Of a stretch of DNA of 64,000 bases, positions 1-64,000 are shown in pieces. Made by a program: the position numbers and the translations under genes. Each line of letters opens with the position of its first letter. Position 1 is the stretch's first letter. Source of the stretch: Cocleimonas flava (GTDB taxonomy: Bacteria > Pseudomonadota > Gammaproteobacteria > Thiotrichales > Thiotrichaceae); contig NZ_SMFQ01000002.1 in the NCBI RefSeq assembly GCF_004339015.1, positions 1-64,000 of the forward strand, written 5' to 3'. The notes beneath the pieces are model-generated. The model searched no databases and had not been told where the DNA came from. It worked only from the letters and a program-made list of their open reading frames with translations.

Positions 1-187
1 ATTTTCAAGTAATCAACATTTATTTAATGTTTTTTACTCAACAATTCAAACAAAATTCCCAACAAATCAAAACACTTTACAGCGACCTAATCTGTAAGAG
101 CGGCGCATTATAGGCACATCCATTTTTGAGTCAATAACTAATTCACTATTAATTCAAATTAAATGAACACAAGGGTAATTTTGCTTT

Positions 188-964
188 TTAACCAAGCTCG
201 CGCCAGGCAAAACCATCTACCTGCGAAGCCAATGAAACCGCCCCTGCTTCGCAATTCAAACCATCGCAAAGCGCTTCGATTGCATAGTCCTCTGTATTAT
301 TCTTTTCGCTCACATGCATACCAATAATATGCTTGAGCTTATCTACTTTGAGACTCTGCAATAACTGGACTGACTGTTTATTATCAAGATGCCCTCTATT
401 ACCTGAAACCCTTTGTTTTAATTTTTGCGGATAAGCACCATTGTGCAACATATGACTATCGTAATTGCATTCGAGTAACAAACCATCGACATTATCTAGT
501 TGCTCAATGACATGTGGCGTAATACTACCAAGGTCAGTGGCGATACCTAACTTAGAAACACCGTCGGAGAAAACAAACTGGCAAGGCTCCCTCGCATCAT
601 GCGGCACGGGAAATGGATGAAGAAAGATATCGTCGATCTCGAAGTCTTCATGCGAATTAATGAAATGAGTTTCGGGGAAATCAGTGTCTTTGGAATTATC
701 CCAGGTACCATGAGTCAACCAAACAGGGATTTTATATTTGCGAGCCAATCTTCCAACGCCAATTATGTGATCGGAATGCTCATGCGTAATAACAATGGCG
801 GTGATGGATTCTGCGGTACGATCCAGTTTCGCCAACCTGCTTTCTACTTCTTTCGTGGAGAAACCACAATCAAGCAGAATTCGAGTATCCGACTCTTTTA
901 CACCAGACTCAATGAGAGTTGCATTACCCTTACTGCCACTTCCGAGCGATGCAAAACGAATCAT
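188..964 (-). CDS. MBL-fold metallo-hydrolase (YycJ/WalJ-like)
   Basis: A 258-residue metallo-beta-lactamase-fold hydrolase. The di-metal motif HEHSDH is at residues 61-66, and the N-terminus (FASLGSGSKGNA) is typical of the small cytoplasmic YycJ/WalJ-like group, whose members are predicted phosphodiesterases or nucleases. There is no signal peptide. It lies just downstream of bamC and dapA on the same strand. In many gammaproteobacteria I know the order dapA-bamC-MBL-purC, so this is a conserved companion gene, although purC is not in the window. The substrate is unknown. Fold and metal site are seen; the exact activity is not. Confidence 0.8.
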   Translation of the reverse strand: MIRFASLGSGSKGNATLIESGVKESDTRILLDCGFSTKEVESRLAKLDRTAESITAIVITHEHSDHIIGVGRLARKYKIPVWLTHGTWDNSKDTDFPETHFINSHEDFEIDDIFLHPFPVPHDAREPCQFVFSDGVSKLGIATDLGSITPHVIEQLDNVDGLLLECNYDSHMLHNGAYPQKLKQRVSGNRGHLDNKQSVQLLQSLKVDKLKHIIGMHVSEKNNTEDYAIEALCDGLNCEAGAVSLASQVDGFAWRELG

Positions 965-1020
965 TCTATTTTAATTAAACCTGGCGATTAGAGTCTGGAT
1001 ATCAAAGAGGAAAATTCCTC

Positions 1021-1689
1021 TTATTTATTAAATTCTTTATTCAGTAGCGATATTATTTGAGCGTGCTGCGCGGTGGTTAAAACAGTACCTTCAGTTTTAG
1101 CTATACGCACCAGCGGAATACCCTGAGCATTAATAACAGATACTCGATAATTACCACCCTTCACCAAAGCAGGGGCATTACCTTGATAACGGACATTCAT
1201 TTCACCGGTTGCCAGCATTTTATTTACTACTTTAAACTGCATTCTTTCGAGAATAATCTCTGTTAATAACAAAGCTCTTTCATACTTGTCATTAATCTGA
1301 AGATAAGAATCGTTACCCTGCTTCTTGATGGTAGAAAAACTTGCAGAACGCGGCTTTGCTACTGCAGCAGTTGTTTGCGCTGGAACAGTTGATGTATTGG
1401 TATAGGTCGGCGTCGTCGTTACACTATTTAATGAGGAAGCGGTTACCGTTCCCGTTGGCAAGTCAAACGCTCTATCAAATTCAGGAGCAGTTAAATCAGG
1501 TGGAAATTCCAAATCCTTTACCGACTTATTATTTTCATGACGCGCTACTGCTTTCTTACCTGTAACTAGACTAGTAACTTTATCAGCGGCACTATTAATA
1601 GTACTACAAGCGGTTATGCCAGAAATAACAAATAACAATAACGCAAATTTAATAACGTTGTTAATCATGCCAAAGTGTAATTTACTCAT
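1021..1689 (-). CDS. bamC: Outer-membrane assembly lipoprotein BamC (short form)
   Basis: BamC is an accessory lipoprotein of the BAM machine that inserts beta-barrel proteins in the outer membrane. A signal peptide ends in a lipobox (GITAC, Cys28). It is followed by the low-complexity segment with LEFPPDLTAP, which in the family binds BamD. Only one C-terminal helix-grip-like domain (about residues 125-220) follows. At 222 residues it is clearly shorter than the E. coli protein (about 344), which has two such domains. A GAGGA Shine-Dalgarno sits close to the ATG. The position directly after dapA is the classic nlpB/dapX context and supports the call. Confidence 0.8.
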   Translation of the reverse strand: MSKLHFGMINNVIKFALLLFVISGITACSTINSAADKVTSLVTGKKAVARHENNKSVKDLEFPPDLTAPEFDRAFDLPTGTVTASSLNSVTTTPTYTNTSTVPAQTTAAVAKPRSASFSTIKKQGNDSYLQINDKYERALLLTEIILERMQFKVVNKMLATGEMNVRYQGNAPALVKGGNYRVSVINAQGIPLVRIAKTEGTVLTTAQHAQIISLLNKEFNK

Positions 1690-1769
1690 CGATTCCTCAT
1701 TATAAAACTATTCTGTCAGACACGCTCTTGTCGAACAATACGCTTAACAAACACTGTTTAAACTAAAAA

Positions 1770-2648
1770 TTAAATTTCTATACCAGCTGCGGCAGCTGCT
1801 GCCGTAACTTCTGGGTAAAACTCTTCAGAAAGTGGCACAAGCGGTAAACGCATCGTATTACTTCCATAGCCCATTTTGTGCATTAACCACTTTACTGGAA
1901 TTGGATTAGCTTCTACAAAAAGCTTGGTATGAAGTGGAATTAACTTATTGTTAATCTCTTCTGCCGCTTTACGATCACCTGCCAACGCTGCTTTACACAT
2001 TTGATGCATTAATGCAGGCGCCACATTAGCCGTAACTGAAATATCACCTTTACCACCGGCAAGAATCAGTTCCATGGCAGTGCCATCATCACCACTGATT
2101 ACATCGATTCTATCGCCACAACGTTTGATGATTTCTTTAGCACGATCCAGATCCCCCGTTGCTTCTTTAATAGCAACAATATTTGAAATATCAGATAAAC
2201 GCTCTACCGTCTCAGGCAGCATATCGACAGAAGTACGGCCAGGTACATTGTATAACAACTGAGGAATCGCAACTTTTTCTGCGATAAGTTTATGATGCTG
2301 AAACAAACCTTCTTGAGGAGGCTTATTGTAATAAGGAGTAACCAGTAAAACCGCATCCGCGCCATCTTCTTTAGCAGCTTTGGTTAACTCAAGTGCTTCA
2401 ACGGTACTATTAGAACCCGTACCAGCGATAACCGGAATTTTACCCGCAACCAAGGCAATGATCATTTTCACAGCCGCACGGTGCTCTTCATGTGAGAACG
2501 TTGCAGATTCTGCTGTTGTACCCATTGCCACAATAGCATCCGTTCCTGCATCTAGATGAAAACCGACCAAGGCTTCTAATGCAGACTTATCTAAATCACC
2601 TGTTGCTGTCATCGGCGTAGCCAGAGCAACCATACTTCCCTGAAACAT
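1770..2648 (-). CDS. dapA: 4-hydroxy-tetrahydrodipicolinate synthase
   Basis: DapA condenses pyruvate with aspartate semialdehyde, the first committed step of the diaminopimelate/lysine pathway, in the cytoplasm. The 292-residue TIM-barrel protein has the Schiff-base lysine at K161 (IKEATGD), Tyr133 and Arg138 (YNVPGR), and the substrate loop GTT at 43-45. Numbering matches E. coli DapA exactly. The loop reads GTTAES rather than the usual GTTGES, a small difference. It is the upstream gene of a dapA-bamC-MBL run on the minus strand. Length and motifs make this a secure call. Confidence 0.96.
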   Translation of the reverse strand: MFQGSMVALATPMTATGDLDKSALEALVGFHLDAGTDAIVAMGTTAESATFSHEEHRAAVKMIIALVAGKIPVIAGTGSNSTVEALELTKAAKEDGADAVLLVTPYYNKPPQEGLFQHHKLIAEKVAIPQLLYNVPGRTSVDMLPETVERLSDISNIVAIKEATGDLDRAKEIIKRCGDRIDVISGDDGTAMELILAGGKGDISVTANVAPALMHQMCKAALAGDRKAAEEINNKLIPLHTKLFVEANPIPVKWLMHKMGYGSNTMRLPLVPLSEEFYPEVTAAAAAAGIEI

Positions 2649-2859
2649 CTTAAATACTCTTCTCGTTAATTGAATGCAAAGTCATTGACTGACCTCAAAA
2701 AAAGTCGAACCAAAATAGCTGAACAAAAAAACCACATTCAAAATAGTGTTCTGTTTATCGCATGCAGTCTAATGCGCCATTAATCGAAACACAAGCGCAA
2801 AGCTCACTTGAAATTCTCAAGCTAGGCTTATATCTGATCGCATAAACCTCATCACAAAC

Positions 2860-3429
2860 TTAACTATTTTTGTTATAGCAAAAACAATCGGTAACGTGAT
2901 CATTCACCATGCCCGATGCCTGCATATAGGCATAGCAAATTGTGGTGCCGATAAACTTAAACCCCCTCTTCTTTAAATCTTTACTCATGGCATCGGATAA
3001 CGCTGTGCTAGACGGCACTTCGCTCATATCTTTCCATTTATTAACCAATGGTTTGCCATCTACAAATTGCCAGATATAGGCATCAAAACTACCAAACTCT
3101 TTTTGCACTTCGATAACGCGGTTTGCGTTATTAACAGTGGCATTGACTTTAAGCTTGTTTCTTACGATTCCCGGGTTGTCTAAAAGTTCAGCGATTTTTG
3201 CTTCATCATAATTAGATACCGTTTCAATATGGAAGTTATCAAATGCAGCCTTATAGTTCTCGCGCTTATTCAAAATTGTGACCCAGCTCAAACCGGCTTG
3301 CGCACTTTCCAGATTTAAAAACTCAAAGAGTAATTGATCATCGTGAACAGGCACTCCCCATTCATTATCATGATAATCTTTTTCTAATTGGCTACCTTGA
3401 GCCCAACCGCAGCGGTTTTTATCGTTCAA
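2860..3429 (-). CDS. tag: 3-methyladenine DNA glycosylase I
   Basis: Tag removes 3-methyladenine from alkylated DNA in base-excision repair. The 189-residue protein shows the RCGW and YHDNEWGVP motifs. The zinc ligands expected from E. coli Tag are present: Cys7, His20, His178 and Cys182. The start is a TTG, supported by a GAGGA ribosome site about eight bases upstream and by the N-terminus matching the family start. It stands alone between dapA and the divergent DAHP synthase gene. Family assignment is secure. Confidence 0.93.
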   Translation of the reverse strand: MNDKNRCGWAQGSQLEKDYHDNEWGVPVHDDQLLFEFLNLESAQAGLSWVTILNKRENYKAAFDNFHIETVSNYDEAKIAELLDNPGIVRNKLKVNATVNNANRVIEVQKEFGSFDAYIWQFVDGKPLVNKWKDMSEVPSSTALSDAMSKDLKKRGFKFIGTTICYAYMQASGMVNDHVTDCFCYNKNS

Positions 3430-3472
3430 GAGCAGATTCCTCTATTTTTGAATTCATTGCGTTTATTTTAGG

Positions 3473-3500
3473 CCACCCCCACCTTTCGGGCACTTTTTTA
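3473..3500 (-). repeat. Dispersed G-run repeat, copy R1
   Basis: Read on the minus strand: AAAAAAGTGCCC, GA, then AAGGTGGGGGTGG. It is a diverged copy, lying between the divergent tag and aroG genes, so it cannot simply be the terminator of a flanking gene. Confidence 0.7.
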
Positions 3501-3604
3501 TGTAATTAATTAGGTTTTAAATACGAGATAACTGCTTTTATCTATATCTATGTTAAATTACGCTCAAAATTCGACTCAACACACATACAGATAAGATAAT
3601 AGTT

Positions 3605-4651
3605 ATGCCTACAAATACAGAAAACCTTAATATTGAATCCACCGAGATACTACTAACGCCTGCTGAAATTAAAGAGCAAATTCCTCTTTCTGCAGAACTG
3701 CAAGACTCCATCACCCAACACCGTAAAACTCTTGAGAACATTCTCGATGGAAAAGACGATCGTTTATTTGTCGTGGTTGGTCCGTGCTCTATTCATGACC
3801 CTAAAGCTGCCATTGATTATGCGAATAGACTTAAAAAACTCGCAGATGAAGTATCGGATAGTATCTTTCTTGTAATGCGTGTGTATTTTGAAAAACCTCG
3901 TACAACCACAGGCTGGAAAGGCTTGATCAACGATCCTCATTTAGATGGAACCTTTGATATCAAAACCGGGCTAATCCAAGCGCGTGAATTAATGATTGAA
4001 CTGGCTGAAATTGGTTTACCCATTGCTACCGAAGCTTTAGATCCTATTAGCCCTCAATACCTCGCTGATTTGATTAGCTGGAGTGCAATCGGAGCACGCA
4101 CCACAGAATCTCAGACACACAGAGAAATGGCCAGCGGATTATCATGCCCGGTCGGCTTCAAAAATGGCACCGATGGCAGCTTAAAGGTTGCGACCGATGC
4201 ATTGCAGGCCGTTACCAGTCCACATAGTTTTCTAGGCATTAATCGTCAAGGTCAAGTTGCGATTGTTCGCACTAAAGGAAATTCTTACGGGCATATCGTA
4301 TTGCGTGGTGGTGGCGGCAAGCCTAACTATGATTTAGAGGTCATTAAAGACTGCGAAGAAAAATTAGCAGCGTTAAATCTACCTAAGAACTTAGTGATTG
4401 ATTGTAGCCATGAAAACTCTAATAAAGACCCAGCCAATCAAGCGACAGTTTTTAATTACTGTATTGATCAACGACTCAACGGTCATTCATCAATAGTCGG
4501 CATGATGATTGAGAGCAACATCAATTGGGGCAACCAAAAGATGCAGGAAGATCTTTCTCAATTAGAATACGGTGTTTCGATTACGGATGCCTGTATCGAC
4601 TGGGATACCACTGAAACATTAATTCGTAATGCCGCTAAAGCGTTTAAATAA
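3605..4651 (+). CDS. aroG: 3-deoxy-7-phosphoheptulonate synthase (DAHP synthase, class I)
   Basis: This enzyme condenses phosphoenolpyruvate and erythrose-4-phosphate, the entry step of the shikimate pathway. The 348-residue length and the motifs VVVGPCSIHDP, the GARTTESQTHRE segment and the C-terminal DCSHENSNKDP loop are those of the class I (AroF/G/H) enzymes. Those isoenzymes are normally feedback-inhibited by Phe, Tyr or Trp. Which amino acid regulates this one cannot be read reliably, so the symbol denotes the family. It is a single gene, followed by a repeat copy and then a phosphatase gene on the same strand. Confidence 0.92.
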   Translation: MPTNTENLNIESTEILLTPAEIKEQIPLSAELQDSITQHRKTLENILDGKDDRLFVVVGPCSIHDPKAAIDYANRLKKLADEVSDSIFLVMRVYFEKPRTTTGWKGLINDPHLDGTFDIKTGLIQARELMIELAEIGLPIATEALDPISPQYLADLISWSAIGARTTESQTHREMASGLSCPVGFKNGTDGSLKVATDALQAVTSPHSFLGINRQGQVAIVRTKGNSYGHIVLRGGGGKPNYDLEVIKDCEEKLAALNLPKNLVIDCSHENSNKDPANQATVFNYCIDQRLNGHSSIVGMMIESNINWGNQKMQEDLSQLEYGVSITDACIDWDTTETLIRNAAKAFK

Positions 4652-4675
4652 AACGATCAAGAAATAGCACTTTGA

Positions 4676-4710
4676 TAAAAAAGTGCCTATAAGTAGGGGG
4701 GGGGGGTGTC
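4676..4710 (+). repeat. Dispersed G-run repeat, copy R2, with an 11-G tract
   Basis: AAAAAGTGCC, TAT, AAGTAG followed by an uninterrupted run of 11 G (4696-4706) and TGTC. A partial inverted copy (CTCCCCTACTCTTAAA) follows at about 4714-4729, so the two can pair. It lies between two plus-strand genes. Confidence 0.85.
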
Positions 4711-4741
4711 TTTACTCCCCTACTCTTAAATACAATATCGA

Positions 4742-5344
4742 ATGAATCACCTAACTACTTTAAATACACTCAATAATCAGTACTTTGCTTTGCGCCACGG
4801 TGAAAGTATCGCAAACCAGAAAGATCTGATTGTAAGCTCGCCTGAAAATGGCATTAAGGATTACGGTCTGAGCGAAACAGGACAAAAACAAATTCGAGAC
4901 AGTATTGAAGCATTCAACACACTCAATAATAAAACCAGAATTATCAGCTCAGATTTTTTACGCACAGCTGAATCCGCACAGATTGCACATCAACTACTTC
5001 AAGCAGAAGACGAAATTCAATTTTCCCCATTATTGAGAGAGCGTTTTTTCGGTGATCATGAATTAAAAGACAATAGCTTCTACCAGAACGTCTGGGACAT
5101 GGATTTGCAAGATTCAGCGCATAATAACAACAATGTAGAAAGTGCTGATGCGGTATTAGAAAGAACCACCTCATTTATCGCTACCTTAGAAACAAACTTC
5201 AAAGATGAAGTGTTTTTACTGGTTTCTCACGGCGATGCTTTGCAGATATTACAAACTGCTTTTAGTAAAGTTCCGGCATCCACTCACCGATCACTGACTC
5301 ATTTACAAACCGCTGAGATAAGAGAACTGGTTTTACAAAACTAA
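4742..5344 (+). CDS. Histidine phosphatase superfamily protein
   Basis: A 200-residue phosphoglycerate-mutase/acid-phosphatase-fold protein. The phosphohistidine motif RHGES is near residue 18 and the second catalytic histidine is in SHGDALQ (about residue 160). Such proteins hydrolyse phosphomonoesters, and the substrate here is unknown. No signal peptide is seen, so it is likely cytoplasmic. A HAD phosphatase gene starts 24 bases downstream on the same strand, so the two probably form a transcription unit. That unit faces the phn transport operon convergently. I see no strong ribosome site at the ATG. Confidence 0.75.
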   Translation: MNHLTTLNTLNNQYFALRHGESIANQKDLIVSSPENGIKDYGLSETGQKQIRDSIEAFNTLNNKTRIISSDFLRTAESAQIAHQLLQAEDEIQFSPLLRERFFGDHELKDNSFYQNVWDMDLQDSAHNNNNVESADAVLERTTSFIATLETNFKDEVFLLVSHGDALQILQTAFSKVPASTHRSLTHLQTAEIRELVLQN

Positions 5345-5368
5345 ACCCGTACATTACTCCCTACCCTC

Positions 5369-6250
5369 ATGACTCAAAAGATCAACAATCTGCAAACACT
5401 TTCGAAACACTATGATGTGTTTTTAATTGATGCCTGGGGAGTTTTGCATGATGGTGGTACGGTGTTTACTAGTGCTATCAATTGCCTTAAGTCACTTAAA
5501 AAAAATGGAAAAACCATAGTCATTCTCTCTAATGCTGCCAGAAGAACGGATACGTTTAATCACGAACTTCTAAAGGCTGGCATCGACAACAGTTGTTATG
5601 ATTTCAGTTTAAGTTCTGGCGAGTTAGTTTGGCAAAATTTAAAACTGCCAAAAGACACTGGGCTAACCAACAGTTATGAAATCTCAGGCAATCGTTGCTT
5701 TTACCTTGGGCCATCCAGAAGCATGGGATTGTTAGATGACCTTGACCTGGAGTTAGTCAGTGATATAGATAACGCAGATTTTATTTTAAATACGGGCGTT
5801 GAAGGCAACCAAACTGATGCAAGTTCACACAAGTCTCTATTGCTCAAGGCAGCCCAAAAACAGCTAACGATGATTTGCGCAAACCCCGACCTTGTGGCAA
5901 TCCGCAAAGGAGTGCTTGGCATATCCGCAGGTGCTATCGCCAAATTCTACGAAACACTCGGCGGTATTGTTCATTACACGGGCAAACCCTATTCTCAGAT
6001 TTACGATGTATGTTTCGACAAATTAGGTGAAACACCCAAAAGCAGAATATTAATGATCGGCGATGGTTTACAAACCGATATTAAAGGTGCCAATGATTTT
6101 GGTATCGATTCTCTGTTTATAAAAGAAGGCATCTATTCCCATCAAATAGAACAACAAAAGCACGAAAGTAGCGAAGACAATATTTTAAAAACGCTATTTA
6201 CACATGAAGGCGCACAACCCACCTACTACATGAACCATTTAAGTTATTAG
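5369..6250 (+). CDS. HAD-superfamily (subfamily IIA) hydrolase, TIGR01459-like
   Basis: A 293-residue HAD phosphatase of the NagD-like IIA group. The nucleophile motif is FLIDAWGVLHDG (Asp21), in which the usual second Asp is replaced by Trp, as known for the TIGR01459 subgroup. Motif II is ILSNAARR and motif IV is MIGDGLQTDIKGA, followed by GIDSLFI. These enzymes act on small phosphorylated metabolites or sugar phosphates; the substrate is not known here. It follows the histidine-phosphatase gene closely and ends convergently with the phosphonate-type transporter operon. A role in phosphorus salvage is only a positional guess. Confidence 0.75.
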   Translation: MTQKINNLQTLSKHYDVFLIDAWGVLHDGGTVFTSAINCLKSLKKNGKTIVILSNAARRTDTFNHELLKAGIDNSCYDFSLSSGELVWQNLKLPKDTGLTNSYEISGNRCFYLGPSRSMGLLDDLDLELVSDIDNADFILNTGVEGNQTDASSHKSLLLKAAQKQLTMICANPDLVAIRKGVLGISAGAIAKFYETLGGIVHYTGKPYSQIYDVCFDKLGETPKSRILMIGDGLQTDIKGANDFGIDSLFIKEGIYSHQIEQQKHESSEDNILKTLFTHEGAQPTYYMNHLSY

Positions 6251-6262
6251 AAAATACTAACT

Positions 6263-6291
6263 AAAAAAGTGCCTGAAAGGTAGGGGGTGCC
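6263..6291 (+). repeat. Dispersed G-run repeat, copy R3
   Basis: AAAAAAGTGCC, TGA, AAGGTAGGGGGTG. It lies between convergent genes. Read on the minus strand it is a C-rich stem followed by a T run after the end of phnE, so it could act as that operon's terminator. Confidence 0.8.
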
Positions 6292-6322
6292 TTAAAGCTT
6301 TTTTGCCTTAAAGCAAATACCA

Positions 6323-7138
6323 TCAAATAATTGCTAAACGTACTTTTGATGAAACCCACTCACTAATTAAAACCGCAATCAATATCATTATTAGAATTAC
6401 CGTAACTTGTGGCCACGCCAATATATTTAAGGATGATTGAAGGTATAAACCGATACCGCCCGCGCCAACTAAACCAAGAATGGTAGATTCACGAATATTG
6501 ATATCCCAACGAAACACACTTAAACCCGCAAACGCAGGCATGATTTGTGGCACGATGCCATAAGCAATCACTTGTAGCTTACTCGCACCCGTTGCCTGAA
6601 TCGCCTCTACCTGAGTGGTGTCAATCTCTTCAATTGCTTCATAAAGCAGCTTCGCGACAAAGCCAATGGAGCGAATCGCAATCGCTAAGGTACCTGCAAA
6701 AATTCCCGGACCGATAATAGAAACCAATAACAGCGCCCAAACTAATGAGTTAATCGAACGCGTAGATACGATAATTAACAGCGCAAATGGACGTAAAAAC
6801 TTCCTACTCGGCGTAGTGTTGTTTGCCGCCAGGAATGCCACTGGCACCCCCATGATAATGGCCAGAAGCGTACCTAGTGTTGCGATATTGATCGTATCCC
6901 ACATTGGCTTCCATAATTCAGAGAGGTATTCCCAGCGCGGTGGCCAGGCTCTACCGCCAATATCGGCGGCAATTCTTGGCGCATCAAACACGAAAAACCA
7001 GGTTGTCGCATCGGAAATGATTTTCCAGCAGAACATAAATATCGCGACACCCACAAACCACATCGCCCAGATTTTTAATTGCTTAGCACGGTCTCGGCGT
7101 TGCCAGACTTTTAATTCGCCTTTGCTAATTACTGGCAT
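6323..7138 (-). CDS. phnE: Phosphate/phosphite/phosphonate ABC transporter permease PhnE (second copy)
   Basis: An inner-membrane permease of 271 residues with about six hydrophobic segments. It carries the cytoplasmic EAA loop of the PhnE family (EAIQATGASKLQVIAYG) that docks the ATPase. It is the last gene of the phnD-phnC-phnE-phnE operon and starts 15 bases after the first phnE. Two paralogous PhnE subunits probably form a heterodimeric channel, as known for other phnCDE1E2 systems. The transported species cannot be told from the permease. Confidence 0.88.
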   Translation of the reverse strand: MPVISKGELKVWQRRDRAKQLKIWAMWFVGVAIFMFCWKIISDATTWFFVFDAPRIAADIGGRAWPPRWEYLSELWKPMWDTINIATLGTLLAIIMGVPVAFLAANNTTPSRKFLRPFALLIIVSTRSINSLVWALLLVSIIGPGIFAGTLAIAIRSIGFVAKLLYEAIEEIDTTQVEAIQATGASKLQVIAYGIVPQIMPAFAGLSVFRWDINIRESTILGLVGAGGIGLYLQSSLNILAWPQVTVILIMILIAVLISEWVSSKVRLAII

Positions 7139-7153
7139 TTTTTATTCCCCATG

Positions 7154-7957
7154 CTATTGCACCTTTGCTCGAATAAAGCTTGAGACATATTCAAGCACTA
7201 ACACTATCGCAATAATCATAATGATAATTGCTGCAGCGGTATCAAACTCATAGCGATCAAACGCCGTATTGAGCGTTGCCCCTACGCCACCCGCGCCCAC
7301 CAGACCTAAAATAGACGAACTCCTGAAATTGATATCAACACGATAAATAGATAAACCGATCAGGCGCGGCATCACCTGTGGTTGTATCGCGTAATTAATC
7401 CATTGCCACCAACCAGAACCGGTTGACTTAACGGCTTCTGCCTGTGGTTTGCTGATATTTTCAATATCTTCAGCGAGTAGTTTTGCGATAAAGCCAATGG
7501 TTGAAAATGCCAAAGTGATAAAACCAGCCAGTGGACCAAAACCAAAAATAGCCACCATCAAAATCGCCACAATAATTTCGTGCAACGCTCTGGCAACCGC
7601 AATAATGCCACGACAGAAAAGATACACTGGTTTCGGCGCAAGATTACTCGCCGCGCCGAGCGCAATCGGTATCGCTAATATAATCCCCACCACTGTTGAG
7701 GTCACTGTAATGACAATGCTTTCCCAAATGCCTGCGGATATATCTTTCCAGCGCGTGACAAAATCGGGGTTACTGAATGCTTTGATAAATTCCCAGCCGC
7801 GATCTAAACCTTCGTATACACGTGCCCAATTAACCTCGTAAGAAAAAAACGCAGCGATAAAATATACGATGACGAATAACAGCAACCCATAACGCAACTT
7901 CGTATCTTTGATTAATGGAGGACGTTTCCATGTTCTTGAGGGTGAAGCCGTGCTCAT
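7154..7957 (-). CDS. phnE: Phosphate/phosphite/phosphonate ABC transporter permease PhnE (first copy)
   Basis: A 267-residue multi-span permease paralogous to the downstream gene. It has the EAA-type loop [18 protein letters not shown] and the conserved Ile-Leu-Gly-Leu-Val-Gly-Ala-Gly-Gly segment found in both copies. The start overlaps the phnC stop by four bases (ATGA), indicating translational coupling. With the second PhnE it should form the membrane channel energised by PhnC. Confidence 0.88.
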
Positions 7958-8817
7958 GGAGCACTCACTGCTTCGGTGATATCTTTAGCGACTTTATCCG
8001 TATTCTTTGCCGAATCAATACCATCTTCATTTATGTCATCATCAATGTCATCGCTTACTTCATCAATGGTTGCTTCCCAATCTTCTTCACCATATATTTG
8101 GGTCAACACATCTGGGGTTAAACCTTCAGGCGGGCCATCGAATACGATTTCACCCAATTGCAAGCCAACAATTCTTTCTACATACATTTGTGCCAAGGCA
8201 ACATCGTGAATATTAACGATGGTTGAAAGATTCCTCTCTTTACATAATTCAGCGATGAGTCGCATGATTTGACGAGATGTTTTTGGATCAAGTGACGCTG
8301 TAGGCTCGTCGATCAATAAAACCTCAGGATCCTGAATCAAAGCTCGGGCTATGCCGACGCGTTGCTTTTGACCGCCAGATAATTCGTCGGCACGTTTATC
8401 CACCATGTGATCTAGCCCTACCCGCTCCAGTAAACGAAAGGCTTCATCAACATCTGATTGAGGGTATTTACGCAGAAAACTTTTCCAGAATCCGACATAA
8501 CCCAATCGACCCGAGAGTACGTTTTCCATAATAGTAAGCCGATCGACCAGCGCATATTCCTGAAAGATCATACCCATCTTACGGCGTTCTTTACGCAAGC
8601 CACCTGCAGAAAGTGTTGTTACATCCACATCATTTAAAATAACTTTGCCCGTAGTAGGCTCAACCAAGCGATTCACACAACGAATCAAGGTACTTTTTCC
8701 TGCACCGGAAGGACCAATCAAACCCACAATTTGGCCATCAGGTATTTCTAAATTAACGCCTTTAAGCGCATCATCACCGGTCTTATAACTCTTTCCTAGA
8801 TTTTGTAGCTGGAGCAT
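7954..8817 (-). CDS. phnC: Phosphate/phosphite/phosphonate ABC transporter ATP-binding protein PhnC
   Basis: A 287-residue ABC ATPase with Walker A GPSGAGKS (35-42), the ABC signature LSGGQ (146-150) and Walker B LLIDEP (167-172). The closest family is PhnC. The last 30-35 residues form an acidic tail rich in Asp ([14 protein letters not shown]), longer than in E. coli PhnC. The gene follows phnD after a hairpin at 8861-8890 and overlaps phnE. No C-P lyase, phosphonatase or phosphite dehydrogenase gene is in the window, so the substrate remains open among phosphate, phosphite and phosphonates. Confidence 0.9.
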
Positions 8818-8860
8818 TTATGTTCCTTTATTTCACTGTAAATTTTCATCACATAAACAA

Positions 8861-8890
8861 AAGAGCTTCTTTAAGATAAAAGAAGCTCTT
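8861..8890 (-). terminator. Intercistronic hairpin between phnD and phnC
   Basis: A perfect 12-bp stem (AAGAGCTTCTTT paired with AAAGAAGCTCTT) with a six-base loop, flanked by short A/T runs. It lies between the binding-protein gene and the ATPase gene. It probably terminates part of the transcripts, or protects the phnD mRNA, so that the binding protein is made in excess. Confidence 0.65.
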
Positions 8891-8910
8891 CGATAAAAAA
8901 ACAAGATTGT

Positions 8911-9912
8911 TTATTTACACGCGTAAGAAACTTCGTTGGCAGAATCGATGGTACGAATAACTGACCAATGCTCTTTGTAAGTGATTGGAATGAATTTGGC
9001 TTCGCCATTTTTAGAAAACTCAACTTTCAGTGAGCTAGGCGTGCCATCAGCATTATCCCAAGGGAACGTTTCAAATGTTTTCACGATATTCGCTGCCAAT
9101 TCAGGCTTGAGATTGTAAGCATAACCATAACTGGTCGTTGGGAACGTTTGTGATTTGTAAATTGTCTTGAGTTGATCTTCCTTTACCACGTCTCTTTTCA
9201 ACATACGTTTTTTAACAGAGTTCGCAATCGACGCTGCTGGGTAGTCTTTATTCGCAACACCCAATATTGAATTATCATGCTTACCTGAATAAGCAGGAGT
9301 AAAGTCACGATCTGCAATCATATTAAATTCTTTTTTAAGTAACGCCGATGGAGCTTTGAAACCAGAGTTTGACGTAGGAGAAGTAAACGCCAGTGTTTTG
9401 CCTTTGATATCTTCAACCTTTTCGATGCCGCTACCCGGATGGGTGATTATTTCCATCTCATAACCGAAACTGCCATCAGCCCCTGCCATGATTGTGAATG
9501 GGTGATAACCAGAACAGTTAACCGCAAGAGGATTTGAGCCTGTATTAAAACCAGCTATATGTAATCGACCTGAACGCATCGCTTCTATTTGAGCTGCATT
9601 TGATTGCACAGGGAAGAACACAACTTTTTTGCCAGTGGTTTTTTCCATATAAGCAAGAAAGTCAGCCCATGCTTCTTTGTATACAGCAGGATCTTCTACT
9701 GGGGTGTAGGCAAAAATTAATGTGTCTGGGTCAAGCCATTTGGATGAGTCTGTTGGAGCATCTGCCACCAAATCACCATCTCTATCGCAAAAACGTTCAT
9801 CTAAATCACCATGTGGACAGTCTTCTGCCATTGCTGAAGAAGCCATAAAAATAGAAGCGGCGAGTGTTGTAAACAAAGCGGACAAAGTTTTAGAAAACAA
9901 AGATTTCTTCAT
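8911..9912 (-). CDS. phnD: Phosphate/phosphite/phosphonate-binding periplasmic protein PhnD
   Basis: The periplasmic solute-binding protein of the phn ABC system, 333 residues. A Sec signal peptide is predicted to be cut after ASSAMA (residue 29). A short Cys-containing, Asp-rich segment follows (DRDGDLVAD, looking like a calcium-type loop) before the PhnD core. The core has DTLIFAYTP, LAFTSPTSNSGF and the substrate-loop region SGKHDNS. The Asp-rich insertion is absent from E. coli PhnD as I recall it. It is the first gene of the operon, divergent from bcp. A weak Pho-box-like sequence lies about 80 bases upstream. Confidence 0.88.
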   Translation of the reverse strand: MKKSLFSKTLSALFTTLAASIFMASSAMAEDCPHGDLDERFCDRDGDLVADAPTDSSKWLDPDTLIFAYTPVEDPAVYKEAWADFLAYMEKTTGKKVVFFPVQSNAAQIEAMRSGRLHIAGFNTGSNPLAVNCSGYHPFTIMAGADGSFGYEMEIITHPGSGIEKVEDIKGKTLAFTSPTSNSGFKAPSALLKKEFNMIADRDFTPAYSGKHDNSILGVANKDYPAASIANSVKKRMLKRDVVKEDQLKTIYKSQTFPTTSYGYAYNLKPELAANIVKTFETFPWDNADGTPSSLKVEFSKNGEAKFIPITYKEHWSVIRTIDSANEVSYACK

Positions 9913-9994
9913 AATAATTATTCCATGAATGAGTGAGTATTTTGAATAAGGAGGAGTTAGCGGGATCGATTTCCTTAAACACTTGTTAATTTAT

Positions 9995-10012
9995 AGAACA
10001 AAAATATGACAA
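9995..10012 (-). promoter_or_regulatory. Candidate Pho box upstream of phnD
   Basis: The minus strand reads TTGTCATATTTTTGTTCT, matching about 12 of 18 positions of the PhoB consensus (two CTGTCAT-like half sites 11 bases apart). The first half is good and the second weak. Its position 83 bases before the phnD start is suitable. This is inference only. Confidence 0.3.
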
Positions 10013-10197
10013 GTGCATGAATTAGCGTATTAATTTTTTTATTCAAGCATTTAAAGAGTCTTAGGAGACATAAAAACGCAAATTAACGCTAAGGGAATTA
10101 TGCATTTTATTTAAAGCATGGTTAAAATACTCTTTTATAGTTTCACTTATAAATCATTTCTAAGTAACTTCTAAAACTTATTCAAACAGGAATTATC

Positions 10198-10683
10198 ATG
10201 ACTGAAAAAACATCGTCGTTAGTCGTCGGGGAAGCAGTCCCAGACTTTGAAGCACCAGCCACTTCGGATCTACACTTCAAGTTATCGGATTACAAAGGTA
10301 AATCGAATCTGGTTATTTATTTCTACCCTAAAGACAGCACTCCGGGCTGTACCACTGAAGGTCAGGATTTCCGTGATTTATATGACACGTTTAAATCACA
10401 TGACACTGAAATTTTTGGTGTTTCTAAAGACAGCATGAAACGCCACGATAATTTTAAAGCGAAGCAAGCATTTCCTTTTGAATTAATCTCTGATATCGAT
10501 ACTAACGTATGTGAGCACTTTGGTGTTTGGCAACTAAAGAAGACTTTTGGCAAAGAATATATGGGTATTGTGCGAAGCACTTTTCTGATCGATAAAGAAG
10601 GTGTGCTAAGACAACACTGGGATAAAGTAAAAGTAAAAGGACACGCAGATGAAGTACTCGCTGTCGTTAAAGAACTTGCATGA
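10198..10683 (+). CDS. bcp: Thioredoxin-dependent thiol peroxidase Bcp (peroxiredoxin)
   Basis: Reduces hydrogen and organic peroxides with electrons from thioredoxin. The 161-residue peroxiredoxin has the peroxidatic Cys51 in DSTPGCTTEG. The resolving cysteine found five residues later in E. coli Bcp is absent (Gln56); the only other Cys is Cys105, so a 1-Cys or atypical mechanism is likely. An AGGA ribosome site precedes the ATG. The stop overlaps the start of an OsmC-like gene by four bases, and gcvR follows. bcp next to gcvR is also the E. coli arrangement. Confidence 0.92.
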   Translation: MTEKTSSLVVGEAVPDFEAPATSDLHFKLSDYKGKSNLVIYFYPKDSTPGCTTEGQDFRDLYDTFKSHDTEIFGVSKDSMKRHDNFKAKQAFPFELISDIDTNVCEHFGVWQLKKTFGKEYMGIVRSTFLIDKEGVLRQHWDKVKVKGHADEVLAVVKELA

Positions 10684-11066
10684 TTATTCAGGTTTTAGGG
10701 CAAACGGAGCTTAGATTATCGCGTTTTGATGAAGATGGACTGGATATTCAGTTAGAAAATAAAGTCCCTCGATATAGTGCTCTAGCGATGTTTGTTACCG
10801 CATTAGGGCGCTGTACTTTTGCCGTATTAGATCATTATGCTTTACGCATGGATGTTCCTATTGAAAACATTGTCACTCATTTAGAATGGGATTATCACAG
10901 CGATCCTACGCGCTTTAAAACCATCACCATGAAAATATACTGGCCGGAACTCCCTGAAAAAAGAGTCGCATCCGTTGAGCGCGCTTCACATAAATGCGCC
11001 ATCTCGAATACTATTAAAGATTGCGTAGATATCAATGTATCTGTCTTCAATAAAAGTGATGCGTAA
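10680..11066 (+). CDS. OsmC/Ohr-family protein
   Basis: A small (128-residue) OsmC-fold protein. Two cysteines sit where OsmC/Ohr peroxidases carry their catalytic pair: GRCTF near residue 44 and SHKCAISN near residue 107. The family reduces organic hydroperoxides. Translation is coupled to bcp by an ATGA overlap, so two peroxide-handling enzymes are made together. It could instead be one of the non-peroxidase OsmC relatives; the exact subgroup is not resolved. Confidence 0.75.
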   Translation: MIIQVLGQTELRLSRFDEDGLDIQLENKVPRYSALAMFVTALGRCTFAVLDHYALRMDVPIENIVTHLEWDYHSDPTRFKTITMKIYWPELPEKRVASVERASHKCAISNTIKDCVDINVSVFNKSDA

Positions 11067-11098
11067 TTGATCATTTTTCGCTGTGTTATAGATACTTT

Positions 11099-11150
11099 GA
11101 CACCCCCCTACTTACAGGCCTTTTTTATTCAACGCCTGTAAGTAGGAGCA
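11099..11150. repeat. Dispersed G-run repeat, copy R4 (inverted pair, hairpin)
   Basis: A C-rich copy (CACCCCCCTACTTACAGG) is followed by a T run and then a partial inverted copy. CCTACTTACAGGC (11107-11119) pairs perfectly with GCCTGTAAGTAGG (11134-11146). It lies after the OsmC-like gene and could serve as its terminator. Confidence 0.85.
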
Positions 11151-11265
11151 TCTGCATCTAATTATATTTACTATCTATGCGTTATATCAGGCAAAACCAA
11201 AAACTTTGTGATAACGTCCGATTAAAAATAACCACTACGTTTCACATTTATTGCAAGGAGAAAAC

Positions 11266-11781
11266 ATGCAGGTTTCACTAATCATAACCATCCTCGGACC
11301 AGACAAACCTGGCTTGGTAACAGCGCTTTCCGAAACCATTAATAAATTCGGCGCTAGCTGGACTGAGAGCCGTATGGCTCATCTTGCGGGCAAATTCGCT
11401 GGTCTGCTTCAGATTTCTCTACCAACTGAAAATCTTGAACCATTGACTCAAGCTATCAATGCACTTGAAACAGATACCTTCAAAATTCATATTGAACAGG
11501 CCAATAGTGACGTAAACAAACCAGAAAAAATACTTAAGCTTGAGTTATTAGGCCAGGATCGTCCTGGAATAATTCATGACATTACACAGCAACTAGCTAA
11601 GCTGGAAGTCAATATTGAAGAACTGGAAAGTCACATCAGAGAAGCCAGCATGTCAGGAGAAATCTTATTCTGTGCTGAGTTAACGTTAGGCCTACCGGCT
11701 AATATTTCCACGAATGAGGTTCAGGATATCCTGGAAGAAATGTCCGATCAGTTTATGATCGACATAAACTTCAATGCCTAA
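11266..11781 (+). CDS. gcvR: GcvR-like tandem ACT-domain regulator
   Basis: A 171-residue protein made of two ACT domains (about residues 4-80 and 88-165), each opening with the glycine-binding-type motif GPDKPG or GQDRPG. This is the architecture of GcvR, which antagonises GcvA in control of the glycine cleavage operon. The ATG chosen has an AAGGAG site six bases upstream; an earlier in-frame TTG lies before that site and is rejected. The nearby bcp supports the assignment. gcvA and gcvTHP are not in the window. Confidence 0.75.
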   Translation: MQVSLIITILGPDKPGLVTALSETINKFGASWTESRMAHLAGKFAGLLQISLPTENLEPLTQAINALETDTFKIHIEQANSDVNKPEKILKLELLGQDRPGIIHDITQQLAKLEVNIEELESHIREASMSGEILFCAELTLGLPANISTNEVQDILEEMSDQFMIDINFNA

Positions 11782-11815
11782 TCACTCGGGTCAATATCAC
11801 AACCAGCAGTGACAT

Positions 11816-11870
11816 GAGCAGGACACGAACAAGACAAGAGCGAAACAAGAGTAGGACAAGAGTAAAAAGA
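11816..11870 (+). repeat. Five imperfect 11-bp tandem repeats
   Basis: Units GAGCAGGACAC, GAACAAGACAA, GAGCGAAACAA, GAGTAGGACAA and GAGTAAAAAGA follow each other without gaps, about 80 bases before the next gene. The unit is near one helical turn. Its role is unknown: simple expansion or phased binding sites. Confidence 0.7.
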
Positions 11871-11952
11871 CAGAATGGAACTTTATCGTTTATACTCCTG
11901 ACTAATTCGAAAAAGTTTAAGTTGTAAGATTAAAAACATATATGGAGCACCT

Positions 11953-12585
11953 ATGAAACCTTTGTTTCACACAAAGTTAAGCACTAAAACCACAGCAGCA
12001 TTGCTAGCCGTTTTCTCATTATTCTTTAGCACCGAACTACTAGCCAGTGGTTGTAGCAAAGCTGATATTGAATTCTATTTACAAAAAGGTTTTACACACG
12101 AGCAGGTCACTAAATTATGCTCAATTCCTACTGCAGCACCTGCTGCTGCACCTTATCAAGGACAGCCACAACAAGGTTCTCCTGAATCTGTTGATCAGGC
12201 TTACTTAGCTGCAGCGCTTGATGCTAACAACGTAACCATTAACCAAAACCGGTTAAGTTACACAAGCAAAGAGTGCGTAGAATACGGACCACCTAATAAT
12301 ACCGACCTGATTGAAGAAGCGTGTGCAAATACAACCGTTACCGTTAATTTTGCTGGCTTAAAAATCAGAAAGATCTCTAATGGTTTTTTCCTTATCAAAG
12401 ACGCTCAATTCCTGGTTGAAGGCGACTTAAAAAGAGAGTTTCTGAATCTAAACAAAGTAAGACGACAAGATAAATCTGAAGTTGTGCGTCTTCTACCAAC
12501 TAACCCTAAGCGCGTTAATATTCCTATTCGAAGAGGCATTGACCCAGAAGAAGTCGCACAAAGAATTCGAAAATATATACGCTAA
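11953..12585 (+). CDS. Secreted protein of unknown function
   Basis: A 210-residue protein with a Sec signal peptide, predicted cleavage near ELLA|SG (residue 31). The mature part starts with a compact Cys-flanked helix-like motif (CSKADIEFYLQKGF ... VTKLC, Cys34 to Cys56). A Pro/Ala/Gln-rich linker follows, then a 110-residue domain with two further cysteines (KECVEYG and EEACANT) and a basic C-terminus. I do not recognise a family with certainty. A GGAG site precedes the ATG. It appears to be a single-gene unit bounded by a tandem repeat upstream and a strong terminator downstream. Probably periplasmic or surface-located. Confidence 0.75.
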   Translation: MKPLFHTKLSTKTTAALLAVFSLFFSTELLASGCSKADIEFYLQKGFTHEQVTKLCSIPTAAPAAAPYQGQPQQGSPESVDQAYLAAALDANNVTINQNRLSYTSKECVEYGPPNNTDLIEEACANTTVTVNFAGLKIRKISNGFFLIKDAQFLVEGDLKREFLNLNKVRRQDKSEVVRLLPTNPKRVNIPIRRGIDPEEVAQRIRKYIR

Positions 12586-12605
12586 TAGAATAGTCACTAT
12601 TTCTT

Positions 12606-12647
12606 GAACAATAAAAAAGCACTCTATTGAGTGCTTTTTTATTGTTC
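12606..12647. terminator. Bidirectional Rho-independent terminator
   Basis: A perfect 19-bp stem containing AAAAAAGCACTC and GAGTGCTTTTTT with a TATT loop. It lies between the convergent unknown secreted-protein gene and the porin gene, with T runs available in both directions. Confidence 0.92.
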
Positions 12648-12769
12648 TTTTTATTGTGCTTTAATATATTCCTAAATATGTTACTTAATATTTTTGTTAT
12701 GGTTTTTAATCTTGTATTTCAAAATACTCTGATTCTGGACTAAGCCTAAGCACACTTAAAATAAAGAAC

Positions 12770-13810
12770 TTAGAACTTATAACGTACCCCTAAAGAAACG
12801 CCATCGGCATCCCCTGAAGTCGTTGAATAAACACCAGAACCATGATCTGCACCACCCAAACGATAACCTTCTGTTACGCGTGCAAACTGTGCATATACAT
12901 CAGTTTTCTTGGCTATACGATAGTCATAACCAATCGCTAATAAGTCTGGATCATTGCTAGTACCACTTACATCACGTGAGTAGTACTGACCTTTAATTTT
13001 TCCTTTGCCGATTCGATAAGCCGCACCCACACCAAATACAGTAGCATCGGCAATTCCCGTCTCTTTGGTTTCATTGTTTTCATTCTGATAAAAACCAACA
13101 ACTGTGAAAGGGCCTTTCTGATATCTTGTCATTAATCGTATCGCGTTGGGCTCGGCATTAACATTGTCCAGATCTTGCCTTTCGTAGGCAGCACCTACTC
13201 TGAAATCACCTATTATATAAATTCCATTAGCGCTAAATACTGAACTATCAGCGGCATCACCAATATCACTGGAGTACGCAACCGTGCCTTGAAATCCATC
13301 AAGTCTAGGCGTTTGATAAACGACAATTCTATCTGCACGAAGGTCCCATTGTGACGGGTTTGTCAGATTACGATTTTGCCCCAATTGTGAATGCCAAAAT
13401 AAATCTGCTTTAGCGCCCAGTGTTTTAAAAGGCGTATCGTAGCGACCTACGATAACTGCGCCGAATTTACCCGCTAGCCCTATGACCTGATTTCTATTTT
13501 CTATCAAATCCTTGTTACTATTCACCAGACCTTCAGCGGTTGATTCGACGCCACGGTCACTTTGAAAACCTACTTCAAAATTGTAAATGAAATTGAGATT
13601 CTTGTTTACATTCTGTAAACCTTTTACCCCCAATACGCTGCTATTTAAAGATAAGGTATCTGCATTGGAAACTGCCGACGAATCTGCATCAAGCTTATCA
13701 AAAGAAGCATGCAATTCACCGTATATTTTTGTCGCACCCATTACCGGAGTACTAGCTATAACCGGAGCACAAACCGACGCCGCGATTGTTATCGCGTGTA
13801 GTTTTCTCAT
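12770..13810 (-). CDS. Outer-membrane general porin (Gram-negative porin family)
   Basis: A 346-residue beta-barrel porin. The signal peptide ends near PVMGA, followed by the typical KIYGELHASFD first strand. Alternating hydrophobic/polar strands run throughout, and the C-terminal residue is Phe (GVRYKF), the signature recognised by the BAM complex. The constriction-loop region has FKTLGAKADLF. It forms trimeric diffusion channels in the outer membrane; solute preference cannot be inferred. A GGGAGA ribosome site precedes the start. It is a single gene with the bidirectional terminator downstream. Confidence 0.88.
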   Translation of the reverse strand: MRKLHAITIAASVCAPVIASTPVMGATKIYGELHASFDKLDADSSAVSNADTLSLNSSVLGVKGLQNVNKNLNFIYNFEVGFQSDRGVESTAEGLVNSNKDLIENRNQVIGLAGKFGAVIVGRYDTPFKTLGAKADLFWHSQLGQNRNLTNPSQWDLRADRIVVYQTPRLDGFQGTVAYSSDIGDAADSSVFSANGIYIIGDFRVGAAYERQDLDNVNAEPNAIRLMTRYQKGPFTVVGFYQNENNETKETGIADATVFGVGAAYRIGKGKIKGQYYSRDVSGTSNDPDLLAIGYDYRIAKKTDVYAQFARVTEGYRLGGADHGSGVYSTTSGDADGVSLGVRYKF

Positions 13811-13942
13811 TCGATTCTCCCTCGATCTCTCACATCTATTATGTCGTTTTATGCCTTATTACTGGCCGTTTTCTGTTACCACACTCAACGGTGTGTTTCA
13901 TTTTTTGCGCTATTTTAGCCTATGCTTATTGATTATACTGCT

Positions 13943-15202
13943 TTATTTAATCGGCAATGGTTTTTGACCACTGGATAATTGCCTCAATAATCTCAGTAAG
14001 TGCATATTAGCATAGCCATCTCCGGCATAACCTTGCTCAACTTGCCATGCCCTGATGGCTTCTCTGGTTTTAATCCCGATCTTGCCATCTGCCAGTCCTG
14101 GACTATAGCCTTCCAGATTCAAACGCATCTGAATTTCTTCAACTTCATAGCGACTCAGTGCTTTGTCGTTTACTGGCCAAGATGCCTGAATTTTTTCACC
14201 TGTAGCTAATAGTCGACTTAATTGCGCCACCGCTAACGCATAACTGGAAGAATTATTATATCGCTTAATCACTTCAAAGTTATGCGTGACCAAAAACTTA
14301 GGGCCAAACTGCCCAGCAGGAATGAATAGCGAGGCCTGTCTTAACGGATACGGAAAATCTTTGCCATTTATTTGAGTTACATTCAAATCTTGCCATTGCT
14401 CGAACCTAAGCTCGTATGATGCACTATTCAAACGCCAATCAAACTTGCTAGGAATTGTGACTTCTACCCCCCAGCTTTCATCTTTTCTCCAACCAGCTTC
14501 TGCAAGAAAATGTGCAATTGAACCAATAACATCAGGCACTGTTTGCCACAAGTCAATGATGCCGTCGGCGTTTTGATCCACTGCGTACTTTAGATAGGAA
14601 CTAGGCATAAACTGCGGCTGCCCCATCGCACCTGCCCAGGAACCCACTAGATCTTTCGTATGAATTTTGAAACTTTGCACTATTTTAAGGCTAATCAGCA
14701 GTTCTTTTCGCGCAAACTCCGTCCGCTTTTTAGAGACGCTTGCATAAGCCAGAGTCGCCAAGGATCGAATTACATTTTTATTGCCGTAATTGCGCCCAAA
14801 ATCACTTTCCAGCGCCCAGATCGCAAGAATAATTTCTCGTTGAACACCGTACTTGTCTTCTACTAAATCAAATAAGGCATCGTATTTTTTCATCAAACTT
14901 CTGCCCTTCTTAATTCGGTGATCAGAAGTAGCGTTATTGAGGTAATCCCAGATACTACGAGTGAATTCAGGCTGACTATTATCAAGCTTAATAACATCAG
15001 GATCGAGCTTGAGCCCAGCTAAGGAGCGTTCTAAAAAACTGGCTTTAATTCCCTGTTCGAGTGCCTCAGTTTTGAACTCTTGTTTCCACTTCTCAAAGTT
15101 AACATCAGCCATTGCCATTTTTGTTGTAACTGACGTTACAGCAATTGAAATAGCAAAAAGAATTACGTACTTGTAAAAAATAGTCTTAACAACAGCCCCC
15201 AA
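13943..15202 (-). CDS. MltB-type lytic murein transglycosylase with C-terminal peptidoglycan-binding domain
   Basis: Cleaves peptidoglycan glycan strands to give anhydro-muropeptides. The 419-residue protein has an N-terminal export signal (residues 1-33, ending MAMA). The lysozyme-like domain carries the catalytic Glu in AIWALESDFGRNYG and the signature GAMGQPQFMPSSYL. A PG_binding_1 domain (about 350-410, DGKIGIKTREAIRAWQ) follows. The only start that keeps the signal peptide is TTG, with a weak ribosome site. No clear lipobox is seen, so it may be soluble or signal-anchored rather than a lipoprotein like E. coli MltB. Confidence 0.87.
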   Translation of the reverse strand: MGAVVKTIFYKYVILFAISIAVTSVTTKMAMADVNFEKWKQEFKTEALEQGIKASFLERSLAGLKLDPDVIKLDNSQPEFTRSIWDYLNNATSDHRIKKGRSLMKKYDALFDLVEDKYGVQREIILAIWALESDFGRNYGNKNVIRSLATLAYASVSKKRTEFARKELLISLKIVQSFKIHTKDLVGSWAGAMGQPQFMPSSYLKYAVDQNADGIIDLWQTVPDVIGSIAHFLAEAGWRKDESWGVEVTIPSKFDWRLNSASYELRFEQWQDLNVTQINGKDFPYPLRQASLFIPAGQFGPKFLVTHNFEVIKRYNNSSSYALAVAQLSRLLATGEKIQASWPVNDKALSRYEVEEIQMRLNLEGYSPGLADGKIGIKTREAIRAWQVEQGYAGDGYANMHLLRLLRQLSSGQKPLPIK

Positions 15203-15345
15203 ATTTTTTATTAACTATCTGCATACTATTACTTTAAGTAAATAATGTGAAAACACCGAAAAATCATTCTTATAGCATAGTTTCTTCCAGTTATTAGTAG
15301 GATAGTCCAAATCCAGATAAAAATGAGGTTTAGATACTTCTTTAG

Positions 15346-15374
15346 CCACCCCCCTACTTTGGGGCACTTTTTTT
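15346..15374 (-). repeat. Dispersed G-run repeat, copy R5
   Basis: The plus strand reads CACCCCCCTACTTTGGGG, then CACTTTTTTT. It lies in the divergent region between the transglycosylase gene and the mini-protein array, with no plus-strand gene end before it. Confidence 0.88.
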
Positions 15375-15904
15375 ATTAGTGATTTTTCATATGACGTTTT
15401 ACCTGGATATTTTTTTCTTGTTAAAGGACTTATGCAGGAAATAACATAATTTGTATGACTCATAGTGTTTTTCCAGACTTTTCACTTCAGATATAGTGAC
15501 TCTATCTCTATTTCGCTCTTTATTTAAGCAGTCTTAGAATCAAGAAAAAGCACCAAACATTTGGTCGATAAACATTAAATAATTTTAATGTTTTCTTTTC
15601 ACTAAAATATCCCAGATAAAAAACACTCATTTAAAATAAAAATAAAATATTAATAATCAATAACTTAATAAAATAAAAACAGAACCTATAAAAAAATATT
15701 TACATTCATTTATAAAACCAAACAACTCAAAAATAGAATATTTTTCGCAAATAATGAATCCAAAAAAAATATCACCGCGTTATTAAAGCCATGACACAGA
15801 CAGTAACAGTTGTCTAAAAACCAAACTAAGGAACATTAACTATTATATAGAAAATGCGAATTATGAATAAATAAAAACGGTATTTTAATATTTTTTAAAG
15901 ACAA
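15375..15904. other. Very AT-rich non-coding region
   Basis: About 530 bases with long A/T runs and no credible gene, lying before the promoter of the mini-protein array. The A tracts could act as UP elements or attract nucleoid proteins. A 15215-15463 minus-strand reading frame overlaps the repeat and looks random. Confidence 0.6.
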
Positions 15905-15910
15905 TATAAT
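15883..15910 (+). promoter_or_regulatory. Candidate promoter of the mini-protein array
   Basis: A perfect TATAAT (15905-15910) is preceded by a weak TTTTAA at 15883-15888, 16 bases away, in an A/T-rich context. It would give a leader of roughly 100 bases that contains a small GCAGAA/TTCTGC hairpin before the first gene. Confidence 0.4.
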
Positions 15911-16020
15911 GATTTCATCAACTCGACGGAGACAAGAAAAAAGTCTGAGATTGAGATTATATTTGCAGAATTTTCTGCTTTATTAAATACCAGATAGATT
16001 AACTTAAAAGGATATAAATT

Positions 16021-16233
16021 ATGAAAACTCAAACTAAAGCAATCATCGCAGGATCAATTTTAACAGCACTTTTTGCATGTCAATCAGCGTATGCTGGTCA
16101 AGATTCTGATCAAACAGTTTACGCAGAACTTACAGCAAATACAGTCGTGACTGATACTTCATCAACGGACAAAGTAAGTTACGACGCACCTACTGTTGAT
16201 AGCCAGTACGATGTAGTTAGCGGTAGAAAATAA
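16021..16233 (+). CDS. Tandem mini secreted protein, copy 1
   Basis: A 70-residue protein with a Sec signal peptide (predicted cut after SAYA) and a mature part of about 45 polar residues. It shares with its two neighbours the patterns GQD-DQTV-AEL, SS-DKV-YDAPT and the C-terminal QYDVVSGRK. This copy alone has a Cys in the signal region (LFACQ), which could be a poor lipobox. An AAAAGGAT ribosome site precedes the ATG. I do not know this family. The small size, strong signals and triplication suggest an abundant exported peptide. Confidence 0.85.
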   Translation: MKTQTKAIIAGSILTALFACQSAYAGQDSDQTVYAELTANTVVTDTSSTDKVSYDAPTVDSQYDVVSGRK

Positions 16234-16293
16234 ACAATCAACTTTTCAAAAAATAAACTAAATATTGATACCAAAAAATTAAAGGATATTAAC

Positions 16294-16500
16294 ATGAACA
16301 CTAAAGCAATCATCGCAGGAACATTACTTACAGCATTATTTGCGGGTCAATCTGCAATTGCAGGTCAAGATAAAGATCAAACTGTTTACGCAGAATTAGA
16401 GGCAAAGACAGTAGTTAGCAACACATCATCTTCTGACAAAGTACGTTATGACGCACCTACATCTGATACACAGTACGATGTAGTAAGTGGCAGAAAATAA
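16294..16500 (+). CDS. Tandem mini secreted protein, copy 2
   Basis: A 68-residue paralogue of the preceding gene with its own AAAGGA ribosome site. The signal peptide ends SAIA, and the mature part begins GQDKDQTVYAEL and ends QYDVVSGRK. It is closer to copy 3 than to copy 1. No Cys is present: the position that is Cys in copy 1 is Gly. The gene lies 60 bases after copy 1, so the three are likely one transcript. Function unknown. Confidence 0.87.
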   Translation: MNTKAIIAGTLLTALFAGQSAIAGQDKDQTVYAELEAKTVVSNTSSSDKVRYDAPTSDTQYDVVSGRK

Positions 16501-16562
16501 ACCCAAACAAACTTTCAATAAATTACGAATATTTATTCAAACAAAATTTAAGGACATTAAAC

Positions 16563-16769
16563 ATGAACACTAAAGCAATCATCACAGCAACTCTATTTTC
16601 AGCTCTTTTTGCAGGTCAAACTGCTTTTGCTGGACAAGACAAAGATCAAACTGTTTTCGCAGAATTAGAAGCAAAGACAGTAGTTAGCAACGCATCATCT
16701 TCTGACAAAGTACGCTATGACGCGCCTACAGTTGATACTCAATACGATGTTGTAAGCGGCAGAAAGTAA
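16563..16769 (+). CDS. Tandem mini secreted protein, copy 3
   Basis: A 68-residue paralogue with signal peptide ending TAFA and the same mature pattern (GQDKDQTVFAEL, DKVRYDAPT, QYDVVSGRK). Even the short spacer before its ATG (AAGGACATTAAAC) resembles that of copy 2, showing recent duplication of a unit of about 270 bases. It is the last gene before a strong terminator. Function unknown. Confidence 0.87.
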   Translation: MNTKAIITATLFSALFAGQTAFAGQDKDQTVFAELEAKTVVSNASSSDKVRYDAPTVDTQYDVVSGRK

Positions 16770-16800
16770 GTTTTAAACTAAAGACTCTCTCTCCTTCTTA

Positions 16801-16832
16801 AAACCCCTGTTTGTTGATTCAAGCAGGGGTTT
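16801..16832 (+). terminator. Rho-independent terminator of the mini-protein array
   Basis: AACCCCTG pairs with CAGGGGTT, extended inward by TTG/CAA pairs, and is followed by TTTTTT. It lies 30 bases after the third copy. Confidence 0.9.
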
Positions 16833-16977
16833 TTTCGTATCTGGCGTATTGATTTAATTTCACAGGGTAGACTTTCACCCAGACCGTTACTTACAACTGG
16901 CATATTGACACGAATAGGTAATCAGGAATTTTGGTAAATCTGGTATAAGCAGAGCAAAGACTGCTCAAGAATAGTAT

Positions 16978-17616
16978 TTATTTTGCATACTGTAGTTGCA
17001 ATAAAATCAAACGGGAAGCTTCTTGATACAGCTTCTTTTTCACGAGCTTTTCTTCTTCTGCTTTGCCCAAGGCGTAATCTGAGTCATACAGGTAAGACTT
17101 GTCGATATTGATTCGACGTATGGGTAACTTCTTTTCTTTTGTTTTTGTACTTTTAGATACGGTACTTTTAGATGCTGAGCCTTTAGATTTTTTACTTTTA
17201 ATGGCTTTGCCATCAACAATGGCTACCTCATAATTGAATTTGAGGTATAACAAATATTCTCTGACTTCCAGATCACTATCATAAGCAACAACGCGTTTAT
17301 CCAGCTTATAATTTTTAAAACGAATAATGCTTTTAGTTGAAGAGCTATCTTCACCCTCTGTTATAAGGTTCCCACCAGCATTTTCTAACGCCTCTTCAAA
17401 CACCTCTGGAAAGTCACTATCAACAGGTAATCCTTCTAATGCTATATTTTGATACTGAATGGGTAAATCTACATTATTGCGTAGATGAAAACCATTACCG
17501 CTACACCCTTGCAACATAGACGCAAGTAACAACGATGAAGCAAGCATAACGAAAAACGCCATCCGCTTTTTCTTAAAGAGAAAGTCAGATGGCGTTTTAA
17601 GGAATGAAGTATTCAT
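16978..17616 (-). CDS. lptE: LPS-assembly lipoprotein LptE
   Basis: LptE plugs the LptD barrel that delivers lipopolysaccharide to the outer leaflet. The 212-residue protein has a long N-terminus, a lipobox LQGC (Cys38) and the family start GFHLRNN followed by the LptE fold. A Lys/Ser-rich insertion (KKSKGSASKSTVSKST) near residues 140-160 is unusual. It lies 9 bases after leuS on the same strand, the conserved leuS-lptE arrangement. holA, which normally follows, is not adjacent here. Sequence similarity in this family is low, so context carries much weight. Confidence 0.85.
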   Translation of the reverse strand: MNTSFLKTPSDFLFKKKRMAFFVMLASSLLLASMLQGCSGNGFHLRNNVDLPIQYQNIALEGLPVDSDFPEVFEEALENAGGNLITEGEDSSSTKSIIRFKNYKLDKRVVAYDSDLEVREYLLYLKFNYEVAIVDGKAIKSKKSKGSASKSTVSKSTKTKEKKLPIRRINIDKSYLYDSDYALGKAEEEKLVKKKLYQEASRLILLQLQYAK

Positions 17617-17625
17617 AGTTTCTGA

Positions 17626-20247
17626 CTAGTTAGCCACAATGTTAATTAATCGGCCTTTAACCACGATTACTTTACGTACTGTAAGATCTTCGAGAAAACC
17701 TTTAACGTTCTCATTTTCCATTGCTAAGGCTTTTATATCAGCTTCATCGGCATCCACAGCAACATCAACCTTGCCACGTAATTTACCGTTGATTTGAATC
17801 ATCATCTGAATTTTGCTTTGCTCCAGAGCAGCTTCATCCATTTCTGGCCATGACTCGTCCATCAATACGCTTTCTTTGCCCAGGATTTCCCATAGCTTTT
17901 GACAAGCATGAGGCATAATGGGTGCAAGCATCAAGACGATTAACTCGAGTGTTTCTTGTCTAACTGCACGACCCTGATCACTGTCTTCATGGAATTTGAA
18001 TAGATCATTCAGCAATTCCATATTCGCAGCAATCGCCGTATTGAAAGTGAAACGACGCGACATATCATCCGTTACTTTTTGCAAGGTATTGTATGTCTTG
18101 CGACGCATTTCCTGTTGAACGTCAGTTAAATCATCAGTGTCCAAATCAGTTAATGGGCGGTTTTCTAAATGCACATACACCTGACGCCACAAACGCTTAA
18201 TAAAACGATTAGCGCCTTCAACACCAGTGTCTGACCATTCCATACTCTGATCGGGAGGAGATGCGAACATCGAGAACACACGTAAGGTATCAGCACCGAA
18301 TTTTTCGATGAGCTCCTGTGGATCTACACCGTTATTCTTCGACTTCGACATTTTACTCATGCCAGAAGAAACCGCTTCACGACCTTGATCGTCTTTATAA
18401 CCGAGTATTTTACCTTTCGAGTTACGTTCGATTTCGATGTCTTTTGGCGCGATCCATTCCTGACCGCCACTCTCACCTTCTACATAATAAGTATCCGCAA
18501 GTACCATGCCTTGGGTTAACAAATTAGTAAATGGCTCATCGCATTCCACCAAACCTTCATCACGCATTAACTTATTAAAGAAACGCGCGTATAAAAGATG
18601 AAGCACTGCATGCTCGATACCACCTACGTATTGATCAACAGGTAACCAGTAATCCGCACGCTCATCCAGCATCGATTTATCATTATCTGGTCCGGTATAT
18701 CTTGCGTAATACCATGATGACTCAAAGAAGGTATCAAATGTATCCGTTTCACGAGTCGCACCTTTGCCACAACTAGGGCAACGCGTATCATAAAACTCTG
18801 GCATATTTTTAATTGGTGATGCACCACTTTCATCGAAAACGATGTCAGTCGGTAACTCCACGGGCAAATCTTCATCTGGTACGGGAACAGCACCACAATC
18901 ATCACAGTAGATAATGGGAATCGGACAACCCCAATAACGTTGACGAGAAACACCCCAGTCACGTAAACGGTAATTGACGGTTTTGCGCCCTTTTTTCTCT
19001 TCTTGTAAGAAGTCTGCGATTGCGTCTGAAGCTTCTTCTGAAGTCAAACCATCGAATTGATCTGAATTAATCAGCACACCCTTTTCAGTGAATGCCCCTT
19101 CATCAATATTCAGATTACTCGCTACTGTCTCATTTTCAGAGGTTATTACCTGAGTGATAGGTAGTTTGTAGGCTTTAGCAAATTCCCAATCGCGCACATC
19201 ATGAGCAGGAACAGACATAACTGCGCCCGAGCCATAACTCATCAACACAAAGTTAGCGACCCACACTGGCACGTTTTCACCCGTGATTGGATGAACCGCA
19301 AACAAACCAGTATCAATACCCTTCTTTTCCATCGTCGCCATATCGGCTTCGGCGGTTTTCATGTTTTTACATTCTTCGATGAATGCTGCCAACTCAGGGT
19401 TTTCTACCGCTGCTCGCTCTGCCAAATGATGTTGAGGAGCAACGGCTAAATAAGTGACTCCCATCAAGGTATCTGGGCGCGTTGTAAATACAGAAATCTT
19501 TTCTTCTGTTTTACTTTTGGAGTCTTCCTCTGCATCCGCTAATTCGAATTCAAGTTCCACACCTTTAGAACGACCGATCCAGTTTTCCTGCATCGTGCGA
19601 ACTTGTTGTGGCCAGTTTTCTAATTGACGAACATCTTCTAAAAGCTCATCGGCATAAGCCGTAATTTTCAAGAACCACTGATCAATTTCGCGTTGCTCGA
19701 CTAAAGCGCCCGAACGCCAACCGCGACCATCTACGACCTGTTCATTCGCCAGCACTGTATTGTCAACAGGGTCCCAGTTAACTGTTGCCTTCTTGCGATA
19801 AACCAGACCTTTTTCCAACAAACGCAGGAAGAACCATTGTTCCCAGCGATAATAATCAGGCTTACAGGTTGCTAGTTCGCGTGACCAGTCGTAGGCAAAA
19901 CCCATCGTTCTGAGTTGTGCGCCCATTTCTGCGACATTTGCATCCGTCCAGGCAGCTGGTGGTACATTATTTTTGATTGCAGCATTTTCTGCAGGCAAAC
20001 CAAACGCATCCCAACCCATAGGTTGTAATACATTTTTACCCTGCATACGCTGAAAGCGCGAGATTACATCGCCTATGGTGTAATTTCGCACATGCCCCAT
20101 GTGTAATTTACCGCTTGGGTAAGGAAACATAGAAAGGCAATAGAATTTTTCTTTATCAGGATCTTCGGTGACTTCGAAGAGTTTTTTATCTTCCCACATT
20201 TGCTGTACTGTAGGTTCGATGTCTTTATGGTTGTATTGTTCTTGCAT
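17626..20247 (-). CDS. leuS: Leucyl-tRNA synthetase
   Basis: Charges tRNA-Leu. The 873-residue class I synthetase has the HIGH-type motif in [15 protein letters not shown] and KMSKS in [13 protein letters not shown]. The CP1 editing domain between them has the Thr-rich [10 protein letters not shown] motif. Length matches bacterial LeuRS. It is followed by lptE, probably in one operon. The upstream region shows no obvious attenuator. Confidence 0.97.
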
Positions 20248-20551
20248 AGATCTACGCGTATTTTTAAAAATGTATCTAAAACCTTTTATCCAAATGACGC
20301 GAATAGTTAGGGGAATTGGAGGATACCGAGGATTTTACAAACTCGCTACTTTTTTTACGTGCTTTTCATCCAATAATTAAGCAAAACAAACACCTCAAGC
20401 CGACACAGCCTTGTTTCAAGCGCTGTATCGAGCTGATAAGCCAGAAGCGAATAAATAGACCTTTTTAGTAAAATGCATCTTTAATAATAGGTATGTTAAC
20501 AACTCATGTATTTTGTTAATCTTAGTCATTTATATTTCTAGTGGGTGCGTC
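20248..20551. other. Divergent intergenic region, leuS/fbp
   Basis: About 300 bases separating leuS and fbp. It presumably holds both promoters, but I see no convincing operator, hairpin or small gene. Confidence 0.5.
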
Positions 20552-21568
20552 ATGAAAAAACTTGGAATAACACTGTCATCATTCATCATCGACGAACAGC
20601 GAAAACTTGGCAATAAAGCCAGCGGCCAATTTACCGGTTTACTCAATGACATCACTATTGCCTGCAAGAGCATTGCAAACCTTGTCAATCAGGGAGACCT
20701 GGCTGGTGTACTCGGTGCCACCAAAAGTGAAAACGCAATGGGCGATGTACAAAAGAAAATGGACTTAATCGCCAACGACCTGTTTATCGACGCGCTAGAA
20801 AACAATGGTCATTGCGCAGGTATGGCATCCGAAGAGCTCGATGAGATACTCACCCTTCCAGAAGGAAAGCCACGAGGAAAATATCTGGTTACCTTCGATC
20901 CATTAGATGGCTCATCGAATATGGATATCAATATGGATGTTGGTGCGATCTTCTCTGTATTAAGAGCGCCGGCAGATAAAGAAAACCCAACAGCGGAAGA
21001 TTTCGCCCAACCGGGCACAGAACAAGTCGCAGCTGGTTACTGTTTATACGGACCATCATCCATGATGGTATTAACCACAGGTAACGGCGTAAATGGTTTT
21101 ACATTGTGTTCATCGATTGGTGAATTCATCCTTACCCATCCGCACATGGAAATCCCTTCTGACACATCAGAGTATGCAATTAATTCATCTAATCAGCGCT
21201 TCTGGGAAGCGCCCGTTCAAAAGTACATCGAAGACTGCAATCAAGGCGAAGAAGGCCCACTGGGGAAACGCTATAACATGCGCTGGGTGGCAGCAATGGT
21301 TGGCGAGATTCATCGAATTCTCTGTCGTGGTGGCGTTTTTCTTTATCCCATTGACGAACGTAATCGTGAAGTAGGCGGCAAGTTGCGTTTACTTTACGAA
21401 GGCAACCCCATGGCAATGATCGTCGAACAAGCTGGGGGAGCTGCAAATACGGGGTACGGCAGAATTATGGAAGTACAACCCAATGGCGACCCGCATCAGC
21501 GTGTACCTGTGATTATGGGCTCTAAGAATGAAGTAGAGAAGATTCTAAGTTATCACGCTGCAGATTAA
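20552..21568 (+). CDS. fbp: Fructose-1,6-bisphosphatase class I
   Basis: Hydrolyses fructose-1,6-bisphosphate in gluconeogenesis or the Calvin cycle. The 338-residue protein has the metal-binding motif FDPLDGSSNMD and the substrate region GEIHRILCRGGVFLYP. The start chosen (MKKLGITLSSF) aligns with the family N-terminus; an upstream in-frame extension of 13 residues is rejected. It is a single gene followed by a repeat pair. Nothing nearby tells whether it serves carbon fixation. Confidence 0.95.
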   Translation: MKKLGITLSSFIIDEQRKLGNKASGQFTGLLNDITIACKSIANLVNQGDLAGVLGATKSENAMGDVQKKMDLIANDLFIDALENNGHCAGMASEELDEILTLPEGKPRGKYLVTFDPLDGSSNMDINMDVGAIFSVLRAPADKENPTAEDFAQPGTEQVAAGYCLYGPSSMMVLTTGNGVNGFTLCSSIGEFILTHPHMEIPSDTSEYAINSSNQRFWEAPVQKYIEDCNQGEEGPLGKRYNMRWVAAMVGEIHRILCRGGVFLYPIDERNREVGGKLRLLYEGNPMAMIVEQAGGAANTGYGRIMEVQPNGDPHQRVPVIMGSKNEVEKILSYHAAD

Positions 21569-21582
21569 TTCAATTTGAATCA

Positions 21583-21650
21583 AAAAATACTTATAAATAG
21601 GGGGAAGGATTTAAAAAAGTCACCCCCCTACTTTTAAGCACTTTTTTATC
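21583..21650. repeat. Dispersed G-run repeat, copy R6 (inverted pair)
   Basis: A diverged G-rich copy (CTTATAAATAGGGGG) is followed 20 bases later by a good C-rich copy (CACCCCCCTACTTTTAAG, then CACTTTTTT). The two can form a long stem with the T run after it, downstream of fbp. Confidence 0.85.
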
Positions 21651-21720
21651 TTATTTAATATTAATCACTTTTACTTACTCAATAAAAAATAAAGCACCTT
21701 AGCGTCGCAATCACACTAGA

Positions 21721-22158
21721 ATGCCGATAAACAAATCATCAAAGACTCAAATGACAAAATCGGCTAAAACAATCATCGTACTTCTCGTTTTAATATTGAT
21801 TAGTTATGTTGCTGTTTACTTGTATAAACAATTTGAGCATTTAACTACTTTCGATACTCCTCCCATCAAGTTATCCGAAATAAAAGATATTGACCCTGAT
21901 GCTTCATTAAATATTTTTGTTAGGGAAAAGGACTTCCTTCTTACTTATAGAAATGACGAAGAAACGGTGACGACAACTGAAGAAATTTTAGGCAAATACA
22001 ATACATTGAAAGAAGCTGACCCAGAGATAACTGTGACGTATGAAGCACAGAAAGATTTAGAGTTTTTACGCGTGATGATTCCTTTTTCTGATCTCAGTGT
22101 TATACCTGCAGGAAAAATGAAAGTGATTAATATAAAGCCACCCACAAAAAATAATTAA
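21721..22158 (+). CDS. Small single-span membrane protein, unknown
   Basis: A 145-residue protein with one hydrophobic segment near the N-terminus (about residues 17-33) and a polar domain of about 105 residues beyond it, probably periplasmic. I recognise no family. An internal ATG at 21751 is an alternative start that shortens the cytoplasmic part to about seven residues; neither ATG has a strong ribosome site. It is flanked by a repeat pair upstream and a cytochrome gene downstream. Codon use and composition look native. Confidence 0.6.
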   Translation: MPINKSSKTQMTKSAKTIIVLLVLILISYVAVYLYKQFEHLTTFDTPPIKLSEIKDIDPDASLNIFVREKDFLLTYRNDEETVTTTEEILGKYNTLKEADPEITVTYEAQKDLEFLRVMIPFSDLSVIPAGKMKVINIKPPTKNN

Positions 22159-22349
22159 TCCACATTCAAACACCTCTGCAAAAACGAGCTATTCGTAAAA
22201 TCCCATAAGCAATTAAAATCTATAAGTTACCCTTTCAACTCCCTCTTCAGGAAACGCAACACGCACTTATATGTAAAGTAATGTAAATGTAATTATTCTC
22301 TAAACTATTTTGCTCTATTCTTGCGCAAAATTACTAACGAGATATAGAT

Positions 22350-22910
22350 ATGCGAGATACATTTGAAAAATTCAGCCCACTTACTGTCGGCTTCCATTGG
22401 ATAATCGCCGTTGGCATGATTGCGATGCTGGGGTTTGGTCTTTATATCGAAGATCTCCCTAGAGGTCCCGATAAATTTAGTTTGTTGGACCTGCACAAAT
22501 CATTCGGTATTATTATATTTGTATTGGCAACTGCGCGCATTTTATGGCGCATCAAGAACAAATTCCCTCAACCTTTGAGTGAGATGCCAAACTGGCAGGA
22601 ATTTTCAGCTAAATTCACCCACTGGTTTTTAATTATTGCTACGGTGATAATGCCAATTTCTGGTGTCATGATGTCTGCAGGTGGTGGGCATGCGATTTCA
22701 TTTTTTGGATTGGAAGTGATAGCCGCCGGAGATAAAAATGAAACCTTTGCTAATATAGGGCACACCATTCATGGGCTGGGTAGCAAAGTGCTTATATTCT
22801 TTATTTTATTGCATTCACTGGGCGCAATTAAACATCAGTTTATGGACAAGGACGGAACGCTATCTAGAATGGTTGGACGTCGCGTAAAACCTGACTCTAA
22901 AACTTCATAG
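22350..22910 (+). CDS. Cytochrome b561 family protein (CybB-like)
   Basis: A di-haem b-type membrane cytochrome of 186 residues with four hydrophobic spans. Candidate haem histidines include those in VGFHWII, DLHKSFG, FTHWFL and LLHSLGA. Family members pass electrons between the quinone pool and small acceptors such as superoxide. No dedicated partner gene is adjacent. It ends convergently with a methyltransferase gene over a palindrome. Which redox partner it uses is not known. Confidence 0.85.
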   Translation: MRDTFEKFSPLTVGFHWIIAVGMIAMLGFGLYIEDLPRGPDKFSLLDLHKSFGIIIFVLATARILWRIKNKFPQPLSEMPNWQEFSAKFTHWFLIIATVIMPISGVMMSAGGGHAISFFGLEVIAAGDKNETFANIGHTIHGLGSKVLIFFILLHSLGAIKHQFMDKDGTLSRMVGRRVKPDSKTS

Positions 22911-22962
22911 ATTAAGCCAGTTATAAAAGCATTATGATAATAAAAGCACCATGATAAGAAAG

Positions 22963-22990
22963 GAGCATTTCAAATATATTTGAAATGCTC
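22963..22990. terminator. 28-base perfect palindrome between convergent genes
   Basis: GAGCATTTCAAATA is followed directly by its inverse, giving 14-bp arms. It overlaps the stop codon region of the methyltransferase gene. There is no T run after it on either strand, so termination is plausible but not classical. Confidence 0.5.
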
Positions 22991-23642
22991 ATCGTATATA
23001 AGTGAGAACCTGTCCCTTGAAAGCCTGCCTTAGCGGGTCAATATATTGCGGTTTGTACTGGCTATGTGAATAGCCGAGTTCGACCATTCTCTTACTGAAA
23101 GGTGCGTGATGGCCGCGACCGGGATCAACGATGATCACTTCACACTCAGGTTTACTATGGCGGTGAATAAAGTCTGTCAACAATTTGATGTGTTGCTTTT
23201 CATAAAGCAAGTCGGCACCTATTAACACATCAAATTCGCCTAAGGCATGATCATCAGAATTTTCCCAACCGGTTCGCAAAAAAGGAATCTGATTACCATT
23301 GTTGAGTTTTACATTGTCGGCCAGATATGAAGCGACTTCCGGGTGGTAGTCCGTAGCCGTTATATCTGCATCACGTGAATTTAATAAAAGGCTTGAAAGA
23401 GCCATTCCACAACCAATTTCAAGAATACGCTTACCTTTAATATCGTACTCCATCATTTTTTCAGCAAGTACTTCACTCGATTCCCAAACAACGCCAAATA
23501 AGGGCCATTGAGAAGGGGAAATCCCCATTCCTTCGGCTTCACCAAAGCTGTCTAAAAATTGTTGTTTATCACGTAATGATTTGACGTGAATATCTAAAGA
23601 ACCAAACTCGTAGGTTTGAAAGCGAATGCGAACAGGTTTCAT
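22989..23642 (-). CDS. SAM-dependent methyltransferase (lysine methyltransferase / METTL21-like)
   Basis: A 217-residue class I methyltransferase. The SAM-binding motif I is ILEIGCGMALSSL and the acidic motif II is TATDYHPE. The DxxY-like region is DLLYEKQH. The layout fits the methyltransferase-16 group that includes protein lysine methyltransferases and nicotinamide N-methyltransferase-like proteins. The substrate is unknown. The ATG at MKPVRIRFQ is preferred over an upstream TTG that adds ten residues. It is a lone gene. Confidence 0.75.
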   Translation of the reverse strand: MKPVRIRFQTYEFGSLDIHVKSLRDKQQFLDSFGEAEGMGISPSQWPLFGVVWESSEVLAEKMMEYDIKGKRILEIGCGMALSSLLLNSRDADITATDYHPEVASYLADNVKLNNGNQIPFLRTGWENSDDHALGEFDVLIGADLLYEKQHIKLLTDFIHRHSKPECEVIIVDPGRGHHAPFSKRMVELGYSHSQYKPQYIDPLRQAFKGQVLTYIR

Positions 23643-23893
23643 GCGATTATTCCAGAAAATGAGAAAACGCAACTAGCCAATACCGTAAATTTGCTACGCA
23701 AAGACACTATAAGCGGATTAAGTGAATAAGACCAGATATCTCATAACACATTCAATAACCTAGTTCTCAGATTGTTCAAAACAGATTTTAACGTGTATTT
23801 AAGCTGTTTTTTACTTACGACTTATAACTGCATCTTAAAATAGTAATACGACGTATATAACCTAAGAAATCAACACTAGATAGCATTTAAAAT

Positions 23894-24478
23894 ATGAAAG
23901 ATATTCGTCGAAACGTTATTAAAGCGGGTGCCGCTGCGCTATTACTACCAATACTGCCAACAACTGTATTTGCCGCTAAAAAGCATAATTATGGCATTGC
24001 GGGAAAGCTAGCCCCTGAGCTTAAAATTTCTGACTGGATTGATGGATCAGGAAAATCTACCTCTTTCAAACTGGCTGACCATCAGGGCAAGTATGTGTTT
24101 ATGGAATTTTGGCAGTCATGGTGCCCCGGATGTCATGCACATGGCTTTCCTACATTGAAAAAGATTTCAGACGCGTTTAAAGGTAGCGAACACTTTACCG
24201 CTATAGCGATTCAAACCACCTTTGAAGGTCATACGGTAAACACGTCAGATAAAATGCGGGAAATTCAAAAACGCTATGAACTTGATATCGTGTTTGGGCA
24301 TGATGCAGGAGACCCAAAATCTCATGGACATCCTAAAACCATGATGGATTATCGCTCTGGCGGTACACCATGGGCGGTACTAATCTCACCTGAAGGAAAG
24401 GTCTTATTTAATGACTTTCATATAAATGCCGAGGGAGCTATTCAATTATTGGAACAAGAAATTAAAAAGCTGGCTTAG
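23894..24478 (+). CDS. Exported TlpA-like thioredoxin-fold protein
   Basis: A 194-residue thiol-disulfide oxidoreductase or redoxin. The redox site WCPGC has Cys77 and Cys80, and a cis-Pro lies in the GGTPWAV segment. The N-terminus (DIRRNVIKAGAAALL) looks like a Tat signal, with twin Arg followed by a hydrophobic stretch and an A-x-A cleavage site near VFA|A. It is therefore likely periplasmic. TlpA-type proteins reduce apo-cytochromes or other periplasmic thiols, but no cytochrome-maturation genes are adjacent. It ends 14 bases from recJ, convergently. Confidence 0.78.
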   Translation: MKDIRRNVIKAGAAALLLPILPTTVFAAKKHNYGIAGKLAPELKISDWIDGSGKSTSFKLADHQGKYVFMEFWQSWCPGCHAHGFPTLKKISDAFKGSEHFTAIAIQTTFEGHTVNTSDKMREIQKRYELDIVFGHDAGDPKSHGHPKTMMDYRSGGTPWAVLISPEGKVLFNDFHINAEGAIQLLEQEIKKLA

Positions 24479-24492
24479 CTACGGCATTTCTT

Positions 24493-26253
24493 TTATAAAA
24501 GTTTCTCAACCATCAATTGCAACGAACAGGTTTCTCTAAACTCGTTCACTTCCAATCGGTACAATAAATGCACTTCATCGCCTTCGGTCGGCCAGCTATT
24601 TACATCAATATTAAAGGCTATGGCATCGACGGTTCGACCTTGATTAAAGACACCATCTGAATCGAAACTTATAGGTTTCAATACCATCTTCAGATGTTTT
24701 TCTTTGAGTATACGTTTATTCACTATAATGAATTTATTATCAAACGCAGGGGCTGGAAAATGTTGCCCCCACGGCACGGCAAAACGTAACTGATCTGCAT
24801 GTTTTAACTGAAAATCATCTGCCTCTAATTCACCATCGCTGTAGTGAATTTCTTCGAAAGTCTCATCATCTGCCTGCCTTGCAACGACGTCACAAATAGC
24901 TTTCTTGAATCCTTCTAATTTAGATTCGTCGAGTGTGAGACCTGCAGCCATGGCGTGGCCACCAAACTTATCGAGCAAACCCGGATTACCAGAAGCGACC
25001 TCATCAAACGTATCTCGAATATGAATGGTGGGAATGGATCTGGCTGAGCCTTTGATGTCGCTATTATCTGGATCATGCTCATCGGCAGGAGCAAAAATCA
25101 CTGTAGGTCGATGGTATTTTTCTCTAATTCTTGCAGCCAGTATTCCAATCACCCCTTGATGCCACGATGGATTGTAAAGGCAAATCACAGGCGGAATATT
25201 TCCGGTTAATTCATCCAGGTCTAATTCTTCCAATGCGGCCAAGGCTTCTGCTTTCATACCGTCTTCTATCGCACGCCGTTCAACGTTTAAATCATCTAAA
25301 ACTTCAGCTATTTCCATCGCATGATTAGCGTCTTCACTCAATAAACATTCGATACCTAAAGACATATCATCTAAACGACCGGCAGCATTTAATCTTGGGC
25401 CACAGGCAAAACCTAAATCTGAACTTACCGCACTACGGATATTGCGTTTGGCAATTCGGAATAACGCCTGAATGCCTTCACAAGCAACACCTCCGCGCAT
25501 ACGACGAAGTCCTTGTTCTACCAAAATTCTATTATTTTGATCTAAAGGAACAACATCAGCAACCGTGCCTAAAGCAACTAGGTCTAATAAGTTAATCAAA
25601 TCCGGCTTCAGGTGATCATTTTTTATAAAGTATCCCTGTTCAGTCAGCGCTTTTTTCAGGGCTAACATCATGTAAAAAATAACGCCTACACCTGCCAGAT
25701 TCTTTGATGGAAAATCATCACCTTTTTGATTTGGGTTAATAATGGCTTCTGCATCAGGCGTTTTTTTACCAGGTAAATGATGGTCGGTGATAATGACTTT
25801 ATTGCCATATTTTTTAGCTTCGGCGACACCTTCGATACTTGAAATACCGTTATCCACGGTAATGATAATATCAGGAGAAAAGCGTTGAGCATCTTTGACA
25901 ATTTCGGGCGTTAAGCCATAGCCATACTCAAACCGATTAGGCACTAAATAATCAACCTGACCGGGATAACCTAGAATCTTAAAAGCTTTAACCGCAACAG
26001 CAGTAGCTGTTGCACCATCTGCATCAAAATCACCGACTATCAGAATATTCTGTTTTTGCTCAAAGGCATCTACAAGTATTTTAACAGCGGGATCAATTCC
26101 TAATAACGATGAAATGGGGTGTAGCTGCTTGAGTTCAATACTCAGTTCGCTTTCAGAGTCTATGCCACGTTTAGAAAGCACTCGGGTTAGTAAGTCAGAA
26201 CCTAAACCTTCCCCAGAAATTTTTCCGCTACTCTCTCTCTGTACTAATTTCAT
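24493..26253 (-). CDS. recJ: Single-stranded-DNA-specific exonuclease RecJ
   Basis: A 5'-3' ssDNA exonuclease of the DHH phosphoesterase family, used in RecF-pathway recombination and mismatch repair. The 586-residue protein has the metal motifs GDFDADGATA, TVDNGIS and TDHHLPG, then the DHHA1 region with GGHAMAAG. Length equals E. coli RecJ. It follows an RpfE-type gene by one base, an arrangement I recall from Xanthomonas and some beta- and gammaproteobacteria. Confidence 0.95.
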   Translation of the reverse strand: MKLVQRESSGKISGEGLGSDLLTRVLSKRGIDSESELSIELKQLHPISSLLGIDPAVKILVDAFEQKQNILIVGDFDADGATATAVAVKAFKILGYPGQVDYLVPNRFEYGYGLTPEIVKDAQRFSPDIIITVDNGISSIEGVAEAKKYGNKVIITDHHLPGKKTPDAEAIINPNQKGDDFPSKNLAGVGVIFYMMLALKKALTEQGYFIKNDHLKPDLINLLDLVALGTVADVVPLDQNNRILVEQGLRRMRGGVACEGIQALFRIAKRNIRSAVSSDLGFACGPRLNAAGRLDDMSLGIECLLSEDANHAMEIAEVLDDLNVERRAIEDGMKAEALAALEELDLDELTGNIPPVICLYNPSWHQGVIGILAARIREKYHRPTVIFAPADEHDPDNSDIKGSARSIPTIHIRDTFDEVASGNPGLLDKFGGHAMAAGLTLDESKLEGFKKAICDVVARQADDETFEEIHYSDGELEADDFQLKHADQLRFAVPWGQHFPAPAFDNKFIIVNKRILKEKHLKMVLKPISFDSDGVFNQGRTVDAIAFNIDVNSWPTEGDEVHLLYRLEVNEFRETCSLQLMVEKLL

Positions 26254-26254
26254 A

Positions 26255-27355
26255 TTAGTTCTTCCCTAACATCATCTTTTGTTGATTTATCATCACGGCT
26301 ACATCGGAAAGTGATCGTGGTTTCTTCCAGAATTTCAAAACAGAAGGTTTAATTGGGCGGATACGGCTCCCATCAGCAGCATCAAGCACCAAATCTATTT
26401 GATTACTTTTCCACGCTTGCATCAAAGGCTTTATATAACCCTCGTCAATTTGGGTTAATACAGTCTGATAAGCATCCAGGTTTTCTTCTCTTACTGGCTG
26501 TTGCAACCGATCTAAGAGCACGAAATATTTACCCACTCTATTTCGTATCTGAGTTAATAACGCATTTCCATTTGAAGGTAATTTATACCACTTGCAATCG
26601 ACCGCTTGTGCCAACATTTTTCCTTGTATTTCAGACTTATGGTCTTCATCACTTGAGAATACTTTTTCATACTCTGTTTTGATTTTTTTTGGCTTTCCAC
26701 CGCCCCAAAACCACAAGCTATTCAAGGGTATTAATCCTGCCATTTCTCTTCGTTTATTAACTTCAGAACTATGCAATATCATTTGAATTTCATTTTGTAT
26801 TTGCTGCCAGTTTCGTTGCTCGCTGAAAGGTAGAGAAGCAATAATATTTTTATTGAGAACATCTTCCAGAGGAGTTGTTTCGATAACTTCACTGCTTGGA
26901 AATAGGACATACCAATGCTGGTTACTACCATAAAAAAACTGCAACCCATCGGCACGAAAATACTGATTGAGCAAGGCTAAGATCTCTTTAGCATCGGCTT
27001 CAGTCAGGTCACATATTGTTTGGGTTAGAGTGACATCTTTCATGCCAACTTCAAAGTGCACAGGATCAGCACACATTATATTTCTTTTGTCTTGAATTAA
27101 AGAAGAGTGTAGAGCGTGATCAGGATGAATCGAGGCTCTAAAATATGCCGCAGGAATTTCTTTATCTTTCCAACCTAAATTGCTAAAAAAACAAGCAGAA
27201 AGCCCTTGAACCTTTTGTACGTCGACAAACTCTAAAGATGTAAGAAGCAAAGAGAGGTAATCGGAAGTTACTTCGAACTTGAGACCTTTCTTCCACAATT
27301 CCAATGGCTCAAATAAAGCTGGAATAGAAAGATGGATTTCAGGTTTAGGAGACAT
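26255..27355 (-). CDS. RpfE-type / phosphoglycerate-mutase-like regulatory protein
   Basis: A 366-residue cytoplasmic protein. The motif NSLWFWGGGKPKK is characteristic of the RpfE-type family, annotated variously as a regulatory protein or phosphoglycerate-mutase-like. The ribosomal start is placed at MSPKPEIHLS, because a longer reading frame would begin inside the tRNA-Pro gene. It is separated from recJ by a single base, so the two are co-transcribed. In Xanthomonas rpfE also neighbours recJ. Biochemical function is not known to me; the catalytic residues of true phosphoglycerate mutases are not evident. Confidence 0.65.
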   Translation of the reverse strand: MSPKPEIHLSIPALFEPLELWKKGLKFEVTSDYLSLLLTSLEFVDVQKVQGLSACFFSNLGWKDKEIPAAYFRASIHPDHALHSSLIQDKRNIMCADPVHFEVGMKDVTLTQTICDLTEADAKEILALLNQYFRADGLQFFYGSNQHWYVLFPSSEVIETTPLEDVLNKNIIASLPFSEQRNWQQIQNEIQMILHSSEVNKRREMAGLIPLNSLWFWGGGKPKKIKTEYEKVFSSDEDHKSEIQGKMLAQAVDCKWYKLPSNGNALLTQIRNRVGKYFVLLDRLQQPVREENLDAYQTVLTQIDEGYIKPLMQAWKSNQIDLVLDAADGSRIRPIKPSVLKFWKKPRSLSDVAVMINQQKMMLGKN

Positions 27356-27370
27356 ATTTCTCGTGAGAAT

Positions 27371-27447
27371 TGGTCGGGGTGGCCAGATTCGAACTGACGA
27401 CCACCACACCCCCAGTGTGGTGCGCTACCAGACTGCGCTACACCCCG
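27371..27447 (-). tRNA. tRNA-Pro (anticodon GGG)
   Basis: A complete cloverleaf on the minus strand. The acceptor CGGGGTG pairs with CACCCCG, the D stem is GCGC/GCGC, and the anticodon stem CCACA/TGTGG encloses the loop CTGGGGG with anticodon GGG. The T arm has TTCGAAT. A CCA end is encoded. It lies 15 bases before the RpfE-type gene, so a shared transcript is possible. Confidence 0.96.
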
Positions 27448-27781
27448 ATATATGAACAATTAGCTAACGTAAATATTACGTAATAGCTTAGGTTTTAAGA
27501 ATAATTTATCCATAACACCCTGTTCTTCAACAGCTGCGAAGAATACATGATGTATAGATAAAACGAAAGAAAAACGGATACTTAACCAATATGTACTATA
27601 GATTTTCACTTTACTTAGGGATTAAGCTAATTAACAAGATAAATAGCAATCTGCATTTTATAGCAAATGAAATGCACTTCATCGTTAATACTAGACCATT
27701 AAAGTGGATTAAAACCAAGTCAACAGTAGATATGTTTATCATGCAAACGTACACATTAAAAATAAAAATTAGGTAGTGAAT
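27448..27781. other. Intergenic region between tRNA-Pro and the deacetylase gene
   Basis: About 330 AT-rich bases. It holds the tRNA promoter region and a small perfect dyad, ACGTAA-ATA-TTACGT, at 27468-27482. A 61-codon reading frame in it looks random. Nothing else is convincing. Confidence 0.5.
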
Positions 27782-28693
27782 ATGATTTACTCAATAGATG
27801 TCGAAGACTGGACTCAGTCGGTACTGGATAATAATAATCCTGTATCTGATCGTGTCCTGAACAGCACATCGCGCATATTAGATTTGCTCGACGAATACGA
27901 GCAAAAAGGAACATTTTTCATTTTAGGAAATGTTGCCGAAAAACACCCTAATCTTGTTAGAAGAATTGCAGATGCTGGACACGAAGTAGCCTCTCATGGC
28001 TATCATCACCATTCAATTTTTAACCTTTCGCCGAAGCAAGTTAAGAAAGATGTCGGCAATTCTGTAAAGCTTCTTGAAGACACAGTTGGCAAAAAAGTCA
28101 TTGGTTTTCGTGCGCCTGATTTTTCCATTCGTGAATATCTTTTCGAGTGGTATTGTGAAGCCCTTGCAGAGAATGGTTTAAAATATGACTCTTCATTGTT
28201 CCCAATGAAAGTGATCAAGTATGGGATTGAGAAAGAATATTCATTAAAGATATTTAACAAATATCATCTAAATGAACATTACTTGAGCTATATGAAAATA
28301 GGAAATTCTAAACTTCCATTTTTTGGCGGCGGATATTTCAGGGTAACACCCTATTTCCTTACCAAACATTTAAGCAAAAAACTGAATCAAGATCGTGCTG
28401 TGTTCTATATGCATCCTTATGAAATTGATACAGAAGAGCTTGCTGCAATTAAAGGCGAAGGTAAACACATACCTTTAAAGTGGAGACTTTCTCAGTTTGT
28501 TGGCAGAAACACGGTTGAAAAGAAATTACACAGACTGTTCACCGATTATAAATTTACATCTTTTGAACAAGAATATTACAGCGAGTCATCGTCATCTATT
28601 CCACAGAATACCAAGAGTAACTTAGATGATATTGAGCACGATCATTCTGGAATTGGTCATGACAATATTGTTGCTAAAACATCTTTCTCTTAA
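27782..28693 (+). CDS. Polysaccharide deacetylase (PEP-CTERM-locus-like)
   Basis: A 303-residue NodB-fold deacetylase. The metal/catalytic motif is SIDVEDW and the second metal motif is VASHGYHHH; GFRAPDFS and FYMHPYE follow. These features resemble the deacetylase subgroup linked to exosortase (XrtA/PEP-CTERM) exopolysaccharide loci, although no exosortase is here. It removes N-acetyl groups from cell-surface glycans. The ATG at 27782 is chosen because AGGTAG is well spaced from it; a GTG six bases earlier is too close to that site. It opens the glycan locus and ends at a 62-base palindrome. Confidence 0.85.
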   Translation: MIYSIDVEDWTQSVLDNNNPVSDRVLNSTSRILDLLDEYEQKGTFFILGNVAEKHPNLVRRIADAGHEVASHGYHHHSIFNLSPKQVKKDVGNSVKLLEDTVGKKVIGFRAPDFSIREYLFEWYCEALAENGLKYDSSLFPMKVIKYGIEKEYSLKIFNKYHLNEHYLSYMKIGNSKLPFFGGGYFRVTPYFLTKHLSKKLNQDRAVFYMHPYEIDTEELAAIKGEGKHIPLKWRLSQFVGRNTVEKKLHRLFTDYKFTSFEQEYYSESSSSIPQNTKSNLDDIEHDHSGIGHDNIVAKTSFS

Positions 28694-28711
28694 TAAGACG
28701 AAAGAAGCAAC

Positions 28712-28773
28712 ACATACTAAGCAGACATAAAAAAACACCCATATGGGTGTTTTTTTATGTCTGCTTAGTATGT
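28712..28773. terminator. 62-base perfect palindrome / bidirectional terminator
   Basis: Two 31-bp arms without loop or mismatch. The core is AAAAAAACACCCAT followed by its inverse, extended outward by ACATACTAAGCAGACAT. It lies between convergent deacetylase and glycosyltransferase genes. The core is a classical terminator; the perfect outer extension is unusual. Confidence 0.9.
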
Positions 28774-28840
28774 TAATAAAAAAATTATATATAGTCTCTA
28801 AGCGAACTAGGCTTTCTTGGTTATTAAACAGAGCTCCTAT

Positions 28841-29947
28841 TTAACTATTAACATCGACCATTTTTTGATATTCCGCTTTGTATTGATCCGCCATCGCTGT
28901 TAGAGAAAAGTGTTCTTCAGTATGTTCTTTTGAGTTACGTCCCATTTCTTCTCTTTTTTCTGGTGAATCAATTAATTCTTCCAGATGAGTCATTAGAGCT
29001 TCTTCGTCCTCTCCAACATAACCTGTTACACCATGTTGGACCACTTCATCATTACCTGGGATCTTTGTTACTATTGCTGGAATACCTGAAGCCTGCGCTT
29101 CTAGTAAAGCTAGAGATAGCCCTTCATAGGCTGAGGTCTGAAAGTAAATATCCAGAGATGGAATCAACTTTAATGCGTCACTTCTATCAAGCATGCCCGT
29201 GACTTCAACACCTGCTTTATTGAGCATCTCAACATCATCTTTTTCTCCACCACCAATCCAGATAAATTCGACATCGTTTCTTTTCTTATTAACTTTGTCA
29301 GCAATAGCGGCAAAAACCCATGGTGCTTTTTGTAAAGAAATTCGACCTACAACTCCAATCTTAACCTTCTCGTTTTTAACTGAATAATCTTTAGGTGTTA
29401 ATTGAACAGTATCAATACCGTTACTAATTCGGATTAAACGCTTTCCACTACCATTGGTTATGTCTTTCCGAATAATTTCATATTCCTCTTTTCCACAAGC
29501 CACGATTGTTCCGCCTAACCAATAACCAATATGCTCAAAATATTTATACAGTTTTCGCTTTACAGGTTGTTCAATTAAGGGGTAATGAATCGCATGTGAA
29601 GTGTAGAGTAATCGCTTATTTTTTCTCAGCATAAATCCTGCAGCTCTGGCTAAAAAACCACCTTTAGAGGAATGCGTATGAATAATATCCGGATTGATAC
29701 GTTTGATATTTTTAGTGAGGCCTATCAATGCTTTAACATCCATCACAGGGTCAATTGAGCGGCTCATTTGTACATGTATTAACTCCACACGTGGATCAAA
29801 CATTTCTCGCCAGTTTGGAGGAGTATGCTCACGTATAGAATGTAGAACCGTTACCTTATAACCGTCTTCTACTAAACGGTTTGACATATCTACTACCCAG
29901 ATGAAAACACCATGTTCCATTGGCTCTATTACATGTACGATGTGCAT
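28841..29947 (-). CDS. Glycosyltransferase, GT4 family
   Basis: A 368-residue GT-B glycosyltransferase. It has a Rossmann N-terminal domain and, in the C-terminal half, the donor-sugar motif EGLSLALLEAQASGIPAI with the paired glutamates of the GT4 family. The IGVVGRISLQKAPW linker is typical. It transfers a nucleotide-activated sugar to a lipid-linked or growing glycan at the inner face of the membrane. The sugar is unknown. It is the most downstream gene of the minus-strand glycan run and follows the FemAB-like gene by 72 bases. Confidence 0.87.
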   Translation of the reverse strand: MHIVHVIEPMEHGVFIWVVDMSNRLVEDGYKVTVLHSIREHTPPNWREMFDPRVELIHVQMSRSIDPVMDVKALIGLTKNIKRINPDIIHTHSSKGGFLARAAGFMLRKNKRLLYTSHAIHYPLIEQPVKRKLYKYFEHIGYWLGGTIVACGKEEYEIIRKDITNGSGKRLIRISNGIDTVQLTPKDYSVKNEKVKIGVVGRISLQKAPWVFAAIADKVNKKRNDVEFIWIGGGEKDDVEMLNKAGVEVTGMLDRSDALKLIPSLDIYFQTSAYEGLSLALLEAQASGIPAIVTKIPGNDEVVQHGVTGYVGEDEEALMTHLEELIDSPEKREEMGRNSKEHTEEHFSLTAMADQYKAEYQKMVDVNS

Positions 29948-30019
29948 AATTTTCTCTTTATATTATTTTTAGTTATTTTGTGACTGTATTTGTCTTATTG
30001 TTCATTTATTTATCGTTAC

Positions 30020-31144
30020 TCAATCAACTTTAAGTATTTTCAACTGAATAAATTTAGCGATATTAAAAAGGGTAAATCGGTATTTATGGGGTGACCATCT
30101 TAATCGAAACATTGGCTCAGTCTCTGCGGCATATTGTTCCTTTTTATAAGAATCTCCCGCATCAGAAAACATAAAATCAAACACTTGCTTATTTTTAATC
30201 GCTTCACCAATTTCATTACACACCAGAATAAATAAAGGCGAATAACGATTCGCATTCTCGGAATAAAATCCACTCTGGTAATAATGAATCACGCCTTTAT
30301 CTACAAAGCAGTAATATGTTGCTAGTGGCTTCTCATCCAAATACAGTGTTTTGATGAATGCTTTTTGCTTTGGAACTAGACGCTTTAATGCTTCCAAATG
30401 AAACTCTTTAAAAAGCGGTGAATCAAATATATTTAGCTTTGCTCTATCATTCCAGCGTGAACTATGCATTTTTGAAAGCAGTTCGAATGATTCATCAATT
30501 GACTGTAAATCATCAGTAATTTTCGTTGTGACTTCACCATCTCTGGATAGTATGCGACTTTTTTTTGCATACATTTTTCTCCAGCGTTTACCCATTTTAG
30601 ATTGGTATTGCTCGAAGTCTGCCATTCCCGAAACAATAAATCGGACACCATAATCTACTTCGCCTTTTATGATTTTACTGTTTACCGAGGAAAAACATTT
30701 GGCAATTAACGAGTCTTTTAGAAGAAATTCAAAGTCGGCAAAACTCCAGTTACTAGTGGTGTTTTCAAGGTAATCAGAGATTTGATCTACCATTTGATCT
30801 TCGTAACCAGCAGCAACGATAAAGTCGTTAAACTGGGTTACAATCATATCTTTCTTCTCTTCACCAGACCCAATAAAACACAGTGTTTTACCTTGAATCC
30901 AGGACTTCGGAAATGAAGACACAATATGAAATGGCGCAATACCGACGAGTGAGTCTTCATCATATAAACATATAATGAACAACTCGGTTTTTAGATTTTT
31001 ACTAAATACTTCCCACCAGGTATGCATCCAGTCCCAACTAGAAAAAATGCCAGCCTTATCGCAATTTTCATACAAGGCATCCCATTCTTTTTGAATACTT
31101 CTAAACCCAGTATCAGTATCGATTACTCGAATTGATAAGTTCAT
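30020..31144 (-). CDS. FemAB/CelD-like GNAT-fold acyltransferase
   Basis: A 374-residue protein of the Acetyltransf_6 group (CelD/BcsL/FemAB-like). It has the N-terminal pattern FSSWDWMHTWWEVF and a C-terminal GNAT-fold half containing LATYYCFVDKGVIHYYQSGF. Such proteins occur in polysaccharide loci and acylate sugars or peptides. The substrate is unknown. The start codon directly follows a repeat copy, whose GTGGGGGGGGG tract lies where a Shine-Dalgarno would be. Changes in that 9-base homopolymer could alter its translation. Confidence 0.75.
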   Translation of the reverse strand: MNLSIRVIDTDTGFRSIQKEWDALYENCDKAGIFSSWDWMHTWWEVFSKNLKTELFIICLYDEDSLVGIAPFHIVSSFPKSWIQGKTLCFIGSGEEKKDMIVTQFNDFIVAAGYEDQMVDQISDYLENTTSNWSFADFEFLLKDSLIAKCFSSVNSKIIKGEVDYGVRFIVSGMADFEQYQSKMGKRWRKMYAKKSRILSRDGEVTTKITDDLQSIDESFELLSKMHSSRWNDRAKLNIFDSPLFKEFHLEALKRLVPKQKAFIKTLYLDEKPLATYYCFVDKGVIHYYQSGFYSENANRYSPLFILVCNEIGEAIKNKQVFDFMFSDAGDSYKKEQYAAETEPMFRLRWSPHKYRFTLFNIAKFIQLKILKVD

Positions 31145-31174
31145 GGACCCCCCCCCACTTTGAGAGGGTTTTTC
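31145..31174 (-). repeat. Dispersed G-run repeat, copy R7, at a start codon
   Basis: The minus strand reads AAAAACCCTCTCAAAGT followed by nine G (31148-31156), then TCC and the ATG of the FemAB-like gene. It is a diverged copy placed in the ribosome-binding position, not at a gene end. Confidence 0.75.
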
Positions 31175-31298
31175 ATAGAAATTTTTAATTTAAATAGTTG
31201 ATTCACTTGTATTATTTTAGTTATTAAACAGAAAATGCGCCAACACTTAATTAGTATTAAGCCAGATGAAAATACTTTACATGTTAATTGTACAATTA

Positions 31299-33017
31299 TT
31301 AACCATACTTAGTAGAGCTTTCATGACAGAAGGAAGCACCTGACAGGACGAAAAGTTTTTTCATGTCTCTGCTAAACCCACAGGGTGCAATAACTTTAAT
31401 ATCTTTAGTTTCAAGCTGTCTGATTAAACTACTTAAGCCAATTTCTTTACGCTCATTGCCTTGAATCTGCCTTGTCCAAGGTAATGACAAAGAAACCATT
31501 TCAGGATGAATTCTTTTTAATAACTGGATGGACTCTTTAGAGACGACAAAGCCCTCTAAAGCTATCTGGCAATTATAAGCGCGGACTTTATTGGCAAATA
31601 CAATTGTGGACTTAGCTTGCCTTTCGCTCACTTGAGATGGCACCAAAAAAGTAATATGAGACGACTTGACACCTATTCTTCGCAACCCTGGTATTAACCA
31701 TGCTAAAAATTGCTCATCAGCCACGGATGCACCATTTAATCTCACAATCAGGTTAGGCTCAACATTCCTTTTTTTGAGTAGAATTTGTAACAACCGAGTG
31801 AGTTTTACTTTATCCCAGAAGATGGAACAGACCTCTTGTGAACGTGCACCAGAGAGATCCTGCAGAATATCATCAACACCTTTTTTCTGAGCGATGGGGA
31901 CTTTTAAAGACAGCAAGTAATGTGTGTCAAATTTATCGAACTTCAGTTCGTTTTTCTTTAATCGCTTCAGACTAGTTGTTTTAATAACGGCTTCTTCTCG
32001 ATTAATGATGCCTTTTAATAAACTCGCAGGTGTATACGTCTTTTTTTGTTTGGTATTCATATCCTCAGCACTACCTTCTGTTTTGTCTTTTAATAAAACC
32101 TCAAAAGGGTTAGGTGGTTCTTTGCTTTCTTGTTTTGGTTTTTCTTGTTTTGGTTTTTCTTGTTTTGGTTTCTTTTGATTCTGACTGACTTTTACACCTT
32201 TTGTTTCCGGAAAATCACTCAAGTTCACCTCATCAGATGTTTCTACATCGCCCATTACCCGAACCCAAAGCTGAAAACATTTTTTACTTTTGTAGACTGT
32301 GGGAATCAGATAGGTATTGGCCCTAAACGTTGCTCCATTTTTCTTTTTCATGGTTAAGACCAATGAATGATTCAGGTCCGCATTTCTTAATTGAGAATTT
32401 TGAAATCCATCAAACAGACGATGCTCATCTTCCAGAATGAAATCTCTAACTGCAATCGATCTCAACTCTTGAACAGAATCTAAATGAAACAGATTGAGAT
32501 ACGTCCTATTCGCATAAAGGTGGAGATCTCTAGAAATAAAAGCAATCGCTTCTCGACTCGAATCTACTAGCCATTGGCAACGTTTTTCAGAAATACCCAG
32601 TAGTGTTTTACACTTCCTGAAGTCTGATTTGATAAAGGCTGTTTGAAGGAGAAACTGGAGCTGTAGAATAGTTTCTTTTTTATCTTTGTCGAAGTGAAGC
32701 TTTGATATTTGAGTATTATCATAAGGCGTCTTCAAAGAAAGAGATTGTGTCTTCTTCGTCAGAATAACGATGATACTGTCAGAGGCATATTGCCAGACAA
32801 GATCAGACAAACTCTCCAACGAGAATGGTACATCATCAGATATAAACACAAGACTTGCGCTTCTCAAGCGCTTGAGACTATTGATGATAGCTCTCTTGGA
32901 GTTATCTACCTGTTTAAATCTAAAATGGGCTTCCTGCCCTCTTAGAGTACTTACTAGTTCAGAGTATAATGGTTTATTCTGACCAATCAGCACGCATTGT
33001 AAATCACCTTTTATCAT
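31299..33017 (-). CDS. FimX-like protein: receiver-like, PAS and degenerate EAL domains
   Basis: A 572-residue predicted cytoplasmic signalling protein. About residues 5-130 look like a receiver fold without a clear phospho-acceptor. A PAS-like domain (about 150-260) follows, with YANRTYLNLF. Next is a charged linker with KPKQE repeated three times, and then a C-terminal domain (about 385-570) whose LIVRLNGASVADEQFLAWL pattern resembles the EAL domain of FimX. The catalytic EAL and metal residues are not seen, so it is likely a c-di-GMP receptor or scaffold rather than an enzyme. FimX controls type IV pili; here it sits inside a glycan locus. Confidence 0.65.
   Translation of the reverse strand: MIKGDLQCVLIGQNKPLYSELVSTLRGQEAHFRFKQVDNSKRAIINSLKRLRSASLVFISDDVPFSLESLSDLVWQYASDSIIVILTKKTQSLSLKTPYDNTQISKLHFDKDKKETILQLQFLLQTAFIKSDFRKCKTLLGISEKRCQWLVDSSREAIAFISRDLHLYANRTYLNLFHLDSVQELRSIAVRDFILEDEHRLFDGFQNSQLRNADLNHSLVLTMKKKNGATFRANTYLIPTVYKSKKCFQLWVRVMGDVETSDEVNLSDFPETKGVKVSQNQKKPKQEKPKQEKPKQESKEPPNPFEVLLKDKTEGSAEDMNTKQKKTYTPASLLKGIINREEAVIKTTSLKRLKKNELKFDKFDTHYLLSLKVPIAQKKGVDDILQDLSGARSQEVCSIFWDKVKLTRLLQILLKKRNVEPNLIVRLNGASVADEQFLAWLIPGLRRIGVKSSHITFLVPSQVSERQAKSTIVFANKVRAYNCQIALEGFVVSKESIQLLKRIHPEMVSLSLPWTRQIQGNERKEIGLSSLIRQLETKDIKVIAPCGFSRDMKKLFVLSGASFCHESSTKYG
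32126..32170 (-). repeat. Three perfect 15-bp tandem repeats in coding sequence
   Basis: The plus-strand unit TTTCTTGTTTTGGTT occurs three times without change and encodes repeated Lys-Pro-Lys-Gln-Glu in the linker of the FimX-like protein. Copy number can change in frame. Confidence 0.9.
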
Positions 33018-33149
33018 AAGATGAACAATACGATAGCCCTGTTTTATATACAGCTATTACCGACTATAGTTTAAAGAATAGGGATAGATGGAACATCTTA
33101 CGAGAACGAGCACACAGAAAAATGTGACTCGTTTTTTCTTAACATTCAG

Positions 33150-35108
33150 TTACACAGGGTAACTTTTCTTAATAGGAATCACTTTACCCTTATCATCATT
33201 GCTGATGGCTGAGTCGTTATTTGCAGTGTTTTCCCAAGGTGTATAGCCACTTACGATCTTGGTTAGTGATTTTTTAATCTCATCAAGGTTATCGTCAGTT
33301 AAGGTATTTTGTAAGTTTTTCAGAAGAACTTCTAACTGCGATTTACTTAAAAACTCTTCATTTGCCTGCATTATGCGACTATGTTTTGTACCGCTTACAT
33401 TATCGCCAATGAGCAACTCTTCATATAATTTCTCACCCGGACGTAAACCAGAATATTTAACTTCAATATCTCCATCAGGGTTATATTGATCTTTGAGTTG
33501 CAGGCCCGCCAAGCTAATCATTTTGGTTGCCAGATCAGTGATTTTTACAGATTCACCCATATCCAAAACAAAAACATCACCGCCTTTAGCCATGGCTCCC
33601 GCTTGAATAACAAGCTGAACCGCTTCTGGAATTGACATGAAGTAACGCGTTATTTCTTTATGCGTAACAGTGATTGGACCACCATCCGCTATTTGCTGCC
33701 TGAATTTAGGCACGACTGACCCTGATGAGCCCAGAACATTACCAAATCTCACCATAGAGAAAGTCGTTTCACAATTTTTGCTATTAGCTAATGACTGTAA
33801 CACCATCTCCGCTATACGTTTGGTACACCCCATCACATTCGTCGGTCTAACGGCTTTATCGGTAGAGATCAAAATAAATGTTTCTACTTTCGATGCCAAA
33901 GACTTCTCTGCCAAAGTTTTAGTACCGAATACATTGTTTTTGATTCCAGCTACTGAGTTCTCTTCAACCAATGGCACATGTTTATAAGCAGCAGCGTGAT
34001 AAACCGTCTGGATTTCATTTCTCGAAAACAACTTATCGAGTAACGTTATATCTCCACTTGAACCTAACACTCTCTCAATTTCCACACTGAAATGCATTGA
34101 TGACAAAATTTCATTCAGTTCTTGTTCGATTTTATAGAGGGCAAACTCACTCAGCTCGAGCAATACAAGTTTCTTCGGCCTTAAGTTAAGAGCCTGTCGA
34201 CAAAGTTCAGAACCGATCGAACCTCCTGCTCCTGAGATTAATACCGTTTTACCATGAATATTCGCAGGCAATAACTGCTTATCAGGGCTTACCGGCTCCC
34301 GACCTAACAAATCATCTATATCAATATCTTTGATATCGGATACTCTAAAATTACCACTCGCGAAATCTTCAATCGCAGGAATAATTCGTACCTTTACCGG
34401 AAAGGGTTCTAATCTTTCAATAATAAATTGCCTTTCCTCTCTATCTATCGAAGGCATGGCAATAATTACTTCAGTGTTTTCTGGAGCATTCATCAATGTC
34501 GCAGCCGTTTTATCATAACTTTGCACATCAAAACCAAGCATATTCCAGCCTCTTAACGATGCATTATCATCAATGAAACCTTCTACGACATAAGCTGGAT
34601 CTCCATCTAATAAAGCGGCTAATTTAGTACCTGATTCCCCGGCACCATAAATGTACACACGCTTCCTAGATGTTTTATTATCGTTATTGGTCCCATACAG
34701 CCATTGCTGAATCTGTAAACGACTTCCGGCAATGAACGTAAAGGTGCTTAGCCAATACAAAATTACACCAGACTTGGTCAAATCTGCCATACCAGTCACT
34801 TTCACCGTAATCGCCCAGATAATGGTCGTTATTAAGGTTGAGAGTAAAATTGCGGATATCGTTTGGTTACGAAAATATCGTAATACCGCTCGGTACAAGC
34901 CAAAGTTTATAAATACAGGAAATGAAATAGCTAACGCTAATGGGAAAATCCACCATTCACCAGCATGTGGGAACATTACCTCATTTTTACCTAATGATAA
35001 TGAAGCCCAAAGAAGCATGGGTAAGAATAAAGCATCGAGCAAAAGTATGAATAAACGCTTTTGCATTCGTGTTCGCTTTAAAAAGAATTGTTTTACTGCG
35101 TTTATCAT
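33150..35108 (-). CDS. Nucleotide-sugar 4,6-dehydratase, WbpM/PglF/CapD type
   Basis: A 652-residue inner-membrane protein. Four hydrophobic spans (about 18-120) are followed by two Rossmann units, with YGAGESG near 150 and SGAGGSIGSE near 295. The catalytic segment STDKAVRPTNVMGCTK has Met in place of the usual Tyr, as in large WbpM/PglF enzymes. It converts UDP-GlcNAc to the 4-keto-6-deoxy intermediate. With the upstream aminotransferase and phosphoglycosyl transferase genes it forms a pglF/pglE/pglC-like module for a 4-amino-4,6-dideoxy sugar. Confidence 0.87.
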   Translation of the reverse strand: MINAVKQFFLKRTRMQKRLFILLLDALFLPMLLWASLSLGKNEVMFPHAGEWWIFPLALAISFPVFINFGLYRAVLRYFRNQTISAILLSTLITTIIWAITVKVTGMADLTKSGVILYWLSTFTFIAGSRLQIQQWLYGTNNDNKTSRKRVYIYGAGESGTKLAALLDGDPAYVVEGFIDDNASLRGWNMLGFDVQSYDKTAATLMNAPENTEVIIAMPSIDREERQFIIERLEPFPVKVRIIPAIEDFASGNFRVSDIKDIDIDDLLGREPVSPDKQLLPANIHGKTVLISGAGGSIGSELCRQALNLRPKKLVLLELSEFALYKIEQELNEILSSMHFSVEIERVLGSSGDITLLDKLFSRNEIQTVYHAAAYKHVPLVEENSVAGIKNNVFGTKTLAEKSLASKVETFILISTDKAVRPTNVMGCTKRIAEMVLQSLANSKNCETTFSMVRFGNVLGSSGSVVPKFRQQIADGGPITVTHKEITRYFMSIPEAVQLVIQAGAMAKGGDVFVLDMGESVKITDLATKMISLAGLQLKDQYNPDGDIEVKYSGLRPGEKLYEELLIGDNVSGTKHSRIMQANEEFLSKSQLEVLLKNLQNTLTDDNLDEIKKSLTKIVSGYTPWENTANNDSAISNDDKGKVIPIKKSYPV

Positions 35109-35119
35109 TTTATGTTTTC

Positions 35120-35150
35120 AAAAAAACCTCTATAAGTGGGGAGGTGCCTT
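35120..35150 (+). repeat. Dispersed G-run repeat, copy R8
   Basis: AAAAAAACCTC, TAT, AAGTGGGGAGGTG. It is a diverged copy between the phosphoglycosyl transferase and dehydratase genes. On the minus strand it has terminator orientation, so it may reduce read-through inside the operon. Confidence 0.75.
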
Positions 35151-35206
35151 ATAATTATTAGTATTGGATTCAAATCGTTTATTTGAAAGTTAGATTAAAA
35201 AAGTAT

Positions 35207-35800
35207 CTAAAAAATTGCGATCACCGTTTTGATGATTAGCTTAAAATCCATCCATAAAGAACGTTCTTTTACATACTCTACGTAATATTTAAGTTTTATC
35301 GGCAATACTTTATTTTTATAATCACTTACTGGATCTTCCGATCCACTTAGTAAATCATTTTCGTTTACAAACTCAATTGATGCCTTATCGGTCATGCCAG
35401 GTGGTACAGATAACACGATACTCCGTGTTTCTTCTGGATAAAACTCAACATATTCAGGCACTTCAGGCCTGGGACCGACCAAACTCATCTCCCCTTTTAG
35501 TACATTGATTAATTGAGGAAGTTCATCCAGTTTGTATTTTCTTAGTACTCTTCCGATAGGCGTGATGCGCGGGTCATCTCCCGTAGTTACTTTGTTGCCC
35601 AGTTTTTCAGCATCCAAAACCATGGTTCTGAACTTCAAGACATCAAAGTGCTTACCATTCTTTCCCACTCTCACTTGCTTAAACAGGACATTACCACCAT
35701 CTTTTAACTTGATGATTAATGCTATTACCAACAAAAAAGGAGCCAGAACTAACAAACCTGGAATGACAAAAAACAAATCAAATAAACGTTTGCTAAGCAT
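35207..35800 (-). CDS. Monotopic phosphoglycosyl transferase (PglC-like sugar transferase)
   Basis: A 197-residue initiating transferase. One N-terminal hydrophobic re-entrant helix (LFFVIPGLLVLAPFLLVIA) precedes the conserved catalytic domain with KFRTM, the Asp-Glu dyad in YKLDELPQL and SLVGPRPEVPEY. The family moves a sugar-phosphate from a UDP-sugar to undecaprenyl phosphate, starting glycan assembly. It lies 14 bases after the aminotransferase gene and shares its operon. The short length fits PglC rather than the longer WcaJ type. Confidence 0.9.
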   Translation of the reverse strand: MLSKRLFDLFFVIPGLLVLAPFLLVIALIIKLKDGGNVLFKQVRVGKNGKHFDVLKFRTMVLDAEKLGNKVTTGDDPRITPIGRVLRKYKLDELPQLINVLKGEMSLVGPRPEVPEYVEFYPEETRSIVLSVPPGMTDKASIEFVNENDLLSGSEDPVSDYKNKVLPIKLKYYVEYVKERSLWMDFKLIIKTVIAIF

Positions 35801-35814
35801 GTTTACACATTCCT

Positions 35815-36981
35815 TTATTTAGCAACTTTGGCACAAACATTTACCACTGCATCGATAACATTCTGCACATCTTCATCAGTCATTTTGGGGTAAATGGGTA
35901 AACTCACCGCTCTATTAAATACATCTAAAGCAACGGGATAATCTTCCTGTTTGTAATTGTAACGATCGCGCCAGTATGGCTGTAGGTGCAATGGAATGAA
36001 GTGAACGCTTGTGCCAATTTTCTCTTCGGCCATTAGCTCTATAAAACGGTTGCGATCAACAGTGATTGAGTCCAAATCAAGTTGGAGCACATATAAGTGC
36101 CAGGCATGTGTATCTTCAGGTCGTGCAAGATAAGGGGTATTTAAAGGTAAAGATGAAAAGGCTTGATTGTATTGAGTTGCCATCCATTCACGACGTTGCT
36201 GAAACTCGCAAGCTCGTTTCAACTGATGAATTCCCAAAGCCGCAGCAATGTCAGTCATATTGTACTTATAACCGGGCTCTACCACTTCATAAAACCACGA
36301 AGGTTTATCTGAAGTATATCGATCAAATACATCACGATTAATGCCATGTAAACGCATGGTTTTCATACGAGAAAGATAGTCTTCATTTTCAGTGGCAATC
36401 ATTCCACCTTCACCCGTTGCAATCGTCTTGGTGACATAAAAACTATAAACGGTAATATCTGACAACGAGCCTATAACTTTACCTTTATAAGTCGTGGGAA
36501 GCGCATGAGCCGCATCTTCAACGACTTTAACATCGAACTCTTTTGCCAAGGCTAAAATAGCATCCATATCACAGGCTTGCCCTGCAAAATGAACAGGCAT
36601 AATTGCTTTTACATTATCGTGACTCTCCAAAGCTTCTCTTAGAAGCTCCGGATTCATATTAAATGTTTTGGGATCTATATCGACAAGAATGGGATCAGCA
36701 CCCAAATATCGGATTACCTCGGCCGTAGCGGTAAAGGTATAAGTCGTTGTAATAACTACATCACCCGGACCTACTCCTACTGCTTCCAATGCAAGATGAA
36801 GACCAGAAGTTGCGGAATTTACCGCTAGCGCATGTTTTGCGTTAACAAACTCAGCAAAGTCTTTTTCAAACTGAGCCGTTTTAGGCCCCGTTGTTAACCA
36901 CCCTGATCGTAAAGTATCTACAACTTCATTTATTTCGTCCTCACCAATGAGTGGCAAGGCGAATGGTAAAAAATCACTCAA
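35815..36981 (-). CDS. DegT/DnrJ/EryC1/StrS aminotransferase (PglE/PseC-like)
   Basis: A 388-residue PLP enzyme. The cofactor lysine is K185 ([14 protein letters not shown]), and the ring-stacking/Asp region is VVEDAAHA (Asp156). It transfers an amino group to a 4-keto sugar nucleotide, most likely the product of the dehydratase encoded two genes downstream. The start is a TTG with an AAGGATGA site about eight bases upstream. It is the first gene of the three-gene sugar module. Confidence 0.88.
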
Positions 36982-37067
36982 AATAATTCATCCTTGAAAT
37001 TTTATTTTTAATTAAGTAACCCATTGAAGAAGAAAAGTTTATAAAAAAGAAACAAAACTGTTACCTA

Positions 37068-38807
37068 TTATAAAAACTCCCAAACATCTTCGAAAGACTC
37101 TAAAGAACCATCCGCTGATTCTTCTTTCTCTAAGACTTCATATTTACAATAGGCAAAATTACCCACTGTATCATCTATTGCAGTAATTCTAACATGCTGT
37201 TGACGTGTGCCTAATGTAATAACAAGCTCATCTTCAGCCTGGAAAATGAAACCAGGGAAAATAAGGTTCGCTTCATCTCTTGCGCCATCAATCGTAGGAA
37301 GAAGAACACCTTCCAAAGGTAGTTTTTGTGAGATATCACGGTTTGAGATTTCATCAACCTGAACGACCATTCCATGCAGAGAAAGAATCTCTAGCCCCAT
37401 TTTAAGGCCTATGTTTTTAAAGGCATCCATCCAGCGTGTTACCGCAACCTGCCATAAACCAGCCGTATCATTCGGGTCTTTGATGGCTACAAGCTCACCC
37501 ACACGAGCGGTACTTGCCTCATTTTTTACCTGCTTTAGTCCATAACCTCCAGAACTACTATTTTCTATCTGCCAGCTATGAATCTGTACTTCACGTTCGT
37601 CTGCCAAAGCTTCAACATCAATATCAGACCAAGGACTAGATATATTGTCTTCAGCGGCCAGCGCCTCATAAATATTATCATCCTCAACATCTTCATTGAT
37701 CTGATCCATGAAAGACTCAGGCTCATTATCACGAATCATCGTAATAACATCCTGCATCTTAATCACTAAAGAGGCCTTTTCATCACGAGGAAAACGTTTA
37801 TAACGACGATTACGAATTGTTGTTAATACATACACAAGTCTTTTAGCCAAACTATGCGTCAACATTGGTAACTTATAATGAGTCCCCAAATCCGAGTCTT
37901 CACTTAAACTCACAAACTGGTCGATTAGCTTAATAACTTTTGATAAATCAAATATTCTGCTTGTTGGTGAATTTAGCAAATCACTGACAGGCATAAGGTT
38001 TGCAGGCTCATCACTATTCATTAATGCGATATGTGCAAACTTACTTTTTACTTTATCCGGGTTTGAAATGATAGACACTTCATTAAGCGTCTTGACAAAA
38101 AACTCACGTACTTTGGTAACTTCTCCATGACGCAAAGTATTAGGTGCAGCCAGGGCAACCAGATTGATTAATTTGTATTGCTCTTCAATGCTAAAGTTTT
38201 CACCGTTGACATCATCTTTATGTGGTATTTCTTTTGTTTCAATTTTATTTTCGCAGGCAAGCAGATATAAGTGATGAATATCATGCCAGATAGTCTTCTG
38301 GTTTTTAGCATATACCGCGTAATCATTGACAATGACTGAGCTCATGTACTGAATAGCTCTGCCAATTGAAACCAGTAGTTTCTTTTTAGACACCGAATTC
38401 TTGGTTAGCATATCAAGCGCTGCTAACTGATATGAGCCCGCAAGCTCCATTAACAATGATCTTTTAAGATCAAATACTTTTTGACTTCTCTCTGGTAGAG
38501 GGAATGAACGCGTCTGAAAATGCCTGTCTAAATTTTCTAGTGCCATTTTCACATAAGGCAACAAAATTTCTGTCACATCTATTCTAATCTGAGGCGACAC
38601 AGGTTCTTGATTAAGTTTGGTGATTCCAGCAAACAAACGTCTGGTTGTCTCACCCATATCCATCATTGGTAACTCACCAACCCAGGAACGTGCCTTCGAT
38701 ACAGAACGAATATCGATAGTATCAATTAATTTGGGTTCAGCTTGAGGAGTAGATTTTTTAGTAGTTTCGTTACTATTATTTTTTTTCTTAAACAAAGAGA
38801 TACTCAT
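37068..38807 (-). CDS. Large PilZ-like domain protein
   Basis: A 579-residue cytoplasmic protein. A mostly helical N-terminal part of about 380 residues has no family I can name. The C-terminal part contains ENSSSGGYGL, which resembles the PilZ 'D/NxSxxG' signature that binds c-di-GMP, then a beta-rich stretch. The first PilZ motif (RxxxR) is not clear, so binding is uncertain. Its position beside the glycan genes and the FimX-like gene suggests a c-di-GMP-responsive control of surface glycan or pili. Confidence 0.6.
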   Translation of the reverse strand: MSISLFKKKNNSNETTKKSTPQAEPKLIDTIDIRSVSKARSWVGELPMMDMGETTRRLFAGITKLNQEPVSPQIRIDVTEILLPYVKMALENLDRHFQTRSFPLPERSQKVFDLKRSLLMELAGSYQLAALDMLTKNSVSKKKLLVSIGRAIQYMSSVIVNDYAVYAKNQKTIWHDIHHLYLLACENKIETKEIPHKDDVNGENFSIEEQYKLINLVALAAPNTLRHGEVTKVREFFVKTLNEVSIISNPDKVKSKFAHIALMNSDEPANLMPVSDLLNSPTSRIFDLSKVIKLIDQFVSLSEDSDLGTHYKLPMLTHSLAKRLVYVLTTIRNRRYKRFPRDEKASLVIKMQDVITMIRDNEPESFMDQINEDVEDDNIYEALAAEDNISSPWSDIDVEALADEREVQIHSWQIENSSSGGYGLKQVKNEASTARVGELVAIKDPNDTAGLWQVAVTRWMDAFKNIGLKMGLEILSLHGMVVQVDEISNRDISQKLPLEGVLLPTIDGARDEANLIFPGFIFQAEDELVITLGTRQQHVRITAIDDTVGNFAYCKYEVLEKEESADGSLESFEDVWEFL

Positions 38808-38893
38808 GAGACGACCTTAATTATTGTTAGTTTTATCTTTTTAAATGATATTTAAATCGTTTTTTATTTTTATTATTCTTGATAATACTAACA

Positions 38894-39937
38894 TTATTCA
38901 GGATTTTTTTCGATAGGTAGCTTAGACCGTTCGCCGGAAATATCTTCAACCAATCTTGGAACCAAATAACCCGGCAAATGGTTTCTTAAGCCTTCCACAA
39001 GTCTTATCGACCGATCTCGCTCCACTTCAAAATGTGCGGCTCCCTGAATGCGATCTAACTGATGTAGGTAATAGGGCAAAACATGATTCGCCATGAGTTT
39101 ATGGCTCAACTCTGACAAGGTAGCGACATCATCATTCACTCCCTTTAATAAGACAGATTGATTCAACAAGATAAAACCATCTTTTCTTAAATCTGATAAA
39201 GCACGACTCACGTGTTCATCGATTTCATTAGCGTGATTAATGTGAATCACCATGACTTTCTGAATCTCTTGAACCGCAGATAGTGCTGTAAACATTTTGC
39301 GCAAACTTTGATTTATTCTTTCCGGTAAGAATACAGGTACTCTGGTGTGGAACCTTAATGTTTTCACATGTGGTATAGCTGCAATTTCAATACACATTTT
39401 CTGCAAGCGATCATCAGACAACATCAAAGGATCACCACCACTAAAGATAACTTCGTGAATACTGTTGTCGCCCTGAATGTAATCTAAGGTGTTCTGCCAT
39501 TGTTTTTTATCGGGCGATGAATCCGCATAAGGAAATTCTCTCCTAAAACAATAACGGCAATGCACTGGACATGCACCGGTTGTTACCAATAGAACTCTTC
39601 CCTGATATTTATGGAGTAATCCTGAAGATGCTTCCGCCTGCAAGTCACCAATAGGGTCATTCACAAAACCCCGTGTTTCAATATTTTCCTGGTTGATCGG
39701 CAACACCTGCTGCAACAGAGGATCATTCCAGTCACCCTTTTGCATTTTTTCCGCATAAGACAATGGAACCAACATTTTAAAGCGACTATCTGTCTTAACT
39801 TTATCTAAATATTCAGCGCGATCTAACCCTAAGAACTCTAATAATTCCAACGGATCTTTGAATGCTTTTTTTAAAACGGTACGCCAATTGGATTCATTGT
39901 TTAGCTGGATTCTTTCCAAAGGATGTGAACTTAGCAT
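38894..39937 (-). CDS. epmB: EF-P beta-lysylation enzyme EpmB (lysine 2,3-aminomutase)
   Basis: A radical SAM enzyme that makes (R)-beta-lysine for modification of elongation factor P. The 347-residue protein has the iron-sulfur motif CPVHCRYC (Cys123, Cys127, Cys130) in GACPVHCRYCFRREFPY and the SGGDPLML motif. It is shorter than catabolic lysine 2,3-aminomutases and matches YjeK. It is divergent from efp, with epmA just beyond, so the modification system is clustered. A metabolic aminomutase role is unlikely in this context. Confidence 0.94.
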   Translation of the reverse strand: MLSSHPLERIQLNNESNWRTVLKKAFKDPLELLEFLGLDRAEYLDKVKTDSRFKMLVPLSYAEKMQKGDWNDPLLQQVLPINQENIETRGFVNDPIGDLQAEASSGLLHKYQGRVLLVTTGACPVHCRYCFRREFPYADSSPDKKQWQNTLDYIQGDNSIHEVIFSGGDPLMLSDDRLQKMCIEIAAIPHVKTLRFHTRVPVFLPERINQSLRKMFTALSAVQEIQKVMVIHINHANEIDEHVSRALSDLRKDGFILLNQSVLLKGVNDDVATLSELSHKLMANHVLPYYLHQLDRIQGAAHFEVERDRSIRLVEGLRNHLPGYLVPRLVEDISGERSKLPIEKNPE

Positions 39938-40093
39938 TGAATGGTTTTCATGGCTTTTCCTCTTGGAAAACTATCGATTAAAAAAATAAGTGAACAATAG
40001 CACCAACAAGTTCGATTTTCTCAAAGACTATGCCCTAATTTCACGTTATTATGATCGGCTTATTATTTTTCCAATTTGTAAGGAGTGCCATCG

Positions 40094-40666
40094 ATGGCAA
40101 CTGTTAGCACAAGTGAGTTTAAAAGTGGTCTGAAGTTCATACTAGACGGAGACCCTTATACCATCGTTGAGAATGAGTTTGTTAAGCCCGGTAAAGGTCA
40201 GGCATTTAGCCGGGTAAAGATACGTAATCTTAAAACCGGTAGAGTGGTTGATAAGACATTCAAGTCTGGTGAAAAAGTTGAAGCGGCCGATGTCATGGAA
40301 GTCGACATGGAATATTTGTATGAAGATGGAGAGTTCTGGCACTTTATGGAACCAACCAGCTTTGAACAACACGCTGCAGAAGAAACCGCAGTTATGGATG
40401 TTAAGCATTGGCTGAAACCACAGGAAAAATACATCGTTACGCTTTGGAATGGTTCACCATTAAGCGCGACACCACCAAACTTCATTGAATTACAAATTAC
40501 AGAATGCGACCCCGGTGTTGCAGGTAATACCGCCCAAGGCGCAACAAAGCCAGCCACGGTGGAAACTGGCGCTCAAATCAAAGTCCCATTATTCGTTGAA
40601 GAAGGCGAAATGGTTAAAATTGATACTAGAACAGGCGAATACCTATCTAGAGCAAAAGACAGTTAA
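40094..40666 (+). CDS. efp: Elongation factor P
   Basis: EF-P relieves ribosome stalling at polyproline stretches. The 190-residue three-domain protein carries the modification lysine at K34 in KPGKGQAF, the position lysylated in E. coli. The ATG has a perfect AAGGAG eight bases upstream; a GTG overlapping that site is rejected. The flanking epmB and epmA genes show that K34 is beta-lysylated here. A repeat copy follows the stop. Confidence 0.97.
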
Positions 40667-40685
40667 ATAGAAATAAACAGTAAGT

Positions 40686-40715
40686 CCACCCCCCTACTTA
40701 TGGGCAGTTTTTTAT
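40686..40715 (-). repeat. Dispersed G-run repeat, copy R9
   Basis: Plus strand: CACCCCCCTACTTATGGG, then CAGTTTTTTA. It lies after efp and before epmA, with terminator orientation for efp. Confidence 0.88.
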
Positions 40716-40761
40716 ATAATTCTTATAAGTAAGCAGGGTGTGACAATCAGGAAGTAGAATC

Positions 40762-41727
40762 TTGGATTGGTCACCTAACACCACACAGCAAACAAGAAAA
40801 TCTCGCGCCCAAATGTTACATGACATTCGGGCGTTTTTTTTGCAACGAGATGTTCTAGAAGTCGAAACGCCAGCATTATCTCAGTTTGGCAATACAGATC
40901 CTTTTATTGAATCGATACAATGTATTCAGCAAAAATCAGAAGGCTCAGAGCTCCGATACCTACACACCTCGCCAGAATATCCGATGAAACGCCTTCTCGC
41001 GGCAGACAGTGGTGATATCTATCAAATTTCAAAAGTATGGCGAGCGGGAGAATCTGGCAACAAACACAACCCAGAATTCACCTTACTTGAATGGTACCGT
41101 GTAGGTTTTAGTTATCAAAAATTAATGCAAGAGGTAGAAGAACTCCTCAGTATTGTATTGCCTGATTTACCTAAAAAGCCCCAATTTAAAACTTATGAAT
41201 CGTTATTCCTTGAAAAATTCAACATCAATCCCCATATCGCTACAAATGAACAATTAATTGACTGCGTAAGAGAGCATATCGACCATTTAGATACTGAAGG
41301 TATGAATAATCAGTCATTACTAGATGCAATATTGAGTTTTTGCATCGAACCTGAATTCGAAAGCAGTCATTTAACTTTTGTCTATGACTACCCGGTTTCA
41401 CAGTCTGCGTTAGCCCAAATCAGGCAAACTGAGCACTATCCAGTTGCCGAACGTTTCGAAGTTTATTTAGGGCAATCAGAATTAGGAAATGGCTACCAGG
41501 AAGAAGTAGACAGCAAGCGCAACAAACAGATTCTAAGTGATGAAAATCAGGCTCGAAAAGACTTTAATTTAGAGACTGTCAAAGAAGACCGCCTATTTTT
41601 AGCAGCTGCTGAAAAGGGTATTCCTGCCTCGGCAGGTGTAGCAATCGGTTTAGATCGGGTTTTGATGTGTATTACAGGTGAAAAATCCATACAGAAAGTT
41701 ATTAACTTTCCGTGGGATAAGGCATAA
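40762..41727 (+). CDS. epmA: EF-P--(R)-beta-lysine ligase EpmA
   Basis: A truncated class II lysyl-tRNA-synthetase paralogue that attaches beta-lysine to EF-P. The 321-residue protein has motif 2 (RAGESGNKHNPEFTLLEWYR) and motif 3 (GVAIGLDRVLM) but no anticodon-binding domain. The start is a TTG preceded by AGGAAG; the N-terminal W-P and the following helix match the family, supporting this start. It forms the EF-P modification cluster with efp and epmB. epmC (hydroxylation) is not in the window. Confidence 0.93.
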   Translation: MDWSPNTTQQTRKSRAQMLHDIRAFFLQRDVLEVETPALSQFGNTDPFIESIQCIQQKSEGSELRYLHTSPEYPMKRLLAADSGDIYQISKVWRAGESGNKHNPEFTLLEWYRVGFSYQKLMQEVEELLSIVLPDLPKKPQFKTYESLFLEKFNINPHIATNEQLIDCVREHIDHLDTEGMNNQSLLDAILSFCIEPEFESSHLTFVYDYPVSQSALAQIRQTEHYPVAERFEVYLGQSELGNGYQEEVDSKRNKQILSDENQARKDFNLETVKEDRLFLAAAEKGIPASAGVAIGLDRVLMCITGEKSIQKVINFPWDKA

Positions 41728-41805
41728 TACACGGCTATTTATTGAACAATTGTTTCTGCTTTAAAGAAACGATTATATTAAGAATTTTAAATTTTGGAGA
41801 TTACA

Positions 41806-42132
41806 ATGGATTTTTTCATTTCAAACGCAATGGCAGCTGGTGAAGCACCAGCAGGTGGCGGTTTACAACTTGTATTCATGGTAGCCCTGTTCTTCGGCAT
41901 CATGTATTTCATGATCATTCGCCCACAAGCTAAAAAAGCGAAAGAGCATACTTCTTTACTTGATTCACTCAGCAAAGGTGATGAAGTTGTAACAAGTGGC
42001 GGAATCATTGGAAAAATCTCTAAGCTAGGCGACAGTTTCGTCGAGCTAAAAGTATCTGAGACTGGCACTATCACTATTCAACGCCATGCAATCTCAGCGG
42101 TACTTCCAAAAGGTACAATGAAAGGCGCTTAA
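41806..42132 (+). CDS. yajC: Sec translocase accessory protein YajC
   Basis: A 108-residue single-span protein that associates with SecDF in the inner membrane. It has a hydrophobic helix (LVFMVALFFGIMYFMIIRP) followed by the conserved RPQAKKAKEH and the SGGIIGKI loop. The ATG is chosen because GGAG lies upstream; an in-frame TTG four codons earlier overlaps that site. The order yajC-secD-secF is the standard operon; queA-tgt, which usually precede it, are absent. Confidence 0.95.
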   Translation: MDFFISNAMAAGEAPAGGGLQLVFMVALFFGIMYFMIIRPQAKKAKEHTSLLDSLSKGDEVVTSGGIIGKISKLGDSFVELKVSETGTITIQRHAISAVLPKGTMKGA

Positions 42133-42227
42133 TAATCACCATTCGACGCATAACAATCCCTCATGTCTTAGTTCTAAGCATGGGGGTTATTTACTTATAA
42201 CGTTACAAACACACCGGGTTAATAATA

Positions 42228-44093
42228 ATGAACCGCTATCCAATGTGGAAATACATCATAATTATTGTCGTAATGCTGGGAGGTCTTATCCTCGCATTGC
42301 CCAATATTTATCCCTCTCAACCTGCCGTTCAGGTTACTTCTAGCTCTCCAGATTTTCCTCTTGATGCTTCCGTCCTTCAACAAATCAAAGACACACTGAC
42401 TGAAAATGGTATCGCTGTTGAAGACACTCAATCAATAGATAACAGCAAAGCTTTGATTCGTTTTGATTCGCCAGATACGCAACTTGCAGCAGCTGATGCC
42501 ATCAAAACCAGCCTAGGCAGCAAATACAATACAGCATTGAATCTTGCCCCTGCGACACCTAACTGGCTAAGAAGCCTCAAACCTATGAATCTAGGTCTGG
42601 ACTTACGTGGTGGTGTTCACTTCCTGATGGAAGTTGACATGAAATCTGCCATTGATAAATCTCTTACTCGCCACAGTGAAGAATTCAGAACTTTTTTACG
42701 TGAAAAGAAAATCAGTTATCTGGGTGTAAAACGTGTTGCTGATGACTTAATAATCCAATTTAAGACAGCAGAGCTTAGAGATCAGGCAAGACGTGAAATA
42801 AGAGGCGAATACCGCAACGAAATTGATTTTGAAGATGAAGAGACCGCCAAAGGTGCTGCTTTAAAAGCGACACTAACGCAAAATAACATCAACAACACCA
42901 AGCGTTTTGCCCTACAACAAAACATTACTACCTTGCGTAAGCGTGTGAATGAATTGGGTGTTAGTGAACCAATCATTCAACAACAAGGACTTGAAAGAAT
43001 TGTTGTGCAATTACCTGGTGTTCAAGACCCGTCAGTGGCGAAGGAAATTCTTGGAACTACAGCAACACTTGAATTTCGTTTAGTCGACGAGGGTAATGAC
43101 CCCTACTCTGCACAAGCTTCTGGTCGTATCCCTGTTGGCGATAAATTATTTGTTGAAAGAAACGGTAACCCTATCCTGCTAAAAAGCAGAGTGATGTTGA
43201 CAGGTGATTATATTACCGATGCTTCTTCAGGTTTCGATCAACGTGATCAACGCCCTTCAGTTACGATCGTTCTTGATGGCAAAGGCGCTAAGTTATTTGC
43301 TAAATCGACAGGTGCTAATGTTCAGAAACTAATGGGCGTGGTTTTCATCGAACATAAAACAGTTGTTACCAAACAAGATGACGGCACTTTCACTAAGAAC
43401 ACCAAAGTTTCCAGAGAAGTAATCAATGTTGCTCGTATTCAAGAGCAACTCAGCAAACGCTTTCAGATCACTGGATTAGATACCCCTCAAGAAGCATACA
43501 ACCTTGCTCTACTTCTTCGTGCTGGAGCACTTGCGGCGCCCGTTTATATCGTAGAAGAACGCACCATTGGTCCAAGCCTTGGTGCTGATAATATTTCAGC
43601 AGGCTTTAAATCGGTAATCATTGGTTTCGTGCTTGTATTGATCTTTATGGCATTCTATTACCGAGTATTTGGTTTGGTAGCGAATCTGGCGTTAACACTC
43701 AATCTGGTTTTGATTGTTGCTGCACTATCAATGCTACAGGCTACTCTAACCTTACCGGGTATAGCAGGTATCGTACTGACCGTAGGTATGGCGGTTGATG
43801 CGAACGTACTGATTTATGAACGGATAAAGGAAGAGCTGCGCAATGGTTTGACGCCTCAGGCTGCGATTCAATCGGGCTATGAGAAAGCATTCTCGACCAT
43901 CGCCGATGCTAATATCACAACCTTGATTGCCGCAATTGTACTCTATGGCATGGGAACAGGACCTATAAAAGGCTTCGCAATAACGCTGGCAATAGGTATT
44001 GTCTCTTCAATGTTTACCGCAATCATGGGCACTCGTTCAGTGATTAACTTAATTTACGGCGGTAAGAAACGTCTTAAGAAGCTGCATATTTAG
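42228..44093 (+). CDS. secD: Protein translocase subunit SecD
   Basis: SecD works with SecF to pull secreted proteins through SecYEG using the proton motive force. The 621-residue protein has one N-terminal TM, a periplasmic P1 region starting DLRGGVHFLMEVD, and a C-terminal bundle of TM helices with GMAVDANVLIYERIKEE. Length and motifs match E. coli SecD. It is separated from secF by 12 bases. Confidence 0.97.
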   Translation: MNRYPMWKYIIIIVVMLGGLILALPNIYPSQPAVQVTSSSPDFPLDASVLQQIKDTLTENGIAVEDTQSIDNSKALIRFDSPDTQLAAADAIKTSLGSKYNTALNLAPATPNWLRSLKPMNLGLDLRGGVHFLMEVDMKSAIDKSLTRHSEEFRTFLREKKISYLGVKRVADDLIIQFKTAELRDQARREIRGEYRNEIDFEDEETAKGAALKATLTQNNINNTKRFALQQNITTLRKRVNELGVSEPIIQQQGLERIVVQLPGVQDPSVAKEILGTTATLEFRLVDEGNDPYSAQASGRIPVGDKLFVERNGNPILLKSRVMLTGDYITDASSGFDQRDQRPSVTIVLDGKGAKLFAKSTGANVQKLMGVVFIEHKTVVTKQDDGTFTKNTKVSREVINVARIQEQLSKRFQITGLDTPQEAYNLALLLRAGALAAPVYIVEERTIGPSLGADNISAGFKSVIIGFVLVLIFMAFYYRVFGLVANLALTLNLVLIVAALSMLQATLTLPGIAGIVLTVGMAVDANVLIYERIKEELRNGLTPQAAIQSGYEKAFSTIADANITTLIAAIVLYGMGTGPIKGFAITLAIGIVSSMFTAIMGTRSVINLIYGGKKRLKKLHI

Positions 44094-44105
44094 GAGCTAT
44101 CAATA

Positions 44106-45044
44106 ATGAATACAAAAACTAAAAAGTTAATCAATTTCACGGGCAAACGCAAAATTGCCATGATTTTCTCCGCTATTTTAATGATTGCTTCAATAGGCTC
44201 ATTAATTGTCAATGGCTTAAACCTGGGTGTTGATTTCACCGGCGGTACAGTCATTGAAGTTGGTTACAAGGAAGCAGCTGATGTCGACAAGATCCGTGAA
44301 TCATTAACCGCGGCAAACTTTGATGCTTCAGTGCAACACTTTGGTACAGCGAAAGATGTATTGATTCGAATAGCACCACACGAAGGTGAAGACCGAGCGA
44401 AAATCGGCGATGCTGTTTTTGCAATCCTAAAAAGCACCAATGCTGATGTAGAGTTGCGACGCGTAGAGTTTGTTGGTCCACAAATCGGTGATGAGCTACG
44501 TGACGATGGTGGCACAGCAATGCTTCTGGCTTTAGCTGGCATTCTAATATACGTAACCTTGCGTTTTGAATTCCGTTTTTCAGTGGGAGCAATCGTCGCT
44601 CTGATACACGACGTAGTTATCACCGTCGGGATATTTTCAATCACCCGAATTGAGTTTGATTTGACCATACTAGCGGCCATACTGGCGATTATCGGTTACT
44701 CCCTCAACGATACTATCGTAGTGTTTGACCGAGTCAGGGAAAATTTCCTTAAACTCCGAAAAGCTACGGCAGAAGAGTCGATTAATACATCTATTAACCA
44801 GACGCTTTCCCGTACAATAGTGACTTCATTAACTACATTATTGGTGTTAACCGCATTATTTTACTTCGGTGGTAAAATCATTCACGGTTTTTCACTCGCC
44901 ATGATTATTGGTGTAATTGTTGGTACTTACTCTTCAATTTTTGTGGCAAGCAGTTCATTGTTAATGATGGGAATTACCCGTGAAGCGCTTTTACCACCTG
45001 AAAAAGAAGCTGATGACCAGGAAGAATTACCTGATATGCCTTAA
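44106..45044 (+). CDS. secF: Protein translocase subunit SecF
   Basis: Partner of SecD in the inner membrane, 312 residues, with six predicted spans. It has the conserved DFTGGT motif after the first TM, and GYSLNDTIVVFDRVREN and TLSRTIVTSLTT in the C-terminal half. It ends the yajC-secD-secF operon, 60 bases before a strong terminator and a repeat copy. Confidence 0.97.
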   Translation: MNTKTKKLINFTGKRKIAMIFSAILMIASIGSLIVNGLNLGVDFTGGTVIEVGYKEAADVDKIRESLTAANFDASVQHFGTAKDVLIRIAPHEGEDRAKIGDAVFAILKSTNADVELRRVEFVGPQIGDELRDDGGTAMLLALAGILIYVTLRFEFRFSVGAIVALIHDVVITVGIFSITRIEFDLTILAAILAIIGYSLNDTIVVFDRVRENFLKLRKATAEESINTSINQTLSRTIVTSLTTLLVLTALFYFGGKIIHGFSLAMIIGVIVGTYSSIFVASSSLLMMGITREALLPPEKEADDQEELPDMP

Positions 45045-45103
45045 AGCTTGTCGTGTCATTTAAGGCTGATTTAGCTTATACACTAAATTAGTCTACACAC
45101 TAT

Positions 45104-45134
45104 AAAAAGGCAGGTTTACTCAACCTGCCTTTTT
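45104..45134 (+). terminator. Rho-independent terminator of yajC-secDF
   Basis: A 13-bp perfect stem, AAAAAGGCAGGTT with AACCTGCCTTTTT, and a five-base loop, followed by T's. It stands between secF and a further repeat copy. Confidence 0.92.
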
Positions 45135-45180
45135 TGTGCCAATTCAACACAGAAAAAGTGAATTAAAGACTAAAATAAGG

Positions 45181-45210
45181 TCACCCCCCTACTTTGGGGC
45201 ATTTTTTATA
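45181..45210 (-). repeat. Dispersed G-run repeat, copy R10
   Basis: Plus strand: CACCCCCCTACTTTGGGG, then CATTTTTTA. It follows a complete ordinary terminator by about 50 bases, so a terminator function here would be redundant. Confidence 0.88.
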
Positions 45211-45268
45211 TTAAAACTTTATTTTATTTAACTGCAACGAAACCATTAGATACGCTATAAATACGAAT

Positions 45269-46645
45269 ATGTTTGCTGCCTTGCCTTATAAATTTAAAAT
45301 AGCGTTACTTACGTTAATTCCTCTGATTATTGCTATTTCAGGGATAGCGCTGGCCACAGCTCACCAGACAAAACTACTCGCCAGCACTCAGGCAGAAACG
45401 TTTGAACAAGAGTTATTGAACACCAAGAAGAATGAACTTAAAAACTATATGGAACTCGCCTATACAGCGATCATCAATGTTTATGAGAATCCTAATGTAG
45501 CAAAAAAACATGCCCAGCAAGAAGTGTATGACATCCTCAAAAACATGGAATATGGTGAAGATGGTTACTTTTTTGTTTATGACTATAACGGGGTCAATAT
45601 CGTTCATTCTAGAAAACCAGAACTTGAAGGCAAAAACCTTTTTAATTTCAAAGATGACAATGGCAAATTACTGATTCAGGAATTAATCCAAAATGCCAAA
45701 CAAGGCGGCGGCTTTACACACTATCTCTGGGACAAACCTTCAGGCGGAAAATCTGTTGAAAAGCTCAGTTATTCTATTGGCTTAGATAAGTGGCAATGGA
45801 TGGTGGGAACCGGACTTTACATCGACGACATCGAAAAAGGCGTGTTTGGCATAAAAGACAAAGCCAATAACACAAACAAGAAGACGCTATTGCTTACCTC
45901 CATCATAGCGATTATCGCCACCTTACTGACTTCACTCATTGGCTTTTTGATCAACCTGTCAGAGGGCAAACTCGCCACCCAGAAAATGCGCGATCTAACC
46001 AATAAAACGGTTAACTTTCAGGAAGACGAAAGAAAACGGGTATCACGCGAATTGCATGATGGCATCAATCAATTATTAGTTTCTGTCAGATATAAACTCG
46101 ATACAGCCAAAAGCAAATTACTAAAACCGAACAGTGAGACCGAAAACACCGCAAATATTATTGATGAAGCAGATGAAATTCTGAATACTGGAATTCAGGA
46201 AGTACGAAGAATATCGCGCGATCTTCGCCCTAGCCTGTTAGATGATCTTGGACTGGACTCAGCGATCAAAAGTTTACTTTCAGACTTTTCAGAACGCACC
46301 AATATCATTGTCGACTACAAAAACAATGCCACCAACACAAGACTACCTCAGGAAATAGAAACAGCCTTTTATAGAATCATCCAGGAAGCTGTCACCAACA
46401 TAGAAAAACATGCCCTTTCTGCTAAACATGTTACCCTTAAGATCGATAAGAAAAGAGCCTCTATTCATTTGAGTATCAGCAATGATGGCATAGGATTTGA
46501 TAAACAAACGCTGGAACAGACAAATCCCGAGCGCGGCCTTGGTTTACGCAATATGGTCGATCGAACTGAATTACTTGAAGGCTTTCTAACCGTTAATTCG
46601 TCCATTGATAAGGGCACAACAGTTATCGTACACATTCCATTATGA
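45269..46645 (+). CDS. Cache-domain sensor histidine kinase (NarL-type partner)
   Basis: A 458-residue membrane kinase. TM1 (about 10-30) and TM2 (about 207-229) flank an extracytoplasmic single-cache domain with GYFFVYDYNGVNIVHS and WQWMVGTGLY. The cytoplasmic HisKA_3 domain has the phospho-His H263 in RELHDGINQLL, and the ATPase domain has EAVTNIEKHA, GIGFD and GLGLRNM. Such cache domains often bind small carboxylates. The stop overlaps the response-regulator start (ATGA), and a TRAP carboxylate transporter follows, so control of that transporter is likely. Confidence 0.87.
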   Translation: MFAALPYKFKIALLTLIPLIIAISGIALATAHQTKLLASTQAETFEQELLNTKKNELKNYMELAYTAIINVYENPNVAKKHAQQEVYDILKNMEYGEDGYFFVYDYNGVNIVHSRKPELEGKNLFNFKDDNGKLLIQELIQNAKQGGGFTHYLWDKPSGGKSVEKLSYSIGLDKWQWMVGTGLYIDDIEKGVFGIKDKANNTNKKTLLLTSIIAIIATLLTSLIGFLINLSEGKLATQKMRDLTNKTVNFQEDERKRVSRELHDGINQLLVSVRYKLDTAKSKLLKPNSETENTANIIDEADEILNTGIQEVRRISRDLRPSLLDDLGLDSAIKSLLSDFSERTNIIVDYKNNATNTRLPQEIETAFYRIIQEAVTNIEKHALSAKHVTLKIDKKRASIHLSISNDGIGFDKQTLEQTNPERGLGLRNMVDRTELLEGFLTVNSSIDKGTTVIVHIPL

Positions 46646-47304
46646 ACACTTTACTTAAAAACAACACTGAACTTACAGATAGCCAAACTGGCACAATAAC
46701 CGTGGTACTTGCTGACGATCATCCTTTGGTACAGGATGGTATTAAAACGCGTTTTGAAGACGTTGAGGATATCGACGTGATTGGGGTTGCAGCTACCGGA
46801 CAAGAATTACTCGATATAACGGATGCACTAAAACCTGATGTAATCATCACGGATATAAGCATGCCTAATATTAATGGCTTAGAAGCCACACGCCTTTTAT
46901 CTAACTCTCACCCCGATATAAAAGTACTCATCTTAACCATGCACGACAATAAAGAGTACATGCAAAATGCTATCGACTCAGGCGCAAAAGGCTACATATT
47001 AAAAGACCAGCCCGCAGCTGATATGATCGATGCAGTAAGGACAATACATCAAGGCGGAACTCACTTCTGTTCTAACGCTGCAAATATTCTGGATAATAAA
47101 GATAACGCTGCAATCAAACTCACCAAACGTGAACAAGCTATATTGATAGAACTGTTAAATGGCTTAAACAATAAACACATTGCCGAGAAACTCTCCATCA
47201 GTTTGCGCACAGTAGAATGCCATCGTGGCAATATCTATAGAAAACTAGATACACACTCGATCGCAGGATTAATTCGCTATGCGAAAAAGCATGGTTACAT
47301 TTAA
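46642..47304 (+). CDS. NarL/LuxR-family response regulator
   Basis: A 220-residue two-domain regulator. The receiver has the acidic pair in VVLADDHPLV, phospho-acceptor Asp71 (IITDISMP) and the conserved Lys in YILKDQP. The C-terminal LuxR-type helix-turn-helix is KREQAILIELLNGLNNKHIA followed by the recognition helix LSISLRTVECHRGNIYRKL. It is translationally coupled to the cache-domain kinase. Two dyad sequences ahead of the TRAP genes are plausible targets. Confidence 0.92.
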   Translation: MNTLLKNNTELTDSQTGTITVVLADDHPLVQDGIKTRFEDVEDIDVIGVAATGQELLDITDALKPDVIITDISMPNINGLEATRLLSNSHPDIKVLILTMHDNKEYMQNAIDSGAKGYILKDQPAADMIDAVRTIHQGGTHFCSNAANILDNKDNAAIKLTKREQAILIELLNGLNNKHIAEKLSISLRTVECHRGNIYRKLDTHSIAGLIRYAKKHGYI

Positions 47305-47321
47305 TTGCGCGAATCTGTTGA

Positions 47322-47351
47322 TCACCCCCCTACTTACGGGCACTTTTTTAG
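47322..47351 (-). repeat. Dispersed G-run repeat, copy R11
   Basis: Plus strand: CACCCCCCTACTTACGGG, then CACTTTTTTA. It follows the response-regulator gene in terminator orientation. Confidence 0.88.
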
Positions 47352-47439
47352 GTTTTCTAACAACTTAAAAGAATTTTAGTTGTATTTTTACGTAATTTTA
47401 CCGATGCATGGTCTTCATTCTTAAGCTAGTCTTATGGAC

Positions 47440-47493
47440 GTGATTAATCACACTAAGAAGTCTTGCCTGTAAATAACGGAAACCACAGTTATT
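47440..47493 (+). promoter_or_regulatory. Two dyads upstream of the TRAP operon
   Basis: GTGATTAATCAC (47440-47451) is a perfect palindrome. A second dyad pairs AATAAC (47472-47477) with GTTATT (47488-47493), enlarged by GCCT/AGGC further out. Both lie 55-110 bases before dctP and may bind the adjacent response regulator. Confidence 0.35.
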
Positions 47494-47548
47494 CGGTAGG
47501 CCTCTATAAATATAAAGAAGATCTAACCCATAACAGAGGATATTATAA

Positions 47549-48649
47549 ATGGATAGACGTAAAGTACTTAAAGGTGCCATAGCCGGTGCAGCAACAGCTG
47601 CAGCAGCGACAGTCGCAGCACCAGCAGTGGCAGCCAGCCATAGCAAAAAAATGAAAATCAACATGGTTTCAACTTGGCCACGTGACTTCCCTGGTTTAGG
47701 TACAGGTGCACAACGTTTCGCAGAAAGACTCACCAAAATTAGTGGTGGTAGCATGGAAGTTAAATACTATGCTGCTGGAGAGCGCGTTAAAGCGTTTGAC
47801 TCGTTTGATGAAGTTGCTTCGGGCAACTCACAAATTTACCACGGTGCAGAATACTACTGGAAAGGAAAACACCCAGGATTTGCATACTTCACATCTGTTC
47901 CATTTGGATTAACATACACTGAGATGAATGCTTGGATTCGCTATGGTGGCGGACAAGAGCTATGGGACAAACTCGCAGGCGAATACGGTCTAAAAGGACT
48001 TATGTGTGGTAACACTGGTGTTCAAATGGGCGGTTGGTTCCGTAAAGAAATGAACTCTGCAGAAGACTTCAAAGGCCTTAAAATGCGTATGCCAGGACTT
48101 GGTGGAGACGTTTTATCCAAGTTAGGTGCTTCTCCAGTTACTTTACCTGGTGGACAGATCTACGAAAACCTTGTATCTGGAGCAATTGATGCAACAGAGT
48201 GGGTTGGTCCTTGGAATGATAAGATCATGAAGTTCTACGAAGCAGCAAAATACTACTACTACCCAGGCATGCACGAGCCGGGCGCTATGCTTTCAATCGG
48301 CATGAACAAAAAGTGGTGGGATAGCTTGACTGAAGCTCAACAAGGTATGGTTGAAGCAGCAGCATCTACTGAAAATGACGTAATGATGTCTGAATACAAC
48401 GCTAAAAATGGTGAAGCATTAGCATCGTTATTAAAAGAGCACGGTGTAAAACTTCGCGCATTCAGTGATGACATCTATGACAGTTTCGGTGAAGCAGCGG
48501 ATAAAGTATTTGACGATGTTCAAAAACACAGTCCACTAGCTAAAGAAATTCATGAGAGCTTCATAGCAGCACGTACCAATGTTGGTGCATGGGCCAAGAT
48601 TTCTGATCAGGCTTATGTTCAGCAACGTAACAGAGTTTTGGGTCTCTAG
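47549..48649 (+). CDS. TRAP transporter solute-binding protein, TakP-like
   Basis: The periplasmic binding protein of a TRAP transporter, 366 residues. The N-terminus MDRRKVLKGAIAG with an Ala-rich stretch ending APAVAAS is a Tat-type signal. The mature protein has MGGWFRKEMNS, GLKMRMPGLGG (with the conserved carboxylate-binding Arg) and GAIDATEWVGP. The last is typical of the TakP branch that binds 2-oxo acids such as pyruvate with sodium. The exact ligand needs experiment. A hairpin separates it from dctQ. Confidence 0.85.
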   Translation: MDRRKVLKGAIAGAATAAAATVAAPAVAASHSKKMKINMVSTWPRDFPGLGTGAQRFAERLTKISGGSMEVKYYAAGERVKAFDSFDEVASGNSQIYHGAEYYWKGKHPGFAYFTSVPFGLTYTEMNAWIRYGGGQELWDKLAGEYGLKGLMCGNTGVQMGGWFRKEMNSAEDFKGLKMRMPGLGGDVLSKLGASPVTLPGGQIYENLVSGAIDATEWVGPWNDKIMKFYEAAKYYYYPGMHEPGAMLSIGMNKKWWDSLTEAQQGMVEAAASTENDVMMSEYNAKNGEALASLLKEHGVKLRAFSDDIYDSFGEAADKVFDDVQKHSPLAKEIHESFIAARTNVGAWAKISDQAYVQQRNRVLGL

Positions 48650-48665
48650 TACTCCGACACTCAAC

Positions 48666-48695
48666 CAGAAACGGAACCTTGTGGTTCCGTTTCTG
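48666..48695 (+). terminator. Intercistronic hairpin between dctP and dctQ
   Basis: A perfect 13-bp stem, CAGAAACGGAACC with GGTTCCGTTTCTG, and a TTGT loop, without a good T run. It probably stabilises dctP mRNA or causes partial termination so that the binding protein is made in excess. Confidence 0.7.
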
Positions 48696-48826
48696 TTCAA
48701 AATTAACCATAATTTGGTTTTCTTAAACTACTACCTTTAACAAAGAAATTCTTAATAAGACTACTGTTCTTGTTAATTACTGGTGGTTTAATAAAATTAA
48801 TTTCACCTGCTAAGGAAAGGACTCTA

Positions 48827-49861
48827 ATGGATTCAGCTTCTAGTTTATCTGATCAACAGACATCTATAGCTACCCACGCATCATCGCGAAGTTTTATCAG
48901 AATTTTTGCGCGGATTTTAGTGGCTACGGTACTGCTTTATTTATTGAGTCGTTTTCTGATTTATTGGCATGACTGGCCTCCGTTGACCGAAACCCTTCAT
49001 TCCTTTATGGGAGGCGAAGCACTTGAATCGTCGAGGCTATATAAAGGCATTGCGTTACTGCTTATATATATCGCCACATTCGTTTTGATTACTTTTTCGA
49101 TTAAACGTTCTCCAGAAAAGACGCTCTCTTCTGATGCAGAGCGTTATAAAGAGCTATCTTATTTCATTGTTAGAGCTGCATTCTGGGCGGTGTTCTTTAT
49201 TGGCCTGACAGATGCTGTCATTTCATTTTTACGCGTAGAAGAAATTCTCATTCCTATCGTTGGTGCAGAAACTGCGCAAATGCTCGATCAATCTACACAA
49301 CGTGGACTCTATGTTCACTACCCATTACTGGTTTTAGCCATTGTGGTTGCATGGTTCAGTAAATCATTAGGCTTTTACTGGCTCGCTTTTCTGGTTGTTT
49401 TAGCCGAGTTCACCATCGTAATTACACGCTTTGTTTTCTCTTACGAACAAGCTTTCATGGGTGATTTAGTCAGATTCTGGTATGCGGCATTCTTCCTTTT
49501 TGCTAGTGCTTATACATTGGTTGAAGGCGGCCATGTTCGTGTTGATGTATTTTATGCACGCGTTACCAATAGAAAGAAGGCATGGGTAAATGCCTTGGGA
49601 TCTTTGATCCTCGGATTGCCTGTTTGCTGGACGATACTACACTACGGCCTTGGGAGTCGTCAGAGTAGCTTAATCGCTCCTATACTTAGTTTTGAAACCT
49701 CACCTAGTGGCTATGGTATGTATGTGAAATATTTAATGGCTGCATTTCTCGTTGTATTTGCTGTCTCGATGGCACTTATTTTTATCAGTTATTTTCTAAA
49801 GAATTGTGCTTTTCTATTTAAAGAAGCAGATGCAGAGCTACCTAGTGGAGGAGAGCACTAA
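48827..49861 (+). CDS. TRAP transporter small permease (DctQ-type, enlarged)
   Basis: A membrane protein of 344 residues with about eight hydrophobic segments. The C-terminal half carries the DctQ pattern (ASAYTLVEGGHVRVDVFYAR). DctQ proteins usually have about 160-200 residues and four spans, so this one has extra N-terminal spans, as known for some TRAP families. The ATG has AAGGAAAGGA upstream; an earlier in-frame start adds 19 residues and lacks a site. It overlaps dctM by one base, which favours coupled synthesis. Confidence 0.83.
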   Translation: MDSASSLSDQQTSIATHASSRSFIRIFARILVATVLLYLLSRFLIYWHDWPPLTETLHSFMGGEALESSRLYKGIALLLIYIATFVLITFSIKRSPEKTLSSDAERYKELSYFIVRAAFWAVFFIGLTDAVISFLRVEEILIPIVGAETAQMLDQSTQRGLYVHYPLLVLAIVVAWFSKSLGFYWLAFLVVLAEFTIVITRFVFSYEQAFMGDLVRFWYAAFFLFASAYTLVEGGHVRVDVFYARVTNRKKAWVNALGSLILGLPVCWTILHYGLGSRQSSLIAPILSFETSPSGYGMYVKYLMAAFLVVFAVSMALIFISYFLKNCAFLFKEADAELPSGGEH

Positions 49862-52533
49862 TGGAATTACTCTTTTTAGGTCTATTATTCTTTTTGATGA
49901 TATGGGCATTATCATCAGGTTTCCCCGTTGCATTTGCACTTCCAGGTTCTGCCATTATCTCGGTAGGTTTAGCAGCACTTACAGGTTATCTCTTTACAGG
50001 TGACCCAAGCTCCTATTTTGCTGAAGGTAGCCCTTCTCAATGGCTAAGTGCTGGTGTGACTAACTTTAGAAGCCTCTATTGGATTGTTGAACGAGACACG
50101 CTGATTGCGATTCCATTATTCATTTTCATGGGGATAATGCTGCAGCGCTCAAAAATCGCTGAAGATCTACTCGTAGCTATGGCGCAACTATTCGGTCCTC
50201 TTCCGGGTGGATTGGGAATCTCTGTTGTTTTTGTTGGTGCTCTATTAGCAGCAACAACTGGCATTGTTGGAGCGACAGTTATCGCCATGGGTCTAATCTC
50301 CCTGCCCGCAATGCTGCGCAATAATTATTCGAAGTCACTGGCAACGGGAACGATTTGTGCCTCCGGAACCTTAGGGCAGATAATTCCCCCCTCGATTGTA
50401 TTAATCATACTCGCTGATCAGTTATCAAATGCAGCTGATCAAGCAAGCACAATGAGAAAGACCCTCTACAAAGAAGCTACGGGTGAATTTAATATGCCTT
50501 CGCATCTAGATGTAGTCTCGGCTAGTGCGGGCGATATGTTCATGGGTGCACTAATCCCCGGAATGATCCTTGTTGGTTTGTATATGCTCTACATCCTTAT
50601 TTACGCATGGATAAAACCAGAAGCAGCTCCACCTGTTCCTTATGACGGTGAGTACGACAAATCCTTTTTACTAAATATCTTGCTTGCACTTGTTCCTCCT
50701 CTAACTCTAATTTTTATCGTTTTAGGATCAATCATTCTTGGTGTTGCCACCGTGAATCAGGCAGGAGCCATCGGTGCCATCGGCGCCATGGTGATGGCAG
50801 GCTATAGACTACATACAGGCAGTAAATCGACAAGATATATCCCTGCTTTTATGACGCTGTTTGCCATCTTTGCAATAGGGTTCCTTTCAAATACCTATGA
50901 CTTGAATGTAAGAAGCATCAACAGTCCTGAGCAATTCTTTGGTATTAAGCTCGCTATTGGAGCAGTCGCTATACTTGTAATAGCTATCGGCTGGAGCGCG
51001 TTGAGAGCCTTTAAAATCGACGACACACTTAAGAGTGTCATGATTGATACCGCTAAAATGACATCAATGGTGTTTGTTATCCTGATTGGTGCAGCGATGC
51101 TTACATCAGCCTTCCGTGGCTTTGGCGGTGAAGAAATAGTTAAACATTTCTTAACGACTTTACCGGGTGGTTTCTGGACTCAGTTCATTGTCGTAATGCT
51201 AGTAATCTTCTTACTAGGGTTCTTCCTCGACTTCATCGAAATTGCAGTAGTAGTTGTACCAATAGTTGCCCCAATATTGCTTGCTAACCCAGAAGCTAAC
51301 GTAACTGCAGTATGGCTTGGTGTCATGATAGGTTTAAATATCCAGACCTCCTTCTTAACACCACCGTTCGGCTTCGCCCTATTCTACTTACGTGGTGTCG
51401 CCGATAAAATAGTGAAAACAACAGATATCTATAAAGGTGCATCTGCCTTTATTCTGTTGCAATTACTCGGATTAGTTATCGTTGGTTTGTACCCAAGCTT
51501 GGTAAACTACCTACCAAACCGTACACACTTACTTTCAGAAACTGCTCCTCCGCCGATGAATCCTAAGCTACAGTTTTGTCTTGAAGACTATGTCCAAGAG
51601 CAATACGCAAATAATAGCGACGAGATCAAGGCGAGCATCAAACAGGCACAAACATTGGATGTAAGTTACTTACCAAAGAAACTGGCTACCCAATTTACTG
51701 AAAGTACAGAGAGTGCCTTGAAAGGATTAGAGTTAGCCAATGTCATTGCTGAAGAAAAGTCGAAAATAGAGGAATTTTCAGTAGCCTATAAACCACTGCA
51801 ACAGCAAGTGAGTTATATTAATTCTGACGTCAAAAAATTAGCTAACGAAATCGAATCTATACAAGACGAACTTGATGATTTGAGTGAAGATAGTCCTGAT
51901 ATTGATAGCTTCAAGGAAAAAATCAGCAACCTGACTAAAGAAAAGGCCGAGCTTGAGGCTTCTGTTCCAGAGCAATGGAGCAAGGAAAATGCCAGTTACA
52001 AAGAACTTGATAAGGCATTAAAGAAATCACGTAGACAGTACAACACTAGCGTGGATTCTGCTTATGAGCCACTTCAAGAGCTTTCTCAAATCATTGCATC
52101 AAAAGACTTACTTGCTGATGCAGGGGATAGTATGAATTCACTTGGAGATAGCATTACATCTAATGATGCAGACAAAATTGTTGAAGATGTAAAAGCACTG
52201 GAAAGACAGTTTAATAAGGTTAAAGGCTCTGGGGCCATCAAAACCAAACTGGCAAAAACCAGACGTGCTTTTAAGAAAGTGGAAGATGAAACGGCGCTCA
52301 ACGAAGCTCGAAATAAAGCACTCGTATTTTACAATGAAGCTAAAGAAATTTACGCAAGTGAGATCAAATGGCGCAATAGAGCTGCTACTGATCTAGTGCC
52401 TGATTTAGAAACCTATAAAACAGCACTTTCCAAGAATATCGGATTGCGTTTGCAGCCAAGGTTTACAGATCCACAGGCGAAAGAAATGGCAGCATGTTTA
52501 TCGCATCATCGAAATCTATCGCTTGAGTTTTAG
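49861..52533 (+). CDS. TRAP transporter large permease (DctM-type) with C-terminal coiled-coil extension
   Basis: The main translocation subunit, 890 residues, twice the usual length of about 430. Residues 1 to about 560 hold the DctM domain, with motifs GALLAATTGIVGATVIAMG, GTLGQIIPPS and LTPPFGFALFYLRG and many TM spans. There is an inserted stretch in the middle. After the last span (ending near PSLVNYLPNR) come about 325 polar residues rich in Glu/Lys/Ser with heptad-like coiled-coil stretches. The frame is open and continuous, so this is a real extension. A GGAGGAG site precedes the ATG. The tail's function is unknown. Confidence 0.83.
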   Translation: MELLFLGLLFFLMIWALSSGFPVAFALPGSAIISVGLAALTGYLFTGDPSSYFAEGSPSQWLSAGVTNFRSLYWIVERDTLIAIPLFIFMGIMLQRSKIAEDLLVAMAQLFGPLPGGLGISVVFVGALLAATTGIVGATVIAMGLISLPAMLRNNYSKSLATGTICASGTLGQIIPPSIVLIILADQLSNAADQASTMRKTLYKEATGEFNMPSHLDVVSASAGDMFMGALIPGMILVGLYMLYILIYAWIKPEAAPPVPYDGEYDKSFLLNILLALVPPLTLIFIVLGSIILGVATVNQAGAIGAIGAMVMAGYRLHTGSKSTRYIPAFMTLFAIFAIGFLSNTYDLNVRSINSPEQFFGIKLAIGAVAILVIAIGWSALRAFKIDDTLKSVMIDTAKMTSMVFVILIGAAMLTSAFRGFGGEEIVKHFLTTLPGGFWTQFIVVMLVIFLLGFFLDFIEIAVVVVPIVAPILLANPEANVTAVWLGVMIGLNIQTSFLTPPFGFALFYLRGVADKIVKTTDIYKGASAFILLQLLGLVIVGLYPSLVNYLPNRTHLLSETAPPPMNPKLQFCLEDYVQEQYANNSDEIKASIKQAQTLDVSYLPKKLATQFTESTESALKGLELANVIAEEKSKIEEFSVAYKPLQQQVSYINSDVKKLANEIESIQDELDDLSEDSPDIDSFKEKISNLTKEKAELEASVPEQWSKENASYKELDKALKKSRRQYNTSVDSAYEPLQELSQIIASKDLLADAGDSMNSLGDSITSNDADKIVEDVKALERQFNKVKGSGAIKTKLAKTRRAFKKVEDETALNEARNKALVFYNEAKEIYASEIKWRNRAATDLVPDLETYKTALSKNIGLRLQPRFTDPQAKEMAACLSHHRNLSLEF

Positions 52534-52566
52534 GAGCCAACGACTCTCTATAAAAGAAATGGAATA

Positions 52567-52596
52567 GAAAATCCCCCTATAAGTAGGGGGGTGTCA
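52567..52596 (+). repeat. Dispersed G-run repeat, copy R12
   Basis: AAAATCCCCC, TAT, AAGTAGGGGGGTG. CCCCC pairs with GGGGG around TATAAGTA. It lies between the convergent dctM and MBL genes, in terminator orientation for the minus-strand gene. Confidence 0.88.
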
Positions 52597-52738
52597 ATTT
52601 TGTATCTTTATTGAATTCGGGCTTTAGAAATAGAGCCCGAATTTGAATTTAGTAAGCTTGAATCTGAATATAACTAAAGAATCTAAATATAACTAAAGAT
52701 AGAACGCTAAGCAGTAGCCAGCTCAGCATACGAAAAAA

Positions 52739-53611
52739 TCAGGCACACGCTACAGCTGAGTTTACGCCTTCCATAACTGCATATTCGTCACCTTCTCTTG
52801 CCATATATACCTGACATTCTGAATTTTGTGACTTCACCCACGCTTTACTATCAATCAATATCTGATCTAACTGCTCATCCGTTCTTGATGGATCATGATG
52901 AAATAATATTAAATTAGAAACATTTGCATCTACAGCAAGTTGCAATGTCTGGGAAATTAACGAATGTCCCCAGCCGTGTGTTTTTTGTAATTCATCATCC
53001 AAATACATAGCGTCATGAATCAAATAATCCACACCCTGAAAGAAATCAACCCAATCTTGATAATTAGTATCTGGCTCATTAGGCGGAAAAAGCTCGTTAT
53101 CAGTCGCATACGCCATACTACCTTCAGGCATATCTAAACGATAAGCAGAACCACCACCAGGGTGATTCAATGATTTGGTTTTAACTTGCGTTTTCCCAAT
53201 CAACAACATGCTATTAATGACGGATAAAACTTTTACTTTAGCCTCTAACCTGTCGCTAGGTACAGGAAAGTGAGGATCAGTCATCTGAGTTAATACAGTA
53301 TGGGTTTGTTCATCCTGCATGTGTGCAGCTAATAAGTGAATCGTTTGATCAGGCTGATAGGCCGGTAGAAAAAAAGGAAAACCTTGAATATGATCCCAAT
53401 GATAATGGCTAAAAAACAAATGAATATCTTCTTTAGAAGACTTCTCCATCAACTCATCGCCCAGAATTTTTATTCCAGTCCCAGCATCTAATACGAAATG
53501 AGAACCATCATCGGACTTAACAGATACGCACGCAGTATTTCCGCCATACCTAATAGTATTGGGTCCGGGTGTAGCTATTGATCCTCTAACTCCGTAAAAT
53601 TTAATTTTCAT
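52739..53611 (-). CDS. MBL-fold metallo-hydrolase
   Basis: A 290-residue beta-lactamase-fold hydrolase. The metal motif is HYHWDH (69-74), and LNHPGGGSAYR and FHHDPSRTDEQ provide further His ligands. The N-terminus KIKFYGVRGSIATPG is typical of a widespread group related to RNase Z and PhnP-like phosphodiesterases. It has no signal peptide. It is a lone gene with long AT-rich flanks. The substrate is unknown; a cyclic or nucleic phosphodiester is the family expectation. Confidence 0.78.
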   Translation of the reverse strand: MKIKFYGVRGSIATPGPNTIRYGGNTACVSVKSDDGSHFVLDAGTGIKILGDELMEKSSKEDIHLFFSHYHWDHIQGFPFFLPAYQPDQTIHLLAAHMQDEQTHTVLTQMTDPHFPVPSDRLEAKVKVLSVINSMLLIGKTQVKTKSLNHPGGGSAYRLDMPEGSMAYATDNELFPPNEPDTNYQDWVDFFQGVDYLIHDAMYLDDELQKTHGWGHSLISQTLQLAVDANVSNLILFHHDPSRTDEQLDQILIDSKAWVKSQNSECQVYMAREGDEYAVMEGVNSAVACA

Positions 53612-53897
53612 ATATTTTTATACTTAAATGTCCAAACTAGAAATGTAACTGACTTAATTATTTTGCTTTAAAATAGCGTGATAATTAAAAAAGCTATTTA
53701 AATTTAGATAGAAATATGCGTTCAAAAGTTCATTTTAATTATTATTAGTTCTAAATCAGAAAGTTGATATTTCGTTCTTTTTAGCCAAAAATCTAAATCA
53801 TTTAAAAATTCGATATCCAACATGATCTCAAATAATCTAAAACTTGGATATTACCCATTCAGGTTAGAATTTTAAGATACTGTATTATAAGAATAAT

Positions 53898-54680
53898 TTA
53901 TTGTTTGCTCGATTTTTTCGCTACATTGTTACGAATATATACGGGTTGTGCATCTTCAATTGCGACTGTTCTTTGTTGCAAAAACTCTATCATCGCAAGG
54001 CGAGCAATCTCCGTAGCACAAGGAAAAGCATTCTCGATGATCGTTAAACTTTGCTCAGAGTTTTTAACAGAACCATCCAATGTTTCCAATGTATATGCAT
54101 CCCAGGCTGAACCGATACCTAGAAAATGTTTGCCCTCAAAACTGTCAATATACTCCCCAATCTCAACCATTTTTGTGACTTTTTCATCATTTATGAGAAT
54201 TAATTCACTTTTTTGGAATTCAAAAGCCCCCCAATAGACTTCATCCATTCGCGCATCAAGCCCGACAAGAATTGTTTCACCCGAATATTTTTGTTGTCTG
54301 TCCTGTAATGCGGATACAGACTGAAGTGCCAAGGCAGATAAAGTAGAAACAGGAATCACAGGTTTATCTATAGAAAGCGCCAAACCCTGAGAGATACCTG
54401 CTGCAATGCGCAAGCCGGTGAAAGCTCCTGGGCCACGACCAAATGCAATTGCATCGATATCATCCATGGTACACCCCCCTACTTTCAGCACTTCTTCTAT
54501 CATTGGCAGAATTAGCTTGGTGTGTTCTCGAGGGGCAAGTTTAAATTGCGAGAATATTTTAGGCTCTGCACCCTTTCGCTCTGCAGTGTTAACATCTGTA
54601 TCAGTTGAATTATCTTCAAAGCTGATCAAAGCAGCGGAACAAGCTTCTGTAGCAGTTTCTATAGCGAGTATATTAGGCAT
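53898..54680 (-). CDS. tsaB: tRNA threonylcarbamoyladenosine biosynthesis protein TsaB
   Basis: TsaB is the ASKHA-fold partner of TsaD in making the t6A base at position 37 of ANN-decoding tRNAs. The 260-residue protein has ILAIETATEACSAAL at the N-terminus and AFGRGPGAFTGLRIAAG. The start overlaps the end of the yoaA gene by eight bases, the same neighbour as in E. coli. The stretch EVLKVGGCT just before the GRGPG motif is encoded by a copy of the dispersed repeat, without changing the length of the protein relative to E. coli TsaB. Confidence 0.92.
   Translation of the reverse strand: MPNILAIETATEACSAALISFEDNSTDTDVNTAERKGAEPKIFSQFKLAPREHTKLILPMIEEVLKVGGCTMDDIDAIAFGRGPGAFTGLRIAAGISQGLALSIDKPVIPVSTLSALALQSVSALQDRQQKYSGETILVGLDARMDEVYWGAFEFQKSELILINDEKVTKMVEIGEYIDSFEGKHFLGIGSAWDAYTLETLDGSVKNSEQSLTIIENAFPCATEIARLAMIEFLQQRTVAIEDAQPVYIRNNVAKKSSKQ
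54470..54492 (-). repeat. Dispersed G-run repeat, copy R13, inside tsaB
   Basis: The minus strand reads AAGTGC, TG, then AAAGTAGGGGGGTGT in frame, with codons for Val-Leu-Lys-Val-Gly-Gly-Cys. The core AAGTAGGGGGGTG is perfect although it is coding. Confidence 0.85.
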
Positions 54681-56664
54681 CGGCAGTTTTACCCTTATCC
54701 AGATCTTCGCCTTTAGGCGATTCAGTCTGGAGTTTTTTAGTTTTTAGGTGTTCGAAAAAGCGCTCAACCACTTCTAGCTTACTGGTTCTAGGGACTCTCG
54801 GCATGCTTTCCAGAAACGTATTTCCATAAGATTTAGTTCGTAAACGCGGATCACAGATCATCAGCAAACCGGTATCGTTATCATCGCGAATAAGACGACC
54901 TACACCCTGTTTAAGCGCAATTACTGCTTGCGGTAGCTGATATTCAAAGAAAGGATTACCACCGGCCTCACGAATACTTTTGATACGCGCTTCAAGAACC
55001 GGATCACCCGGTGATGCAAACGGAAGCTTATCAATAATAACACAGCTTAACGCTTCCCCTCTGACATCAACGCCTTCCCAGAAACTACTGGTTCCCAGTA
55101 AAACGGCATTACCCAATTTACGGAAATTATCGATCATGTCGCCTTGTGATGAATCACCCTGTACCAGAATGGGATAATCGATTTCACCTCGCAACAGTTC
55201 CGCGGCTTCGTTGAGTGCCCGGTAACTGGTGAACAACATAAATGTTCGACCACCACTCGCTTTAATAACAGGGATAGCTGCTTCAACTAACGCAGGCACA
55301 AATTCTGCATTTTGCGGTTCAGGAATATTCGGTGGCGCATAAAGCAAGGAATTGTGCCAATAGTCAAATGGACTATCGAGCAATAATTCCTTCGGTGATT
55401 CCATGCCAATGCGCTGGGTAAAATGATCGAACGATTTTCCGACAGCGATGGTTGCTGAGGTTAAAATCCAGGCGCACGGCCAACTTTCTAAATGTTTTTT
55501 AAACGTATCTGCAATATCTAAAGGTGTTGAAACCAGTGAAAAGGATCTAGTATAGGTTTCATACCATTGAACGGTATTAGCTTTTGGATCATTTAAATTA
55601 CGTAAACGTTCTACCTGAATTTGTATGCGCTCGTAACAAGACTCAAGTCCTTTGCTACGCTCAGCCGCAATTTTTAACTGACTATACAAGGAATCGAGTA
55701 TTTCACTTAAATGCGCAATCTCTTTTTCGATAGCTGGTTTCGTTTTTATTTTATACCACGGCTCACGCAGACCCGGTTTATCCATCGCTAAACGTAAGTC
55801 TAATACGCACTTTTCCAATTCACGCAAATCATCGCGTAAATCCGTCATATCTGCAGCACCACTAAGAACCTCAGCGAGGGTATCCCGGCCTAATTCAATT
55901 AATTGGCGACTACTTAATGTTTCACTAAAAAACGTAGAAGCAACTTCAGGGAGTTGATGTGCCTCATCCAGAATAACCGCATTTGCACTCGGCAATAATT
56001 CGCCAAAACCCTCTTCCTTTAAGGCTAAATCAGCAAAAAATAAATGATGATTAACGACGACAACATCGGCTTCTTGCGCTTCTCTTCGGGCTTTAACCAC
56101 AAAGCAGCTGTCGTAGTCCTCACAATCTGTGCCTAGACAATTATCTGCAGTTGAAGTGACTTGCTGCCAGACTTCAGCATCTCTGGGAACGCTATTAAGT
56201 TCTCCAATATCACCAGAATAGGTCATGACTTCCCAGTCAGCAATTCGCTGCAAATGAGAAATGGTACGGCGATCATCAAATTGACCTTCCGACTGAGCAC
56301 GCCCCAAGCGATACCGACACAGATAATTTGCGCGCCCTTTTAGTAGTGCGATTTGAGTATCAGTTTTTAAGGCATTTTTAACGACGGGCAAATCTTTGGC
56401 AAAAAGTTGGTCTTGTAAGGTTTTGGTCCCTGTTGAAACAATAATTCGACCACCGGAAGCTATCGCCGGCACCAAATACGCAAAGGTTTTACCAACACCT
56501 GTTCCCGCCTCGATAACCGCAGCAGAATGGTTTTGAATCGCTTCGCCAACCGCTTCCATCATTTGCTGTTGTTGATCACGTACCTGAAAACCTGGTATGG
56601 CGGCTGCTAGCGGCCCATCATCACTTAGCAGTTTTTTCCAGTCATCATCTAAGTCAATTCCCAT
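54673..56664 (-). CDS. yoaA: DinG-family ATP-dependent DNA helicase YoaA
   Basis: A 663-residue superfamily 2, XPD-like helicase. Walker A is EAGTGVGKT (52-60) and the DEAH box is ILDEAHQLPE. Four cysteines (NYLCRYR and NCLGTDCEDYDSC) should hold an iron-sulfur cluster. The C-terminal helicase motif QGVGRLIRDDNDTG is present. YoaA acts in repair of stalled replication in E. coli. It follows the LpoP-like gene by one base and overlaps tsaB, so at least three genes are co-transcribed. Confidence 0.9.
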   Translation of the reverse strand: MGIDLDDDWKKLLSDDGPLAAAIPGFQVRDQQQQMMEAVGEAIQNHSAAVIEAGTGVGKTFAYLVPAIASGGRIIVSTGTKTLQDQLFAKDLPVVKNALKTDTQIALLKGRANYLCRYRLGRAQSEGQFDDRRTISHLQRIADWEVMTYSGDIGELNSVPRDAEVWQQVTSTADNCLGTDCEDYDSCFVVKARREAQEADVVVVNHHLFFADLALKEEGFGELLPSANAVILDEAHQLPEVASTFFSETLSSRQLIELGRDTLAEVLSGAADMTDLRDDLRELEKCVLDLRLAMDKPGLREPWYKIKTKPAIEKEIAHLSEILDSLYSQLKIAAERSKGLESCYERIQIQVERLRNLNDPKANTVQWYETYTRSFSLVSTPLDIADTFKKHLESWPCAWILTSATIAVGKSFDHFTQRIGMESPKELLLDSPFDYWHNSLLYAPPNIPEPQNAEFVPALVEAAIPVIKASGGRTFMLFTSYRALNEAAELLRGEIDYPILVQGDSSQGDMIDNFRKLGNAVLLGTSSFWEGVDVRGEALSCVIIDKLPFASPGDPVLEARIKSIREAGGNPFFEYQLPQAVIALKQGVGRLIRDDNDTGLLMICDPRLRTKSYGNTFLESMPRVPRTSKLEVVERFFEHLKTKKLQTESPKGEDLDKGKTADA

Positions 56665-56665
56665 A

Positions 56666-57445
56666 TCAAGGATTTAACTTGATGTAATCAAGCGCTTCTT
56701 TGATAGCAGTGGCGTTACCTGATTTCTCACCTGCTTTTTTAATTAATGCCCAGTTTTGCGCAATCAAATTATCATCGTTTGAATAACGATTAGATTTTTT
56801 AGCCATGGTGATAGCCTGTGTGTAGTCGTTATCTGAGTAATGCGCTTTTGACAGTAAATGCCATAACTCTGGATTCTGAGATTCTATGCGTAAACCTCTT
56901 TCCAGTTTACTCACCGCTGAGCTATTTTTGCCTATTGCCAAATCTGCGCGTGCACCTACCATTAGTGACTTAACCGCAGGTGAGCTACTCGAAGAAGTAT
57001 CAGCAGCCTCCTCTTTCTCTGGACTAGGATTTTCTACCGTAGATGTAATACTCAAAGAATTACTCTCAGGTACCGTTGCATAAGGATCGATATCAACCGT
57101 AGCCTGCTCTTTAGCTTGTTTTTGCAAAAGTTCCTTTGCCTGCATTCTTTCCTCGGCTGTAATGACTTTAACCTGAGGTTTGACCACTTTTGCAACGGGC
57201 GCTTTTTGCACACGCGTCACTTTTTTCGGCTGCGTATAGCGAGGATTATTGACTTGCTGTCGTTTAACTTCAGGAATTTTGGGTAAAGCTCGAGCCTGAG
57301 GTTGTGGTGACTGAAACGAATCGACAACCGAACACCCCGTCACACTCATGAGCAATAATGCCAATCCTACACATTTTACTTTATGGGTAAATTGAAAAAT
57401 GAACTGATAATTAGATGGATTATTGTATTGAGGAAATGTGTTCAT
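56666..57445 (-). CDS. TPR lipoprotein, LpoP-like activator of PBP1b
   Basis: A 259-residue outer-membrane lipoprotein candidate. After a 22-residue polar start, a hydrophobic stretch leads to the lipobox SVTGC (Cys38). A Pro/Lys/Gln-rich linker follows, and a C-terminal TPR-like domain (about 160-258) has LERGLRIESQNPELWHLLSKAHY. In Pseudomonas the TPR lipoprotein LpoP, encoded next to the PBP1b gene, activates it; here the gene directly follows mrcB on the same strand. The ATG at MNTFPQYNN is chosen; an extended frame would start inside a repeat. The LpoP identity is inference from architecture and context. Confidence 0.72.
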   Translation of the reverse strand: MNTFPQYNNPSNYQFIFQFTHKVKCVGLALLLMSVTGCSVVDSFQSPQPQARALPKIPEVKRQQVNNPRYTQPKKVTRVQKAPVAKVVKPQVKVITAEERMQAKELLQKQAKEQATVDIDPYATVPESNSLSITSTVENPSPEKEEAADTSSSSSPAVKSLMVGARADLAIGKNSSAVSKLERGLRIESQNPELWHLLSKAHYSDNDYTQAITMAKKSNRYSNDDNLIAQNWALIKKAGEKSGNATAIKEALDYIKLNP

Positions 57446-57534
57446 GTTGCTTATGCTTTCTCTGGTTTTCATTTTCAGTAAATACAGGGGGCTGTAAATA
57501 CGGGTTTTATAAGGCTTGTAAGAATTATCTTGAT

Positions 57535-57607
57535 CCACCCCCCTACTTTGGGGGCTTTTTTATTTCCAATTTTTGTTGGAAAAAACACGCTATAAGTAGG
57601 GGGGTGT
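57535..57607. repeat. Dispersed G-run repeat, copies R14a and R14b (inverted pair)
   Basis: CACCCCCCTACTT (57536-57548) and AAGTAGGGGGGTG (57594-57606) form a perfect 13-bp inverted repeat around a 45-base spacer that itself contains CCAATTTTTGTTGG. It lies between mrcB and the LpoP-like gene. Confidence 0.92.
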
Positions 57608-57675
57608 ACTTAAATAGAATGAATCAGCGCGGAGTATATTACCAGAAGCTCAATAAGCAACCAATATATGACAGC

Positions 57676-60384
57676 TTATAACTGACCACTCCAAATCGGA
57701 CCATCATCAACAGGTGCTTGTTGTTTTTGTTTATCACTCCATTGAATGGCTTTTTTCTTTGCCAATCCATTACCAGACAAATTCATTTGATCGGTCTGAT
57801 TTCTATTTTGACGATTTTGATTATTAGGTGCTCTATTCGCACTATTGTTGCCTTGCCAAACAGGTGCACCTGCTGAATTATTTGTAGACTCGCTACTAAT
57901 TTCATACTGTATTTCAGGAACGCATTCACTGATTTCGTTAGGCTCTGTTCCCGCAAAGAAAGGCACTGTATGAGATTTCCCACACGATGGATTAAAAATC
58001 AGACCCGTAACCGTATCAACCTTCATAAACTTAATACCTTTAGGTCTAACTGGCTTAAATGGTTTAGTCGGAATCTCTTTCATGAAATCAGCCCATACGC
58101 GTAATGCGCCAGCAGCCCCTGTGAAACCCGTAGGCTTGTTGTCATCCCGTCCGACCCAGACAGACACCACGTGTTGGCCCGTGAACCCAGCGTACCAACT
58201 ATCTACATTTTTATTAGTTGTGCCTGTTTTACCCGCAGAATTTTTCCAAGCAGGCAAGGCATGACTTAAGTAACGTGCCGTGCCTTCTTTGGTGACTTTA
58301 TTCATAGCGTAAGTTAACAAATAAACCGATTCTTCTTTGGCAACCTGTCGAACTTTTAGTGGATAACTCTTGAGCGTTTCACCGTATGAATTCATCACAC
58401 TTCGGATTGCCTTTAACGGCGTATAACTTCCACCAGCTGCCAATGTTTGATAAATCTGTTGCACTTCCATCGGCGTTAACTGCAAAGCGCCCAACAATAA
58501 AGAGGGGTTCTCTGTCACCTCATGATTTAAACCCAGATTATGCAAGGTACGAATAACTTGCTCCAGACCTAAGGTGATGCCAATACGCACCGTTGGCGTA
58601 TTTAGGGATTTAACCAAACCTTCTTCAAATGGAACAATGCCTAAATCTTTTCCGCTATAGTTTTTCGGTTTCCAGGTTTTTGTTTTGGATAAACGAACTG
58701 TCACAGGACCTGCATCAACCGGACTCGCCAAGGTATATTCACCTGACTCAATTGCAGACAGGTAAACCACCGGCTTAATCAACGAGCCGATTTGACGTGA
58801 AGCACTTAAAGCACGGTTATAACCGGCAAAACGTGCATCACGACCACCCACCACAGCCAATACTTCACTGCCCTGAGCGCTACTAACCACCATCGCACCA
58901 TTGAGTTTATCTTTCTCCATGCGCTTGGATTTTTCGAGCTGCTCGATACGTTTCTTTAATACCTTTTCAGCGGTGATTTGAACGATAGGATCCATCGAAG
59001 TAAAGATCAGTAATCCTTCGGAATTCAAATCTTTCTCGTTGTAATCTCTTTGTAATTGCTTACGTACCAGTTCCAAATAAGAAGGAAAAGGACTCACACT
59101 CGGTGGCGCAAAGGTATTCACTCCCAAAGGCTTTTTCTTAAGAACAGCGACTTTCTCTTCTTCCAGAACGCCTTCCCTCGCCATCACATCCAACACTAGG
59201 TTACGACGTTCCATTGCTCTTTTAGGATGAGATCTTGGATTGTAAACCGATGGACCTTTTGCCAATCCAATTAATAGTGCGACCTGTTCTGTGCTTAATT
59301 CACTAATTGGTTTATTGAAATAAAACTGAGACGCTAAACCGAAACCATGTATCGCACGTTTACCGTTTTGCCCCAGATAAATCTCATTCAAATAGGCTTC
59401 GAGAATTTCATCTTTATCGTAATGCACCTCAAGCAGCATCGCCATGATGGCTTCTTGCGCTTTACGCTTATAACTTTTTTCGCTGGTTAAAAAGAAGTTT
59501 TTCACCAACTGTTGCGTCAGCGTACTTGCACCCTGAACTCTTCGACCTGCTTCAGCATTAGCCAAGACAGCACGAACAATAGATTTTGGATTAACCCCAA
59601 AGTGATCGTAAAATTTCTTATCTTCAACAGCAACCAGACCTTTTGCCAGTAGCGGTGTGACGTCATCCAGCTTTACCAAAACGCGGTCTTCATTATGCTG
59701 TGGATAGAAATTACCAATTAAAACAGGCTCGAGTCGCATTAGGGTTAATGGCTCATTGCTTTCTGTATTTGATAGTTTGACGATCTTATCTTTTTTAATC
59801 TGGATACTGATTCTACGTGAAATTTCCTGATCCTGAGCAAACTTAAAACCACGCGTTTGAATAGAGAACAGTCCTTTTTTATCTTTGGTGAATTGTCCCG
59901 TACCGACCAGATGAGTGACATAGCTGTAACCCAGCAATTGAAGTTCTTTCTGTAGATTTTCCGGCTTTAAACTCTGACCTTCGTAAATTTCCAATGGTCT
60001 TGCAAAAACTCGTGCTGGCAATGCCCAACGCTTACCTTCAAACTGCGATCGAACCAGTTCATCCTGTTGTAAAACATAGGCTGCAGTCAGTAATGAACCT
60101 ATCACAATACCGATTAAAATAGCAATTCTGGATACGCGCCATAAACCTTTAAATACGCCTAAGATAATGCCGAATACCGTACGTTTTCTGGGTGGAACAG
60201 CTTGTTCTGTTAAATCAGCGTCTTCTTCTGCCAACGCAAGTGGCTCAAGGTCATCATGCTCAGTGCTGTTATCAACGTCCACAGTGTTTTCGACGTCCAC
60301 AGCATCATCTGCGGAATCGGTAACAATATCTGAAACCTCGGAGAGGTTTAATGTATCAAATGGTTTGTCTTTATTGTCTGACAA
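57676..60384 (-). CDS. mrcB: Bifunctional penicillin-binding protein 1b
   Basis: A class A PBP that polymerises and cross-links peptidoglycan, 902 residues. A long acidic cytoplasmic N-terminus and one TM (about 72-95) lead to a UB2H-like region with KPENLQKELQLLGY. The GT51 domain has the catalytic Glu in AVEDKKFYDHFGV and the QGASTLTQQLVKNFF motif. The transpeptidase domain has SLIK (SRQIGSLIKP) and KTGTT. A Gln/Asn-rich C-terminal tail is longer than in E. coli. The only start possible before an in-frame stop is TTG. The downstream gene probably encodes its lipoprotein activator. Confidence 0.93.
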   Translation of the reverse strand: MSDNKDKPFDTLNLSEVSDIVTDSADDAVDVENTVDVDNSTEHDDLEPLALAEEDADLTEQAVPPRKRTVFGIILGVFKGLWRVSRIAILIGIVIGSLLTAAYVLQQDELVRSQFEGKRWALPARVFARPLEIYEGQSLKPENLQKELQLLGYSYVTHLVGTGQFTKDKKGLFSIQTRGFKFAQDQEISRRISIQIKKDKIVKLSNTESNEPLTLMRLEPVLIGNFYPQHNEDRVLVKLDDVTPLLAKGLVAVEDKKFYDHFGVNPKSIVRAVLANAEAGRRVQGASTLTQQLVKNFFLTSEKSYKRKAQEAIMAMLLEVHYDKDEILEAYLNEIYLGQNGKRAIHGFGLASQFYFNKPISELSTEQVALLIGLAKGPSVYNPRSHPKRAMERRNLVLDVMAREGVLEEEKVAVLKKKPLGVNTFAPPSVSPFPSYLELVRKQLQRDYNEKDLNSEGLLIFTSMDPIVQITAEKVLKKRIEQLEKSKRMEKDKLNGAMVVSSAQGSEVLAVVGGRDARFAGYNRALSASRQIGSLIKPVVYLSAIESGEYTLASPVDAGPVTVRLSKTKTWKPKNYSGKDLGIVPFEEGLVKSLNTPTVRIGITLGLEQVIRTLHNLGLNHEVTENPSLLLGALQLTPMEVQQIYQTLAAGGSYTPLKAIRSVMNSYGETLKSYPLKVRQVAKEESVYLLTYAMNKVTKEGTARYLSHALPAWKNSAGKTGTTNKNVDSWYAGFTGQHVVSVWVGRDDNKPTGFTGAAGALRVWADFMKEIPTKPFKPVRPKGIKFMKVDTVTGLIFNPSCGKSHTVPFFAGTEPNEISECVPEIQYEISSESTNNSAGAPVWQGNNSANRAPNNQNRQNRNQTDQMNLSGNGLAKKKAIQWSDKQKQQAPVDDGPIWSGQL

Positions 60385-60787
60385 AGGAAAGCCCCGGAAA
60401 TATGACTAATAGCTTATGACTGTTTTCAGTTTGTTAAGTTCTAAACTAAACCCTGAAGCAGTTTTCTAATTAGTGTTATGGATTCTACAATAATTTACAC
60501 ATCACTGTATGAGATTATGTTTAAGTTAATTTAATAACCACACTTAAGATTCTCTCAAAAACGCACTGTTACTCATTATTTATTAATTACTAGGTTCAAA
60601 TCATCAAAAATTCATAATGATTAGCAAGCTTAAAATCAATTAAGTTCATTTTGATTCAGCATACAGTAACCATTGACCAAGTACTCTTATCATCTTTAAT
60701 GGTCTCTAATTCATTTACTGAGACTCATTCTTCCTTTCTTATGTGCATTTTATGTGCACAGAAAAATGATAATAAGAGTAAATAGCA
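60385..60787. other. Divergent intergenic region, mrcB / NlpC-P60 gene
   Basis: About 400 AT-rich bases with no credible gene. Near 60739-60760 TTATGTGCA is directly repeated (TTATGTGCATTTTATGTGCA), a possible regulatory site or chance. Promoters of both flanking genes must lie here. Confidence 0.45.
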
Positions 60788-61450
60788 ATGAAGAAATTAA
60801 GCGCCCTGTTAAGCTTAATCGTTTTAACCCAATTAATATCAGCCTGTTCTCAGGGTCGATATACCCATTACCAACAGCCCCAGCGCAATCAACAACAGGC
60901 AGCCGTGCAACAACAAAGCGCACAGCAACAAAGAGCACAGCAACAAGGGCAACGCTACTCACAACAATCACCATCCCGAAGACAGGTGCAAAACTCTGCA
61001 CCACAGTCATCTTCACAGCAGGCATCACGCCCTCAGTTTTCACAGCAGACTCAACAGTCAGCTGTTTATGATGTTAATCCTGCCCGCAACAGAATGGTGC
61101 AAATTGCAACAAGCGCCATAGGAACCCGCTATAAGTGGGGGGGTGACTCACCACAAAAAGGGTTCGATTGCAGTGGACTCATGACGTATGTTCATAAGAA
61201 TGCCTTAGGAATGAATATTCCAAGAACCACTGCAAACCAAAGAGACCGCAGCCGCACCATTCCTTACCAGCAATTACAACCCGGCGATATGCTATTTTTT
61301 AAGACCGGCGCCAGAACCAATCATGTTGGCGTTTACATAGGCAACCGTAAATTTGTGCATGCACCCTCAAGCGGAAAACGCGTCACTGTCGCTTCTATGG
61401 ATAACGCCTATTGGCACAAACGCTTTGTTAAGTTTGGCTCATTTCTTTAA
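60788..61450 (+). CDS. NlpC/P60 cell-wall endopeptidase lipoprotein
   Basis: A 220-residue lipoprotein that cuts peptide cross-links or stems in peptidoglycan. The lipobox is LISAC (Cys20). A Gln-rich linker (about 25-92) precedes the NlpC/P60 domain, with catalytic Cys128 in GFDCSGL, His179 in TNHVGVY and His191 in KFVHAP. It resembles MepS/NlpC of E. coli. The family motif RYKWGG just before the active site is encoded by a near-perfect copy of the dispersed repeat. Confidence 0.9.
   Translation: MKKLSALLSLIVLTQLISACSQGRYTHYQQPQRNQQQAAVQQQSAQQQRAQQQGQRYSQQSPSRRQVQNSAPQSSSQQASRPQFSQQTQQSAVYDVNPARNRMVQIATSAIGTRYKWGGDSPQKGFDCSGLMTYVHKNALGMNIPRTTANQRDRSRTIPYQQLQPGDMLFFKTGARTNHVGVYIGNRKFVHAPSSGKRVTVASMDNAYWHKRFVKFGSFL
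61129..61148 (+). repeat. Dispersed G-run repeat, copy R15, inside the NlpC/P60 gene
   Basis: CGCTATAAGTGGGGGGGTG differs from the intergenic copy R14b (CGCTATAAGTAGGGGGGTG) at a single base. Restoring that base would create an in-frame TAG, so the coding copy keeps the signal as far as the protein allows. Confidence 0.75.
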
Positions 61451-61510
61451 AAGCCAAATATTGTGCTGATTACGTTTAGCTGATCATATCTAATTGTGCG
61501 TTAAGTATTG

Positions 61511-61539
61511 GCACCCCCCTACTTTGGGGCACTTTTTTT
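61511..61539 (-). repeat. Dispersed G-run repeat, copy R16
   Basis: Plus strand: CACCCCCCTACTTTGGGG, then CACTTTTTTT. It lies after the NlpC/P60 gene in terminator orientation. Confidence 0.88.
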
Positions 61540-61743
61540 GAATTCGTTTATACGCTGGCACTATCTTGCCCAGCTATGTTGCCTAGTAAAATTGCCTAGC
61601 TATGCTGCCTAACGTGTTGCCAACAAGGATTTAATTCAATCACCTTGAAATACATGAATATAACCCTATGATAGCTGTGTAATTCTGATAAATATAAACT
61701 ATCATTAGAATTCACAAATTAATTAAATCAAAGGAGATTTACA

Positions 61744-62175
61744 ATGGGTCTATTAAGCTTTGCCAAGAATATTGGTAAGAAAATTTTTGGCAGCGAAGAT
61801 GAAGCGCCAGAAAAATTAAAAAAACATATCGAAGAAGATAACCCTGGTATTAGCAACCTTGAAGTCGACGTTAAAGACGGAGTCGCAACAATCAAAGGCG
61901 AAACAGATGACCCCAGCGCACTGGAAAAAGTCATTCTAATGGCCGGTAATGCTTTAGGCATCGAAGAAGTTCACGCCGATGAAGTCACTGCTCCAGCTCA
62001 AACTGTTACTGTTGAATATTACGAAGTTAAGAAAGGCGATAGCCTTTGGAAAATAGCCCAGAATGCTTATGGAGACGGTAACCGTCACCCTGAAATTTTT
62101 GAAGCTAACAAAGAAGTCATCCAAAACCCTGATCTTATATTCCCGGGTCAAATGCTACGTATTCCTCAAGACTAA
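61744..62175 (+). CDS. kbp: BON-LysM protein, potassium-binding protein Kbp
   Basis: A 143-residue protein with an N-terminal BON-like domain (about 20-85) and a C-terminal LysM domain (about 93-141, YYEVKKGDSLWKIAQNAYG and PGQMLRIPQ). The layout and sequence, including the MGLLSFAKNIGKK start, match E. coli Kbp (YgaU), a cytoplasmic potassium sensor, although LysM domains more often bind peptidoglycan. No signal peptide is seen. An AAAGGAGA site precedes the ATG. A YidB-like gene follows within 75 bases. Confidence 0.87.
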   Translation: MGLLSFAKNIGKKIFGSEDEAPEKLKKHIEEDNPGISNLEVDVKDGVATIKGETDDPSALEKVILMAGNALGIEEVHADEVTAPAQTVTVEYYEVKKGDSLWKIAQNAYGDGNRHPEIFEANKEVIQNPDLIFPGQMLRIPQD

Positions 62176-62246
62176 TTGAACCTAAATTCAACAAGTAACA
62201 CTTATATTTGTTGAAACAAGTATTAATTAATCTAAAGGATAATATT

Positions 62247-62690
62247 ATGGACATGGGCGATCTTTTAAAAATGGGTGCTTCGGCATTTATGAATAGCCAA
62301 CGTAGTGGTGAAGCAGGCAGTGGCCTTGATCTTGGATCTTTAACTTCTGCACTTTCTGGCCTTACTGGCGATAGTGAAGAAGGCGGATTAGACATCGGCT
62401 CTCTGCTTGGCAAAATGCAAAGCGGCGGAATGGCTGAGATGGCTGCTTCTTTCCTTGGAGATGGCGAAAATCAGGAAATGGCAGATAGCGATGTAACTGA
62501 TCTTTTCGGTGCTGACAAAATCTCTGAATTTGCATCACAGTTAGGTATGAGCGAGACAGAAGCTGTCGGCGGATTACGCGATGCGATGCCACAGATGATG
62601 GATCAGGCAAGTAGCGGCGGATCACTTCTCGATTCAATCGGTGGAATCAGCGGCGCTATTGGTCTTGCTGGTAAATTATTCGGAAGATAA
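62247..62690 (+). CDS. YidB-like DUF937 family protein
   Basis: A 147-residue Gly/Met/Ser-rich protein without a signal peptide. The C-terminal half (ISEFASQLGMSETEAVGGL, then the LLDSIGG region) fits the DUF937/YidB pattern; the function of the family is unknown to me. The ATG chosen has AAAGGAT upstream; a longer in-frame start has none. It ends just before a terminator and probably shares a transcript with kbp. Confidence 0.72.
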   Translation: MDMGDLLKMGASAFMNSQRSGEAGSGLDLGSLTSALSGLTGDSEEGGLDIGSLLGKMQSGGMAEMAASFLGDGENQEMADSDVTDLFGADKISEFASQLGMSETEAVGGLRDAMPQMMDQASSGGSLLDSIGGISGAIGLAGKLFGR

Positions 62691-62710
62691 TTCGAATAAT
62701 AAGAAGAATA

Positions 62711-62738
62711 AAAAAACCACCCTACTGGGTGGTTTTTT
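62711..62738. terminator. Rho-independent terminator
   Basis: AAAAAACCACCC pairs with GGGTGGTTTTTT around a TACT loop. It serves the YidB-like gene and, in the other direction, leuA. Confidence 0.93.
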
Positions 62739-62793
62739 TTCGTCTGTACTTTTTAAAGTTTAAACTCACTTCAAACTAAAGATCAGTTAAGTT

Positions 62794-64000
62794 TTACACG
62801 GCTTTCGCAAGTTGTTCTAGTTTAACCGCAGAATCCATTGCCGATAACAAAGCCTGTAAACCCGCTTTAGTAATATCTTCATCAATCGCGCAGGCACTGT
62901 ATATTTTATCTTCTACTTCTATTGCTACAGCCGCAATTGCATCAGAGCGTGTTCCTTCGGTTAATGCGAATTCATCAAAGTGAAGTACGCGTATATTCAT
63001 ACTAGAACGCCTTTTCACTGCATCGACCATTGCTTCGAAGGCGCCTTTGCCTGCACCTTTAAAGGCGGGAGATTGACCGATGTTAAATTCAAGTTCGACA
63101 TAATCTTCTTTAGTCTTGATTGAATAGTCTCTTAGTGTCCATAAATCTGACACCTGAATAAAGTTGCTCTGGAAAATCTCATGAATTTTCGCTGGTGTAA
63201 TTTCTTCACCGCTTTTATCCACATGCGCTTGTACCAACACACTCAATTCACCATGCATCCATTTAGGCAATGTGATACCAAAGTCACGTTCTAATACTAA
63301 TGCCACACCACCTTTGCCTGACTGGCTATTGATACGCACCACTTCTTCGTATTCGCGGCCAATATCGCGAGGATCAATTGGCAAGTAAGCGACATTCCAA
63401 TGTTCTCGTCCATTTTCATTATGGAAGTCGATAGACTTACGAATCGCGTCTTGATGACTGCCAGAAAACGCGGTGTAAACCAATTCTCCTGCCCATGCAT
63501 GACGCGGATGAACCGGTAACTGCGTACAATATTCTACGCACTCCACGATTTCAGCCATATTGCTTAAATCTAATTCGGGGTCGATGCCTTGCGAATACAA
63601 ATTCATCGCCATGGTGACGATATCCATATTGCCAGTACGCTCACCATTACCTAGCAATGTTCCTTCGATACGATCCGCACCCGCCAATATACCCATTTCT
63701 GCAGCAGCGATTCCACAACCACGATCGTTATGCGTATGCAAACTGATTTCAATACTGTCACGTTGTGGAATATTGTTGCAAAACCACTCGATTTGATCGG
63801 CAAACACATTCGGCATTGCAGACTCGACCGTTGCAGGTAGATTAATGATCACACGTTGGTCTTTATTATCCTTTTGCCAGACATCAATTACCTGACTACA
63901 CACATCAACCGCATAATCTAATTCTGTCTGACTGAAACTTTCAGGAGAATACTGAAAGCTCCATTGTGTTTCAGGGTATTTTTCAGCATACGATTTCACC
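62794..64000 (-). CDS. leuA: 2-isopropylmalate synthase, 3' part
   Basis: First enzyme of leucine synthesis, joining acetyl-CoA and 2-oxoisovalerate. About 402 C-terminal residues are in the window and the N-terminus lies beyond the right edge. Visible are the metal-binding HTHNDRGCG segment, the GTLLGNGERTGN motif of the catalytic domain, and a C-terminal regulatory domain that would bind leucine. The size and the DPRDIGREYE region suit the longer LeuA2-type enzymes. It is truncated only by the window boundary. Confidence 0.92.
   Translation of the reverse strand, partial: VKSYAEKYPETQWSFQYSPESFSQTELDYAVDVCSQVIDVWQKDNKDQRVIINLPATVESAMPNVFADQIEWFCNNIPQRDSIEISLHTHNDRGCGIAAAEMGILAGADRIEGTLLGNGERTGNMDIVTMAMNLYSQGIDPELDLSNMAEIVECVEYCTQLPVHPRHAWAGELVYTAFSGSHQDAIRKSIDFHNENGREHWNVAYLPIDPRDIGREYEEVVRINSQSGKGGVALVLERDFGITLPKWMHGELSVLVQAHVDKSGEEITPAKIHEIFQSNFIQVSDLWTLRDYSIKTKEDYVELEFNIGQSPAFKGAGKGAFEAMVDAVKRRSSMNIRVLHFDEFALTEGTRSDAIAAVAIEVEDKIYSACAIDEDITKAGLQALLSAMDSAVKLEQLAKAV

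Follow-up and report, generated by a model that had tools for sequence, protein, structure and literature searches.

The DNA analysed here, a stretch of 64,000 nucleotides from Cocleimonas flava (the window), carries at positions 16021-16769 three intact tandem genes, W1, W2 and W3, of 70, 68 and 68 codons according to the open reading frame (ORF) list and its translations (Table 1). Each ATG is preceded by an AAGGA-type ribosome site. By inspection, the N-termini form signal-like segments that end in AYA, AIA or AFA and are followed by GQD, and the mature products predicted from the genes each comprise 45 residues that start with GQD and end with SGRK. The preliminary description of the locus as a triplicated gene, with one ribosome site per copy, signal peptides ending before a 45-residue mature part and a strong terminator downstream, is confirmed in all these features, the terminator being a stem whose stability was equalled in none of 200 shuffles. 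TRF reports a single array with a period of 269, 2.8 copies and 80% matches, and the proteins are 69-87% identical between copies. The array is more than a product of chance, given this identity, the excess of synonymous over non-synonymous change and the presence of eight homologues elsewhere in the genome.

Table 1. Features of the window and places of the peptide family in the genome (window coordinates, unless a contig is named)
Feature	Position	Strand	Remarks
Element 1, putative ECF-like promoter	15755-15785	+	TGAATCC (15755-15761), 16-nt spacer, CGTTATTA (15778-15785); exact-pattern sites; promoter function predicted
Small leader hairpin	15798-15815	+	AGACAGT-AACA-GTTGTCT; 4/500 shuffles as good
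Conserved leader block	15830-15841	+	GGAACATTAACT; alignments A4 and A8
Second AGAC...GTCT hairpin-like repeat	15930-15946	+	By inspection
W1, exported peptide gene, 70 aa	16021-16233	+	Ribosome site AAAAGGA, 16006-16012
W2, exported peptide gene, 68 aa	16294-16500	+	Ribosome site AAAGGA, 16281-16286
W3, exported peptide gene, 68 aa	16563-16769	+	Ribosome site AAGGA, 16550-16554
Intrinsic terminator, 14-pair stem	16800-16833	+	-21.3 kcal/mol, z -6.19
Relaxed element 1 before exported redoxin gene (23894-24478)	23830-23859	+	GCATCT-N16-CGTATATA; kept before the orthologue in G007
CCCCTACTTTRRGGCACTTTTT sites	3477, 4678, 15351, 21625, 40691, 45186, 47327, 57540, 61516
Window array			3 family copies
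Array B	Contig C4, ~88.7 kb		2 family copies
Array C	Contig C4, ~114.4 kb		3 family copies
Array D	Contig C3, ~112.3 kb		3 family copies

Distribution, selection and properties of the family

A search with W2 retrieved 11 family copies at four places in the C. flava genome, and 5 of 57 genomes (its own counted), all of the same genus, gave matches at E <= 0.01. With profile A1, the 12 genomes of the genus divide into five with strong matches (G000, G003, G007, G008 and G011), three with weak ones (G001, G002 and G006; E 3e-4 to 6e-3) and four with none. As candidate homologues of the mature part, the weak matches were dismissed for want of support (hhalign probability 0.1). Outside the genus, 5 of 51 genomes of the taxonomic family gave E values of 4e-4 to 7e-3 with the profile; of these five (G019, G022, G028, G035 and G079), the three inspected by eye, G019, G022 and G028, match through signal segments of other, longer proteins. 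A profile of the mature region, a check proposed in the preliminary description, matched the C. flava genome alone in a sample of 369 genomes of the class, and W2 found no match among viral contigs, plasmids and phages. The initial impression of an unknown family without recognisable homologue also agrees with the libraries: none of the 27 members passed the cut-off in Pfam (best E 0.018, one member) or NCBIfam (best E 0.0073, one member), the three window proteins gave nothing over threshold in PHROGs (best E 0.23) and no solved structure in the PDB reached threshold for the window family. In Rfam nothing exceeded the threshold, NsiR1 appearing at the terminator with 19.5 bits against 39, and the window family is absent from the listed titles and abstract beginnings of papers on Cocleimonas, the C. 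flava genome and small exported or disordered proteins. As judged from these searches and at the sensitivity used, the family occurs in the genus Cocleimonas alone.

In G007, three of the four arrays of C. flava have counterparts flanked by the same genes as in C. flava, with changed copy number, namely two genes against three at the window place, three against three at array C and two against three at array D. One of the two array D counterparts, the first (L033:5973-6177, minus strand), has an in-frame TAG before the last residues and looks like a decaying or shortened copy; the gene with the in-frame TAG (gD1) was excluded from dN/dS and codon counts. G007 also encodes a single distant relative rich in His and Met (L034:5218-5502) in what appears by eye to be a copper-resistance cluster, and this gene may represent a metal-binding branch of the family. 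Synonymous divergence between the two genomes is 0.04-0.16 around array C (L029 versus L031), 0.6-1.5 around the window array (versus L032) and 0.2-2.1 around array D (L030 versus L033), an unevenness that suggests recent exchange of chromosome parts between the two species.

Between the window copies, dN/dS of the mature part is 0.09 (W2-W3), 0.17 (W1-W2) and 0.07 (W1-W3), the last value resting on a dS of 1.99 and being unreliable. Over the 55 pairs of C. flava copies, identity amounts to 0.80 in the signal segment versus 0.55 in the mature part, and mature parts diverge between arrays and between species. Taken together, the dN/dS and identity values imply that the genes are real and that their product, constrained inside each array, drifts from one array to the next; that they form a family and that they are coding is practically beyond doubt. 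The preliminary description had explained the duplication by dosage need or diversification: dosage is favoured by the multi-copy arrays and by codon choice, whereas diversification within the array is not supported, the mature parts being under purifying selection.

Across 19 mature sequences the K, V and Y of a KV-x-Y motif are invariant, while SGRK closes 13 of them and a lysine 14, the remaining five terminating in Q, I or L. The mature parts are acidic (charges and pI are approximate, most members having extra residues in the computed part) and free of cysteine, a residue lacking altogether in 26 of the 27 members. W1 is the one member with a cysteine, found in the lipobox-like LFAC of its signal segment (16021-16100). 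The structure model has low confidence throughout (mean pLDDT 54.5), to which the shallow alignment of only 9 sequences possibly contributes; its mature part contains no long helix, and no repeat or fold points to an assembling subunit. According to this model, the mature peptide is probably disordered.

Codon choice in the family is unusual. Among its NNY codons (N, Y, I, F, D and H), 112 of 176 end in C (0.64); the mean for the 48 window ORFs is 0.32 (sd 0.09), with ORF 47549-48649 the nearest at 0.62. Codon adaptation, indexed on 28 ribosomal-region genes without SecY, RpoA and L17, reaches 0.617 in the whole family (expected 0.523) and 0.641 in the window array (expected 0.521), values as high as these being absent from 1000 draws in either case. 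Since C-ending codons are not enriched in EF-Tu (0.45) and EF-G (0.14), the C-ending index is unvalidated in this organism, and due to their common ancestry the family copies are not independent in these statistics. With these caveats, the codon usage suggests heavy translation of the family genes.

Control elements of the arrays

Arrays at different places have a common leader, which contains element 1. The exact pattern of this element, TGAATCCAA-N13-15-CGTTNYTA, occurs at seven sites in 5 of the 12 genomes of the genus, all upstream of family genes, against none for the reversed pattern. One of the sites lies at a contig end in G003, where the gene is cut, its start reappearing at the beginning of contig C51 (L037). 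Also in G003, a degenerate copy, the eighth, stands upstream of another gene pair. The 16-nt spacer and the CGT box recur in all 11 leaders compared, two of which (G006 and G002) joined the comparison only once the pattern had been loosened in the light of their own sequences. An extra ~160 nt between element 1 and the first gene, in which the second AGAC...GTCT repeat lies, is peculiar to the window array. A hairpin occurs in all 8 leaders compared for it, although in six of them 62-119 of 500 shuffles are as good (the L087 leader having been cut early in this comparison), and the leader alignment supports neither covariation for this hairpin nor a common RNA fold of element 1. That the family has a dedicated, shared control element can be held with great confidence, and its identification as an ECF-type promoter is moderately probable from its layout, a little less so in view of the reversed-pattern control for one-mismatch sites. 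The preliminary description had instead pointed to a promoter-like TATAAT (15905-15910). That hexamer is missing from the promoter-scan list, which for this region holds 5 promoter-like sites against 8.4 expected from shuffles, and the better supported element 1 is, on sequence grounds, the likely true promoter.

In C. flava, element 1 opens two of the four places, the window array and array D, while arrays B and C use a different leader characterised by GGCAGGAAATRACTCCTACC. This leader has five exact sites, each upstream of a gene of array B, of array C or of a G007 counterpart of these, and G002 adds one site with three mismatches; the reversed control gives three sites across the 12 genomes when up to three mismatches are allowed. 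The two leaders imply two dedicated control types for one family within a single genome. Element 1 is absent before arrays B and C, before the copper-cluster relative of L034 and before three G006 genes of L051. As a separate observation, CCCCTACTTTRRGGCACTTTTT is a dispersed, terminator- or REP-like short element that occurs nine times in the window at up to three mismatches where none is expected, and similar sequences stand upstream of array C and of the redoxin gene of G007.

Beyond the family, a strict scan of 307 kb (both strands counted) yielded a single site, at 23831, in front of an exported redoxin gene; the other four of its five sites are those of family arrays. The G007 orthologue of this gene has GCATCC-N16-CGTATCTA 54 nt upstream of its ATG within flanks that differ from those of C. 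flava; it is the sole relaxed match in its 8-kb stretch, and 83 of 20000 shuffles were as good. Judging by these sites, the redoxin gene possibly belongs to the same regulon as the window array. The relaxed pattern, [AC]ATC[CT]-N16-CGT[AT], was fixed after seeing a scan in which a stricter form found G001 only. It precedes a small exported gene by 100 nt in G006, 111 nt in G002 and 136 nt in G001, with 16, 18 and 11 of 20000 shuffles as good, respectively. Small exported proteins with the motif FEQVNAENGYD...NGWV occur in two sister genomes (L041:1059-1716 and L047:1312-1686, both on the minus strand), and proteins of this type, with a single motif or an internal duplicate, have no library match over cut-off.

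The controls set limits to these readings. Within 150 nt upstream, the relaxed pattern matches in 2 of the 48 window ORFs (the redoxin gene being one of them) and in 1 of 33 ORFs of L119. With one mismatch, element 1 has 10 further sites in three genomes against eight for the reversed pattern, which gives no sign of a wide regulon; eight of the nine sites inspected lie inside ORFs and the tenth repeats the sequence of one. The ninth, located in G011 216 nt before an AhpC/TSA redoxin gene, was rejected, as a terminator-like hairpin intervenes. Accordingly, a single relaxed site proves little, and the weight falls on conservation and on the family leaders.

Nature of the peptides and competing explanations

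The layout of element 1 can be compared with that of known ECF promoters. In the literature, the EcfG promoter is given as GGAAC-N16-CGTT (PMC7083833), that of PSPTO_1043 as TGATCC-N16-CGTA with gcATCC-N16-CGTA among the sites listed (PMC5507510) and that of Shewanella RpoE2 as TGATCC-N16-CGTA with mapped start sites (PMC4336711). RpoE/ChrR-type regulons (Shewanella RpoE2 and Pseudomonas syringae PSPTO_1043) share with element 1 an ATCC box, the 16-nt spacer and a CGT box, and the redoxin gene with its similar site recalls the periplasmic peroxidase of the Shewanella RpoE2 regulon (PMC4336711). However, the -35 box is TGATCC in those promoters and GAATCC (window) or GCATCY (relaxed) here, with only ATC[CT] in common, so that the relation is one of likeness and not of membership; moreover, the main targets here are small exported peptides, unlike in RpoE/ChrR-type regulons. 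The EcfG general stress promoters have the N16 spacer and the CGTT box, but their -35 box is GGAAC and they belong to alphaproteobacteria, whereas the present host is a gammaproteobacterium.

The best explanation, still tentative, is a genus-restricted family of abundant, stress-induced envelope peptides, whose regulator and function we infer. Oxidative or envelope stress would release a candidate ECF sigma factor, which would drive two arrays (window and D) from G[AC]ATC[CT]-N16-CGT[AT]. Gene amplification, good ribosome sites and favoured codons would then provide much of a Sec-exported, acidic peptide of ~45 residues, which would build up in the periplasm or at the cell surface under oxidative stress of the envelope. 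There the peptides would act as protective, non-enzymatic partners through their conserved KV-x-Y-x-AP and C-terminal SGRK motifs, such a stress-protective or binding role in the envelope being conceivable but short of probable. Directly visible in the sequence are the genes, the family, the purifying selection, the common control element and the unusual codon usage, while export, promoter identity, induction, disorder and the protective role are deduced.

Several alternatives bear on regulation and abundance. If element 1 were an operator or an mRNA leader element of another dedicated regulator, the peptides would fall outside any sigma-driven stress response. The confinement of the exact element to family genes fits this proposal, as do a conservation that runs on into the leader and near matches elsewhere that are not in excess, yet two conserved boxes at a fixed 16-nt distance reproduce the published ECF layout (PMC5507510, PMC7083833 and PMC4336711), and RNA structure in element 1 lacks covariation support, so that the proposal is rated as somewhat improbable. 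In the leader on C4, 3 of 28 predicted pairs change on both sides, in a set of three sequences of which two are nearly identical. It is likewise rather unlikely that the products are structural surface peptides, exported in abundance as subunits of an extracellular layer or matrix and controlled by growth or surface contact and not by stress: multiple copies, favoured codons, export and two different control types would suit such subunits, but the model displays no repeat or fold of an assembling subunit, and the ECF-like promoter layout and the redoxin gene with a similar site point elsewhere. Sulfur globule proteins, for their part, have glycine- and aromatic-rich repeats.

Other alternatives concern the fate of the peptide. 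Small, exported, multi-copy products that vary between species might be pheromone- or bacteriocin-like, serving as signals or antagonists released to the medium; this is very improbable in view of signal segments that, judged by eye, are of the ordinary A-x-A type and not double-glycine leaders, of bacteriocin models none of which scored over cut-off, and of neighbours that vary by array, among which no exporter/immunity pair was seen by eye. The bacteriocin-like product suggested in the preliminary description loses its footing on the same grounds. The murein lipoprotein Lpp is very small and abundant and has a C-terminal lysine. The window family resembles it in being very small, probably abundant and often terminated by lysine, and the lysine and SGRK ends counted above would fit peptides linked to peptidoglycan. 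Such a linkage is nevertheless extremely improbable: unlike in Lpp, the lysine is not conserved, five sequences ending in Q, I or L; 26 of the 27 members lack a cysteine for a lipid anchor, the single one lying within a signal segment; and no coiled coil is predicted, the mature part of the model being without a long helix.

Changing cargo and significance

A further reading, quite unlikely as it stands, is that of a fixed delivery cassette with changing cargo, in which an ECF-type promoter and a signal peptide would persist throughout the genus and the exported peptide behind them would be exchanged. As cargo, the window would carry GQDxD...SGRK, G003 and G008 would carry ...VNR, and G001 and G006 would carry FEQVNAENGYD..., whose mature part shows no detectable kinship with the window family. 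Such a system would have its counterpart in the genes for animal venoms and antimicrobial peptides, where the pre-regions are conserved and the products vary.

Small exported stress paralogues as such are of a known kind. What is new is a genus-restricted family with its own ECF-like promoter, together with a sign that the same promoter type stands before an unrelated small exported cargo in sister species. If this holds, a lineage-specific family missed by protein libraries would be traceable through its control DNA, and Cocleimonas-type marine bacteria would possess a class of abundant exported stress peptides, so far undescribed, with its own promoter signature. This would open both regulator and function to direct testing and help to understand how disordered peptides, once exported, serve the Gram-negative envelope or get swapped in it.
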